Shown here in pieces: positions 1 through 64,000 of a DNA stretch of 64,000 nucleotides. Source of the DNA: Bryum argenteum (lineage: Eukaryota > Streptophyta > Bryopsida > Bryales > Bryaceae); assembly GCA_037043015.1 (NCBI GenBank), contig CM073331.1:1633501-1697500 (forward strand), given 5' to 3'. The first letter of the stretch is position 1, and every line of letters begins with the position of its first letter. The translations under genes and the position numbers were made by a program. Under the pieces are notes generated by a model that did no database searches, had not been told where the DNA came from, and worked only from the letters and a program-made list of their open reading frames with translations.

Positions 1-565
1 TAAACTTTTTTTCGTTTTGGTTCATATCATGCACAAGCATCATTCACAATTGCAAGGTTTGAACAAGGGGCAGACACGAGTGCAAGCAATGAGCAAACAC
101 ATTCAAAGCACCCAAACAAAACATACCCATTCTGCCATCAAACACATGAGTAACTTGAACTAACAAACACATTCACATATTGACAAAAGTGCAACATTGT
201 GCAGACACATGCAAACAAGGGTTGAATTTGTACCTGCAGCCTTGTGCTGATGGTATTTTTTCCTCACCGTACCTGCACATGCAAAATCGCTCGTCTTGGG
301 ATTTGGAGAATGAAGCAAACATGACATTGAAAATTCATACCTGCACCTCATTCAACCGTGCGGCTTCATTTGTGCCGAATGTAGCTTTGTGTGTACCTGC
401 AGCAAATATATTCAACTAGTACTGGTCTGACGAGTTGAACCTCGGCCAAGCAGGCCCTGCCCATTGCAACGCCCAATCCCACCACCCCACCCTAGTTAGA
501 AAACTGACTAATTATTCCATGAATCAAACAAAATTGCTATCATCATGGAAATAGAGGGAAGCTCC
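1..565. other. Spacer before the hAT remnant, no gene seen
   Basis: No convincing gene is visible. The stretch is rich in short recurring words such as CAAACACATTCA and TACCTGCA, the latter near 231, 270, 339 and 391. The short open frames on both strands have no recognisable domain. It may hold the outer end of the hAT element next to it, but no terminal inverted repeat was identified. Confidence 0.4.
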
Positions 566-3032
566 TTACTTGTCCTTTACACGTTTCTTGCAATCACTCC
601 AATGTGTGATTGCTTCGGAATAAGGGAAACTATCATGTGTCCACCATGGCTGTGCAAAAACTTTAACACAAGTGTCGAAATGGCTGCCAAGTCTATTGCG
701 AACTTTGCTCTTCATATAAACCAACGTACTGAAGGTGCGTTCATCCTCAACAGAGCATAGAACCGCTATAATTGCGATGTAGGCGAGCTTAATAAACTCA
801 GAGAGCCTGGAGCATTTCAAAGCATTTTGGCCAATTTTGCGCCACATCTTTATGAGCGGGTCTCATCCTTCGGTTCACCCATTGCAAATGCTGAGTTTGG
901 CTTCATTGTCAATTTGAAGAAAGAGGTCTGAAGTCCTAGCAACCGGAGGTCTAGCATAGGCTCCAAGCTCCGAACTTCTGGCTCATCCACAAAGCCTCCG
1001 CTTACAGCCCGGGTACACAGTAATGGCTTCTCAAAGTGCGCATGTGCATGGGGAACAGATCATTAGCATTTCCGGCCATCCAAAATTGCGGAAAGACGAT
1101 TGCAAAGGCATTCATGAGATCAGATTGAGGGAACCGTTTGTCAAGCTCACTGATGAGCATTTCGACCGCATCTTTGCACTGGCCCTTCACTCTGGACACA
1201 ACACTGTCGAAGTCCGACCTGGAAACACTCAACTTCGCTCCTGTGAGGCCACAGATCTGATGCTCAGAGTAAGAGTGGCTCCCAATTTAAAAAGCCGAAG
1301 TCTCAGAACCATCGTTAAGGTCCACGATCCACTCCTTGGAGATAGTATAGGAATGGTCAGCAACCACGTCACAAAATTGTTGGAAGTGAGTTGGTTGGAA
1401 TGATGACTCCACGTCAACGTACAATTATGCTATCTTCACCGCTGCCACATAATCGCTTACGAACACGTGAGTGGATTGGCTAAATGTCATAAGCGAATGC
1501 ATGCACTCAAACATGGACAAGATGCAAGGCAAGGCCAAAAGGGTAGAGACATTACAAAGCACCTCATAATTGAGCCGTGCGGAATCTCGAGCTGCTGCCT
1601 GTCTGCTAGTCATCCCTGGCTCCTTGACTGCTGCGTCTTCGCACATCTTTGCGACCAAGGTCTTGTATTAACTGAGCACTTTTCGAAGTGGATCAAACAA
1701 TGAGATCCATCGGGTCTTGACATTTCTCAACATTTTGAGACCCTCTGTTTCCATGAGGTCAGCAATCTTCTGAAATTCTAGATGTTTTTTCTGACTGTAG
1801 CTGAAGTAGCTATACATGGCCTGACACAATGCCTTGAACTTTGCCACTATGGGCAAATTCGAGATAGGTTGTACTGCAAGATTCATTCTATGAGCCATGC
1901 AATGGATCTCCAACATGAATGGGGTGTAATTGTCATGTAGGTGCTTCGTAACACCGCTCCTGCTTCCTTGGAAGACGCTAACTCTGTCTGCACCAAAGCT
2001 CACTAACTTCGAGGCAATGCTTGGAGCATCCAGCCCTCCATGGTGCATTAGATGGCCAACAATGGCATCCGTCACAACATCAGATCCGTTTCCATCAACA
2101 AGGCTTTGCAATCCTAAAAGAATGCTCAATCTTTTGAACCCATTTGGAAGGTAAATATGCAATGACAACCAAAATTCGTAATCAATCGCTGTTACCTCAT
2201 CTGCGCTTATGGAGAAGAACTCGGCATCTGCAATGGCCTTCTTCATCTTCAAAGCAAGCACCGTTGCCATGCTCACAGCCACGTCCCAACCACAGCCCAC
2301 ACTCCAATGTCATTTTGGCATGTCTGGGACTAGCATTTGCGCCAACAGAGCCTCCTGGTCCTCATAATTAGACATTGGGCGGCCGTGGCTCAAGAGACTG
2401 AACACCACGCGGAATTGCACAAGCTTCTTCTTCTTCTCACGCATTGCATCTTCCTGGACTTTCTGGACAACTGTCTCGCTACCGCTCCGCGCGAAATAGA
2501 TTCGTTCAATTTTTACATGCGAGCAGGTGGTGAGAAAGAAATGCTGACCCTTCTTCAACTTTGCGGTGTCCACCAGTGCCCACCTTCTCCCCGCGTGCTT
2601 CCAAAGCGTATCCAATTTCGGCATCAACAGTTTCTCATGTCCCTCAACTTCTGAGCACACAGTGCATTTCACCTGGCACACTTGCGCGTCCTTTCCCATC
2701 ACTGATTCCCCCCAAGGCACACAAGCAGCCCACGTATCCTGAAATTGGCGGTTTCCTTCATAATTCTGCCTCATGGTGCGTACAGCCTCGATCAAAGGAC
2801 TGGCCACCACTGGATCGAGCATCTGGAGGTCGGAGTCTGAGCTTTGCAATGGTTTTGCACCTCCCGTCCCTACAGAGACGTTGTCTACAAATGACTCACT
2901 CTCTGCCTCAATACCTGCATTTTGCCCCAACTCGTAGCCCTCCTCAAAGCCATCTGACAATTCAATGATCTCATTCACGTTCACTCGACCGACATAAAGG
3001 AATTTTGACATCGAAGACTGTTTGGGAGCCAT
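566..3032 (-). pseudogene. Decayed hAT-superfamily transposase (BED-like finger, hAT C-terminal domain)
   Basis: This is a plain DNA-transposon transposase, read right to left. A start codon at 3030-3032 opens a region with a Cys/His BED-like finger (KCTVCSEVEGHE about 120 residues in, then WKHAGRR). Next comes the catalytic core with SADEVTAID, FGADRVSVFQGS, CMAHRMNLAV and VKTRWISLF. At 847-566 lies the hAT dimerisation block (CSVEDERTFSTLVY). From 3032 to 1002 one frame can be followed through in-frame stops at 2310-2312 (probably once a Trp codon), 1668-1670, 1425-1427 and near 1285. The C-terminal block is in another frame, so at least one frameshift lies between 1002 and 848. The layout fits the ZNF862/DUF4371-like hAT proteins common in non-seed plants. 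Neither terminal inverted repeats nor a target duplication was found. It is not expected to make an active transposase. Confidence 0.85.
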
Positions 3033-4708
3033 TAAAAACGCAATACCTTGTACACATGCACACATGCACAACTACAGATCGAAGCACACATGCACAAGTA
3101 CAGATCAAGAAAAAACAATGCAAGTTGAAAAGAGAAAAAATTCCCCTGGTTTGCGGTTTGCAGATCCATGAGCTTTGAAGCACCAAGGGCACCCAGCTCG
3201 TCGGTGTCACGCCGGCTACATCCTCGCTGGCTCGCCGGCTCTAAAGGCCTCTGCATTTTGCAAGTGGCGATTTCAAAACACTCACAACTGAATGCGCATG
3301 GCAAATGCGGAGCAGGATGAATGCGCATTTGGCAAGCAAGGAACTCAATCTGAGAGCACGAATGAATGCGCATTTGGCGAGAGAGGGAAGAATGAATGCG
3401 CATTTGGCGAGCAACATACAGAACTCAAGAGCGGATGGCGATCTGGGGAAGGTGACAGGCGGGTAAAGTGGCGAGGTGGTGCTTGTCGTGGGCGGCGCCA
3501 ATGGCGAGTTACTGCAGTGTGACTGAAGGTGACTGGTGACCCTGCCTCCCTATGATCGTGGATTTTTAACGGGCCGATCGCCTTGCCCGAAAAGCCATCG
3601 TTTTTAGCGATTAATCGCCAACAAAATTTTCGCTGACTAGAGCTTAAACACCCTTGCTTTCAATATCGGCACTAAGAAGAGCTGCTTCTGTGAGCTTTCT
3701 GGAATTGAGAGCCTTCAATATTTTTAGAATCCAACCCACACTCGCAATACATGTGTTTCCAACTGCTTGTCTTCTCCTCTTGTTTCGAGGCAACAACTTT
3801 TGTTGGTTGTGACGTCCAAAATAACTTCGGAAAAAGATCGCGGAGAGGGTTTCGTGCATGGTGGAAGAGGGGGCATGTTGTGCATTTTGAGCACCCTAAA
3901 GGTGAAAAGCATTCTGTGCTTGAATGGTGGCCCTCCTTGTGAAGGCAAACACACAAACTATTTTGTGTGCAAGGGTGACCATGCTAGTACACTCTAATCT
4001 TGTCAGTATCACACCATCAGTTGAAGTTAAGAGCCCAATATCATCAAGACATCACATTAAGGTAGAGGCACCTATAACCGACCACTTAAGGATTTTAGCA
4101 TATGATATTAAGGTATATATACTTTTTATAATTTTTCATGTGTGCAAACGTAAGGTTCTTGTTGAATGCAAAAAGTTTCGTGATTTTATTTGCATTATTC
4201 AAATAGTATAATTGTTTAAAGTGAAAAGTTGCTTGGAACCTAAAGTCGATCACATGCTCAAATATACAAATGAGGTACATCTGTTCTTTCAAAATCTAGG
4301 AATTGGGCTTGATCAGTTATGGGTCCCCGGTCAGGAATGGGTCCCTTTACCTTATACATACTATGATCCACTGAAATAATCTATAATATCACACATTCCA
4401 TGCTGGATATTGTTGGAGAAGCAAATTGCACATGTTCTATATTGTGGGTATCATAGGTTTGTCTTACTCGACCATCATTGATGTGGACAGAGATCATCCA
4501 ATCGAACTCATCCATTCTGGTCATGTCATCAGGCGACATACATTAGCGACGTGGGGGCGTCGTCAAGCCTGTCGTGAGCAGCGGCCAGAAACAATCGTCC
4601 GCAATCAAGCATTCATAGTCCCACCTCGCTCATCATTCCCAAGCATTCTTCCATCATCCTCCATCGTTCAAAACCCGCACTCCACACACCATTCTCTCAT
4701 TCTGAGCA
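3033..4708. other. Intergenic region with short repeats
   Basis: This holds the region upstream of the hAT reading frame and the upstream flank of the LysM gene. CACACATGCACAA-like words recur at 3050-3100. A short repeat cluster lies at 3290-3408. The open frames at 3640-3960 overlap each other in opposite directions and show no domain, so I regard them as chance. From 4000 to 4420 the DNA is AT-rich and featureless. Confidence 0.5.
3290..3408 (+). repeat. Clustered 15-base repeat GAATGCGCATTTGGC
   Basis: Three exact copies of GAATGCGCATTTGGC sit at 3319-3333, 3364-3378 and 3394-3408. A shortened copy, GAATGCGCATGGC, starts at 3290. Spacing is irregular (30 and 45 bases), so this is a cluster rather than a strict tandem array. 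The core ATGCGCAT is itself palindromic. It could be a set of protein-binding sites or a decayed minisatellite. Confidence 0.7.
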
Positions 4709-5056
4709 ATGGGGCAGCAAGTGAGCAAGGTGCCAGGACCAGCGCAGGTAGTGCAAGACGCAGCAGGGGCAGTGAAAGACACAGCAGTAGCCACGAAGGA
4801 GGTGGTGGCGGCAGTGGGAGCGGAGGACAGGGCAGCCAATCGCATTCAGAAGGGCGAGAATTGGGGCAGAGTGGAGGACGGCGATACGTTGTGGGACTTG
4901 AGCGAGAGGCACCTCGGTGACCCGTATGAATGGGCCACGCTCCATGCCGCTTGTCGCCGGGAGCTTGAGACTGATGATCCCGATTTTGTTTTGGCTGGTA
5001 GCCATGTCACTGAAGATTGCGTTGCTCGAGCTCGGGCATTACTCCGCAAGCAATAG
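4709..5056 (+). CDS. Small LysM-domain protein with an N-myristoylation consensus
   Basis: This is a single-exon gene for 115 residues. The protein begins MGQQVSK, matching the consensus for plant N-myristoylation (Gly2, Ser6, Lys7), so membrane tethering is likely. Residues 10-45 are Ala/Val-rich. Residues about 55-101 form one LysM-like domain: VEDGDTLWDLSERHLG, then DPYEW, then a DPDFVLAGS turn. LysM domains usually bind N-acetylglucosamine polymers. This protein has no signal peptide, so it looks like the intracellular single-LysM class of plants, whose ligand is not settled. The start is chosen because the myristoylation motif begins there. A longer open frame at 4426-4920 is in another frame and has a low-complexity Gly/Ser end. 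The stop is TAG at 5054-5056. Confidence 0.8.
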   Translation: MGQQVSKVPGPAQVVQDAAGAVKDTAVATKEVVAAVGAEDRAANRIQKGENWGRVEDGDTLWDLSERHLGDPYEWATLHAACRRELETDDPDFVLAGSHVTEDCVARARALLRKQ

Positions 5057-5096
5057 CCATTACTAATCTTGCCAAACCCTAATTTCCATGAATCTC

Positions 5097-6112
5097 TGAT
5101 GGATTGGGCTCTACGAGACTGGATCCTCGCACACTTGCCGTTTCCAGTGACATGGAATTGTTGTGGCTGAAGCCCATTGTAACGTAGTTCTTTATCATTG
5201 GATCTTCTGATGTACATTCCAATTTTTGCACATGTTCAATGAGAAGCAGTTGATCGAAATGGCGTGAGCTCTTTATTCTGGCGATGGAATGGACTCTTAG
5301 GGATTGGATCCATTCAAGATTTTCCGTTCCAGTGACATGGGATTGCTGCTCATGAGGTGGCTGAGGCCTATTGTATCGCAGTTCTTTACCATTGACTCTT
5401 CTGGTACATTCCGATTCTCCGCCTTCTTGAATGAGAAGCAGTTGATCGAAATGGGAATCAAGTGAGAGGATGGTTGGATGGCTCTTAATATGGCGATAGT
5501 TTGGACTTTCAAGTGATTGCCCGCATTCAAGGCTTGCGGTTACTAGTGTCAATGGAGTTTTAGAGATCGCTGCTCATCGGGTGGCCGCAGGCGATTGGAA
5601 GCTAGCTCTTGACATTGACTCTTCTGATATACATTCCGATTTTTCGCTATGGATTGCACATGTTAAATGAGAAGCAGGTGATTGTAATCTCATCAAGTGA
5701 GAAGATGGTTGGATGGCTCTTTGACCTGGCGATGGATTGGGCTTTGAGAGATTGCATCCATTCAAGGCTTGCGGTCTGTATCGTCAATGGAGTGTAGAGA
5801 TAGCTGCTCATCAGGTCGAAGCCGATTGGAACCCAGTTCTTCTCCCTGACTCTTCTGATGTACGTTTCGATATTGCACATGGAAAGTAGCTGTTCGAAAT
5901 GAGAGGATGGTTGGAATGGCCCTTTAATTTGGCGATGGATCGGGGTTTAAGAGATTGCCCGCATTCAAGGCTTGCGGTTTCCATCGTCAATGGAGTGTTG
6001 CAGATTGCTGCTCATCAGGTGGCCGAAGCCGATTAGAAGCTGGTTCTTGTCATTGTTCCCATTCGCTCTACTTCACACAATATCGAATGGGAAGCAGTTG
6101 ATCGAACGTGTT
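5097..6112 (+). repeat. Five diverged tandem units of about 175-230 bases
   Basis: Five consecutive units begin near 5097, 5284, 5500, 5732 and 5937. Each carries the same order of landmarks: GATGGATTGGGCT-like start, GATTGCATCCATTCAAGGCTTG-like word (sequence varies), TGCTGCTCATCAGGTGGC-like word, TTGACTCTTCTGAT, ACATTCCGAT and GAGAAGCAGTTGATCGA. Units differ by substitutions and small gaps. The array starts about 40 bases after the stop codon of the LysM gene, so at least part may be its 3' untranslated region. Open frames inside the array on the minus strand repeat with the units and are not convincing proteins. Confidence 0.8.
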
Positions 6113-6696
6113 GAGCTTTTCAACAATGAGAATGCGATGCTTTCGAGTTGCTGTTGCTTCATCGACTGTATCGAGGGTGTATGGGATTGCGGACGTGCCA
6201 TCAGCAGCTGCCACAACCTCGGTGAAGCACATCAGATTAAAGCTTAAGACTGCACCGAATTCGATTACTGCTTGTAGTTCGACTACTTTTTGTAATGTGC
6301 TTTTGATCCCCAATTTGTCACCCTACTTTGCTATATATCACTCAGATTTGTGAGCTATTTTAGTATAAATTAGTCTAACTACACAGAATTCTACTATACA
6401 GTGTTCCTGTTTCTTTATCTAACCAACTCCGAAAATTATAATAAGCACACTTAGATAAGAAGCATCCATTCTCATGCATTTGAGTACTTTGCCCTCATGT
6501 AATCAATGAAAATTTGAATGTTTCAAACTGTAACTGTACATAGGAAAGTTGGGTCAATATCGTTCTGAAGATCAATGACACTAAACTCTTATACTCTTCT
6601 ATCATGGCTAAAGTACTGACTGACGTCCCGTAATAAATCGGTCAGTTTTGCAACTCCAGATGGAGATGGAAAAATGGTAGTATCGACAAAGAAGTG
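6113..6696. other. Spacer between repeat array and oxygenase
   Basis: AT-rich DNA with no gene seen. It should contain the 3' untranslated region of the minus-strand oxygenase that ends at 6697. No other structure was noticed. Confidence 0.4.
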
Positions 6697-8632
6697 TCAT
6701 GATAATATGAAATGATCCAACCCATTGGCAGCATTTTGAATTTGGCTTGCTAAATACTCACACCAAGTGAAGGGTCGATACCGAGTAGGATGTTGCGAGT
6801 CCACCAGCTCCGGCAAAGGCACTATGTGTTTCCAGTCAGGTGCTTGCACAAAGTAGGCAAGCGAGTAGCGGTCTTCTGTCTTGTTCACTATGGCCCGGTG
6901 CAACGCACTGATGCACCGGTCATTGCTAATCACCTGCACTCCCACCTCTCTTGTCATTAACTTCCACATCCGTATTAAGATTTCTAAAAAAAAAAGCTCA
7001 AAAACCACACAACGTCAAAAAGACATTCAAGTTTCTAATTTCAAATTTTAATATACCCATGGTGTACATCATGATTTGTTTGGTTTTAGGTACACCTATG
7101 GGTTCTACTGTTAAAATTCAAGAATGAACCAATTTCCTACATATTTAGCACATTTTCCAAAATCGATTCTCTTAGCCACTCCCTACAACTTTCTACTGAT
7201 AAAATTCAAGAATGAACCAATTTCCTACATACTTAGCACATTTTCCAAAATCGATTCTCTTAGCCACTCCCTACAACTTGCCATTCTCAAATTTATGTAA
7301 TTTTTGTGCCTCCTACCTTACTTGTTTTCATAGTTGCTGAACCCACATTACTAATACCATCGCTAGCAAGGTTGAGTCTATTGGATTGGCAATTGCCCAC
7401 TAACCAAAAATGAGATGCATTACTAAAGTAGATATTGATTATTTACACTAACATTAGCCATACTTTCAAGTTACAACTACAGAGCTTTTATGGTCTCTTC
7501 CTTCCTTCCAACATGTCAAGATTCTTTCATGTGGTGAGTACTGATATAAGAGAGGCTGTTACCTGAAGCATGTTCCCGGCATTGACAGCAAAAGCATTAG
7601 GATGAGGGCGCACAGCAACCCACCGCCCCTGCTTCAAAACCTGCAATCCACCAACGCGGCCCTGATGCAAGATAGTGATCAAATTCGCATCATGGTGCGC
7701 ATTCAAGCCCGTGGTGAGCGACGGATCAGGACAAGACGGGTAATGGTTGAGGCGCGCCAGTGCGGGCTCCTTGGGCACAATGCGCTCCACATCTGCCACT
7801 CCCAAGCTCGCAACTATCATCCGAACCAACCGCACTCCAAGATCCCTCAATGCTGCGAAATACTCCTCCATCGTCTCACAGAACTCGCGTCCAGCGCGAC
7901 TGTCCTCGGGCCAGAGCGTTGATGCGAACTCGGACACCCGAGGCATGTCCATGAACAAGCCCTCGCTCCAAACCCTGCACCCCATACATGCCATTGTTAC
8001 AAAAAACCTTGCGTAGATTTACACTGCAAAATGAGCTGTAACATGCGCTTCAGATGATATCCCAGAGTGGTTCCTTCGTTACAGGAACGAAGCACTAGAT
8101 GAAGAGAAGCATGAATTGCATGATGGAATGTAGATTCACAGTAACGAAGACACTGAAATATGCCCGTCAGATGATATCCCAGAGTAGTTCATGGAGCGAT
8201 GTACATCGAATGGAGAGTCTGATCGATGTACCTGCGGGAGGTTCTGAGCTTGTTGGAGTGAGGAAACCCATATCCCAGCACGCGATCGCCCTCCAGTTTA
8301 CATTCCAGCTTCTCCTTCGTCTTCAGTGGTAGCTCGAAGAATTGCTTGGAGACGATCTGCACTCGATCTAGGAGCTCACTGGTGACGCCGTGGTTCACCA
8401 CTTGGAAGAACCCCCACGTAGCACAGGCTTCCCGAACGCGACAATGCAACTCATCTTGAGATGACAACATGTCGATCACTGGCACCTCCTCTTTGGCGTA
8501 CTCGTCGTGGTCTACGTGATCGAGCTCGTGCACTGGCCACTTGTAGCACTCCGGAATCACCGTGTCTGTGATGGTTACATCGGGTAACGCTTGGGACTGC
8601 TGCAATGGCTGATCAGGGCCTGCAATCGCCAT
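6697..8632 (-). CDS. 2-oxoglutarate/Fe(II)-dependent dioxygenase, DOXC type
   Basis: Three exons, 8632-8232, 7974-7563 and 6933-6697, give a continuous 349-residue protein with GT-AG introns. Members of this superfamily oxidise small molecules such as hormones and flavonoids using O2 and 2-oxoglutarate. The N-terminal DIOX_N region has CATWGFFQVVNHGV and VLGYGFPHSNKL. The iron ligands are His227 and Asp229 (AHHDANL) and His283 (ALHRAIVN). The 2-oxoglutarate-binding pair is Arg293-x-Ser295 (DRYSLAYF). Length and order match a complete enzyme. The ATG at 8630-8632 is the start; an upstream in-frame extension would begin with TTG. GA-oxidase-like and flavonol-synthase-like relatives cannot be separated here, so the substrate is unknown. 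Exon 2 to exon 3 joins after NAGNMLQ, a usual splice position in this family. Confidence 0.9.
7103..7278 (-). repeat. 88-base tandem duplication in oxygenase intron 2
   Basis: Bases 7103-7190 and 7191-7278 are near-identical neighbours differing at only a few positions. The duplication lies in intron 2 of the oxygenase gene. The high identity indicates a recent event. Confidence 0.9.
8050..8192. repeat. Short direct repeat in oxygenase intron 1
   Basis: The word CAGATGATATCCCAGAGT followed by GGTTC or AGTTC occurs at about 8050 and again at about 8168. Both copies lie in intron 1 of the oxygenase. No open frame or known element explains it. Confidence 0.6.
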
Positions 8633-9229
8633 CCCGAGCTCCCAGACTACAACCTCTGTACACAATATTCAGCTACCACAATTGCTCGATCGAAAGCCCA
8701 CAATGGCTCGATCGAATGCTCGCGCAAATGTTGCTAGTTTTGGTTCACACGATTGTAGTATAAAATGCAATGGTCGGTGATGTGAGTATTCGATTGCACG
8801 TTTCCATCGGCGAAATGGTGGCTCATGTTCCATGCTTCACGCCCCGTGCACATGATATCGTGAGGACGCTACGCCTGGCCGCGGCCGGCTGCCTTGAAAT
8901 AGTTTGGGTCTTCTAGTTTAGCTGGTTCTCTATGGTTCAGAAGCACCTACTACGTTTCTGCATGAATATTGGGAATGTACTGTAGGGGTGGATTTATTTT
9001 TTGTTTTAGTTATTTCTAGCAGATGAAAGATAGAATACACACGTGGATTGAATTTCGATCTTTGGAGATATGAAAAATAGAATGTGAAAATTTGGGGAGA
9101 ATTTTTCGAGGATTTCTCAAGGGTCATGGCTCATTTGTAAACCAATCTCTACACTTCATAGATTTAGTGTAAAGTGAGTAAATGTCACAAGCTAAATGAT
9201 TGAGTTCATACTCGAAAAGTACTAAATTG
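8633..9229. other. Upstream region of the oxygenase
   Basis: This contains the 5' flank of the minus-strand oxygenase. GCTCGATCGAA occurs twice near 8680-8720. No gene was recognised. The short minus-strand frame at 8930-9127 is AT-rich and without a domain. Confidence 0.4.
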
Positions 9230-9841
9230 GGGTGAAAGCATGCTAGGGTGGCTCACTTTCGGACAACCCATAGTACCTTAAAAGTACTAAAAAGTACAAT
9301 TTCTATTGGTTTAAAGCTTCTAATTTTGAAAATGCATATTTCATACAAGTTTAAGCAAATGACCATCTTAGATTATCCTTTAATCTATTAAAAGTACTTG
9401 GTGAAATCGAAAAAAAATTCTTTTTAACCAAACTATGGCATAAATAAATTTAACACTTTAACAGAAGAAATCATGATACTTGTGAATTTTTTTTCAATAT
9501 TCTAGAGCAACATATGGTCCCTTTTAGCGTGCTCTTAAACTCTCACCAATTCATTTTGTACTCTCCTCCTTTATTCGAGTACTTAACTGTACTTTTGTAA
9601 GTTTTTGGACAACTGTGACATTTCTTTAAAAAGTAAATAACATGTTTTTTTATCAACTTCCCTACATTTTTGGGACCAAATCACAAAGGATTTGTAAATT
9701 GACAAGTCTTAGCATTGTCTCTCCCCAATAAAATTAGTACTTTTGCATTTGGAGTCATCCTTGAATGGCCTTTCAAAATGACTACTTCCTGCAAAAAAAA
9801 TTGTGACGTACTATTTGATCCACCCTAGCATGCTTTCACCC
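9230..9841. mobile_element. 612-base non-autonomous foldback element, family A copy 1
   Basis: The left end GGGTGAAAGCATGCTAGGGTGG (9230-9251) is the reverse complement of the right end at 9820-9841 without mismatch over that stretch, and the similarity goes a few bases further in. ATTG flanks both ends; the 8-base flanks agree at 5 of 8 positions, so an old hAT-type 8-base target duplication is possible but unproven. The interior is AT-rich and has no transposase frame. A diverged copy of the same size lies at about 61186-61800. Confidence 0.85.
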
Positions 9842-10891
9842 ATTGATTGGTTATGAGAATTGTGTGCTCATATTTATAAGGTTCATATGATTATAGTGAC
9901 GCCCACCTCAAAAAGTGTGTTGGACCATAATACTAGGGGCTTTCAATAACTTTTATTTTTGTTGCTACCGAGAACAAAAGTGTTCTTTGCAACATTCTTT
10001 CCTCCTTCTCACTCAACTCTAAATTGTGAGTACTAAGAGACAAAAAGAATAATGGATGATTGATCAATACGAAACAGGGAGTGAGTACAGTGATCATACG
10101 AAAGGATAAATTTGTCGTAACATTCAACACTCATAGCTGCTTAAGGGACACTTTACATACGCACTTTAAAGCCGTACATGGGACTGAAGGAGAGCAACAA
10201 ATCCCTCAATGTCACAAGTTCATACTCTATGCTACAGGAAATAAACCAATCACAACTATAAAATCATCACCTTCCTTTGGCACCATGCTTGGCTTGACTC
10301 CTCGTGTAAAGAGACTTGAATCGAAGGTGAGAAAGCTAGAGAAAAAATATTTTCAGATGGACAGCCTTGCCATGAGAATGTAAAAAAAAACGAAAAAAAA
10401 ACATCGGATTTGAGTCCATGCCATAAGACAAAGAGGAAACCCAACACACTTGTCCTCTCACCTTGTAAACTTGCACAATCATTATACCCCTTCATTATTT
10501 CTTACAACAACCTCTACAAATCCAACAAAGAAGGTAACTAATAGATTTTCAAATCCATCATAATAAAACCAGTATATAACCAAACTAAGAAACCATATCA
10601 CAAAAACAATTCCAATGTGGCATTTGATAACAACGAATGCGAACGATAGTACCCACATGAAAGCGAGTCCCAAAACTAAACCAGAAAAAGAAATTGTATT
10701 CAAAAAGAGTTGTAAAACAAACAACAACTATGACCAAAGGCAAATAAAGTGTGTCGTAACAAAGTGGCCTTTTATTCTTATAATTGGGACGGAGGGAATC
10801 GATTCTTCCTCCAATACATGCCATAAAAAGCCATAAGCTCCTGTGGTACATAATTCTACACGTGTGGTACTTCACTTTGCACACGCTATGA
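9842..10891. other. AT-rich spacer with one doubtful open frame
   Basis: An open frame at 10060-10383 (plus, 107 residues) ends in a short charged helix (RVKRLESKVRKLEKKYF) but matches nothing I know, so it is left uncalled. The rest is AT-rich. Its right end should hold the 3' untranslated region of the minus-strand tail-anchored protein. Confidence 0.35.
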
Positions 10892-11122
10892 CTACTGCAT
10901 CGCGGATATGATGTTGTTGTACACATCGTACATGTACACGCCTATCGCAATCAACGAGACCATGGAAATGCCAAACACCACGAGGTTCTTCACGCCATTG
11001 TGGTTGTTCTTCATTGCAACCCGGCGACTTGCCTCCATGGCGTGGTTGTGCTTTAATATCTCCCTCTTCTCCGCAAGCGGCTTTCGCGCAACTTTGGAAA
11101 TCGCTTGACCACGACCAACGCT
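10892..11122 (-). CDS. Terminal exon of a small tail-anchored membrane protein
   Basis: Reading leftward from 11122, an open frame of 76 codons reaches TAG at 10892-10894. Its sequence looks like real protein: a basic stretch (KPLAEKREILKHNHAME, then SRRVAMKNNHNGVKN) followed by a hydrophobic helix (LVVFGISMVSLIAIGVYMY) and a short tail ending SAMQ. This is the plan of a C-terminally anchored protein. An in-frame TAA at 11123-11125 closes it upstream, so the exon start must be a splice acceptor in 11065-11122; candidates follow ATTAAAG, GTCAAG or TTCCAAAG. The ATG at 11044-11046 would give only 48 residues. The 5' exons were not identified; the open start at 11615 (MSATNNTNVEQPEANG) is a possible first exon, in which case the long TTC tract would lie in the intron. 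Function unknown. Confidence 0.5.
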   Translation of the reverse strand, partial: SVGRGQAISKVARKPLAEKREILKHNHAMEASRRVAMKNNHNGVKNLVVFGISMVSLIAIGVYMYDVYNNIISAMQ

Positions 11123-11149
11123 TTAATGCCTCCCTCAACCAAGAAGAAC

Positions 11150-11420
11150 AAGAAGAAGAAGAAGAAGAAGAAGAAGAAGAAGAAGAAGAAGAAGAAGAAG
11201 AAGAAGAAGAAGAAGAAGAAGAAGAAGAAGAAGAAGAAGAAGAAGAAGAAGAAGAAGAAGAAGAAGAAGAAGAAGAAGAAGAAGAAGAAGAAGAAGAAGA
11301 AGAAGAAGAAGAAGAAGAAGAAGAAGAAGAAGAAGAAGAAGAAGAAGAAGAAGAAGAAGAAGAAGAAGAAGAAGAAGAAGAAGAAGAAGAAGAAGAAGAA
11401 GAAGAAGAAGAAGAAGAAGG
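11150..11420 (+). repeat. Uninterrupted GAA/TTC microsatellite, about 90 units
   Basis: GAA repeats run without a visible break for about 270 bases. All long Glu, Lys, Ser or Phe open frames here are products of the repeat. On the minus strand it is a pure pyrimidine tract directly upstream of the tail-anchored exon. GAA/TTC runs of this length are known to form triplex DNA and to be length-unstable. Confidence 0.97.
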
Positions 11421-11779
11421 AGGTGGGAGAGCTCTCAAAATGCAATGCGCCAATGAAAGCTCAAGGATGGCAAGAGAAGTGATTCTTGGCATGGGCTCAA
11501 CACGCTTATATAGGCTATGCCCACCACCAAGGGAATGGTTTAGCCCCCGAGGCACCGCACCTGATGTTCCGTTGGCCTCGGGTTGTTCTACATTGGTATT
11601 GTTCGTGGCACTCATTGGTTGCTAAGAGCCTCATGCGCGTGTGTGGAAGGTCGGTCCTTATACCCCGGCAATATACCTGGCCAAGAGACGTTGACAATCC
11701 ACTATTAGGCCGTGCGGGCGAAGTTGGATGCTTGAGCTTGTGGAGAAGATTGCCTAGAGGTACAATTTGTAGAAGAACA

Positions 11780-12110
11780 AAAAGAGGCCATGGGGTTAAT
11801 TCGTATTATTTTGCGCACTGCATACTTTTGATTTGTTCACATTAAAATATTTATGAAATAATGAATTTGTAGTGAAATGAAGCAGCGGCCTGTAGGCCAT
11901 GAATTGTCCTTCTATTCTTGGAGGGTGGGCGTTGTCATAACTTGTCTTGCACCCATTACTATTTAATTTTTAAAGAATTGATTGCTACTCCCCATGTAAA
12001 GACTCGTCCGGCTAATTTCAAAATTTGGACCAATCACAAGAAAGGATTTGGCCATGAATTGACCTCATCAATAGCTTGGCCCCTCGTGTATAGGGCCCCT
12101 GTCTTATTCT
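11780..12110. mobile_element. Truncated copy of family C miniature element
   Basis: This stretch matches 12350-12690 in direct orientation. Shared landmarks are CTTTTGATTT, GGCCATGAATTG, GTCATAACTT, CACCCATTAC, ACTCCCCATGTAAAG and CTTGGCCCCTCGTGTA. Its right end reaches the same CCCCTCGTGTA terminus, but no left inverted end was seen, so it appears to be a fragment. Confidence 0.6.
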
Positions 12111-12172
12111 CCATATCCTTAAGGTTATTTTTTGGTGTTCGCTATACTACAAAGTGTATGTGGAAATAATTA

Positions 12173-12687
12173 GGGACGCTTTACATGGGGAGTCAAGGCC
12201 AATAAATCTCCTAGCCAATTCACTCACATTCTGAGCCCAATTAGCTCCGTGGACCACTTGGAGGACACATTAAACAATTAATAAAGTGTGGGCCAATTCC
12301 CCCATGTGTAACGCCCTTGGGGCTAATTTCTAGAAGGAGAAACAAGATCATGGAGCAATGGAGTCACGGAGGTCGAATTATTAGCTACATTCCATGCTTT
12401 TGATTTTTTGCATTAAATAATTTGAGTGAAATAATTCTTTTTAATTGAGATCAAGAAACTTTCTCCAGGCCATGAATTGGCCTTCCATTCTTGTATCTCC
12501 CAACTTTTGGAGTGTGGGGCGTGTCATAACTTATCCCCCACCCATTACAATACAATTCCAAAAAATTAGCCTTGACTCCCCATGTAAAGCACTTCGGGCC
12601 AATTTCAAGAATTTAACCAATCACAAGAGAGGAATTGGCTATGAGTTGGGCCCCATCAATGGCTTGGCCCCTCGTGTAAAGCCGCCC
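12173..12687. mobile_element. Family C miniature element with TTA target duplication (PIF/Harbinger-like)
   Basis: The left end GGGACGCTTTACATG and the right end (reverse complement GGGCGGCTTTACACG) form imperfect inverted repeats. TTA flanks both sides (12170-12172 and 12688-12690), the duplication typical of PIF/Harbinger elements. The 515-base interior has no transposase frame. An inverted GACTCCCCATGTAAAG motif recurs inside, suggesting a composite or nested structure. A related short element lies at 50610-50799. Confidence 0.7.
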
Positions 12688-12699
12688 TTAGAATGTGAA

Positions 12700-13494
12700 G
12701 TGTCCCTCTTTTGAACTCTTCTACACAAAATATTGGTTTTCAAGGCCTAAAATGATAACGTTCAGTTTTAACATTTTCATGAGTTATTGTCTTGGAATTG
12801 TCTTGAAAGACCAAATTTTATACTCAAATTTTCAAGTGACCTAAGTTGAAAGCTTTACCAATTCCTACAAGGCCAACCTTCACAATCTCCAAGAGCAAAC
12901 TTCAACGTGTTTTCTAATTTAACAAACTTTTCTGCCAAAATTTGTCAAAATGAGAAATTGAATTTTAGAAGTCACTTTCACTTAGAGATAAACAACTTAC
13001 AGAGATACCTATTCACCATTCATTTTGCCTTGAATCCAAATACAACAGTAAATTTTTGACCATACCATACCTTCGACAAAGTGGTAGAAAATTGTAGTTT
13101 TTGGTTTTGGGCGTCCACAAAACGCTTGGATTTTTAGGGGGAAAGTTTAAGTATGCAATGCCTCTACTAGTTTTTTTATTATCTCACGCCATATTCTTTC
13201 CTAGAAAAGCATATCTCACATACGCATTAATTGAAAAGATTGAGCTCAAAAAATAAAATCTTTTCCCTATTTGTGGAAAACACCACATTAATAATGATAG
13301 TATATCATATCTTTGTAAAGATTCACGGATACCGAACTTCCAAGTATAGTACCTCCTGCTACTGCTACCTTATAATACACCAGCGCCACTGCCATAGTAA
13401 CCACAGTTTAGACAAAGTAACCACAGTAGAGTTAACTGTCGGCATTTTGTATCCAGACTGGCCCGCTCACACTCTCGCTCAAGCAACTTCAGCT
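12700..13494. other. Upstream flank of the Gbeta gene
   Basis: AT-rich spacer. AACCACAGT occurs twice close together (near 13400 and 13420) and a TATAATA-like word lies near 13370, about 265 bases before the Gbeta start codon. No gene is visible. Confidence 0.4.
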
Positions 13495-13630
13495 ATGGCG
13501 TTTTCCCTGCTTTCCTTGCTTTCCGGACACCACCCACAAGCCACAATCTGATTTCGAAACTCGAGAATGGCTATCAACAAGCTTGCCTGAGACGATCGGA
13601 GTGAGAGTGATGGTGTTCGGAAGTGGGTGA
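13495..13630 (+). promoter_or_regulatory. Three upstream ORFs in the Gbeta leader
   Basis: Three short ATG-to-stop frames precede the Gbeta start codon at 13636: 13495-13551 (18 residues), 13567-13590 (7 residues, MAINKLA) and 13610-13630 (6 residues). The last ends five bases before the main ATG. If transcription starts upstream of 13495, all three lie in the leader and would be expected to lower or condition Gbeta translation. The transcript start is not known from sequence. Confidence 0.55.
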
Positions 13631-13635
13631 GCGAT

Positions 13636-16121
13636 ATGTCTGGAGAGAGCGCCACTAAGCTGGCCAAAGCGGAAGTGGAAAACCTGCGGGAGCAATTGCA
13701 CAAGAAGAGAGCCGCTCTCCGTGACACTGATGGTATCTATCTATCTATCTAACTAACCCTTTTTTGCTTCTTTTTTAGCATTCCTGTTAAACCCCAGCTG
13801 ATCATGGCGAAATTGATCGCGGCCGGCAAGTTTAGGGCATGTACCGACAGCATGTTTTTGTTAGTAATCGAATCAATGTGAAGGTTAGCAATGAAGGTGT
13901 TAGGTAGAGGATTCAATTTCACTGGCAGTGGGCTCATTCAAGCTTACTGGATTTATCATTTTGAGTGCAAAGGCCAGATCGAATTGCTTTACCATTCATA
14001 GATTTTTGGTGATCGTTCACTGGAAGGTATGCCCTTCATGAGCTTTATTCTTTGAATACAGCATGATCGGTTGATAGCGGCCGGCATGTCAATCCTGCGC
14101 TTAGTTGGAGTCTCATCCACAGCATGTTTTTTGTTAGGCACCAATCTGAAGGTCTTTAGGGGAAGCAATGAATTCTCCAATCTTCATTGTAGAGGCTGCA
14201 ATTTGTGCTCTTTCTAGCTTATTGGGATTAGCAGTATGACTGCAATTGTTATTACATCCATGTCAGGATTGTAGGACCTCAGCATGATCGGCCGACATGT
14301 CAATTTTGCGATTGATGATGATGTTACGTTAGGGCACATTTGAGATCGACAGCATGTTTCTGTTTACTCAAATGTGAATCCCTTTAGGGCGAACAGTGAA
14401 TCTTGTAATCTTCATGGAGTTTTGTGCGTAATCACTCAAGCTTACTGGATATATCAGTTTCAGTGCAAAGTCCTGATCAAATTGCTAACCTTTCGAAGAC
14501 GACGTATTATGATGCGATGAAACAAAAAATTTCATCATGTCAGAGCGATGTGGAGCTTCATTTTACTGATTTAGTATCAGGTCCCTAACGATTTCTGTAC
14601 TCAATGAAGAGTGATAATTTCCAACTGTGTACTGATTTGGTGTGATTCATGGCAGTGGCAACATACGCACAAAATCAAGGATCCAAGCAGATTGACATAA
14701 ACAACAACTCATTCAAGTGCTGCCGAAACTTGCAAGGACATACAGGCAAGGTAAGCAAGCTTGATTTTCACACACTTTCTATTAGAATTCAATGCTAATG
14801 ACTAACGAATGATTTTCGGTCTTCACCAGATATACTCCTTGGATTGGTCCTACCGAGAGACATCACGAATAGTCTCAGCATCCCAAGACGGGAGGCTGAT
14901 AGTATGGAACGCAATCTCGGGCCAAAAGACACATGCATTCAAGTTGGCATGCGCGTGGGTGAAGACAGCGGCCATTTCACCAGGCGGCACCATGGTGGCC
15001 TGCGGTGGCTTGGACAACGTCTGCTCCATTTATAATCTAAATTCTCCTCCCGACAAGGAAGGGAACCTGGCGATCTCGGGTTCCCTCACGGGTCACTCGG
15101 GCTACCTCTCTTGTTGTAAATACATTCCCACTCATGAAGAACGGATCGTTACGTGCTCGCAAGATCGCACTTGCCGCCTCTGGGATGCCGAAACTCAGCT
15201 TTGTATCAGCGTCTTTGGTGGGGATTTTTCGAGTGGTCATACGGGCGACGTCATGAGGTGGGCTTATGCTCCCCATCCTTGCATCATTTCACAAAATCGG
15301 AATCTCTCGTTAGTCTTCAGACGTTCGGAGTCGAGTTATACAATAGCGTCCTCTACTCTCCATATAAAGCAGGGTCTGTAACATTCGATCCGTCTTCTCT
15401 CATTTGGAGGTTTTTGAAACTTGAGAATGATGGATGAGTGCAGTGTTTCCGTGAGTCCAAGCAAACCCAACATGTTCATATCAGGCTCATGTGACAAGAC
15501 AGCCAAGTTATGGGACATGCGCGCACCAGCACGAGCGCAGCGAACGTTTTACGGTCACGAGGGGGATGTGAACACGGTGCACATTCTCACGGGTGATCGG
15601 CAGTTCGCCACGGGAAGCGACGACGGTAGCTGTCGATTGTTCGACATCGGCACGGGCCATGAGCTCCAGCAGTACTGGGACAGACAGGCACTTGCTCGAG
15701 GTCCTCTCAACGTCACCTCCGTTGCTGTTTCTCGTTCTGGGCGACTGCTCTTCGCTGGCTACTCTAATGGGAATTGCTACGTCTGGGACACTTTGTTAGC
15801 CAAGGTATGAAACACTTTTCTCCTGTTTCTTGCAATCAATCCTCTAGCAAGTACTACAGAGTGCAATTTGATATGGATTCTGAGTGTGCAGGTGGTGGCG
15901 AACTTGGGTGGGGGTCGAGCTGAGGGCCATACCAATCGTGTAAGCTGTTTAGCATTGGCAGCAGACGGCGATGCACTTTGCACAGGAAGTTCGGACACCA
16001 CTCTCAAGGTTTGTGTTGTGAGAAATTACACACTTGTTTCATTTCTTGTAGAGGATCAATGAATTGCTAAAACGGGTGTGATTGTTTATGATTTCAGGTG
16101 TGGTGTTATGCTGGAAAATAA
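13636..16121 (+). CDS. AGB1: Heterotrimeric G protein beta subunit
   Basis: Six exons: 13636-13732, 14656-14750, 14830-15257, 15444-15804, 15892-16008 and 16098-16121. They join in frame to 373 residues, close to the 377 of Arabidopsis AGB1. Residues 1-32 form the N-terminal coiled coil that pairs with Ggamma (ATKLAKAEVENLREQL). The seven WD repeats follow: LQGHTGKIYSLDW, SQDGRLIVWNA, CGGLDNVCSIYNL, CSQDRTCRLWDAET, SGSCDKTAKLWDMR, SDDGSCRLFDI and the final KVWCYAGK. The Gbeta-specific GLDNVCSIY and GHEGDVNTVH segments are present. The product should sit at the plasma membrane as Gbeta-gamma with Galpha. All introns are GT-AG; intron 1 (923 bases) carries internal repeats. Three upstream ORFs precede the start. 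Confidence 0.97.
13795..14500 (+). repeat. Three diverged repeats of about 220-260 bases inside Gbeta intron 1
   Basis: Units begin near 13795, 14059 and 14280. Shared landmarks in order are a GATCATGGCG/CAGCATGATCGG start, GCGGCCGGCA or CGACATGTCAAT, ACAGCATGTTT, GTGAA followed by AGCAATGAA or ACAGTGAA, CAAGCTTACTGGAT and GTGCAAAG. They occupy most of the intron. The similarity is patchy, so the array is old. Confidence 0.7.
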
Positions 16122-16922
16122 AGAGCTGCTAATTACTTAGAGATTTTTACGGAGTGTATTTTATGGACGTGAATTTTACGCACCTTTTGAAGGTGGTATG
16201 TGTTTCCCAATACTTGTTAGAGAGCTGCTCTCAATCTAGATCTAGAACAATTGGGTCTTACCATGACAGGTGTTCTGATTCTTTACGACTCATTGAAGTC
16301 ATGCAACTTTTGTTAAGTGTCTACAAAGCTTGTATAGTGTTGTGAAATTTTGGCGTACTGCGGGTATTCCTTGTGCAAGCTCAGGATTGGCAACTACTGT
16401 AGTGTTGCAGAATGTTAGTCTCAAGTGAATGTTTGTAGAACTTATGAGGGCCCATATCTAGTGATGTCTTACAACAAAAATAAACAAGTGGGATGCCATC
16501 AACAAAGTTGATTGGAAGTACATGTATGGAAACAAACACATGGTACATTGATCATCTGGTAAAGCTAACATAGTGACAACCCCATTCATAGTACTAACAC
16601 ATGAATGCAAAAATAATCCTGAAAGCTTTGAGGTTACATGCTTTAATATCAATCACAAAAGCTCCCAAAGCGATCATGTTAGCTTCCAGATATGTGATTA
16701 CTATACGTATCTGCTTACTTGTCATACAGGTTAGTAGAATCTATGACCTTGGAAAATCCTTAGGACAATGCCCTTCTCACCCCAAGTGTTTGTGCGCTTT
16801 CCATCCCAAGTGTGTGCCTTTGATGGATACAGCAGAGGCGAGGACTACGCGAACCGATTCTTCGGCTTCCATGTAACCCAGGCAGCAGCCTATACTATTC
16901 CTGTCCTAATGGCGACGATTCT
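16122..16922. other. Convergent 3' regions of Gbeta and helicase genes
   Basis: The Gbeta gene ends at 16121 and the minus-strand helicase ends at 16923. These 800 bases must contain both 3' untranslated regions. Short frames in both directions have no domain. Nothing else was noticed. Confidence 0.5.
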
Positions 16923-19900
16923 CTACATATCAAGCTGCAGTGCTGCACGTCGAATATCATGCTCTTGATCAAGCCCAATGTAGCAGTCTGATACCAGATA
17001 GAGCCTAATAGGCTGCACAGACACGGACAGAGCAAGTCTTGTGAGTGTAAACGCTACATCTTAAAACCAAAAAAGTGGTACCATCGGAAGTCATAATAAT
17101 CACAAATCTTACCACATCTGAAAGAGAAGGATGAGTTTTAGAGCACAATCCTATTGCAATTGGAGTTGATTTCAACGACTCAATAAATCATTAACCCAGA
17201 CATCATGGGACGATATTCAAATGACTCCAGGCGAAGGTATTTTTACCTCAGATTCAGGTTTCAAGTGCTTTGGTAGGACCAAGTTCGAGTTTAGGTGCTC
17301 CAAAAAGGTCACTCGTTTTAATGCAAAGACTTCACGAGTCTTCGGGTTCCCAACCACCAGCCACCATCCTTCGTCTTTGACCTACATTAGTATCCAAGTA
17401 CTTCTGAGTGCTTTTGTTTTCGTACTTCCGAACATTTGCTTTGTGTCAAACAAAAAACGAAACCAACAACTAAGCTTGAAGTCTATAAGTAACAGAATAA
17501 CTGGGACTTTTCCAGTTGTGCGAATTGAAAAGAATATAACAAAAAAGATCCAAAACCTTCGGAAAATAAGGAACGTAGGCTCTGGCATTTGGCAGCCGTT
17601 TCAAGGCGCGTCTGTGAAGTTCAACTCGCAGAACCCACTCTCGATTGCTGTCTTCCCTACTTGGCTCCAGCCTCCATCTTACTTCTACACGCGGCAACCT
17701 CATCCATACCTGTACAATGATACCATTTATGAGTCGCTCTTCAACCGACAAGAGCCCAAGCTTTCTTATCAAGAGATAACATTCTGCACTATTGTTCGAT
17801 AAGCGTTCTTCTCTATCCGAATGAAATTTGGTTAATGAGAAATTGGTAAGCACTCTCATACATTTCATCAAAACAGGAGGTATACACTGTGTACTAAAGG
17901 GGCTTATTTAAGGTACTGTCCACACACCTGCAGGAATTCAGCGACTTGTGGGGGACCAATGACAGTCCTGAGAGCGTTTCTCACAAAATCGGATGATCTT
18001 GAGAGCAAGTCGTGTCCACTAACTACACCACGTTCTTTCAAAACAATCTTTACGTCATCGTTCACGTGTGGCAGCATGTTCAGCGCCACTCGCACATCCT
18101 TGTCCCACCAGCGACCCTAAACAAGTGAACAAACCAACAACCGTGGTTAAGAGGATCTTGCACAATTAGGATCCAAGCAATAAACAACATAGAGCTTCCA
18201 GGAAAGAAGCGTTGCTAAAGACAACCCATAGAGATGGCATAATGAGGAATAGACATCTGCGAACATTCTAAACTCTGCGAGAGAGAGAGAGGACCAGAAA
18301 GAAACCTGCATGATCATCTGAAGGAGATGCATGGTAGACAGAACAGTTTCAAGCCAACCACCGTTGGCAGCCACATCTACCATGGCTTGCAACACTCGTA
18401 TGCTTTGGTCTAGCACTGATTTGGTATCAGTAATATAGTCGCTCACGGGTAACTCAATCCTTGAAAAGTGAGCCTGCTCATTCCAATTATCACAACAGCA
18501 GTCAAGGTACAAAATAGGGAAGCTGAAAGACTAGGTGCTAACTATAAGCTTTTCATGATGCACGTGATAGACTTCAAGCGCTTGCTTGTTTGTGAACACC
18601 ATACCTGCAGAAGTAGATTCGTTTTTACATGTGGATCATCGAGAGCACGCATATCGACAGGCCAGCGCACTTCTTTAGTCAAACCCTCATTAAGTTTTTC
18701 CTGAAAATAAGTGCTTCATTATGTTAGTAAGTACGGACGGATTGGCAGCCTACTACGGCAAGTGACTAATTCATTTTCAAGTGTCCTCAATTCAACAAAG
18801 ATAGCACCAGATCAAGAATCAGGTGCAAAATTTTACCTCATTATGCCGAACAGGCAACTCATCAAACTCTGCTGCCCCACTTAGAATATGAAGAAGAGCC
18901 TGTCATGTCAAAAACACACATGAGTCTTGATAATAAACAGATATAGCACTTTACAGACGAGAACAATTATATATATGCGAGCAGAAACTTTCGAGCTCAA
19001 TTCAAATTACCATGACGACTTTGAATGAAAATACCAAGTAACAAACATCTTACAAATCGGAAAAAGGGAGACCTCATGAGTTCATTTGAACAGAAGTATA
19101 AAGCATTAGTTAAAAGAACTACTCTTAAGAGAGCTCTTACCTCAAGGGAGGTGTCCGCACGAATATTTGCACTAAATAAGGCAACAGTAGTGTAGTGCAG
19201 ATAATACTGTGATGCAACAGCGCCCATCACCAATGATTCAACGGTGTTATCTTCGTTCACTCTCAAACAACCCCCATCTTCAAGAGCTTGCAGAGTGTCA
19301 TTCACTAGGCTGTTCAACAGAAAATGGAAAACAAAAGGTAAGCTACTACAGCGAGTCTCAAACTGATACAGCATCCAATTTCGGTTGACTATGCTCTCCC
19401 ATCCACCTAATAAACAACGACTTCATCCAAATGCAATGGAGCGGAAGGCAGGTAAAGAATTAAGTCTATTACTTGGATAGATATGCGTTGATAGCAGCGC
19501 TGCTGGTGTCCGCAAGGTCATAATAACTCGGGTTCATGACCTGAAATTCATCGTAACATTCATAGAATCAGCGATAATAGAAATCTCGGCTGATCCTTTG
19601 TACACAGAACATCAATAACTATGGCCTGGTTTGAGCAACTCAAACGTTCGAAGTAAATGTGTACATCAACAGAAGCCCTCAATAGCTAGTTGAACAATCA
19701 GTCAAGGCTCAAGGTTAATGATAGTCGAGCTCACCAAGCGACGGAAAAGGTATGTCCAGGTCAAATAATCGATGGCATCTTGCTTGCTTGATATTGTGCC
19801 AGCCACAACTTCAGCATTAAAATGGTCATGCAGATGTTGCGTAAGCATGCTTTCCACCGGAAACGGCTCATACAGAAACTGAAAAAACATCACAGCGTCA

Positions 19901-22900
19901 GTATAACAAGTTCTCATGACCAACTGCTCAATGAAAAGGGTATGCAACAGCATCGTGAAGGCAAAGAGGGAATACCTTCTTGTAGAAACTCTTTTTAGGT
20001 TCATGAACTAAAATCACTGCTTTACCATGCTGATCAAATTGAGGTCGACCAGCACGTCCCATCATCTGCAGAACATCTGTAATGGGGAAGTCTACGTAGC
20101 GCTTGGTCTTGCCATCGAAAAACTCAGTGCCCTGTCAGAGCCGTAAGCCATTTTTTAAGATGTGGGATATTCAGCTCGAGGACTTGCTTTAACAATCTCA
20201 AAATAATCAGTGAAACTACCAGATATAAATATAAATTGGCACTCTTCAAACTGCGCAACGATCGTAAATAAATAAACACTATCGTAACGGCATACAAGAT
20301 ATACAGCAGTGCATTAGCCTAGCATAATATCAGCAATCAGCACCTTTATAACAACAAGATGAGCCGGAAGATTGACACCCCAGGCAAGTGTGCTTGTGCA
20401 GACTAATATCTGCACCACCAAGGAAACAAATGATGAGCAAGAAGTACCCTGTGATCATGAAGCACCGGTGGCTGTTGATGACAACAAATACTAGCGACAT
20501 TTTTATGTTTTCGGTTACTCTCTGCAGGGTAGTTGGACAAAGAAATGCAACTAAGAACACGACAAGAACTTAAACATTTCCCACTGCAATTGTAAGGTTG
20601 ATGAAACCATGTAAATCGTAACAGGTCAAGAAGCACGTCATTTGCTGGACATGGTCTCGACGCAGTAGGCAAAGGGAAATAAAGTCCAAATAAAAAGCAA
20701 CTGAAAAATGATCACCTGAATTTTGGTATTGGTGAACAATTCCTCAACAAGGGACCGGTCACGGTCGTTTAAACCAGCATGATGCAGTCCGACACCAAAT
20801 TGCAGAGTGTGCTTCAGATTTTCATCCAATACTTGCGACACAACCATAGACATCTCATCCTCTGTCATGTTTAAGAACTGTCTAGGTCGTTCATCAGCTG
20901 AGGCATACTGCAGTCCGGATCATATGAAGGTGTTACAGCTAGTTCTCAACACAATGCTCAGCTTAATATAAGGATGCGCAAAGCAAACATCCAGGTCCGA
21001 CAAAAAGAAATTGTAACTTTCAAACTCGAGAGAAGTGAATCAAATAAAAGATCTATGGATTATGACATCCCAACTATACAAAATCTGAGAAGTTGCGGAA
21101 AGAAACGTACCTGAATCAAGTCCAACGCTGTCAAACGAGTTTGACGTCGAGACGACACAAATATAAGCACCGGCTTGAAAGGAGAATGCGTTGTAATAGC
21201 TGCGTATGTTGGCTTGTTCATGCTATTCATCCTTGGGCAATAAAACTTACCAGGGTAACCCTGTCCAAGCACACCATTGATCAACCCATGTTTTAAACGC
21301 AGCAACATTGCAGATCATTTTCATAAGCCGCTAGTCAATCGAGACACCTACAAAACGAAATGACGCTGAAAGGGCAAGAACTTAATATAACAACTACGGG
21401 TTATTGCCAAATACCTGAATGTGCACTTCGAGTGGTACAGGACGAACGCTAGGCTTAAAATTGTACAGTCCAACTTCCTCAATTCCTAACCAGTTCGCCA
21501 AGTCTCTGTAGGCACAATACGAATCGTGTTATGTGTAAAAAGATATGAGATCAGATATCTGGAAGACCGATTGAACTTCAAGCAACCTTATTGAACGGCT
21601 ATAGACTCTTACCGAGCATTAGCAAGTGCTGTAGATAATCCAATGAATCGAACGGGAGCTCCTGTCTGGGAAGATATGTATCTCATTCGCGAAACAATAA
21701 CCTACAAATGACATTCCATACCAAAGAAGGTGAGCATCATATCTAGATTGAAGAGAGACAACAAGAAGAATGCTTTTATATACAGGTACACATATATCGC
21801 GTTAGTATCGCTCAAACTCGAATGATAGGCTCACCTCTAAAATGGGTCCACGATCGGCTCCAAGAAGGTGAATCTCATCAATCACCATCAATCCTACCTG
21901 TGATTACCATGACAACGGAGATATATATTAGCCAAAGCATCGCTAAATTCATACAGAAAGATCACACATGATTCAAGCCTCCCCCATTAAAAAGTCAGAT
22001 GAGGCTAGTACTATAGAATGATCTTATAACATACCTTTGTAACATAACTACGATTGTGCCAGTTCCGACTAATACCATCCCACTTCTCAGGTGTTGAGAT
22101 AATGATATCAGCTGAGAGCAGGGCCCTCATGTCAGGTGTGAAATCTCCAGTCAACTCCACCTGTACAACAAACAAATGTAGTGAGGTACAGATTCGTGCT
22201 ATAATCTCAGTCAATTTATGTATGTATACGGGTTAGCAACTGTCGACATGTGCATCAGGATGTTTACTACTTTTAACAGAATTCCAAGTGAGCCTGATGA
22301 TGCAGAATTGGTTTATGAGCCACCATATTTCAGATCCCAAAAAACACACCGATGGATGTCTACGATCAATATGTTCTAGATCAATATTACTGACCAGCTT
22401 CTTGTTGAGCAAGCGGGCAAGGCCTTTTCCCCAGCCGTCCATCCTCTCTCTTACAAGTGCCTTAAGCGGAGCAATGTAGATGACCTGCCACACCACGGAG
22501 ATACGTCTGAGAGTCAGCATAAGACGTAGACTGCATTGTTGCATTTGAATTCCTTTGCTCAATGAACTAAAGCGAGAGAGCTGAGGTATATCCACTTCAA
22601 GAAACTCCTTGAACAAGATTATATAAGAGACAGCTGTGGCACCTTCATATCAGGTTGCGTATTGAATAGCCGCATGATGGCTAACTCCGAAGAAATAGTC
22701 TTTCCACTACCGGTTGGAGCTCCCAGAAGGACATTGTTATCAGTGTGGTAGAGTGTGTGAAAAGCCTGCATAAAACCTCTCGCTTTTAGCCTCACAACGT
22801 ATATACAAGAATAGGTAACATTTTTCTTGAAACAACATTCACAACTACGCCAAAATGTACAACTAAAGGCCTCTGCTGAGATCAACGATCAAGAGAGTCT

Positions 22901-25900
22901 ACACTTATGCAAGATTCAAACCTGAGTCTGAATAGGATTGAAGTGCGTGAAGCTGTAAAGCGACTCGTAAGCCTTATTTCCAAGTGCCGCCAAAGGAAGA
23001 GGCCGTAAGTCTAGCAATTCCGTATGTGGGGGATGTTGCTGTTTCATTCAGGACGAAGAACAACTCATGAACTTCAGAACTTAAAGAGGTCCATACTTTG
23101 ATAATAAATGATCACTTGAACGATGAACCTAAGCCACTAACTTGAGCCTATGTAAGCATATAATACATCAACGATTTTCTATGACAAGAAACTGCAAAAA
23201 GACATTACCTCCGGAAGGATGAGATGCTTGAAAGTGACTGTAAGAAGATCTTCAGCATGCAGCCATGTATCAGAGATTGCTCGTATGTAGTACTGAGGTG
23301 GCAGTGGTTCGAATATAGGAATAGTGAAGGTGATAATCGATTGTCCCTCAATGAGCATTTTCTTGTTCATGATGAAGAGTTCTGAATGATAAATATGATC
23401 CTTATCCCAATCCTGTTCAACATCCATCCCGTCACCTAATTAGAAAACGTTACAAACCAAATGAAAAAACGACAATATAGTGTAAAAACATTTTGGATGC
23501 AAAAGGAGTTGAATAACCTACGAACCTCAACCAAAATCCACCAGCGTTCAGATGTACCGTGGATTTTGTCTTTCCACGAAAAATCCGGCTGGATGGTCAA
23601 CGACACCTGCATTGAAACATATATGTAGCCTTACATTCTTTAGTAATCAGGACGTTCTGAATGTGAGGAACGCACACGTCCCTTCGAGAAGCAAGAGACA
23701 CCTGCTCAAACGAGAAAATAGTACCTGAAGTACAGTCCGCGTAATAGGGCTGATATTGGCAGAAAGATGAACTTGGGGGAAATTCTGTAGGCATTGAGCA
23801 ACAAGCTGCAAGGAACAATGGAAGCATGAGATACGATGAACCTTCAGCGCTCAGAAAAGACCAACTGGTTGATGAATCAACTTGAGCGGATTGATTTGAG
23901 ACAGGAAAATAATCTACACTAGAAAATCAGAAAGATTCTAATGGATCCATATTAGAGGAGCACCTTCCCCCCATGAGGATGCCGAATGAGTTGTCCAATA
24001 TCCTTTTCATCCATGTCGTACAGACTTTCCAATGTGGCATCTTTCTCCTCTAGCCTGTGCAGAATCTGCATGCAGAGACAACTTCAGAGACTAGTTCTGT
24101 ATGCGAAAGCAGAAAATATAAAGATCAAACCTTGAAGGATCTTACATCTTGGGATAGGATTGTCTCAAATTGACGAAGCGCATGCTGGTGGGGCCAGACC
24201 CGTCGATCAACAGCCTTACAGTAATTTAGGAGAAGAGATGCCATAGTCACCCAGCTTCGTCGTAAACAAATTTCAAACAGGGCTCGCATGATACGACCTA
24301 AACTAGCATTGATGTAGGAGCTGTCTGCCACAAGGGAAAACCCATCCAGAAATCCTCGAGACAGGTACACCTAATACAGATTCAAAATTAGCAACTTGGG
24401 GAAAATCACACATAACCGTACAAAACCGACGAAAGCGAGACAAAAATGCACTTATGTTTGAGGTTGGAGCAACCTGGATAAGGATGTTGATTTTCCCATA
24501 TTTTTCTTCAGGACCACCTCTAACCTCAAAAGGGCAGTAGCGCCTAACAAGCTGCGACAATTCTTGCTGCTCCTCTTCTCGTACCATGATATTCTCAAAC
24601 TCAGTAGAATGAGCAATCATGTGGATCAACTGCATCCATCGTGCGTAGTTAAGCCAAGCCTCACAGTATTATCCGAATAAGCTAATAGGCATCGTGTTAA
24701 ACAATCAACTACGGCACTATGGAGATACTATGGATACTAGTATCTCGGCTTCATGAAAACTACCTCGGCTTCATTCATTTGCCGCTTCAGCATCTCATTG
24801 TATGTCTCCACACTAGTGTATTGTATGTAGAAGTGACTGGCCACCCGTCCAAGATCAGTAACGTATAAGTTTCCACTTTTCTCATCGAACCGCATCATTT
24901 TCGCTTTGTCGAGTTCACGGGCAGCATCTGTAATGAGCGCTTTGCGTTTTGCTACAAGTCCAGGGTCGATTACAGCCTGTAACATTAACAAAATCAGCAG
25001 CAGGCAGAGATAAACAGATCTTGTCAACGCACGAGTCAACTTGATATTAATCGATAAGGGAATGAAAGCACAACTGTCGCTGGTCTCGATTCGCACCTCT
25101 TCCCAGGTCATGCCATATACAAGAGGATTCTTCAGCATGCGGACATACAGGTAGGTGTATCCCAACCAAGTACAGGCTTCCTTCACATTGGTGACAGTCC
25201 CCAATACCACTTCCGCATTCAGGTTATCTTTCAGTGAGGCCACAAACTGCAAAATACGTAGCCCATGTTAGATGTGTGAGGGAACACACCAATCAGCAAC
25301 ACATTACACTGACGAGATGTTTGGTACAAGACTTGCTGACATTCTTCTGCGCTTCTTCTCTGTGAGCTTTTTTAACAATTATCGTGATATTCTATTTGGA
25401 GTAATACAAGAGTTTTGAACGATCGAATGACTGAAGTGCATAGCAAGTCAGATGATACCCATTAAATCTCTCTGCCAAAAGTATTATCATGGCGAATCCG
25501 TACTATATATTGTATGTTTCACTGAGGCTAAGAACCTTCAGCGAACCCGTAAAAGAAAACTAGAATCGAGCAGGAGAGAATGCTAACACGTTAGAGGACA
25601 CAGACCTGGCTCTCAATGGGCAACTGATGAGTAAGAAGTCGAAGATAGTGGGAGAGTTTATCGTGAGTAGTGATAATAATGCCTTCACCACTAGTATCAA
25701 ACTGCGGTCTTCCTGCTCGTCCAAATATCTGTAACAGAGTTGATGATCCAACTGAGGGCACAAAATAGAAACTCTCAAACAGCAAGAATAGGCCATCAAG
25801 TCCTAAACCAAGCCATACGGCCAAGATAATGCACATCGTAAACATTCATAATTATTATGCTAAACAAATAAAGCTGAAGATATAATAATAGCAAGCATTG

Positions 25901-28900
25901 TCGAACAGTCTCCAAGCACAACAAAACGAAGCAACCTTTTCTAAAAACATCGGTACAGGGCGATCATTACCTGCATAACATCTAGCATACCAAGTTCGCG
26001 CCAGCCACCAGCTTTTGGATCATAGAGCTGTGTTCCCTGTGATATCACCGTATTTCTCGATTGTAAGATATTATTTCATATCATAAGATAGAAAATAGAT
26101 GATCGTAATGAGGCGAAGTAGGATAAGCAGCTTACTGATGTTGGCAAGAGTGAAAGATGAAATACTAACCTTTATTACTACCATATGGGCTGGTAGATTA
26201 ACTCCCCATGCAAGCGTAGCTGTGCAAACCAGTACCTGCCAAAAAAATCATCAGTCAATTCAGTTGGAATATGAACCTATCATAAAATCTAGTCATGACA
26301 ACTCAGTATCTCTCAGCCATTCCTCACGATATGGCAATACATTAAGATCGGAGCATTGTAGTTCGATTGATTGGTTCAATACACTTCAATACACTTCCAC
26401 AATGGATTTCATTCATGCTTTCGATCCACAATAAATTCGCTTCAGATACATAACTATTATCACTTTCTCCGATCTCGGAACACAGCCTTGAGCCGATGTT
26501 GTACTTGAGACTTTTGATGTTACAAACAACTTTGAAGTGTTTTGAAGGAGAGGAGAAACGACAGATGCGCTTCCAGGAGAGAGTAAACATTACCTTAATT
26601 AGACCTTCCGAGAAGAGCTTTTCAGTAAGATTTCTATCGGATCTCAGCATCCCAGCATGATGAACGCCAAAACCTGATTGAAAGAGCTCTCCGAGCTCCC
26701 GGTTTCTAGACTTTGCCACTTCTTTCTGTTCAACGTATCAGAATGTAGATTAGAAATCCAACTCGCTCGCACTTCCGTCTCGATCCGACAATGGATAACC
26801 AGAACTACACAGTTACCAACTTACACTAGAGAAATTCATCATTTATATAGACATACAGAATGGACGAAGTTCGAAAAAGGATGAGACAAAAGACCAAAAA
26901 CACTGCGTACCTTCATCATCCCATACAGTGGAATTTCAGTGACGTTTGTAAACTTTCCCAAATGATCGTTGCGTTGAGCTATTTCCACCTACAGCAGGGT
27001 TGAAGATGGATCAAAATTAGGCAATGAAGTATGGTCCAGGTACGTACGGTCATACATTATCCCAAGCCCCAAGTACGTTCATGAGTGGAGAGATGATCTT
27101 TATGTCAATACAACTGATACACATGCTGCACTTGGAATGCGGTGTTAGAACTGTTTAAATAGTGAAGAGTTCAATCAGAGACGAATAATGTGAAGGAAGT
27201 AATACCAGACTACGAGCTGACTTTACTGTGTCCTTTCTCGAATGAACAAAAACCATTGCTTGTTGCCCATTTTTGACAGCATCCAATACCTGAAATGGAA
27301 GTCACGGATCAAGACAGTTTAATCTTTGCATCACCGTGGTGAAACTTTATGAGCTGTTGAATGATTCGAGCTACACAAAAAATTTATAGCAACCACATGT
27401 TTCAAGAAACATGATCTAGGATTAAAATGCTCTACAACAAACTCAAAGATTGACCCGCAATCAGTAACACTGTAATGTTCCCTAGCAATTCTCAGTGACA
27501 TAGATAAGGTTACGGTCTATTCAAATAACGGTAGGATAAACGATCTAAAAATATGTAGCAATAATTGATTCCAGAACGAACACCCTACCTTGCCGAAGCA
27601 GACTTCATTCATGACCTGATTACGAAGGACGAAGTTTTGCTCCGTAACACCAATATATTGTTGAGAAAGTGGTACTGGTCGATAGCTTGCATCGAAATAG
27701 AATAGCCCTGTATCCGCATTAACCCCCAAAAACTGTGCTACCTGCATAATTTAGACATAACAAGGTAGACACGATTTCAGTAGGAACCATCAAGACGTTG
27801 GACTTGTTCCTGAAAATCAGTAACTCAAGAAGACAATTCGATTTCAAGAACAGACCATAATAAGTCCTCTTGTTACAGAGCAAGACTCAAGACATTCAAG
27901 TACCTGGCATCTCAAGATTAAAGTAAGAAACTTATTTGAAAGCATAAGAGTCACACCTCTAAATAATTGGGCAGAGTAGCAGAAAGGCCAACAATTCGGA
28001 TCATACTTTGTGTTGTTTCCACCTGCAAAGAATGCGAGGAACTAAATATCAGACCAGTGCAAATTCATAGTTAGATTCTTGTAGATCGTAACTACACGAC
28101 TCAAGATGACCCCCAAGTACTGCTCAAGACGACAGCCACGGCATGTTCAGGTTCATATAACTCTGATCAGAGGCGAATAAGTAAATAGAACCGACGATTG
28201 CATGTCATGCTCATATAGCAGATTTCATCCTCAGGGATCGAAGTCAATGCTTTTGTCAAAACTGGTCAAAATCTTGAGCTGCTTAGATAAATAAGGACTT
28301 CATGATTGCAAACGTACCTGGCGAAGAGTTCGAGCCACGAGTGTTTCAATCACAGGACCACGATCGTCATTAAGTAGATGGACCTCGTCAATGATGAGTA
28401 GCTTCACAAGTGTAGCCAGCGCCATATCGCTGCTCTTACGCGTAATTACGTCCCACTTCTCAGGTGTTGTTACGATCATCTATGATTGCCCCCAAATAAT
28501 CTCGTTAGATGTATGTCTCGGTATAAGAAATCCCGATGAAAGATATTAGCTAAATCGATTAATTTTTCGCAAATCAACAGCCTCAAAATAACACGGGGGA
28601 AAGTTGATGTTACTAGAACAGCAAAACGCGCTTCAAGCTTAAAGAAAACCATGAACCAGAAAATCTATAACGGAACAAATAAAAATAAATTGGCGTCACT
28701 TGCATGCACAGAGATAAGATAAGGAAGTGGATTTACCTGGGTTTCCTCAAGCTCACGTTTAGTCAATTGCATGTCCCCAGTAAGTTCTTTCACGACAACA
28801 CCTAAAGATTCTAACCTGCGGCTGAATGCTTGAGTCATTTCTGCTGCAAGTGCCTGATATCGACACAGAATAAACAAGGCGATGGAGGTTAAACATTGGA

Positions 28901-31900
28901 GGCAAGACTGCATGAAGTAATTCTGCCCCGAAATAAAGTAATTCTGACATATACATGGCCCGTCATCCGCTTATTCTTACTCCAAACTTGACGTACACAC
29001 GTGTAAAAATAAAAAAATTATCAGCACATGCTCTCAAACTTATGTACCTTCATGGGAGCTACGTAAACAATCTTAAAATCATTCTTCTGCAGCACGCCGT
29101 ACTTCAAATTCTGCCCTATCTGCACGCCGCGATCGACAAAATGTTGGTAAAACACGACAATGAATCATCAAAGTATATCCAACTTGTCGTCTCCAAACTT
29201 GGTAGCGTAACTTGCTAAAGATACTTCGGATTGCAACTAAGAAAGTCATACCTCGTGGAGTACTGCAATCATAGCAATGTTTGTTTTACCAGCGCCAGTT
29301 GGAGCACAAACCTGTTCGGAAGAGCAAGTCAAGCCATTCATAATAAGAAACCATGCATGATAGAGTAGTGTCCATGCCCAGAGATCAAAATATCCTCCTG
29401 GTAACCTCATGGAAAGACATGAACACGTGAAGAGCAACGGTAAACTTCAAAACAGAGAATCACTCTACTAAGGCACCCAAGATAATTGAAAGTGAGGGTG
29501 ACAAGTACTCACAAGTAGATTCTCATTGCTATTGTAGGCTGTAGGGTAGATGCGGCTTTGTATGCGATTGAGTGTCTTGAATCCTTTGAATGCAAGTTGT
29601 ACAAAATCTGGTAACTCTGATACTTTGATCTGTTCAATCAAAAATAACAAAATTTACCCTTCAGTCCTGGAATCAATTCCGTCGTTCGTAGCAAAGGAAT
29701 GTAACTGCAAATAAAACTAAGATTGACAAATGATCCTTACCAACTTCTCATTAGGCTTCATCTCAGACTTCGGTGTCGCTGGAACTCGTACTTCTTCATA
29801 ACCCTTAAAAACCCTTCGGATTGAACCTTGTGGTAGAGTTGCTCCAGTCAACAACGTGTCATCCCCTTTCCCAACCAGGTTGTCAATCACACCAGCGCCT
29901 TTTTCACTGGCTTCAACCAGAGCATAGAAACCTCCTAATCCAGCCAGCCAATCAAGCTCTGCATCACCATCTCCGTTGGCGACTCGTTTAGCTTGCTTCT
30001 TCTCTTCCTTCCTGCGTATTTTGTCTAGTTGTTTGTCTAGACCGGAATGAACACTCACCTGTTGATCCAGGATACTCATATTCAATCATCGTAATAGCAA
30101 AAAATAACCATCACTCTGTAGAATCTCTTCTACATCAATCACATATTCAACAGCTTTTTTTACCGAAGGAGAAAATTAGCTCTAATTACAATCGAGAGAG
30201 GTTCATTTTTGGCACTGTACCCTAGTACACTCACACCAAATGTGTATAGAAAGTGACAAACCTGCGTGCCGTAGCTGGGCATGCGAGACTGAGGTCCGGG
30301 GCCAGCTTTGTCTGCCTTGAGGATGGCAATGGCTTTATGTATAAGCTCCACAAGCTCTTTACGATGCTGCACAAACAAGGTGGAGTTTGCGAGACTATTA
30401 AGGAACTGATTAACGTCTTCGTACTTCCACGGTCGTAGACCCATGAATTCGCTGTAAGAAGTCACTCAGGTAAGCTACTAAAACAGGTTCAGAAGTCGTA
30501 AGATGTTCAAAAGTACAAGTATACTACCTGCAAAAGTTCCTGAATAAGCTCGAATCCTTGGTCCCCGACAAGGTCAAACAGCTCTCCTGCAATCTTTAAA
30601 TCGAAAGATGGTCACACGTAAGTAAAATACGAATCCTTAAGACCAAGGCAAAGTGAAAATCTTGAACCTAATTCTAGACTAAAAATCACCCGCAGTGTCA
30701 TAACCCCTAACAGATGCATAACATGCCCGTTTTAACACACAAATCTTCTAAAACATGAGCTCTCAAGTTCAACTGGGATGATAGATCTGGGGCACTCTGG
30801 AAGTGACAGCACAGCGAATAGAAGCGGCGTTATAACATTGTGCAAAATATGAAACTCTTGCCTTTTACCAAAACATGTGATCAAGAATCCTAACAGCAAG
30901 TCTCACCTCATCGCCGAACCGTTCAGTATCAAGGACGTGGTAAAGTGCCATAGCCAAGTCAGACCCCGAAAATTGGCCTGAAGCTTGCTCGCACGCTTTA
31001 TAAAACCATCGTAGAGTAACTCCCCCAACTCCATCATTTGTAGGGGAAAGCCACTCTTCCTTATTACTTTTGTAAAATTGTCCATCATTCTGTTCCAACA
31101 CATCAGATGCATATGACGCAGCCGATGGAATTTCTTCCGGTTCAATATCCTCCCAAGTATCATCCTCGTCGTCGTCATCATCACTATCATCGTCAAAATC
31201 TTCAGAACTGGCAGACGGCACTTGGAAGTCCAGGTTGGAACCAAACTCATCCATAATGTTTCCAGCTTTCTTGCTGTCTGACTTCCCATTCTGATTTAAT
31301 CCCACCTTCCAGGCATTAAGTTGCTGAGCCAGACCCGCAGCTTTCAACAACCGATCATTAGCGAACGTCAAGCCAAAGATGTTTGCTAGCTTCTCTCTGC
31401 AGCCAACGAGCCATATATGTCAAAACTTGCAAAAAACCTAGAACACAAGCTCGTAAAGTAGCAAGGGTGCTAAGCATCTCAAAACACATAAGCATACCGT
31501 TTCTGATTGAGTTCAGGTCCTGACTTCGCAATGTCAAGGTCATATATAACATCATATATCAGACTTGCAGATTGCTGCAGTTCATGGGAGGAGACTTCGC
31601 CGTCTAGTAACTCCGAAACAGCCACCAAAAACTGCTCATAAGCGTGACGAACTTGCGCTGGAGCTACATACAACAATAAAGCATTGATATCAGCAAACGA
31701 AAGAGCTCAAGTTGATCCAAATCGGCTCAACAATAAAGAAAATTAAACAAGTCATTCCATATGAATACAACCGATAAGCCAAAACGTATTCTAATCAAAA
31801 AACATACCCGTGTCCCAAGAGGGAACCAGCCTACGAGCCAACTCTGAATTACCGACAGCAGCAACACCGTTCCTATAATTCAAACTAGCGCAGTCCAATT

Positions 31901-32646
31901 AGCATGTATAGCTTTTCATTCGATATCGAACATATCCAGAAGTACTCACAGTTGCATTGAGCTGAATTCAGCGAGTAAAAAGACTAATCACAAGTAAGAG
32001 AAACAAAAGGGACAATAAAAATGATGAAGTCCGTCTATGATGAGGTAAACATTTTACCTCGATTGACGCTTCTGCTGAAGAAGAAGTTTTCGTTCGAGAT
32101 ACAACTTATCAATGTCAGGGTAAATTCCAGAGTTGGCGAACGATCGCACAGTTGTGCTCAATCGTGGTTTCTGCAATTTCAACCACTTACAGTCTCAAAA
32201 GGTGTGCCTGAGGACTTGATAATATAATCAACAAGTGCCATTCCTCACATCAACTAAAGCACATGATAACCTACCTGTATTTTTTAATCGTTAAAGAGCA
32301 ACGTGTTCCAATCAAACATCGGTGGTCGGGATTCTAATCACCTCACTGAAAAGGAATCCTGATTGCATTAATCTTTGACACTAAATTCAAGCTATGACAA
32401 TCACAGCAATGCGAATTGCCTGCTGAGGCTTTGATTGACTGCGAATAACGCTAAAATTCAGGGATAGCAAGTTCACGACAGGGGAATTTAACAACTACCA
32501 GATTCTGAAGAAGAAAAACCTATTCGCGGATTCATTTTAAGATTCCGAATGAGTTGAAAGCAATCATATGAACCCTAATTTCAGCTACTAGTGATGAAAT
32601 TGATACAAGGAAATTCAGCAATTGCGCATACCTGCACGATCCCCAT
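16923..32646 (-). CDS. DExH-box RNA helicase with two cassettes, ASCC3/DExH14 type
   Basis: Fifty exons give an unbroken 2127-residue protein colinear with Arabidopsis DExH14 (as remembered), including N-terminal PRLSTT and C-terminal [15 protein letters not shown]. Exons: 32646-32632, 32170-32058, 31872-31808, 31663-31498, 31396-30907, 30593-30528, 30366-30262, 30058-29741, 29629-29513, 29311-29252, 29119-29048, 28853-28737, 28479-28318, 28022-27957, 27741-27589, 27289-27206, 26988-26911, 26725-26594, 26235-26170, 26036-25971, 25728-25606, 25246-25097, 24976-24764, 24629-24474, 24370-24146, 24065-23964, 23805-23725, 23606-23526, 23412-23209, 23038-22922, 22765-22643, 22484-22395, 22160-22035, 21897-21835, 21701-21613, 21505-21415, 21260-21111, 20907-20716, 20409-20344, 20131-19976, 19878-19735, 19540-19473, 19309-19141, 18899-18837, 18700-18605, 18473-18306, 18116-17928, 17709-17557, 17381-17247, 17012-16923. 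Cassette 1: APTGAGKT 488-495, DEVH 599-602, SAT 636-638, GRAGRPQ 840-846. Cassette 2: APTGSGKT 1337-1344, DEIH 1441-1444, STA, GRAGRPQ. A Sec63-like region follows each. The family member ASCC3 acts in ribosome quality control and DNA alkylation repair; the close paralogue Brr2 remodels U4/U6. DExH14 is preferred over Brr2 because of the short N-terminus and MPSYGTQ linker. An acidic stretch ([12 protein letters not shown]) lies near residue 180. The 15-base first exon (MGIVQ) is the least certain. Confidence 0.96.
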
Positions 32647-34610
32647 GGCGACCGCATTCACGCAATGGTGTGAGTCCCGACGGTGTGTAATTCGAGAGAT
32701 TGAATGCAAGATTAGTTGTTTCCTCGCAGCTGGATTGCGCTGCAAGCTTCACTACTGTGAGGGCTTTGATCATCAAAGAGGTTCAGGACAGGGAGCGGCG
32801 ATTGAGGACGGACAGAGGTGGACGAAATCCTGAATTCGTCCACCCTAGTGTATTTTCGTCTTCGTCCGCCCTAGGGCGCGGGGATAGGTCCTCCACAATC
32901 GATCGTATTCAAAGTGATCACCTCCGTATTCTTAGTAATATAGAAAATATAATTCATACTTTTCAACTTACTCACATGTACATATAAAATCTATCATTCA
33001 AGGCAGGTAATTTTTTTTTGTTTTGTGAGTGACATTACGATCTCTAGCACAATCGGTTAGATTCAGGCGCATGAGGTGTTGTTGGAAGCAGATTTTTACG
33101 CAGGGGTAGGGGCAACAATCGGACTAGGAATTGGGTCGATAAATCCCAATATATTGAACTCTGAAGTATTTAAAATACTATAAATTGTTAGTACGAGTGT
33201 GGCAATTCAAAGGGGTGTACTAGCTTCCATATTGAAAGGTATGTTTCCTAATCAACTCGTGTAGAGTGTCATTAATTCCGTACAATATAAGTACGGGCCA
33301 TGAGCCAAAACAACATATCAATAATTTTAAAGTAAATTAGAGTTTTTTTAGATTTTTACTTCACGTATACATGAGTAACACAAGCTATGTATTTGAAAAA
33401 ATATGAAACAAAGTTACTCAATGTTTAAGGCTGCATGCTTAACTGAAGCTAACATGAGGCATAGAACTTACTTCATGGTGTTTTAGTCATTGCCCATACA
33501 GTGTTTGGTTAAACCTTATGATTTTCTTACATGCTTCTTCTAACCCCTAATGTTGAAAATAGTAATAACATGGTCATTTGACTCTCAAGTGCTAAATATA
33601 GATTGTACAAAGTTGAAACTTCTAGAGTTTTCCCATACCTTTCCAAAAAACCAATCAGGCTTTAAAAATCCTCGTAATATAGAAAGATATCTTCGATCAA
33701 AGTTAGAGAACACAATCACAGCATGCATGAAATCTACCCAAAACTGCGGCATATGTTCATTTAGTCCCAAAAATCTGCCTGAAATCAAATAAATCCCAAT
33801 AACTTCAAAAATTCACCAAAAATTGAGGCTATACTTCTTCTCCATTCTTGTCATTTGAGCCTCTAAACTAGGTTTCACCGCTCGGATTTTGAATTAATGC
33901 TTGATAATGTTGTTTATATTATCAAAAATTGGCCTTTGTGTTTGAATTTCACCATACCTCCATGTGAAAAATCAAGCATCTTTGTAGTTTTGTAGGTACC
34001 GTAAGGGTAAAAACTGTATAATCAAAACCAAAATTTGAATTGAGTTCAACAGTCTAAAGTGTCGAATGAGCGGGTAAGCGTTTGTAGCAGTTACCAAGGA
34101 GGATGGAGGAGGGGTTATGAGCCCCCTAATTTTTTGATGTATAGACATTACATGCCAAGGAATAGGCATCCTACAGTAACTTAGGGTCGCAGACCCCAAA
34201 TTTGAATTCAAAATTATCAAAAACAGCCCCGGGAGGTCCCACGGATTCTAGGGTGCCTCCTTGGTAGCTGCCACGAACCATTGCCCCGAATGAGCCCTTT
34301 TTGAGGTCGCATGTACTGTAGCAAAAAGATAGCCCATACGTTGGGCAACACGGAACCTTCACTTGTGGATTGATATTTCATGGGAACTTGTGCCAGGTGC
34401 TGTGCTCTCTCTCTCTCTCACCTCTCTTGCCACTCACCATCCTTTCTTTGATTGCTGCCATGCAATCACAGCTTCCCGCTCATTACATTGTGGACCCCCC
34501 CCCAAGGTGGGCCAGATTTTGAGTTTCTGCAATTTGGGTAGTAGTTTCATTCACAAGGCACTGTTTATTAGGTGGGTTCCACTCATCTTTACAATATTAT
34601 TTGGCCCTTA
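32647..34610. other. Spacer upstream of the helicase gene
   Basis: This is the left part of the 3.8-kb divergent interval between the helicase and PECT genes. The first 250 bases should be helicase promoter and leader, with a 10-base inverted repeat GGTGGACGAA/TTCGTCCACC at 32817-32844. Further on the DNA is AT-rich. A short CT run lies at 34400-34420. No gene was found. Confidence 0.5.
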
Positions 34611-35040
34611 AGGCCCCTTCCCACCTGGCCTTTGATAAGAGCATACATTAAAACTTAAGACCTCCACAATTTTGGGGAAATTCCTTATTCCTAGGGAAGG
34701 CCTCATCAATGAGGCTTGGAAAAGTGTTTTTAAAAGTAGCCTCAATTACATAATGGCTCCTCAAAGGCCCCATTAACTAAGACCACTCTTAAGTCTTCAA
34801 AACTTGAGAATATTTCTAATTGTGGTGCTTCCTTAACACTTGCCTACTAATGCTCAACTATCTTTTGTCCTCCCAAATACTAGCTAATATTTTTTTTGTC
34901 CTCCAAGTTTTAGAGTGTGCCATGTGGGCATCCATGTAGGATTGGTAATTACTAAAGAATGTAGGTGTGGACACACACTCTTTTTAAGGAGATAAGACCA
35001 CCTTCTAACACCACCTCTAAGGCCAAGTGGGAACGTACCT
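34611..35040. mobile_element. Family B miniature element with TTA target duplication, copy 1
   Basis: The ends AGGCCCCTTCCCACCTGGCC and (reverse complement of the right end) AGGTACGTTCCCACTTGGCC are inverted repeats with a few mismatches. TTA flanks both ends (34608-34610 and 35041-35043). The 430-base interior has no transposase and is similar along its length to 45773-46190 (GAGGCT, GACCACTCTTAAGT, TGTGCCATGTGG, ATGTAGGATTGGTAATTAC). Ends and duplication fit a PIF/Harbinger-driven element. Confidence 0.88.
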
Positions 35041-35587
35041 TTAGTGATAGGGACACATTTATATGATGAGATCACTATAGTGAAGTTCCTATCTACGTAT
35101 CCAACCATACTTCTTTCCTTAAAAATCTTAATCTCTTCCTTTTTCATTTTTATGAATCTCAAGTACACTCTACTCCCCTTGCTTCTAACTCCCTTTATTG
35201 TCACATTTCGGGTCTCATCCCTTTTATTATATCACAACTTTGGAGTTTGTCATAGGGACAATGGCCAATTAGAGATGTTCACTTTAACCTCAATTCTTAA
35301 TTGCAGAATTATGGAGTGTGACATAAGAGAATAATGTTAGAATCATGGGACTTCTTGATAGGGAAAATGTATAGAGCAATCATATGCGACAAGGACAATG
35401 TGAGGAATAATCCCTTTCCTCGTCGGGTGATTTCCCACATTGCCCTCGACCCAGGTGATTGCGTGACATAAACATAAACTTCTATGCAAAATCATCTAAG
35501 TATAAGGAATTGCCGCTTATAGTGTGTTCGGGACCTTTAATGTGTTAGGAACTTTCAAGTGGGTTTTGGACCGCAGGTGTTTACATA

Positions 35588-35944
35588 AGGTAGCGACACC
35601 CATTCCCGTGGCTTTAAGCTAATTATCATACTTCTGAATGAGGAGTATGAGAAATTATTATACCAGGGGAAAGGCAATTAGATTTTAATCTGAAATGTAT
35701 CGAAAAAGTCATGTTATTGGAAAATTTGTGTTCGTTCTTGATAATCAAAGTCAAAAATTGATTTGCACATTTTGACTGTGTCTAAATGGCCTTGATTCCG
35801 TGACTTGGAGAAGCAAATTCTGCCACTATACTTTTACTGCATTTAGTAATATTTGTTCTCAACAAATGATCAAAGTCACTCAGATTGAGGTGCCCTGTAT
35901 GCTGACGCAAATGGGTACAGTAACGGGAATGGGTGTCGCTACCT
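35588..35944. mobile_element. 357-base miniature element with TA duplication
   Basis: The 22-base ends starting AGGTAGCGACACCCATTCCC (35588-35609) and finishing at 35923-35944 are exact reverse complements. TA flanks each side (35586-35587 and 35945-35946), as in Tc1/mariner-type insertions. The inside is AT-rich with no coding frame. Perfect ends suggest a young insertion. It lies about 550 bases upstream of the PECT start codon. Confidence 0.8.
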
Positions 35945-35946
35945 TA

Positions 35947-36488
35947 GAAGAAGAGCACCAAGAGTAAACTCGTATTAACTTAGGAATGAAAGTGACCGGC
36001 GGTAGTTTCCGCGCGTTTGTGGTGGGCCCGATCGCTCGTTGTCAGATCCCAGAAAGGCCTCCTTGCGAGGGGGGAAACTCTGTGGTCCAGCAATAGCAGG
36101 GCGTTTCAGAATGTCAGCAGAACCACACTGTAGTTAATTTCAAGTCGGCCTGTCGTTTCCCGGGAACGAGCCTCGTGGCACGAGTGACCACCCGACGCCG
36201 CTCGTAATACCGCCATGGTCGGTCGGCCCTCCATTCCCTCTGGTAGGTCGCAAACCAACCCACCCACTAGGTCGACCACAACAACCCTCCTCCTTCCTTA
36301 GAACGACAGACGGAGCTTTCGGAAGTGCGCTGGCTGCAGCGCTGATCTGGCCATTCATCAGTTTCCCGGCCAGCCAATGTCGGTTCCCATTCACTCCGCC
36401 CCCGAATCATTCGAAATCTGCGCAAACATTTTTTTTCCTGTGATTTTTTTGCATAGTACTTGAAGCGTTTCGGGGGTTTGGTCGATAG
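35947..36488 (+). promoter_or_regulatory. Promoter and leader region of the PECT gene
   Basis: The base composition becomes GC-richer than the spacer before it. No exact promoter motif can be assigned. The 5' untranslated region should end at the PECT ATG at 36489; short frames on the minus strand have no domain. Confidence 0.4.
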
Positions 36489-39075
36489 ATGGGGCAGAAG
36501 GATTTCTCCCACGGTGCAGCGGAAGCTGTGAAGGTCCTAGGCGCGATGGCGATGGCGGCTGCCGTGATTAAAGTGGCCGGCAACGTAATGGGGTTGAGTC
36601 CGCTCCCCGATCTTTTTCCCAAGAACGGCGCCAATAGCAATTCCAACAAGAAGTCGAAGAAGAAAGTGCGCGTTTACATGGACGGCTGCTTCGACATGAT
36701 GCACTACGGCCACGCTAATGCGCTTCGTCAAGCCAGGGCACTCGGCGACGAGCTCGTCGTTGGCGTGGTTAGTGACGAGGAGATCAAAGCTAACAAAGGC
36801 CCTCCTGTCATGTCCATGGACGAAAGGTGCTCCTTCCTCCTCTCACATGATTCTTAATCAAAGCTCTGCATTAGAATTTTTTTGATGCAAGCACATTCCA
36901 GGAATGTTGTCTCATTCTCTTCACGCGATTTGGGAGCTAAGCTGAATGGAGGCATTATTGCGCCAACAGGGATATTCGAACTGATGAGAAGCAGGTGGCT
37001 GATGCAGGGTGGTGATGGTGAGTTCAGTGAAGTGGGTGAATGAAATCATACCAGATGCGCCTTACGAAATTAATGAAGAGTTCATGAATAAGCTCTTCAC
37101 TGACTATAAGATTGATTACATCATTCATGGAGATGATCCTTGCCTTCTTCCCGATGGCTCTGATGCTTACGCTCATGCCAAGAAAGCAGGTCGTTACAAG
37201 CAGATCAAGCGCACGGAAGGCGTTTCCAGCACCGACATCGTTGGTATGCTGTTTCCAACATCAGTTAGTATGTGCAACGTGTGCGACTGTCACTGTAACT
37301 GTACTAGGAACGTTTTTTATGAGTGAGCTTTTTGAGAAAGATAATCCACCCGTGAGTATGCGGAATATTCCGAGGAATGTCCCTTTTTTGTGGACGAAGT
37401 TTAGGTGTTATTTTGTTGGTTTTTAAAAATTGATTTTGGTGTTTTGTGGTTTTAGGGCGGATGCTATTGTGTGTGAGGGATAGGCCGAACGAGACACCGG
37501 TGCACGCTTCTCTACAGAGGCAATTCAGTCACGGTCACGGTCAAGAAAATGGCTCCGGTGGCGGTGCCGGTACCAGGGTTTCACATTTCTTGCCCACTTC
37601 ACGCCGCATTGTTCAGTTTTCGAATGGGAAGGGACCGAATCCAAATGCACGCATTGTGTACATGGACGGCGCTTTCGATCTCTTCCATGCTGGTCACGTC
37701 GAGGTATTGGTCTTTCACTTCTTGTTCTGGAGGTTTTGTTATTGTTCGAAAGAGAGTCGGTTCTTTTCGTATTCCTGGGCCATGACTTTTCCCGAGTCCT
37801 GTCTCTGTGGTATGTGTCCCTGAGGTTGATGTAGAAGTAAGTCTCAGTCATTAAGCTCTCAAGTGAAAATGAAAATCGAAAACTGCATGTTATGTTCCAG
37901 AACATGCTTTTACCTCTTGACACGAAGTCTGATTGATCCAACGAAGCGGCCATTAGTATTGATGTGTTGTACTCAATTCTTTGCAGACTTTGAAGCTTGC
38001 AAGATCGATGGGTGACTTTCTGCTTGTTGGCATCCACAGTGATCAAATAGTCAGGTGATTATTCTTAATTATCTTCTTTCTTTCAATGTTAAGATGTTTT
38101 TCATTTTTTTGGTGACTTGTCTAATCTGGAGTTTAATTGTACTGACATGTCGATTTGCCGTGTAACAGTGCACATCGTGGACCAAATCACCCAGTAATGC
38201 ACGTGCATGAGCGCAGTCTTAGTGTCTTGGCTTGCCGCTATGTGGACGAAGTCATTATTGGTGCCCCATGGGAAGTCACCAAAGACATGGTACGTGTTAT
38301 CTCACAGAAGCTAACTTGAATATGTATGCATTTATTAAATGTCAGCAAGGTGTCTGACGAGGGTTTTCTGATGTGCAATCGCAGATAACAACCTTCAACA
38401 TTTCTTTGGTTGTGCACGGAACTTGCGCTGAGGAAAACATTCATTTGAAGAATGTACGTCCCTACACATTGAGCTCCCATTCATCATAACAAGGATCTCG
38501 TGATTGTTATAGTTTTAAGATTCTTCGGTGTTGGTTTCCTTATATAGTAGTTGTTGCAGGGAGAGCATGATCCTTATGCTGCTGCCAAAGAAGCGGGAAT
38601 CTATACAACTATTAAAAGTCCACGAGATATCACCACGTCCACCATTATACAACGCATTTTTACAAATCACGAAGCTTACAAGGTACTCAACTGCTGTCTG
38701 GAGTGTTGGAAGTTTCTACATGCATCGTTCCCCATGTTCTTTAGTTGCAACTTGCCGTTTGTTTCTTCCAATGCACCATAACTTGCACAATGTTAAATCA
38801 CTTGCTTACAGTATCCAGTGTTGGAATTTTCCACTAGTACTCTTGGAAGTTGTCACTCACGTTCTTCGTTGATTTGGACCATCCTCCGTTGATTTAAAAC
38901 CTGATGAGATGATGAGAGACTTTTTCTGCCTTCTGATTCTTCTATATCAAATTACGTCGAGATGCAGGATTGATTTTGGTGCGTGTGATTGTTGCGATTG
39001 CAGAAGCGAAATGAGAAAAAGATGGAGAGCGAGAAAAAATACTATCAGTCGAAAACGTATGTCAACGGCGATTAA
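36489..39075 (+). CDS. PECT1: Ethanolamine-phosphate cytidylyltransferase
   Basis: Eight exons: 36489-36826, 37008-37243, 37456-37703, 37987-38054, 38169-38289, 38385-38453, 38560-38682 and 39004-39075. They encode 424 residues (Arabidopsis PECT1 is about 421). The enzyme makes CDP-ethanolamine from CTP and phosphoethanolamine, the controlling step of the Kennedy route to phosphatidylethanolamine. Residues about 10-35 are a hydrophobic helix (VKVLGAMAMAAAVIKVAG), which in plants anchors the enzyme to the mitochondrial outer membrane. Two cytidylyltransferase domains follow, each with its HxGH signature: HYGH 72-75 and HAGH 269-272. Also present are IIHGDDPC, EGVSSTDIVGRML, TRVSHFLPTSRRIVQFS and DITTSTIIQRI. 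The last exon ends in a Lys/Glu-rich tail closing YVNGD. All introns are GT-AG and all frames join. Confidence 0.97.
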
Positions 39076-39836
39076 ACGTTGATAACAACATCAACAACAA
39101 CAGTACAACAACAACACTAACAGTGAACCTGTTTTTGCTTCTTTTACATGATCTAGTAGCGACGTTGTAGCCCGCGGGAATTAGCGTAGGAAGTAGAGGT
39201 TCTGTTGCTCTAGATGCATAGCTCATGTACAGTAATATCACTCTGATTATTGGACATTATTTTTTTATCAATTTTTTTACCCATTCTTTTTAGTGGGTAG
39301 TATTCACAGGATGCAGCATCAGAAGTGCAACCTGTCGGGATTCTGTTAATTACTTCTCTTGAAGTAGGTTTTGAATATTATGAATTTCAACTCAAAAGAT
39401 TCTGTGTTGTACTTTTTTGCTATTTTATTGTGTTCCACTTTTCCTCGTTTGTGGAAGTGCTTGCGTAATTCCTCAAAAGGTTGTTGCAGCAGTTGTGAGT
39501 GGTCCGAATCTGTTGTGAAAGTTACTATCTGGTGCACTCCACCATAGTTATCATGCTTGTACACGTGAAGTATAAGTAACTTATACGGAACTGTAACTCT
39601 CATCATTGGTACAAGTCGTTGAGCTATCCTCATTCATTGTGTCATGTATGAGGTGTAGTGACCTGTCCATTCTCGTTTTCATACTTGTACAACAAGTCAA
39701 GTATCAGAGGCTTATTTATGTTCGAAAATCAGATGAACACTATTGGTTTTCAGGCGAGGGCTTTTTCTCTTTCATGTTTATTAGCTCTCAGTAGGACAAC
39801 AGATTTTATGTCCACAAATTCTCACTCTTCTTGAAA

Positions 39837-39948
39837 GGTTGGAGAGTGTGAATGGTAGTTTGAGCCTAAGGGAGGTTAGAGAGTGTGAATGGTAGTTTGA
39901 GCCTAAGGGAGGTTGGAGAGTGCGAATGGTAGTTTGAGTTGGAGGGAG
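39837..39948 (+). repeat. 37-base tandem repeat, three copies
   Basis: Units start GGTTGGAGAGTG or GGTTAGAGAGTG at 39837, 39874 and 39911. The third copy diverges at its end. It lies about 760 bases after the PECT stop. Confidence 0.9.
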
Positions 39949-41007
39949 GAAGCCCAATAATCATATTTCAAATTGCCTAGCTCATTGGGAAGTGACCAAG
40001 GGAAACAATCATGAAAAATGTGTAAAGTATGTAGGAGATTGGACCAATTGAAACCATGAGTTTTAAGTTTATCTCAACCCTAAAATGTCCAAGAGGGGAT
40101 TGGAGCTTAGAAACACAAGTTTTTTGTAAGTGTCATGGATGGAAATGAAAGTGAGCTATCTAGATCTTAACCATACAATCGTGTAGTAGACTTGTTCAAG
40201 GTCATGTGCACCAAATTTGGAGTCATGAGGCCTCATAGATTGTAAGATCGTAACATATTAGTACTCAAAAAATATTACGAAAATTCATCATTTTAATTTG
40301 AAGTAAAAATGCTATTAACAAACCTGTTACAATGAAAAAGCCACCACTTAGGAAGTTGTTCACCTTCATTTCAACAACAATCTTGTACGAAAAAGATTCA
40401 TGAATTGATTTTTTAGCTCAAATTACAGCTTCGCAATGGTGAAAAGTACCAGGAATAGTTACAAAAGAAAAGATGTCCAAATCTACACCCCTTGCACTCA
40501 AAATCTTGCCTTATTTTCAAAACACCTCTGATAGGGTTTAGGTTTCTACCACTTGAACTTGACTTGGAACTCATCCCAAAAGACAAAGTTGAAATGCAAC
40601 TGTGGATGAAGAAGATACAACACCTCATATATCATCCATTTTTTAATTACAGAAAGATCATTGCAGATCTAATACCAAAAGTACATGGATAAAAAATCTT
40701 CTTACCCGAAAGTTGCTAAATATCATCTTAAGATCATAATCATGTACAAGAACTCATTGGCAACTACTTGATTTCACATAATTGGCATGCAATGGTAAAA
40801 CATGCCTCATGTTTGAAACACAAAAACAAAATCTACATTCATTAAAATGTATGCCCCATTAATTCCATACTTTATTGTATTGGTTTGCAATTCTTACCAC
40901 ACAAACTATACTTGATTTGGGACCCAACCCAAGTGATTATGTTCAAGCAGGACTTCAATCAAAGAATATATGGCTCATCAAAGTTTCTACCTTTCATTTA
41001 AAAGATC

Positions 41008-41085
41008 GTTCTTCAACATTTTGGGCATTTTATGTTCTTCAACATTTTGGGCATTTTATGTTCTTCAACATTTTGGGCATTTAAC
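41008..41085 (+). repeat. 26-base tandem repeat, three copies
   Basis: Units beginning GTTCTTCAACATTTTGGGCA start at 41008, 41034 and 41060 and are almost identical. There is no associated gene. Confidence 0.9.
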
Positions 41086-42019
41086 CGGTTAAATTAGTTA
41101 TGGATTTTGGAAATAGAACTTCTAAGTGCACCTTAAATTGATTAATCTAATCCATACAATGCCATGGAATAAATTTTTATTAAAAACTTCACACTTTCTC
41201 ACCATTGACAGATGAGCATGGTGAACAGTTTTTGATGTTGTGTGGTTATTGAGCCTCATATGACAACTGACCGTTTCTATCGATAGAAATCACTGAATCT
41301 TACGATACACACTTGTATGCCAGTGCAAGTCCATTGCATGAAGTTTATTGTGAAAATGAAGATAATGATTTAAGGAGCATTAAAATACATGCGTAAAATA
41401 TTTCTAGATACGGGAATGATTGCAAAGAGGGAAACACATTTAATCGAAATATGACACTTCAACAGGGCAATGAACTTTGATCAGCGAAAAAACTCAATAT
41501 CTGAGACCAAAATTGAGCAAAACAATGAGCTCATAATGCACAGTTCTCTCCATAGAAGGGAGAAGGCGAGAAGCAGGAAGCTCTCCGGAATACCCTGATC
41601 ATATCACAGCTCATGTTCGTCTTCACCAAAAAAGCAACTTCATACATACTCGGTAGCAGATTGGCAAACCATGTGGTACATGAATTTTGAAGCATCAAAA
41701 TGATACAATTAAAACAAGATGAAAATGTGAAAACAAAATCTAATCACTACGAAAAGTCCAAAACGGGAAAAAAATGAAAGACGCAAAGAATGGCTGAGGC
41801 CAATAAAAGCAAAGCGGCAAAACACTAACCCCAACAACAAACGTAAACAATCACCAAAGTAGCAGCAAAAATTTACGGAAGTATGGCTATACACATGATA
41901 CCTTGGAAATTACCTCAAAAATGATAGTTACAATCGAAACAGAATTGCTTCTCCACGAACAAACCTCAGAATGTGAAAATAACAAACTCTAATCACTAAG
42001 CTTAAAACAGAGTTCTGAA

Positions 42020-42460
42020 TCAATGGAGGCCGTAGAAAGCAAACCTCCAGAGAGTAAGCAAAAGTCCAACACCAACCAGCATGACATAGACTGCCCCAAC
42101 ACCGACAAGCAGTTTCATCGATCCAGAGGACAGAGCTTCCGCCCACTTGCGTTGCACAGCATCATAGCTGCCACAAACGGCTTCCGAAGCAGTCACTCTG
42201 GTCGCTTTTTTGGCTTCGTGCGTGGTGGCCAGCTTCGACACCACAATTGCTTGCTGCGACAAGATGGTTTCCAGAGCTTCCTCGCCCTCGGGGTTCTTGA
42301 GGTATTGCACGAACTCCTGGACTAGTGACAGGCCGACTGTGTTGACCAGGTCCTCCAGTTGTGGGTGTGGGTGTGGCTTGTCGTCTTGTTGCACGCGGCT
42401 GGAGTATTCGTGCTTGTCCTGACCCAGCCCCATTGAGGCTTTCACTATCTTTGCTGCCAT
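42020..42460 (-). CDS. Unknown 146-residue single-pass membrane protein
   Basis: One complete coding exon starts at ATG 42458-42460 and stops at 42020-42022. The protein has a polar N-terminus, an amphipathic helical middle (LEDLVNTVGLSLVQEFVQYL, ALETILSQQAIVVSKLA) and one strong membrane helix at about residues 116-138 (LLVGVGAVYVMLVGVGLLL) followed by LWRFAFYGLH. This suggests a tail-anchored or type II protein. I do not recognise the family. A splice acceptor (TTTGCAG) lies just upstream of the ATG at about 42475 and a donor-like AGG/GTATGC lies near 43583, so a 1.1-kb intron in the 5' untranslated region is likely. Even amino-acid usage and the clear domain plan support a real gene. Confidence 0.65.
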   Translation of the reverse strand: MAAKIVKASMGLGQDKHEYSSRVQQDDKPHPHPQLEDLVNTVGLSLVQEFVQYLKNPEGEEALETILSQQAIVVSKLATTHEAKKATRVTASEAVCGSYDAVQRKWAEALSSGSMKLLVGVGAVYVMLVGVGLLLTLWRFAFYGLH

Positions 42461-45147
42461 CTTCGCTCACCTCCTGCAAACATGATGACAAATGAACTAT
42501 CGACTGACAAGAACTGCAGTGATGATCACGACTGTTTACATGATCAATCTATATGTATTCGGAAGCTTGTGGACTGTGAACAAAATTCTCTTCTGGTATC
42601 AGAGACAATAGCTAGTCAGGAATACATGATTTGGGATTGAATGAAGAATCACAGAATCATCGAGGTTTGTTAAAATTGTGGTTGTGGACTGTTTTCATGA
42701 CAAAGCGCGGTTCCGATCAATTCGTTTTTCAGAAGTTTGTGCATCGTTAGAGACAATAGCCAGTCATGAACACAAAACGGTATTCAATGAAGAATCGCAG
42801 TTATTTAGGATTGTATGGTTCTTGGCATTATACTCTTAGTAATCCTGTAGGTTTACTTTTGAGAAGTGCATACCCTACTAGGCATTTATCATGTGACATG
42901 TGTAATTCTTTAAATGACGTGGACATTTGAAATTCCTACGTGGAAATTACATTTTGGGAAAAAAATTGTTGGATTTATGATAGAAATTGAATGTCGACCT
43001 GCTCATGGTGTTGTGAATTATTGGTTTGTTGAGAACAGATCTGTTCTTAAGCAACTACAGTAAGATTCACTTAAGTAATTTCAGAGACTACTTCCGTATG
43101 TTAGAAATTTAAGGGTGTTAGTAACAACCTAATTTGATTTTCTCTACGTCCACTTAATTGATAGTAAAATCTTATGGTAATTTTAGAGTCATCACAAAAA
43201 CATCTCAATATGCTTTTGTCCTCAAGTAATTATGCAGTATCCATTTCACATTCAATGACCTAATTATGGAGACGTAAAGAATAGAAATAAATTTAGTGTA
43301 TACAACCAAGTTTGAAAAAGGAATGAGGTCAAAGGGTCCAAACGAGAACTTGTTCTGAATGTTCTGGAAATTCAACCGAACCGAAATGGCGGAACTCAAA
43401 ACATTGCTTAAACTCCTATCACGAAAGTTTTAGCAAATCATAAAAGAACTCTTGAGCACAGCATGATTGTCTTGAAACCCCCCACAGACAATTCCTTGCA
43501 CTTGTCAGTGAGAACGTTAAAGCTAGATTAACGAGGAAGAAGAAAAAGAGCAGAACAAAAACAAGAGAAATGCGGTGGCATACCCTCAAACTTCCAAACT
43601 CCCTCAAGACTCCTCCGATCAAATCACGCTTCTCAGTTTGCTTTTACTGAAGAAAATCACTCTTACGCCGCCCACCAAAGTCCCTTAACTTGAAAAATGC
43701 GGTATCTGCATCACTCACAGACACAAAAACACGATCAATCAACTCCAGACGATCGTCCAACAATGCCTCAATCGATCAGGGTTTAATCAAACTCACAAAC
43801 CTAAGCCATCTAGTATACGAAAAGCAGTTTACCTAAGATCGATATCACTCTGGTAGACCGATCGATGCACAAGTTTTCTGCAGTGATCAGTTGCAGTGTG
43901 TCTGCAGGAAGGAGAAGTGATATCGAGCAAGACTGGTCCGTTGGGTTGCCAGCAAGCGTTGTACGTGCATGCAGATCTTCTTCGACATTACAATACCATT
44001 ATCAACTGTACGTGATCCCAGGTGTCCCTTCTGTAATCTCGACACTTGGTAGCTTTCCATACTCAAGGTCATACTTCGTATTTGTAAAAATGGTTTTGTT
44101 GGGTCCCATGTTCAAGTATCTGGGTCACTGCAGTGCGGATTCTGCCTATCCTGGATTCGCGCGGTTCTGATACATGGCACTCTGAGACTGAGTTTTGAAT
44201 TCTCTTGAGAAATTCTAATGGGAAGCGTATGAAGAGGATAGTTTCCATTGTTGATGTGTCGATGTGTTAATCGATCAGACTGGTGTCGGTCGTTTGCCTG
44301 TCAGTGCGACTTTGGGGTTACTATTTTTCATTGATATCTCCGTATTTGAACCCTCCTCTGGCGGTACATGCTCAAATTCCGAGCAGCACCTTAAACCGTG
44401 CAACAAGCTGATTTTAGCCATAACCCTACAACGCTCAAAGAAAGGAAGTCCGAGGAGCTTTTTTCTAACAGAATATGCTATGTAGCTCTCACTGTATTCA
44501 GCTTTTCACTTAACTTATATTTTGATGTCAAACTGGTCACCTTCTTCTGATGCATTTAACAAATTTAGAATTGGAATCACTATTTTGTGTGAGTGATTTT
44601 GTGCTTTGAAAGGATTGTGGTAGGTAGCTTGGGGTTGTAGGAGGTTGCAAGCTCATCATTGATTGGTTTATTCATGATGCCCAAGTGCAAAAAGTGCACA
44701 ATTCATGATGCACAAGTCTAGAAGATGTTGTGATTTTATTTTGGGCTGCCCGTTTCGGACCCCATGGGCGTTTTAGGGTTAAATGTAAACCAAACCTTGA
44801 TCGGTTAATGAAACTTTTGTAACATCACTTATTAACTCAAGAATCTACTTAAAAATTATTATATTATCATATCAAATAAGAACAAGGGAGATTTTCAATA
44901 AGGGGAACACTTTTGTAAAACATTCTCGAGAAGGGTAACAATTGTAATATATTCGCGGAGTTGAGAACAAAATGATTTATATTGATTCCAAACTTTTTCA
45001 TATCAATAAAAAAATCGATTTTATGTCATCGTGAGTAAACAAATTGAAGATAATATGGAGGTGATTGGCATTTCAGAAATTGGAAGCTAGTATGAAGTTT
45101 CTTTTACTTGCTTATGATGCATTATTGGGACGATTTTTCTTCTCCTA
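42461..45147. other. Spacer and likely 5' leader of the 42-kb gene
   Basis: The left 1.1 kb probably is an intron in the 5' untranslated region of the 42020-42460 gene. The open frame at 43865-44170 has no domain and is doubtful. From 44500 on the DNA is AT-rich with nothing recognised. Confidence 0.4.
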
Positions 45148-45444
45148 CACTAGTAGAGAATGGTACTAAAAGTGACATTCCTAGCAACTTGTCCCTAGTG
45201 ACGTAATGCCTATTTAACTGTGATTCTAATAATATCAAACTAAATTATTCATCACTTTTCCTAAGATTTTTTTTTGCTGTAATAAGCATACTGTAGCCTA
45301 CTAGATTGGTGAAATTTTAGGGAGAAATGACAAATATAACAATTTAATTTTTATCTTGTTAGAAGCACAATTAAAAGCAAGCACTTTGGGTCATTTGGGA
45401 CAAGTCACTACAAACGTCACTTTTAGTGCCATTTTCCACTAAAG
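45148..45444. mobile_element. 297-base foldback element, CACTA-like ends
   Basis: The left end CACTAGTAGAGAATGG, continuing TACTAAAAGTGAC, is matched in inverted order at 45416-45444 with a few mismatches. The left end begins CACTA, while the right end has decayed from TAGTG to TAAAG. Flanking triplets CTA and CTC agree at two of three bases. The interior has no coding frame. Confidence 0.6.
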
Positions 45445-45772
45445 CTCTTTGCAAATGTCCCTTATTTCAAAATGTTTTTACCTATATGTGTTTCCCTATA
45501 TGAAAATTCCACTAAAAACAACAACAGCTGCCTTGCTATAACTAATCCCCTTAGTGCCTAATGCAAGCATATATTATGAGTTTTTTCACTTGCGTGTGCA
45601 CAAAAAGGACTCATTAAAAACCACAAATGATTGAAAATTAAGTTTGCAAAAATCAAAATATCAACATTTTAGGTCAAATTCATCATGTAGATATCAAAGA
45701 AAATACTAAAATATCATAAAATTGGAACCATTGATGCCTACCTTCAAAAGAAATAGGCTTGCATGTCACTTA

Positions 45773-46190
45773 AGGCCCGTTCGCACTTGGCCTTTGCAAA
45801 GAGCGTGGCTAAAAATTTAATATCCGCACAATTTGGGGAGGAATACCTTCTTTTGAGGAAAGGTGTCATCAATGAGGCTCGCAAAGGTGTAATCAATAGT
45901 GAGGGGATTATGTAATGGCCCCTCAAGTGGGACAATACATAAGACCACTCTTAAGTGAGGAAAATTTGAGAATCTTTCCAATATTGGTGCTCCCTTAAAT
46001 ATTGCCTACTATTGCTCAAAGCTCTTTTGTCCTCCTAAATGTTTGCTAATACCCTACTCTTTAAAGTGTGCCATGTGGATATCCATGTAGGATTGGTAAT
46101 TACAAATGAATGTAGGTGCGAACACACACTTTTTAATAGAGTTAAGACCTCCTCCTAAGACCTCCTCTAAGGCCAAGTGCGAACGGGCCT
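45773..46190. mobile_element. Family B miniature element with TTA target duplication, copy 2
   Basis: The ends AGGCCCGTTCGCACTTGGCC and their exact reverse complement enclose 418 bases. TTA flanks both sides (45770-45772 and 46191-46193). The interior aligns along its length with 34611-35040. The inverted repeats are perfect over 22 bases, so this copy is better preserved than copy 1. It sits about 290 bases before the ESF1 start codon and may overlap the promoter. Confidence 0.92.
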
Positions 46191-46479
46191 TTATCTAGTA
46201 AAGTCCAATTTAGCTTAAGTTGATGCAAAGCCTCCTCTCCCCTTTGATCCTCACTCCCCTGCTCTACTTGAGCTTTTAGGGTTCACCGCGCAGGCAGTCG
46301 CCCAGATTGTTCCTCGAGGGCGTTTAGTTCTGATTATGACCTCTGAAGTTGCTGAGAGCTCGTTTTGTTGCGTATGAAGTCTCTGTTAGTGAGATTGACA
46401 TTGGAGATTTTGCAGGTACTAGGGTTTAGGGTTTAAGAGTTGAGTAGAGCGTTGTTGTTGCTTTTGAAGCTCGGGAATC
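46191..46479 (+). promoter_or_regulatory. Promoter and leader region of the ESF1-like gene
   Basis: The interval between the family B element and the ATG at 46480 includes a GGGTTTAGGGTTTAAG stretch at about 46422-46437. Telobox-like words (AAACCCT or AGGGTTT) are frequent in plant promoters of ribosome-biogenesis genes, which fits this gene. The exact transcript start is unknown. Confidence 0.5.
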
Positions 46480-49244
46480 ATGAAGAAGGAGAAAGATGAG
46501 CGCGGCGGTGCCGCTATAGCCGATCCTCGGTTTGCGAGGGTACACACTGATCCACGCTTCATGCGCATGCCGAAGAACAAGAGTAAAGTGTCGATTGACA
46601 AACGATTCTCTCACATGTTCTCCGACAAGAGTTTCTCGGATCCGCTAGGGGCGGACAAGCGAGGACGCGCGAAGAAGAAGAAGGAGAAGCATATGTTGCA
46701 ACGCTACTACAAGGTTGGCGAAGGCGAGGAAAATGCTGCTGAGGACGATACCGAAGTGGCCCTGAAGTCGAAAGTAGTGGCTAAAAGCAACAAACAATCA
46801 CGAGGGAAGAGTAGTAATTTGGTTAGACCGAAGTTCCCGGGGCCTGTCGCTCCTTCGAAGCTTGGATTGGATGAGAGCGACGAGGAAGAGGATAGGGATG
46901 AGGAAATTGACCTCAAGCCGAAATTGAAAGGCAAGAAATCAGGAGAGAAGGTTAGGAGCAAACAAGTAGAAATTGCAGAGTCAGAGAGCGACAGTGATGA
47001 GGAGGTTAGCTTGAAGGCGAAATTGAAAGTGAAAAAGTCAGCTAAGAAATTAGTTAGACCTAAATCTCCGGAGCCAGAGATCGATTCGGAAGAAGACAGC
47101 GAGGAAGAAATTGACTTGAATAGTGAGGAGAGCGAAGAAGAGTTAGAGAATGGAAAGACACAAGAGGATGATGATTCTGAAGAAGAGGAAGAAGATGATG
47201 ATGTGGAAGGGTCTTCGTCGTCGTCGTCCAGTTCATCATCGGAGAGCGAGGCTGAGGAGGATGTGGGTGATCTTAGGGATCAGGAAAAGGTTCCTACAGC
47301 TTCAGGTGCCGAGACTCGGAGGCTGGCGATGATGAATATGGATTGGGAGCATATCAAGGCTGCCGATTTGTTGATGCTAATGCGATCCTTCCAGCCTAAA
47401 GGTGGACGTGTTGAATGCGTAACTATCTACCCGTCGGAGTTCGGCATTGAACAACTCAAGGCAGAGGAGGTATGTTCTCAGCTCATCTTTGCTTCCCTCA
47501 TTTCTCAGATGACATTGGCAATAACTCAAGCGACAATCAGAAAACGACAACTAGTTTCTGATAGGAACTCTTTTTGGTTTCAATGACGAGCTTGGTGTAA
47601 GTAGATTACATCCTGTACCTTAAATCTTGCACAATCTCAATTTTCATGCTACACGGATTCCAGGTGCACGGTCCCAATATGATATTTGAAGATGAAGAGG
47701 ACGACGAGGATGAGGACAAGGAAGTGAACATGGAGAAGCTACGAGCGTACGAGAAGAACAAGCTGAAGTATTACTATGCAGTGGTAGAGTGCGACACCAA
47801 GGAGACTGCCAACCATCTGTACACACAATGTGATGGACTGGAGTTTGAGCGGACGTCCAACATTCTGGACCTGCGTTTCATTCCTGATGACATGACGTTC
47901 GCAAGGGAGCCTCGAGATGTTGCTAAGGAGGTTGAGGATGGCTATAAGGCTCCTGAGTTCGAGACTCGGGCACTGCAACACAGCACCGTGAAGCTGACAT
48001 GGGACGACGATGAGCCGACTCGAGTGAAAGCGTTGCGTAAAAAGTTCAATGCCGACGAGTTGAATGAAATGGACTTCAGGTTCGTGACTATCTGACATAC
48101 CGTGAGTCTGTTGCTATCTGAATCTTGTAGCATCCTCTTCTTTGCACACTCGGAACACACTGCCGTATGCTTATCAGAGCCGCAATTCTTTTCCAGAGCA
48201 TATCTTGCGTCAGAGTCTTCAGAAGACGAAGTGGGCGATGACGAAGACGAGAGCCCAAGTAGTCCAGAAAGAGGAGGGGGCGGAGATGGAGCGAAGTCGA
48301 AAAAGGACAAGTATCGTTCACTATTGCTCGGTGGTACGACTGAGGATGCGGAGCTACCTGGCCAGAAGAAGAAGAAAGGCGACGTAGACATGGAGGTGAC
48401 GTTCCACACAGGATTAACGGAGCTGAGTGAGAAACTGATGCAGAAAAAGGAGGCCAAGAAACGGGGCGACGAGACTGTCTGGGAGGCTTATTTACGCAAG
48501 AAGAAGGAGAAGAAGTCACAGAAGAAGCGAAGCAAGAACGCCAAGGGCTCTGATGATGATTACTCCGATGAAGAGATTGCCAGTCCTCGCGCCACCGGCC
48601 AGGGAGAGGCAGACCCCTTTTTCACTCATGACGACACTGGTTTCGATGACCCATTCTTTGCCGACGATGCTGCATTCCCTGATGACTCCAAGGCAGCTCC
48701 GAAGAAGAGTAGCAAGACGAAAGCAAAGGATGACGAGAGGTTGAAGAAAAGAGAAGAGAAAGAGCAACAGAAGAAGGAAGAAGAGAGGAGTAAGGCTGAG
48801 CTAGAGCTTCTTCTCATGGACGACGAAGGCGTGCAGGGTGCAGCCCGAGGTTTCAACCTCAAAAGCAAGGACAAGAAGAAGAAAGACAAGGGCAAGAAGA
48901 GGGGGAAGAAAGATACAGAAGCTGATCAGGAAGAGGAGGATAAACTTGCAACTGCAGATCTCACGGATCCTCGTTTCGCTCCTCTGTTCTCCAACCATCA
49001 CTATGCTATCGACCCCACCAATCCCCAGTTTCGAAAGTCTGCAGCCCAGCTCAAGATTCTTGCCGAGGCTCAACGAAGGAGATCACAGAAATCGGATGAT
49101 GCCAGTGGCGATGTTGCAAGTGATGGTTTGAATGGCGATGCTGCTGCACTGGAGCCCTCCCAGGATCGGAAGAGAAAAGCTGAACTCTCTTCTTTAGTGA
49201 GGTCTCTCAAGAGGAAAGCTGGCAAACCAGGGCTGGCCAAATAG
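46480..49244 (+). CDS. ESF1: ESF1-like pre-rRNA processing protein
   Basis: Three exons, 46480-47469, 47664-48079 and 48197-49244, join to 817 residues with GT-AG introns. ESF1 is a nucleolar protein needed for early cleavages leading to 18S rRNA. The N-terminus has two DPRF motifs (ADPRFARVHTDPRFMRMP) and VSIDKRFSHMF. A highly acidic Ser/Glu/Asp region fills about residues 135-270, including a Ser run. The conserved core reads NMDWEHIKAADLLMLMRSF, then VTIYPSEFGIEQLKAEE, then KLKYYYAVVECDTKETANHLY. Exon 3 begins AYLASESSEDE. The C-terminus carries a NUC153 motif (DPRFAPLFSNHHYAIDPTNP). Lys-rich linkers dominate between 520 and 690. Order and length agree with full-length ESF1. Confidence 0.95.
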
Positions 49245-49640
49245 AATTGTACTTAGATTTGCTGGAAGCGCAGGAATTCAATCCTTCTTCCGGCAGAGTG
49301 TAGGTGTTTTTATTGCTTTCTTTGAGTTGTGAAGAAAGGCGACATGGGAAGATTTGACATTTTTCTCCCTATTCGTTGGAGCTAATTTTTAGTCAACTAG
49401 TTCATCATTTAGAGGTTATATTTTGTGTTTTCCAATGAAACTGCTCTGTTTGGAGCATTTATCAGGGCATCCGTCCCGTGTAATTGCAACCAGATGGAGC
49501 TGAAGAGGGTTGTAAAACTATTCTGCATCAATTATTTGAGTGTTTTGAATCTGTTATGGATCTGGGTTGGCATGTTTTGATGTTTCGCTGTGTAGTATTT
49601 CGCTCTGAAGAATGGATTGGATAAAGCTTGGTATTGGAAC

Positions 49641-49739
49641 TGGGTTTCTTTGTAATTTTTGTGCATGGACAAATGGGTTTCTTTGTAATCTTTGTGCATG
49701 GACAAATGGGTTTCTTTGTAATCTTTGTGCATGGACAAA
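49641..49739 (+). repeat. 33-base tandem repeat, three copies
   Basis: Units TGGGTTTCTTTGTAATCTTT and onward start at 49641, 49674 and 49707, with one base change in the first. The array lies about 400 bases after the ESF1 stop codon. Confidence 0.95.
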
Positions 49740-49847
49740 GTAAGTGGAAGGAAACATTAAGTGGAATCATTATATCTGGACTCTTGTACAATTAGTTGTA
49801 CAATTAGTTATGAGTCTCTAATGAGGCGACCGATGTTTGCCATCTCG

Positions 49848-50100
49848 TCTCTCAACCTTCAAGATGTAGGATTTGAGTATCAAAATCCGTCTCTCAACCT
49901 TCAAGATGTAGGATTTGAGTATCAAAATCCGTCTCTCAACCTTCAAGATGTCTCTCAACCTTCAAGATGTAGGATTTGATTATCGAAATCCTTCTCGTCT
50001 CTCTACCTACCTACGTGACCGATGTTGGCCATCTCGTCTCTCAACCTTCAAGATGTAGGACTTGATTATCAAAATCCTTCTCGTCTCTCTACCTACGTGT
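49848..50100 (+). repeat. Compound minisatellite with a 41-42-base core
   Basis: Units starting GTCTCTCAACCTTCAAGATG occur at 49848, 49889 and 49931, with a shortened one at 49950. A larger block that includes CTCGTCTCTCTACCTACGTG and a CGATGTTGGCCATCTCGTC segment is then repeated at 49991-50100. The structure looks like successive slippage and unequal exchange. Confidence 0.85.
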
Positions 50101-50609
50101 CTCAACCTACGTGATTATTTCTTACGGGATTATTTCTTGCTTCAATGGTTTATAAGTTGGCTTACACTTAATACATTGCTAAATCCTAATTATCCTATGA
50201 GAGTGAATGCCCAAGGATTTACAATGAGAAAATTGAGTTCATAGTTACTTGTCTTAGTCTAAATACACTTTACACTCAACAAATCAACTTGAAACACAAT
50301 CATCCAAGGAGTTACAATTCCTCATAAACCATGTAGTTTTTCAATATTTTCACTACGAAGGAGATCACAGAAGATTCCTACATATCTCATTCCTACATAT
50401 CTTGTACAAAAATTATATGGATCAAGGATTTTCCAACTAGAAAATTGTTGGATTCCATCTTAAGATCACATATATGTAAAGAAGTAATTTTAAGTGGCTT
50501 GCAATGGTAAAACATGCTTCATTTTGAAAAACCCAAGAATTAGGTTGCTTTTACTAAACTGCATGCCATAATTTGTATCATATTGGCTGAATCTTCAACT
50601 TTTGCTACA

Positions 50610-50799
50610 CTAAGGGACGATTGAAATGGAGAGTCAAGACGTACTTGGTACTTGGGGCCGATGGAGAGCAAAAATCCTCTAAATGTGATTGGTTTAATTT
50701 TTGAACTACAAGTAACAAATCGAACCAATCACATTGCGAGAATTTTGTCCTCCTTTGGCCCTATGCTCGGCTTGACTCCCCATGTATAGGGTCCCTTCG
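50610..50799. mobile_element. Short foldback element related to family C
   Basis: The left end AAGGGACGATTGAAATGG, continuing AGAGTCAAG, pairs with the right end CTTGACTCCCCATG, continuing TATAGGGTCCC. The pairing extends further in (GGCC...GAGAGCAAAAATCCTC against GTCCTCCTTTGGCC). The core matches the ends of the element at 12173-12687. Flanks TAA and TTC agree poorly, so the target duplication is not certain. Confidence 0.65.
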
Positions 50800-51376
50800 T
50801 AGACTTGATTTGATTTTCAACCAAAAGTTTTCTATCAAAATAGACTTCGGATGAAGAGGTTATGTCATTTTCGACATGTCATTCATAACAACATTTATGA
50901 ACAATATTCATACCAGTTACTCTCTGAGACTTCCAACAACAACGTCCACGCCAAGACTACATATTGTTGTAAGAGAAAATTGCACCATCATCACATGACT
51001 GCTTGCTCTTAACTAGGTGACAACAAATAACTCACTTAAATAGCACAGTAGCCTCTACCAGATTTTGGCGGTAAATAATTAATCATTTCAAAAAACATCT
51101 TTTAGCACTTGTAGCACTGTCCCTTAGTCAAAATTAAGATAAAAAATTAGCGGAAAGTACTTTTTATATCTTATTTTGTTAAAAAAATCAACGTATTAAT
51201 CAATCTAGAACATTAATCTTGAACCTATAGAGGAAGCTATTTGTGGGTTTCTAATCAAATAGTCGAAAATAAAATTTAAATGCTTACTACAATAATCCTT
51301 CGGACTAGTGTAGTTGAAGGATTTTAGAAGATGCGATTTGATGTATTATGCATGGTGATTAGTGAAAACGGGGTGA

Positions 51377-51639
51377 CATTACTAAAATTTGAGGGAGTTT
51401 GCAACATTTTCAACTTGAACATTGCTAAAGTTTAGCACCGTTTTGGAGCTTGCTTGAGCAACGTTTTCAAGAAAATAAATCGGATCAACAAGCAACATCA
51501 TTTATAATTTAAATGAAAATGTTTGCTTATTTTCTTGAGAATGTTGCTAAAGGAAGTTCAAAAACGTTGCTAGACTTAAGCAATGTTTATTTAAAAACAA
51601 GGTTTGTAACGTTGCAAACCCCCCTCTTTTGCAGTGGTG
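51377..51639. mobile_element. CACTA-like foldback element, copy 1 of the 51-55 kb family
   Basis: The left end CATTACTAAAATTTGAGGGAG and right end (reverse complement CACTGCAAAAGAGGGGG) are imperfect inverted repeats. Both continue into GTTTGCAAC and its complement, and the interior is rich in paired AACGTTGC-type words. No coding frame is present. It resembles the other elements at 53072, 54212 and 55169. Confidence 0.65.
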
Positions 51640-52435
51640 ATATCAATGTATCATGATAGAGAATTCCGATTGTTGCTCGCTGTCAATGTGGAGTTTGAAA
51701 TTGTGTTGAGAGATGACTCGACTAGTTGTGTCGAAGCGTGCAACGATGGAGATGAACCTCGGAAATGCATTGAAGTCATACCCTGCTTCTCAGCAATTTC
51801 CTCCAACTCATGTGAGCTACATGTCCGTGCTATGAACATTTCTGAGTCTAATGAAATTCTAGATTCTTGGATGTTTGGAGTATAAGTTTGCTCTCTTACT
51901 TACAAAGCGTGATTTCTTATTTTGTGTAACAGTGAAATCGAGGAAATCGAGGAAATTGAAGAAGTCAAAGAAACCGCGCATCACACCATTACTATTGTGG
52001 AGCCGCAAGTCCGTAGGTTCAAACTTTCATGTATCTGTCATTCCTTTCGATCTTTGTAATATATGTTTAGGAGTTTCTGTAGCGAAAAAACAACAATTGA
52101 GCAAATCTCTCGTGAGCATTCATGGCAGGATTTGTAGAGATGAAGGGGACAAAGATCTAGTGGACTTGGGTTGCAAATGCAGAGGCTAGCTGGGCAAAAT
52201 GCACAAATCATGCTTTGTAGAGTGGTTCGGCGTCAGAATGTTTTGTGCAGTTCAACAACTTCTATGAGGTGTGGAAGTAAGTGCTTAATGCAATGTGTTC
52301 ATTGGTTGTGCTGAGATTTAAATGATCATTAAACTCTTCAAAAGCAAACTAAGGTAATATGAATTTGTGCTTTACGTACAGTTTGATGCTATAATTTGAG
52401 ACCCAGATGGTAGTGGAGGATGCAGTGGCCGATCA
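51640..52435. other. Possible decayed gene left of the duplication
   Basis: An open frame at 51634-51882 (plus) and a candidate exon at 51932-52013, flanked by AACAG on the left and GTTCAA on the right, look weakly coding. The second has either a Glu-rich or a Lys-rich reading depending on frame. No phase-consistent join was found and no domain is recognised. It is left as a possible remnant. Confidence 0.2.
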
Positions 52436-53071
52436 TGTGGACAGCGGCTTTAGACGTTCTTATGGAACGACTCGAGTTGGAGCTAGGAGATCAGAGGCTC
52501 ATATCGACCTTGAACATGGAAAGGGCGACTTAACTTTGCACTTGAGCTTCTGGAGACTGTGCATATGTTGATGGCATGAAGTGCTCCAACACAAAGAGAC
52601 CGCCATGATTATGGAGAGGCGAGTGTTTCCAAATACCGCCATAGGAATGACGGAGCACGATCAACATGGGTCTTTTCTCTGCAACATCTGCGTCGCGGTT
52701 GTCTTAGGGTTTTTGATGGTCGGTATTCTAGCCGGAGTAGTTTTCTTCATTGTCGGGCGTAGATGACATGTAGAATTGAATAAGAATCTTCACTACACTT
52801 ATTTTCCGGATGTAGGAAGCTCTCAACTTTGCTTTGTGTGAGATAGGCTTCGTGACTAAACTCATTCTTGTTAAAGTAAATCGAATGTTATTTTATCATC
52901 CAAAATTGTAGCCGAACTAGTTCAGCAATGGCATCATTGATATCCAAACTCTAGAGAATATGGTGCATGACAACATTGTTTCATTGTTTTTGAGCCTTTG
53001 TATTGTGTGAAAAACTAAACTTCAACTCAAGTTGAGGCTTCAGTTATGGAAAGCAATATTCTTTCCCTATT

Positions 53072-53170
53072 CACTGCTAGAAAAGAAGAGAGTTTGCAAT
53101 GTTACAATATTTGAGCAACGTTTACACAAAAAGAAATGTTTGTAACATTGCAAACTCTTTTCTAGTAGTG
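53072..53170. mobile_element. 99-base CACTA-like foldback element with ATT duplication
   Basis: It begins CACTGCTAGAAAAGA and ends TCTTTTCTAGTAGTG. The two halves pair almost completely around a short loop. ATT flanks both ends (53069-53071 and 53171-53173), the 3-base duplication expected for CACTA elements. It occupies the place of the longer element at 55169-55446 in unit 2, so it appears to be the same insertion with its middle lost. Confidence 0.85.
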
Positions 53171-53186
53171 ATTAATGCTTAGCGAA

Positions 53187-53305
53187 AGGGATCCCGTCTC
53201 CTTTATTTTTCCACATGGATCCCCGTCTCCTTCATTTTCCCACATGGATCCCCGTCTCCTTTATTTTTCCACATGGATCCCCGACTCCTTTATTTTCCAC
53301 TCTTC
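53187..53305 (+). repeat. 30-base tandem repeat, four copies
   Basis: The unit is GATCCCCGTCTCCTTTATTT followed by TTCCACATG, with small differences between copies. The corresponding site in unit 2 of the duplication (about 55462-55495) has about one copy, so the array expanded after the duplication. Confidence 0.85.
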
Positions 53306-54211
53306 TGATATCTCATATCCCTTGCAAATCCTTTTAAAGCATAATAACTAATTAGTGATTTTTTAATTTCATGATTAACCAAAGGTCTATATGATATGAA
53401 GACATATCTTAGTGCTTCTCAGAATGGAAGAGAATGCAAGAGAGAAAAACATGGCAACTTTGCATACAAATAATGAGAGAGAAAAACATGCCAAGTTTGC
53501 ATACAAATGATAGCAGAGAGTATATTTCTCAAAATTTTGAAGCTCCAAAAGTATTTGCCATGAGTTATTGGCGGTCTAATCTTGCAAGGAGAACAAAGTT
53601 ATCAAATGAGACAATCGAGCATGAAAAATATGTTCCATCATCTGTAAGAAGTATGCATTATCATTGTAACTTGCTCAGTACTACAATTGTGGGAGGAAGC
53701 AATCAAGACAACAATAAATGTTGTAACTTGCCATTACAATTTTAGTGTAAGCAAAAATGTGGCAATAATTGTTATAAGCCAAGTTGGAAGTCACACAATT
53801 AAAAGTGTTAGTTCATTTGGATAATAGATTTCTCAAGTACCTCATGCCAATCATTCTAAGAAATTCGTATACCTCTCATATGTTCACATTTCTAAGTCGC
53901 AATGGTACTTTTGAGAGATATGATGCAACAAATTCCGCTCAGGTAAGAATGCCTCATCAACTTCAATCACTCGGCGTGAAGGCAGATGCTTCAATCAGTG
54001 TGCATCGCAACATGTTGGCGCATGTTTGCATTCAAAATAACTCATTGACAAGCTTTAATACTATATTTTTGGAAACTTTGTCTTGACAAGCATCGTTGAA
54101 AGAATGATAAATAATGATAATAGTTGCACAGTTTTATTTGGCTAATCTAGCTCCTTGGTCATTCTTTCGATGTAAATACATATACTTTGATTTCACTATT
54201 CTAGCTGCTAT

Positions 54212-54500
54212 CACTACTACAATTTGAGGGGATTTGCAACGTTGCTCAAGTTAAGCAATGTTTTGGAACTTCCTTGACCAACGTTATTGCATCATCAAGC
54301 AACGTAATTTTTAATCTAATTGCCATCGTTGCTTATTTTCTTGAAAAAGTTGTCGGAGCAAGTTCCAGAACGTTGCAACGTTATTTATAGTCTAGTTGAG
54401 AACGAACGAGAACGTTGCTTATTTTCTTCAAAACGTTGTTTAAGCAAGTTCCAAAACATTGCAACGTTATTTATAATCTAATTGAGAACGTGGCTCAGCA
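54212..54500. mobile_element. CACTA-like element at the duplication junction, right end degraded
   Basis: The left end CACTACTACAATTTGAGGGG matches the family. The interior carries repeated AACGTTGC and GTTCCAAAAC words. The expected right end is decayed into CGTCACAAACGTGAGG. It separates unit 1 from unit 2 of the segmental duplication. Confidence 0.55.
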
Positions 54501-55168
54501 ACGTTCATAACGTCACAAACGTGAGGACAGCGGCTGAAACCTTCTTATAAATCGGTTGCAGTCGCAACTCGGAACTCGAAGTCTTGGGTTGATCTTGAAC
54601 ATGGAAAGGGCAGCTTATGCAGTTGAGCTTCTTGAGATTGTACAGATGTCAATAGCACGAAGTGCTCTGACACAGAGAGACCGCTATCGACATGGAGAGC
54701 CCAGTGTTTTGAGAGACTGCCATGGAGATGGCGAAATACGATCGACATTTGTCTTTTGTTTGTATCGATGGCGACTTGGCGTTGCGGTTGTCTTATAGTT
54801 TTCGATGATCGGTATCCAAATATGAGAAGTTTTCTTCATTGTGCACCGTGAATCACGGTAAACTGTAATCAACAAGAATTTTCCGGCTGCACATATTTTC
54901 TGGATGGAGGAGGCTCTCATCATTGCTTTTAGTGAAATAGGCTTCATGAGTAAACTCATTCTTATGAAAGTGAATCGAATGTTATTTTATAGTCCAAATT
55001 TGTAACCGAATCAATTTTGGAATGGCATCATTGATATCCAAACTGTAGAGAATATGTTACGTGACAACATTGTTTCATTGCTTTGGAACCTTTGTATCCC
55101 GCCAAAAACTAAATTTTAACTTAAGTTCGGGCTCCAATTATGGAAAGCAACATTCTTTCCCTATTCAA

Positions 55169-55446
55169 TACTAGAAAAGAGGGGGATTTTCAATGTTACA
55201 AACATTACTTTTTGTGTAAACGTTGCTCAAATTAGCAACGTCTTGAAACTTGCTTAAACACCATTGTCAAGAAAATACGCAATGTTCTCAACCTCAAATC
55301 TACAATCTGATAGGAATGAGGTTGAAAACATTGCTTATTTTCTTGAGAACAATGCTAAAACAAGTTTCAATACGTTGCTCAAGTTAAGAACATTTACACA
55401 AAAAACAATGTTTGTAACATTGCAAACTCCCCTCTTTTATAGTAAT
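55169..55446. mobile_element. CACTA-like foldback element in unit 2
   Basis: The ends AATACTAGAAAAGAGGGGG and (reverse complement of the right end) ATTACTATAAAAGAGGGGA are inverted repeats; the terminal CACTA has decayed. It sits at the position matching 53072-53170 in unit 1, between the same flanking words TTTCCCTATT and GATTAATGCTTAGCG. The 278-base interior is intact here. Confidence 0.75.
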
Positions 55447-55707
55447 GATTAATGCTTAGCGAAAAAGATCACCATCTCTTTTATTTTTCGAATCTCTTGA
55501 TATCTCATATCCCTTGCAAATCCTTTATAAGGATAATAACTGATTAACTAGTGATTTTTTAATTTCATGATTAATAAGAGGTCATTATGATATGAAGACA
55601 TATCTTGGTGCTTCTTAGAATGCAAGAGAGAAAAGCATGCTAAGTTTGCATACAAATGATAGCACATAGTATATATTTCTCAAAAGTTTGAAGCTCCAAA
55701 AGTATTA

Positions 55708-56105
55708 GAGCATCTCCACGAGACGCCCTGGCATGCACTGGAAAACCCCCCCAGCCACTGTAGCTCCAAACGGTCCCCACCAACGGGATGATTGAGGCCA
55801 AATGGCCTTGAGGGCCTCCATACAAGTAGCGCAACATGCAAAACGAGCACTCCTCTCCAGTGCCACTTTAAGCCACTGTAGCTCTCAAGATTCTCTCCTA
55901 GTCAAACTTTATCCTCAGCCATGGCTCCCTCTCTCCCCTCCCCGCATGCACGTCTCTGTAAAAGTCCCTCTCCTGTAGCTCTTCCCTTACGGGTTTGTCA
56001 CGGCCTTGGTGGGGCAGCAGCTTGGCGCTTGCCTCAGGCCGGCCTGCGGCCACGGCAAGCCGCCAGTTGCGGGGAGGCCCGGGCCTGCAACTGATGGAGA
56101 TGCTC
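55708..56105. mobile_element. 398-base PIF/Harbinger-like miniature element with TTA duplication
   Basis: The ends GAGCATCTCCA and TGGAGATGCTC are exact inverted repeats. TTA flanks both (55705-55707 and 56106-56108). The uninterrupted form of the site is visible in unit 1 at about 53550, where AAAAGTATTTGCCATGAG continues without the element. The interior is GC-rich (near 55990-56090) and codes for nothing recognisable. Confidence 0.93.
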
Positions 56106-56325
56106 TTAGCCATGAGTTATCAGTCGTCTAATCTCCCAAGGAGAACAAAGTTATTAAACGACAATGCATGAAAGATTGACAAGTGTCGTCGAAATAATTA
56201 TAAACAATAATAATAGCAGTCTTTCTTTCAAAATAGTTGCACACTTTTATTTTGGCTAATCTAGCTACTTAGTCTTTTCTTTGAGAGTGAATGCACACTT
56301 TGATTTGACTATTCTAGCTGCTAGA

Positions 56326-56896
56326 ATGATTCATATAGCAAGTTCACCTCTGTCAAGTTCACCCCGGACGCCCGTAGGAGATTCAGCAGCGGGGCCGCCG
56401 CTGGTTGCAGCGGGCGCTCGCACGGCCATTCCGACTATCAGATTGTCCCGCGTGGTTTGTACAATTCACCACAATTGAAATTTTGGCCCGTGGTGAATCA
56501 CGTGCACGTGTTTATCGGTCATGGAGAACACGAAAATGTGAGTGAAAGCAGGAGCTTACTAGGAGCTACAGTTTCCTAGAAAGCCTTCAACCCTGTCGAT
56601 CGGGTTCAGACCGGGTCAATTAGGGGGTTGTTGAAGTGGGTGGGATGTCAACACGGCAAAGCTCACTCCAGCGTCCGGCCTTGAGGGCGGGGGCGGGATG
56701 CTCTGATGCATTTGAGAGTCTTTGATTGTAATCTGAAGGTACTTTTCTAGTACGTGCGTGTTTCATGCGGTTTTTGCACGAATTTCATTGAACGGTACCG
56801 CCGCTGTCTATTGTTCCATTAGTCCTTGATTCGATCGGTTCTGGCGAGCACAGCATCTTGCTGTCCGACAAACGTAAAGTTTCGGAGTTCTGAGCG
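56326..56896. other. Spacer and leader upstream of the TIR-NB-LRR gene
   Basis: No gene is seen. Base composition rises toward GC near 56350-56450 and 56590-56700. The right end should contain the promoter and leader of the receptor gene. No core promoter motif could be fixed. Confidence 0.4.
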
Positions 56897-59800
56897 ATGG
56901 ACGCAGGAATCCACGACCCAGGGTATGTCCTGCATCCCTGATGTTAACACGTATCTGTTTGTGCCATAGTGAAGTTGAAGTAGTTCGTTTCCTTGCTTCT
57001 CAGTTCTGTTCTGAAATTCATAGGTCTTAATTCCCTTTCGGAAAGCAAAGTCTGCGAAGGTCACTTTCTCCATTCTGAGACCTCCATTCCGTTTCAGTTG
57101 AATTTTAGTATGCACTTTAAGGACTAGCTCTCCTTGAATTATGTCTCAGGGATATCAAAGTTTTAGGGTTTCGTAACTTGAGGGTTTCGTACTGTTCTTG
57201 ATGCACTGCAGGGCCTCATCTCCGCCAGACCTACTACCCAAGCACTTAATATTCCTGAGCCACTCTGGACAAGAGAAGCCATTTGTGCAATGGCTCAATG
57301 AGGCTCTACAACGAGAACACCAATCTCCGTTTTTGGACCAGAACAAGGATAGCTTACCGACAGGACAGAGATTCCCAGAATTGATTTTCAAAGCTGCCGA
57401 GCAATGCCGGGTTGCTGTCATCGTTTTGTCTGAGGGGTACTTGACATCCAAGTGGCCTATGCTGGAGCTTGTTGAATTTCACCAGTCCATGAAGAAAGGC
57501 AACAAGATAACGCTACTTCCCGTTTTCTACAAGCTTACACCCGACCGGATTGAGAGTCCGAAGTGGACGAAGGCCTGGGTTGAACTGTTTAAAGAAGACG
57601 AGGAGCTGGTCAAGAAGTGCAAGGATGCTGTTCATGCGCTCAAAGCAATCAATGGGTTGATCTTCGAGAGGTACGGAAAGGACGACGTCAAGTATACGAA
57701 GGATGTGGTGGATGAGATTCGCAGGCTCTGCCCTTCACCACTGCTCTTTGATACTTCTGATATGCAGGGATGTGATCGCCTGTGTACGGTGTGTTTACCG
57801 TCTCGTCCTCATGAGCATGTGTGTCCAAGTCTGCGTGCATTGATCACATGACCTCCTAATTCTGATTCACGTGAAATACTTGATGTCTGCCAGCACTCAG
57901 TCACAGAATGTTTCTTTACTTAGAATGCTTCGGTGACAGTCGTCACTTTGGTCATTTAGGTAGCTGTAGGCCGATTTGACTTTTGGTTTGTGCTCACATG
58001 TATGCAGCATATATCCGAATTGTTTAAGGAGCGTGATGGAATCCATTGTCTGGGGATATACGGTGTACATGGTTCGGGGAAATCAAAGCAATGTGAAGCC
58101 ATGTGCAATTATTATTCTGAGGAGTTTGCAGGAAAATTTTGCATTGTCGACCTCGAAAACGACAAAGCTACTGAGAACCGAGCTAAGAAAGAGCGGGAGG
58201 GGAGATTGAAAACTGTAATTAAGAAGTTGGTTGGTTCTAACCAGAGTATCTTACACATCAACTCAGAAGAAGCGCAGGTAACACACTTTACCCCTGATTG
58301 TTGTTTACGCACCTGGACATGTCAATGTAAAGATCATGATATCATGTGGCAATTTTGTGCAATCACATCCTTGTTGTTGTGCCACAGTTGCAGAAGTACT
58401 TGAAGGACCGAGTGCAAAATGAGCGTGTCTTTTTGGTTGTGGAAAATGTTTCACAAAGCTCTATGAAGGAGGCTAAATTTTATGTGGAAGGTGGATATGC
58501 CCACGGAAGCAGGGTGCTTGTGACATCGAGGAATAGGAGTATCCTAGAAAAAATATTTGGAGGTCCAAAGTACAGTGACTTTTGTCAATCAGTTCCAATA
58601 CTGAACGACATAGAAGCTGCTGAATTATTCTTAGCAATCGGCGCTCCTGGCAAATCAATCACAGATCTGAACGATCATGAGTACGGCATCGTCAGCGACT
58701 GTTGTGCAAAAGCTTGTTTCGATGATCAATTATACCATCCATCATTTCTGATAGCCAGAGCAAGCTATCTTGAGAGAACTGCCGATGGTCAGGAGATTGC
58801 GAACTGGAATGTCGAGACATCCATAGCAGCGCATGACGTGTTTCATGACGTGTTTCGTCATGTTCTACTGGAATATGACAATAATCTGAGCTCTTCCGCC
58901 AAACTCGTTTTCATGGATTTAGCTCTTCTCGAATGCAAGTTGACCACATACAAGGATTTTTATCTGGGCTGGAAGTCGCCCGCGTACATGCTTGCGATAC
59001 ACACCATTTCATGCCTGCATGCCCTGACCTTCGAGCAAGCCCAAACAATGGTAAGCGCTCCAGATTGTCTTTCAGCAGTGATTTCACCCGGACCACCATA
59101 AATCTGTAGATTATCAGTTTGACGCACGTGTGAGGTGCAGGTGAAGGAGCTGCAAGACATTTCCATTTTGATAGAAGCAGCTACGGGAGTCGCAGTACCA
59201 GTCTTCTACAGAGAGTTTGCACTTTTTTTACTGAATCGTGCCGATCGAGACGAGAGGAAAATGTATCAAAGCCACGGGCGTCGGGCGTGTGGACATGAAT
59301 TTATTGGAATAGGGTGGCCAGAGATTGAAACTAGACTTGTGATGCATGACATGACTATATTGCGAAAAGATCTGCAGTTCCAAGAATCCACGAAATTGGT
59401 CTACCTAGAGCTCATACGAGTGGAAAAGGTGAAGGAGCTGAATCTCGATGGGTTGTGGTTTCTACGAGCGTTGATAGTGAAACAGTGCAAGGATCTGAAG
59501 AAGATTGATTCCCGATGCACTTCTCTCGGACTCAGCGTCGAAACCGAATGCGAAGAATGCGTGGGCAATCTTCGTTTTGTGGAATTGAAAGATCTTCCAA
59601 ATTTGAAGAGCCTTTCGTTTGCATCGCATGCATCCAGGTTAGAGACGGTATGGATGTCTGACTGTCCCAAAGCTTTAGGAGCTTGGTACTTGTCATCGAC
59701 GTGCACCAGTCTCAAGAGACTAGTTCTCCCGACGGGGTACAGTGGTAATATGCTGATTCAGAAGCAACTTGACAAAGATCTTGCTGATGGACAACTGTTC

Positions 59801-59920
59801 ATGCGATTGACGGAATTGGTACTCCCAAGGGGGGGACGTCCGGTTGTTATAGACCAGAAACTTGCAAAATCTTTCTTGAAAAATATGATGGAGGCGGAGA
59901 ATCTCGAGGTGTTGGTATAG
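56897..59920 (+). CDS. TIR-NB-LRR immune receptor (main part)
   Basis: Proposed exons: 56897-56922, 57212-57788, 58008-58277, 58388-59050 and 59141-59920, giving 771 residues to a stop. The TIR domain (about 20-150) has HLIFLSHSGQ and LTSKWPMLELVEF, with the Glu of the NAD-cleaving site in place. The NB-ARC domain has the P-loop GVHGSGKS (220-227), a kinase-2-like strand VFLVVENV, RNBS-B GSRVLVTSRN and MHD at 580-582 (RLVMHDM). The GLPL position reads LYHPSFL, so it is diverged. LRRs start near residue 600 (LVYLELIRVEKVKELNL, LRFVELKDLPNLKSLSF). Such receptors detect pathogen effectors and signal through TIR enzyme activity. The frame stops right where a perfect inverted repeat begins; further LRR coding follows at 60262. 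The gene is thus either truncated by an insertion or spliced past it. The donor at 57788 is the weakest junction. Confidence 0.8.
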
Positions 59921-60034
59921 GGGGAGGCCCTTTTGAGAGGGGCTCCCGTGATGGGAGGACCCGACAAGGAGGGCCGGGAGGCCCGACGAGGAGGATCCTC
60001 CCATCACGGGAGCCCCTCTCAAAAGGGCCTCCCC
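59921..60034. repeat. Perfect 39-base inverted repeat with a 36-base loop
   Basis: The arm 59921-59959 (starting GGGGAGGCCCTTTTGAGAGG) is the exact reverse complement of 59996-60034. The loop holds two related words, CCCGACAAGGAGG and CCCGACGAGGAGG. It begins immediately after the stop of the receptor frame. Transcribed, it would make a very stable hairpin. Confidence 0.97.
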
Positions 60035-60037
60035 TGG

Positions 60038-60260
60038 CGTAAAAACCCACGGGCAGTCCAATGTATTCAACTGGATGGATAAAAGTTTCAGCCGGGAGTG
60101 CTCAGAAAGTCTGCCCGAAAAAGAAAAAAAAAACCAAAACAAGCCTCACAGGGAGCCTCACAGGGATGCCTCACAGGGATCCCTGTGAGGTTATGGGAGG
60201 GACCTCACGGGTGTGAGGCTCCCTCAAATTCTATTGCATCCTTGCCCGTGGGTTTTTACG
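60038..60260. repeat. Second inverted repeat (18-base arms) enclosing a smaller palindrome
   Basis: CGTAAAAACCCACGGGCA at 60038-60055 is matched exactly in inverted order at 60243-60260. Inside is a 22-base perfect palindrome at 60168-60189 (core CAGGGATCCCTG), preceded by two further CCTCACAGGGA copies. A looser inverted GAGCCTCACAGGG/CCTCACGGGTGTGAGGCTC pair surrounds the palindrome. It begins only three bases after the previous inverted repeat. Confidence 0.93.
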
Positions 60261-60261
60261 A

Positions 60262-60597
60262 TATCGGGCAAACGATACCGGCAAGCATCGCTTGCATGGA
60301 CAGCATCAATGTCTCCAAACTTGTTCACTTGACTATCTTGGATCTACGTCGTGCAAAAATGAGGAGACTTGAAGGGCTTTGCAAATTGCGGCACTTGGGT
60401 GCACTTGGCTTATATGGTTGTTGTGAGCTTTTGGAATTGCCAGATCTTGACATTCTCCCAAAATTGATTAGGCTTTGTATCAGTCATTGCTACAAGCTTG
60501 CCGACCCTTTTTCCAAGGAAAAATTGCCTCACACTCTGCTGGGTTTCCATTTGGGTGTACGGGACTATGGACACTGTAAGGTATATATGTTGTTCTT
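60262..60597 (+). CDS. LRR segment of the receptor beyond the inverted repeats
   Basis: An open frame that continues to 60628 encodes further LRR sequence: VSKLVHLTILDLRRAKMRRL, LCKLRHLGALGLYGCCELLE and LPDLDILPKLIRLCISHCYK. It reads like the direct continuation of the receptor LRRs. A donor-like site (CACT/GTAAGG, or AAG/GTATAT) lies at about 60594-60600. No intron of matching phase was found that would join it cleanly to 59917, so I cannot say whether it is translated. A possible further exon with open frames lies at 60808-60890. Confidence 0.6.
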
Positions 60598-60678
60598 CTT
60601 CAAAACCATCCATCGTTTTGTAGATTAGTGTGATAATGCTGAATAGGAAAATATATTCATCAAACATAAGTATGGTAC

Positions 60679-60713
60679 TAAACCCTAAACCCTAAACCCT
60701 AAACCCTAAACCC
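60679..60713 (+). repeat. Interstitial telomere-type repeat, five TAAACCC units
   Basis: TAAACCC occurs five times in a row without error. This is the common plant telomere unit (TTTAGGG on the other strand). It lies just behind the last recognisable LRR block. Confidence 0.98.
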
Positions 60714-61185
60714 TTCAAATTATTGTGTGAAAGTAACTTAGGTTGTGGAGACTTTGAATACCTACATTCATTTATTTTGTATCTGTTGACAATGATTTGT
60801 TTAGTGTCTCAACCCTCAACGTCGGGAAAAGAAGGAACAAAATCATGGAAAGGGATGAGAACAATGGAGTGGGGAGATTCTTGGAGAAGGTACAAATGAT
60901 CACCAACCTATTGAAGAACAATGTAAGTGAAGAGTTGGTTACCGTAGGAGTGTAGATATTGTGCCACTTGATGTAAGGTCATTTTGTAAGATATTACTGA
61001 GATCATATACTGTGAATTTCCAAGTATTTAGTTACTATTTTCTAGGGTTTAAAATGTAGAATTATTGTACCACACAAGTAGGCCTTCTTGATAGGAAGTA
61101 CACTTTGTTCTTTAGAGGGCCATGCATGGATAGCCAAAACTTTTCATGTTCACTTTTGTAAGTACACTTTACACGGAATCTTTAG
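60714..61185. other. Spacer behind the receptor gene
   Basis: Open stretches at 60808-60960 (for example GRFLEKVQMITNLLKNN in one frame) might be a last receptor exon, but no phase-consistent acceptor was found. The rest is AT-rich without recognised features. Confidence 0.3.
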
Positions 61186-61800
61186 AATTAGCAAGCACGT
61201 TAGGGTTGGCTCAATTTTAGACAGCCAAATTTGTAGTAAAAGTCAACAACATTTTCGGAGGGGGTCTCTTTTTACCAAAAACTATCGGTTTTTTCAACTA
61301 AAGCAGTGTCCTATCCACATCCACACACCATAATCATGACTATGTGAGCCAAAAACATTGAGGTTTGGATAATTTTTTGAGTGAAATAGGCCCAAAACCA
61401 ATTTTGGCTCTTTGACCGGAAAAAATCACAATAATTGTTACAAGTTATTTAGCATATCAAGTGTGCATTTTGAACGCTTTAAATATGTAGTTTCAGTATC
61501 AAAGCGTTGATTTGTACTATCCTCCCTTAAACAACATGAAATTTGTACTTTTGATGATTTTTAGCAGACCATGAACGACTTTCTGAGTAGCAAAATAGTA
61601 CAAGTATATGTTAGTTCTATATGTTTTTTGAGGTGAAGTACAATAGAATCGTATTGTTCATTGGGTTTGTCGCCATCGTCGCTAAAAAACAAGTACTTTT
61701 CCACTTGGAGGACTTATGAAACCGGCCGTTGAAGTTTATGACCCCTTGCAGAAATAAAAAAGAGACGTACTAAGTGATCCATTGTAGTGTGCTTCTACCC
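61186..61800. mobile_element. Family A foldback element, copy 2 (diverged)
   Basis: The left end (ATTAGCAAGCACGTTAGGGT then TGGCTCA) and right end (GTGATCCATTGTAGTGTGCT then TCTACCC) match both ends of 9230-9841 with substitutions. GACGTACTA before the right end is shared, and the spacing (about 615 bases) is the same. Interior words such as AGTACTTTT are also shared. Its own inverted repeats are now degraded, so it is older than copy 1. Confidence 0.7.
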
Positions 61801-62925
61801 ATAATAATTTGTCAATTGATTGCTTCTAATTAGTCGATTACTTATAAATATATTACCTAATATATTGTACATTATGCATTCTATGCATGCCTCTTTGATA
61901 CCCTCTGTCCTTGGGCACAAAATAGCCTAAGATTGCCCAAACTATCTCCAAAAATTTCTCTAAGGAACTTCTTGTTAAGTTCAGTTTTTACTTGCACCTT
62001 AGATCCGAACAAAATAGTGTTGAAATTGGATTTCTACCTTAGATTTTGATACGTCCATGTTACTTTTTAGCAGAATTTAGATGATACATTTTTGAGTTGG
62101 AATGATTGTTTGAATATATAATTGAGGGGAAAGTTCTACATGTGATGAAGGAAGAAAATGAAAATCATCTTAACTTACAAACTATAAAATAACTTTTCTC
62201 ATTAGGGAATAAAATTCAAGCAAATCTTTGCTAACCTTTGCGTACTATTGTTCTCTACATGATCCTACAATAATTCGATAGATCCTATAATAAATCTATT
62301 TTGAAAACGTTTTTATTGACTTGCTTATTTTAGGAGAATCTTGAAAGTTGCTACCCCCTTGGTCCTTTCGAGGTTGAGAGCTTTATCTTTAGGATTAAGT
62401 CAAGAGTGACGTTTAAGTTGAAGAGTCCCTTGAGGCAATTATTTATTCCATTAAACTTGCCAAAATGATTACAAATTTTCTATTTTTTTCTATGAAGTGT
62501 TCGCTTTTGTGTACCTTCTGTTATTACAAGCCTCACACATGATCTTGTAGTCATCAGATCAAAATAATATTATTGTGCAACATTTCCTCAAGAAAAACTA
62601 CAACTTTTATTTTTATAATGCTTGTTTGAAGCTTTGCTATTTTTCTACGAGCGCTTGTATCTGTGCCCCGGTTTATTCGGTTAGGGCGACTTGGAGCTCC
62701 CGCACTTTCTCTGACCTCATTGCTAACAATCAAAGACGGCGGAATCATGTGATTATGGTACACAGCATTGATGTATCTTCATCAACGAATCATTACCTTG
62801 AGGATAGCATCATTACTAGCTTGATAATACTATTTGTCGACCTTCCATTTCCTTCCCGTTGTACATACTTGTGAATTCGGCGTTTCTTCCCGTTGTACAT
62901 GCATCTTGAAATTTTGATGTTTGCT
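61801..62925. other. AT-rich spacer before the kinase gene
   Basis: No gene was recognised. Overlapping short frames at 62554-62981 on both strands show no domain. The right end should contain the 3' untranslated region of the minus-strand kinase. Confidence 0.4.
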
Positions 62926-64000
62926 TCATTGAACAAGACTGGGTGGTAGCCTGAATCGGCCATCGAGGTGCAGAAGCTCAAACCCCGGGCTGTGGTCTAA
63001 ACTGCTCGCCCGCGAGTTGAAGTTGTCATCCACTCCCAGCATTGCTAGTGCCAGATGGGTCCGAACGTCGGTGGGGCATTTCTGAGAAATGGAGGTTTCT
63101 TCCATGTTCATCTCACCGTCATCAAACTCCTCCTCAAAAACTTCTTCGATTTCCGAGCTCTCCTCTGAGCTTGTGCGGATGTTTGGAAAGATGCCATTGC
63201 TACTGCAAAGAGTTTGCAGCACCTGAAAACAACAGACCATACTGTGTGTCATCAGAACAAGCTGTGAAATGGATGTAATCGTTAAAGTGTGGAGAATGAG
63301 AAGATTATAAGTCTGATAGTTTGTTTGCGGATATTGTAGCTCTTGGCTCGAAAGAAAAGCAGAGATGGACATGAAGCTATGTACAATGTTTCGTAGACTC
63401 CATATACGATTCAAGGTGAAGGAGAACGGAGTAGGTATTATAACATAGCTAGTCGTAGAAAACGTTACTCCAGAATGTCTCAATTTAGCAAGCATGGTCG
63501 CAGCCACCAGGCAATTTTACAAAGAAGCGCAGCACCCAACAGTTACTGCAACCAGGTTTGTGATATCACGAACAACCACGAATGGCGTATGCACGAGGTA
63601 ATTGGATAAAATTAGATCTAGAATGAGATGCATACCCGGCTCATTTGTGGCCTGCGCCGAGGAGATTGTTGAATGCAGAGGGATGCAGCATGTAGCATTT
63701 TTTTCATCTGATCCAAGTCATACGCGCCCTCCAGTCGTGAGTCTACCAACTTTTCCAAATTATTCTCCTTCAGCAAAGGCCTTGCCTGTCGGGAAGACGC
63801 AAATGTGGGTCAATCAAAAAACGGGCGATAAGTTGGTCAGGAATAATAATTCCTCTTCACACTGAAACAACAGTTGGATAAGTTTCCACAGGATTCGCCA
63901 TTTGAGTCAGTTCATCTCATTTTGAGATGCGGGATTCGATTGTGCTTACCCAATTCACAAGATTTTCTTGGCCTTTGTTGTTATGGTCAATTGGTGGCTG
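62926..64000 (-). CDS. Receptor-like cytoplasmic kinase, C-terminal part
   Basis: Three exons of a gene running off the right edge: 64000-63950, 63785-63636 and 63222-62926, all joined in phase 0. The visible protein starts inside the kinase C-lobe. It reads KGQENLVNW, then ARPLLKENNLEKLVD, then LEGAYDLDQMKKMLHAASLC, then RRRPQMSRVLQTL with the conserved Arg of subdomain XI. An acidic tail follows (SSEIEEVFEEEFDDGEMNME), then about 60 more residues ending PPSLVQ. The ARPLL...LDQM pattern resembles plant RLCK class VI (some bind ROP GTPases), but subfamily assignment from this fragment is tentative. The ATP-binding and catalytic loops lie outside the window. Confidence 0.85.

Follow-up and report, generated by a model that had tools for sequence, protein, structure and literature searches.

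The closest described systems are transposons of the Helitron2 group. In its passages on element ends, the account of Helitron2 by Bao and Jurka gives terminal and subterminal inverted repeats, a 3' hairpin and no target-site duplication (PMC3627910). The corresponding passages of Thomas et al. describe the same end arrangement for Helentrons and HINEs (PMC4067079), and those of Chellapan et al. describe it for FoHeli (PMC5148889).

The window analysed here (the whole stretch of Bryum argenteum DNA, 64,000 nucleotides) holds an immune-receptor gene of the TIR-NB-LRR type whose LRR exon is interrupted. What interrupts it is probably a short non-autonomous transposon, recently inserted, that moved in a Helitron2-like way. 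The inserted sequence belongs to a dispersed family that has fixed ends and, apart from one G at most, no recognisable target-site duplication, and the receptor frame is cut by a TAG at the start of the element. The features are as follows.

57177..59917, plus strand: TIR-NB-LRR gene, upstream part, from Pfam and protein matches
59915..60259, minus strand: non-autonomous transposon, 345 bp, delimited by the same ends in 45 copies, by empty sites and by uninterrupted receptor paralogues
59918..59920, plus strand: stop codon TAG that closes the receptor frame, contained in the opening GTATAG of the element
59921..60034, no strand assigned: long 3' hairpin (transposon orientation), with 39-bp perfect outer arms and a 36-nt loop
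60038..60055, plus strand: asymmetric inverted repeat, subterminal copy, with 3 nt between it and the hairpin
60169..60190, no strand assigned: 22-bp palindrome CCTCACAGGGATCCCTGTGAGG, inside the element and enclosed by the 18-bp repeat
60243..60260, minus strand: asymmetric inverted repeat, terminal copy, at the transposon 5' end; it reads CGTAAAAACCCACGGGCA, and its first base is shared with the target
60260..60580, plus strand: remainder of the receptor gene's LRR coding, downstream of the element and in frame from GAT ATC, with LRR Pfam matches below cut-off

The outer hairpin arms (59921-59959 and 59996-60034) match 39/39 and lengthen to 55 nt at 87% once mismatches are allowed. Six nucleotides, CTATAC, lie between the hairpin and the transposon 3' end; on its other side three bases (60035-60037) separate it from the second inverted repeat, whose two copies (60038-60055 and 60243-60260) match 18/18 in the window. 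A sequence-only reading of this DNA had noted a receptor frame ending where a 39-base repeat begins, a second repeat three bases on with 18-base arms around a 22-base palindrome, and LRR coding resuming directly after it. These observations were borne out: the TAG at 59918-59920 is followed by the repeat from 59921, the second repeat and its palindrome lie as described, and coding resumes with GAT ATC from 60260. The same reading took the structure for an array of stacked hairpins, whereas it is one unit of 345 bp, or 346 bp if the G at 60260, common to element and target, is counted. The structure is far beyond chance; it folds with z = -13.0 as DNA and z = -16.1 as RNA, and 0/100 dinucleotide shuffles folded equally well in either case.

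Searching the species' own genome (258.8 Mb in 25 contigs) with window positions 59911-60270 gave 109 matching pieces at 40 or more loci, the window included, among the best 40 of 53 candidates scored. A terminal-pattern search added seven stretches, five of them with further copies, one with a diverged copy (L054) and one with chance matches (L056); the 14-nt pattern has 86 sites in the genome, against 16 for a reversed-pattern control. The search for further copies of the arms that had been proposed with the first description of the locus was thus productive: the family numbers at least about 47, of which 45 are delimited by their ends, one is the diverged copy and one was seen as a match (C6:15649378). 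This count is a lower bound, and four single terminal-pattern sites outside family members (C1:5791034, C6:18529821, C8:161622 and C9:4022758) stand outside it. In L056, at 501-562 (G000:C4:21410562-21410623), GTATAGGGGGAGG occurs twice, 49 bases apart, in surroundings otherwise unlike the element; the pair is taken as chance matches to the element end.

The ends are nearly invariant, with GTATAGGGGG in 44/45 copies, GGGTTTTTACG in 43/45, and one-base variants in L030, L036 and L038. Copies are 173-428 bp long; the longest are L018 and L024, and most others resemble internal deletions of these two. Over shared columns the copies are 90-100% identical to the consensus, the value being 97-100% in 31/45 copies and 100% in eight (98.5% in the window copy), and identical copies stand at four loci (L022, L025, L026 and L027). 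Judging by this identity and these identical copies, the family was active recently.

The inverted repeat is better conserved than the hairpin, because perfect outer arms of at least 35 nt are found in only 21/45 copies. Terminal and subterminal repeats match 18/18 in 28/45 copies and at least 17/18 in 37/45, and the gap between subterminal repeat and hairpin is 2-3 nt in 36/45; in the other nine it is 0, 1 or 4 nt, the two overlap, or our script measured it poorly. Five copies (L017, L043, L045, L052 and L053) are without most of the hairpin; the left junction of the loss is identical in all five and lies close to a short microhomology. Given these five losses and the modest number of long perfect arms, the full hairpin may be dispensable. 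Two of the five, L043 and L045, are identical and lie at two sites; short-hairpin copies could still be mobile, or the same deletion could have arisen twice.

Several members of one subfamily carry one A/G difference in both repeat copies, and L038 and L053 have this change in one repeat copy only. Compensatory change in the hairpin arms was also considered; a by-eye check of the alignment was unconvincing, and the shared A/G difference is a single event marking one subfamily. Two local oddities were seen within the family. The L017 element (G000:C7:8675734-8675984, minus strand) reads CCTCCCCCTATAC followed directly by GTAAAAACCC, as joined transposon ends would read, and template switching within the hairpin is an equally good explanation of that junction. 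In L044 and L057 the hairpin runs on through the loop as a near-palindrome, as though one arm had served as template for the other.

Flanks were compared in 39 copies (38 and the window; L036 and the five copies found later were left out) for matching k-mers of 2-5 nt at offsets 0-2, against 200 permutations. No clear target-site duplication emerged in these 39 copies, no count exceeding the permutation maximum at any length or offset tested. A few counts equalled the maximum (e.g., 2 copies at 5 nt), so that rare short duplications are possible. Comparison of the flanks of all 45 copies with the sequences assembled for this analysis gave empty sites for four other copies in six alignments: two paralogous sites for L011, two for L012, and one each for L024 and L014. 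The L024 and L014 alignments are weaker and have gaps at a greater distance from the junction. In all six alignments the empty site shows a single base at the junction, which is G five times and A once. Insertion therefore added 345 bp beside a G, and a 1-bp duplication of G and a terminal G of the element are indistinguishable. Read on the minus strand, the target sites have the form C^, with A or T at +2 in 44/45 and no T run; the C immediately 5' of the element was required by our definition of the end. An A/T excess is also present at -2 and -3, weaker than that at +2.

The arrangement of repeat and hairpin and the lack of a clear target-site duplication are both as in Helitron2, and from these we infer a rolling-circle, single-strand mechanism. 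The element would move as single-stranded DNA, with a Rep-helicase supplying the transposition function in trans. Its 5' to 3' direction would be that of the minus strand of the window, with the 5' end GTAAAAACCC joined 3' of a host C and the 3' end presumably marked by the subterminal inverted repeat and the long hairpin ahead of CTATAC. The hairpin might serve transposition as a 3' end signal or be a by-product of it. In an element circle, on the rolling-circle view, CTATAC would be joined to GTAAAAACC.

The empty sites also bear on a different origin, in which a DDE transposase that leaves a one-base or unrecognisable duplication would have moved the element as a MITE or foldback; we regard this origin as unlikely. 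Short, non-coding, repeat-rich and present in many copies, the element would suit such an origin, and the single G that flanks nearly every copy on both sides counts, formally, as a 1-bp duplication. However, the two outer ends do not form an inverted-repeat pair, one repeat copy lying about 120 nt inside, and neither the 39 copies nor the six empty-site alignments gave a clear duplication beyond one G. Cut-and-paste MITEs are recognised by terminal inverted repeats at both outer ends together with a duplication, and this element has neither in that form. No DDE family is known to us to make a 1-bp target-site duplication, which also counts against this origin.

Another improbable reading is a separate lineage of single-strand transposons outside Helitron1, Helitron2 and the Replitrons, with an enzyme of its own, a preference for a single C beside A/T-rich DNA and an exceptionally long hairpin. 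Descent from some other single-strand or recombinase class, namely Replitrons (Y1 HUH), Cryptons (tyrosine recombinase) or IS607-like elements (serine recombinase), is a decidedly doubtful proposition. Elements of the tyrosine- and serine-recombinase classes are described as duplication-free in the relevant passage of PMC3627910, and Replitrons are reported from mosses in that of PMC10741241. The latter passage, however, gives Replitrons direct terminal repeats of 5-11 bp and duplications of 2-8 bp, and the former names short direct terminal repeats for Cryptons as well; 0/45 copies have a terminal direct repeat.

If the element moves in a Helitron2-like way, the enzyme might be encoded elsewhere in the genome. 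The Helitron_like_N profile has 110 matches there, some of which are fragments of a single gene, and matches 0/14 control genomes. Seventeen of the 20 best Rep loci carry RGLPHAH and three are without such a motif; among four divergent Rep loci that were read, three have RGSEHEH (one of these, L099, with two stops) and one has ISLHAH. At least two motif types are thus represented among the Helitron Rep matches, and some of the matches lie in open frames 989-1340 aa long. Since a serine at the Rep motif site is named as a Helentron sign in the passage of Thomas et al. on this motif (PMC4067079), an enzyme of suitable, Helentron type may be present; the three RGSEHEH domains, however, carry E where P or L is described, and none of them could be linked to element ends. 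The searches revealed no autonomous element bearing these ends; of the 86 terminal sites, the nearest lies 36.9 kb from any of the 110 Rep matches. A search for a partner by shared internal sequence returned family members only (13/13 candidates scored), and 16-nt and 14-nt terminal patterns returned sites in family members and the four single sites. When the Rep paralogues L103 and L104 were compared for boundaries, strong homology set in near the ATG and no element end was visible; upstream flanks were readable for only two Rep loci.

The interrupted gene has a TIR frame at 57177-57848, NB exons at about 58000-59050 and an LRR exon from about 59141, with borders placed by eye. TIR_2 is above the Pfam cut-off (E 1.4e-19), NB-ARC and LRR matches are below it, and the three regions lie within one gene, as the name TIR-NB-LRR implies. 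The exons other than the LRR exon are open as placed by eye, and the LRR frame (59123-59917) stops at the TAG. Reading through the element, the receptor protein has 17 database matches (7997 candidates scored): four TIR proteins of Ceratodon purpureus are 28-31% identical to it over 95-96% of its length, a fifth from the same species covers 76%, a sixth is weaker, and the remainder come from a fern and seed plants. Two further repeats lie in the window. An interstitial plant-type telomere repeat, 5.3 units of CTAAACC at 60678-60714, stands about 420 bases downstream of the element, and an AAG trinucleotide array at 11141-11419 (279 bp, 99% matches) lies in open frames on both strands.

Searching the own genome at the DNA level gave no receptor paralogues among the best 40 of 55 candidates. 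A protein search gave nine further receptor matches, and seven of these loci were aligned. Four of the seven (L060-L063) continue across the site in one frame, reading NLTVLDI, NLTVLDF, QLEVLDI and NLKVLDI, where the window gene reads NLEVL, the element, then DI; L064 and L066 align weakly across the site and L065 only downstream of it. Away from the site, the aligned part of L060 contains a stop and that of L061 a frame change, which may mean that these two are damaged in their own right; neither is interrupted at the site. Because the four paralogues read VLD[IF] through the site, in agreement with VL|DI, the insertion looks clean. An ancestral site GTG TTG GAT ATC, deduced from paralogue protein rather than from a DNA empty site, would fit the one-G rule. 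The GTATAG of the element is read as GTA TAG, and the stop removes about 107 or more C-terminal residues. As part of the joint explanation preferred here, this one receptor has likely lost its C-terminal LRRs. The suggestion that a foldback insertion had truncated the receptor was essentially right, in that a dispersed, recently active element occupies a site at which paralogues are without it.

The truncation would be avoided if the element acted as an intron and left the receptor mRNA largely intact, which is very unlikely. GTATAG could provide a splice donor, and among the AGs scanned from about 60255 to 60480 one, at 60426-60427, is in frame with the GT at 59915. On the other hand, the element does not end in AG, and that acceptor lies 168 bases into LRR coding, so that its use would cut 56 more LRR codons. 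The sequence-only statement that no intron of matching phase exists thus nearly holds: in the stretch scanned, and with the GT of the element as donor, the one in-frame acceptor costs those 56 codons. The further proposal that the hairpins are a source of small RNAs regulating the receptor family can scarcely be credited. A very stable RNA hairpin is indeed predicted (z = -16.1), but the 21 Rfam matches, mostly to miRNA families, include none at gathering score, and the same sequence is present at some 40 loci or more. Compared with seven receptor-like loci and with all other parts of the window, the element has no 14-mer in common with any of them, so that the proposal is without sequence support and any small RNAs from the element would be expected to match the other ~46 copies rather than receptors.

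We therefore return to a recent, probably Helitron2-like insertion. As an event it is ordinary, a transposon disrupting a receptor exon; the family is unfamiliar and young, with a Helitron2-like build. It did not turn up in the literature surveyed, which is weak evidence that it is undescribed. The striking hairpin array is explained without a new regulatory system, and the locus offers a recent disruption of an immune receptor whose empty site can be read from paralogues. The family itself is a second gain, being young and low in copy number, with exact ends and without a clear target-site duplication. Tools keyed to TC...CTRR would overlook families of this sort, and this one could be used to test the range of Helitron2-like end structure in bryophytes.

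Among known systems, canonical Helitrons (Helitron1) resemble the element in having a 3' hairpin a few nucleotides from the end and no duplication, and differ in that 5'-TC and CTRR-3' occur in 0/45 copies and inverted repeats are present here. Foldback elements and MITEs are likewise short, palindromic and dispersed; asymmetric ends and the want of a usable target-site duplication set this element apart from them. Like a Replitron, it is small and not bounded by terminal inverted repeats of the usual kind, but it has neither the direct terminal repeats nor a clear duplication of the 2-8 bp given in the passage cited above. It comes closest to the non-autonomous members of the Helitron2/Helentron group (HINE, DINE-1, Helitron-1N_CRe and FoHeli). 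As described in the passages on ends drawn on here, these too are short non-coding derivatives with terminal and subterminal inverted repeats, a 5' repeat copy within 0-2 nt of the 5' end (at the very end in the present element), a subterminal copy that adjoins the 3' hairpin and no clear target-site duplication, the present element sharing one G at most with its target.

Four points depart from those descriptions. The repeats are 18 bp long, against 8-15 in described elements. About 120 nt separate the subterminal repeat from the 3' end, against about 20-30 (38-60 in mite HINEs), because the hairpin occupies 114 nt; only the five copies without most of the hairpin have it at 36-39 nt. The 5' hairpin that the 5' repeat and following sequence form in Helitron2/Helentron elements is absent: in the window copy the first 34 nt fold at -1.9 kcal/mol (z -0.24, with 74/200 shuffles equally good), and a strong fold begins only at nt 35 from the transposon 5' end. 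Finally, the target at the 45 sites follows C, rather than reading TTTT^(T/C) or TT. Some relatives are described without one hairpin or without a clear target (PMC5148889, in its passages on these features), and because of this the departures may be normal variation. Rather than file it as a proven member, we regard the element as one that appears, by analogy of its ends, to work like Helitron2.
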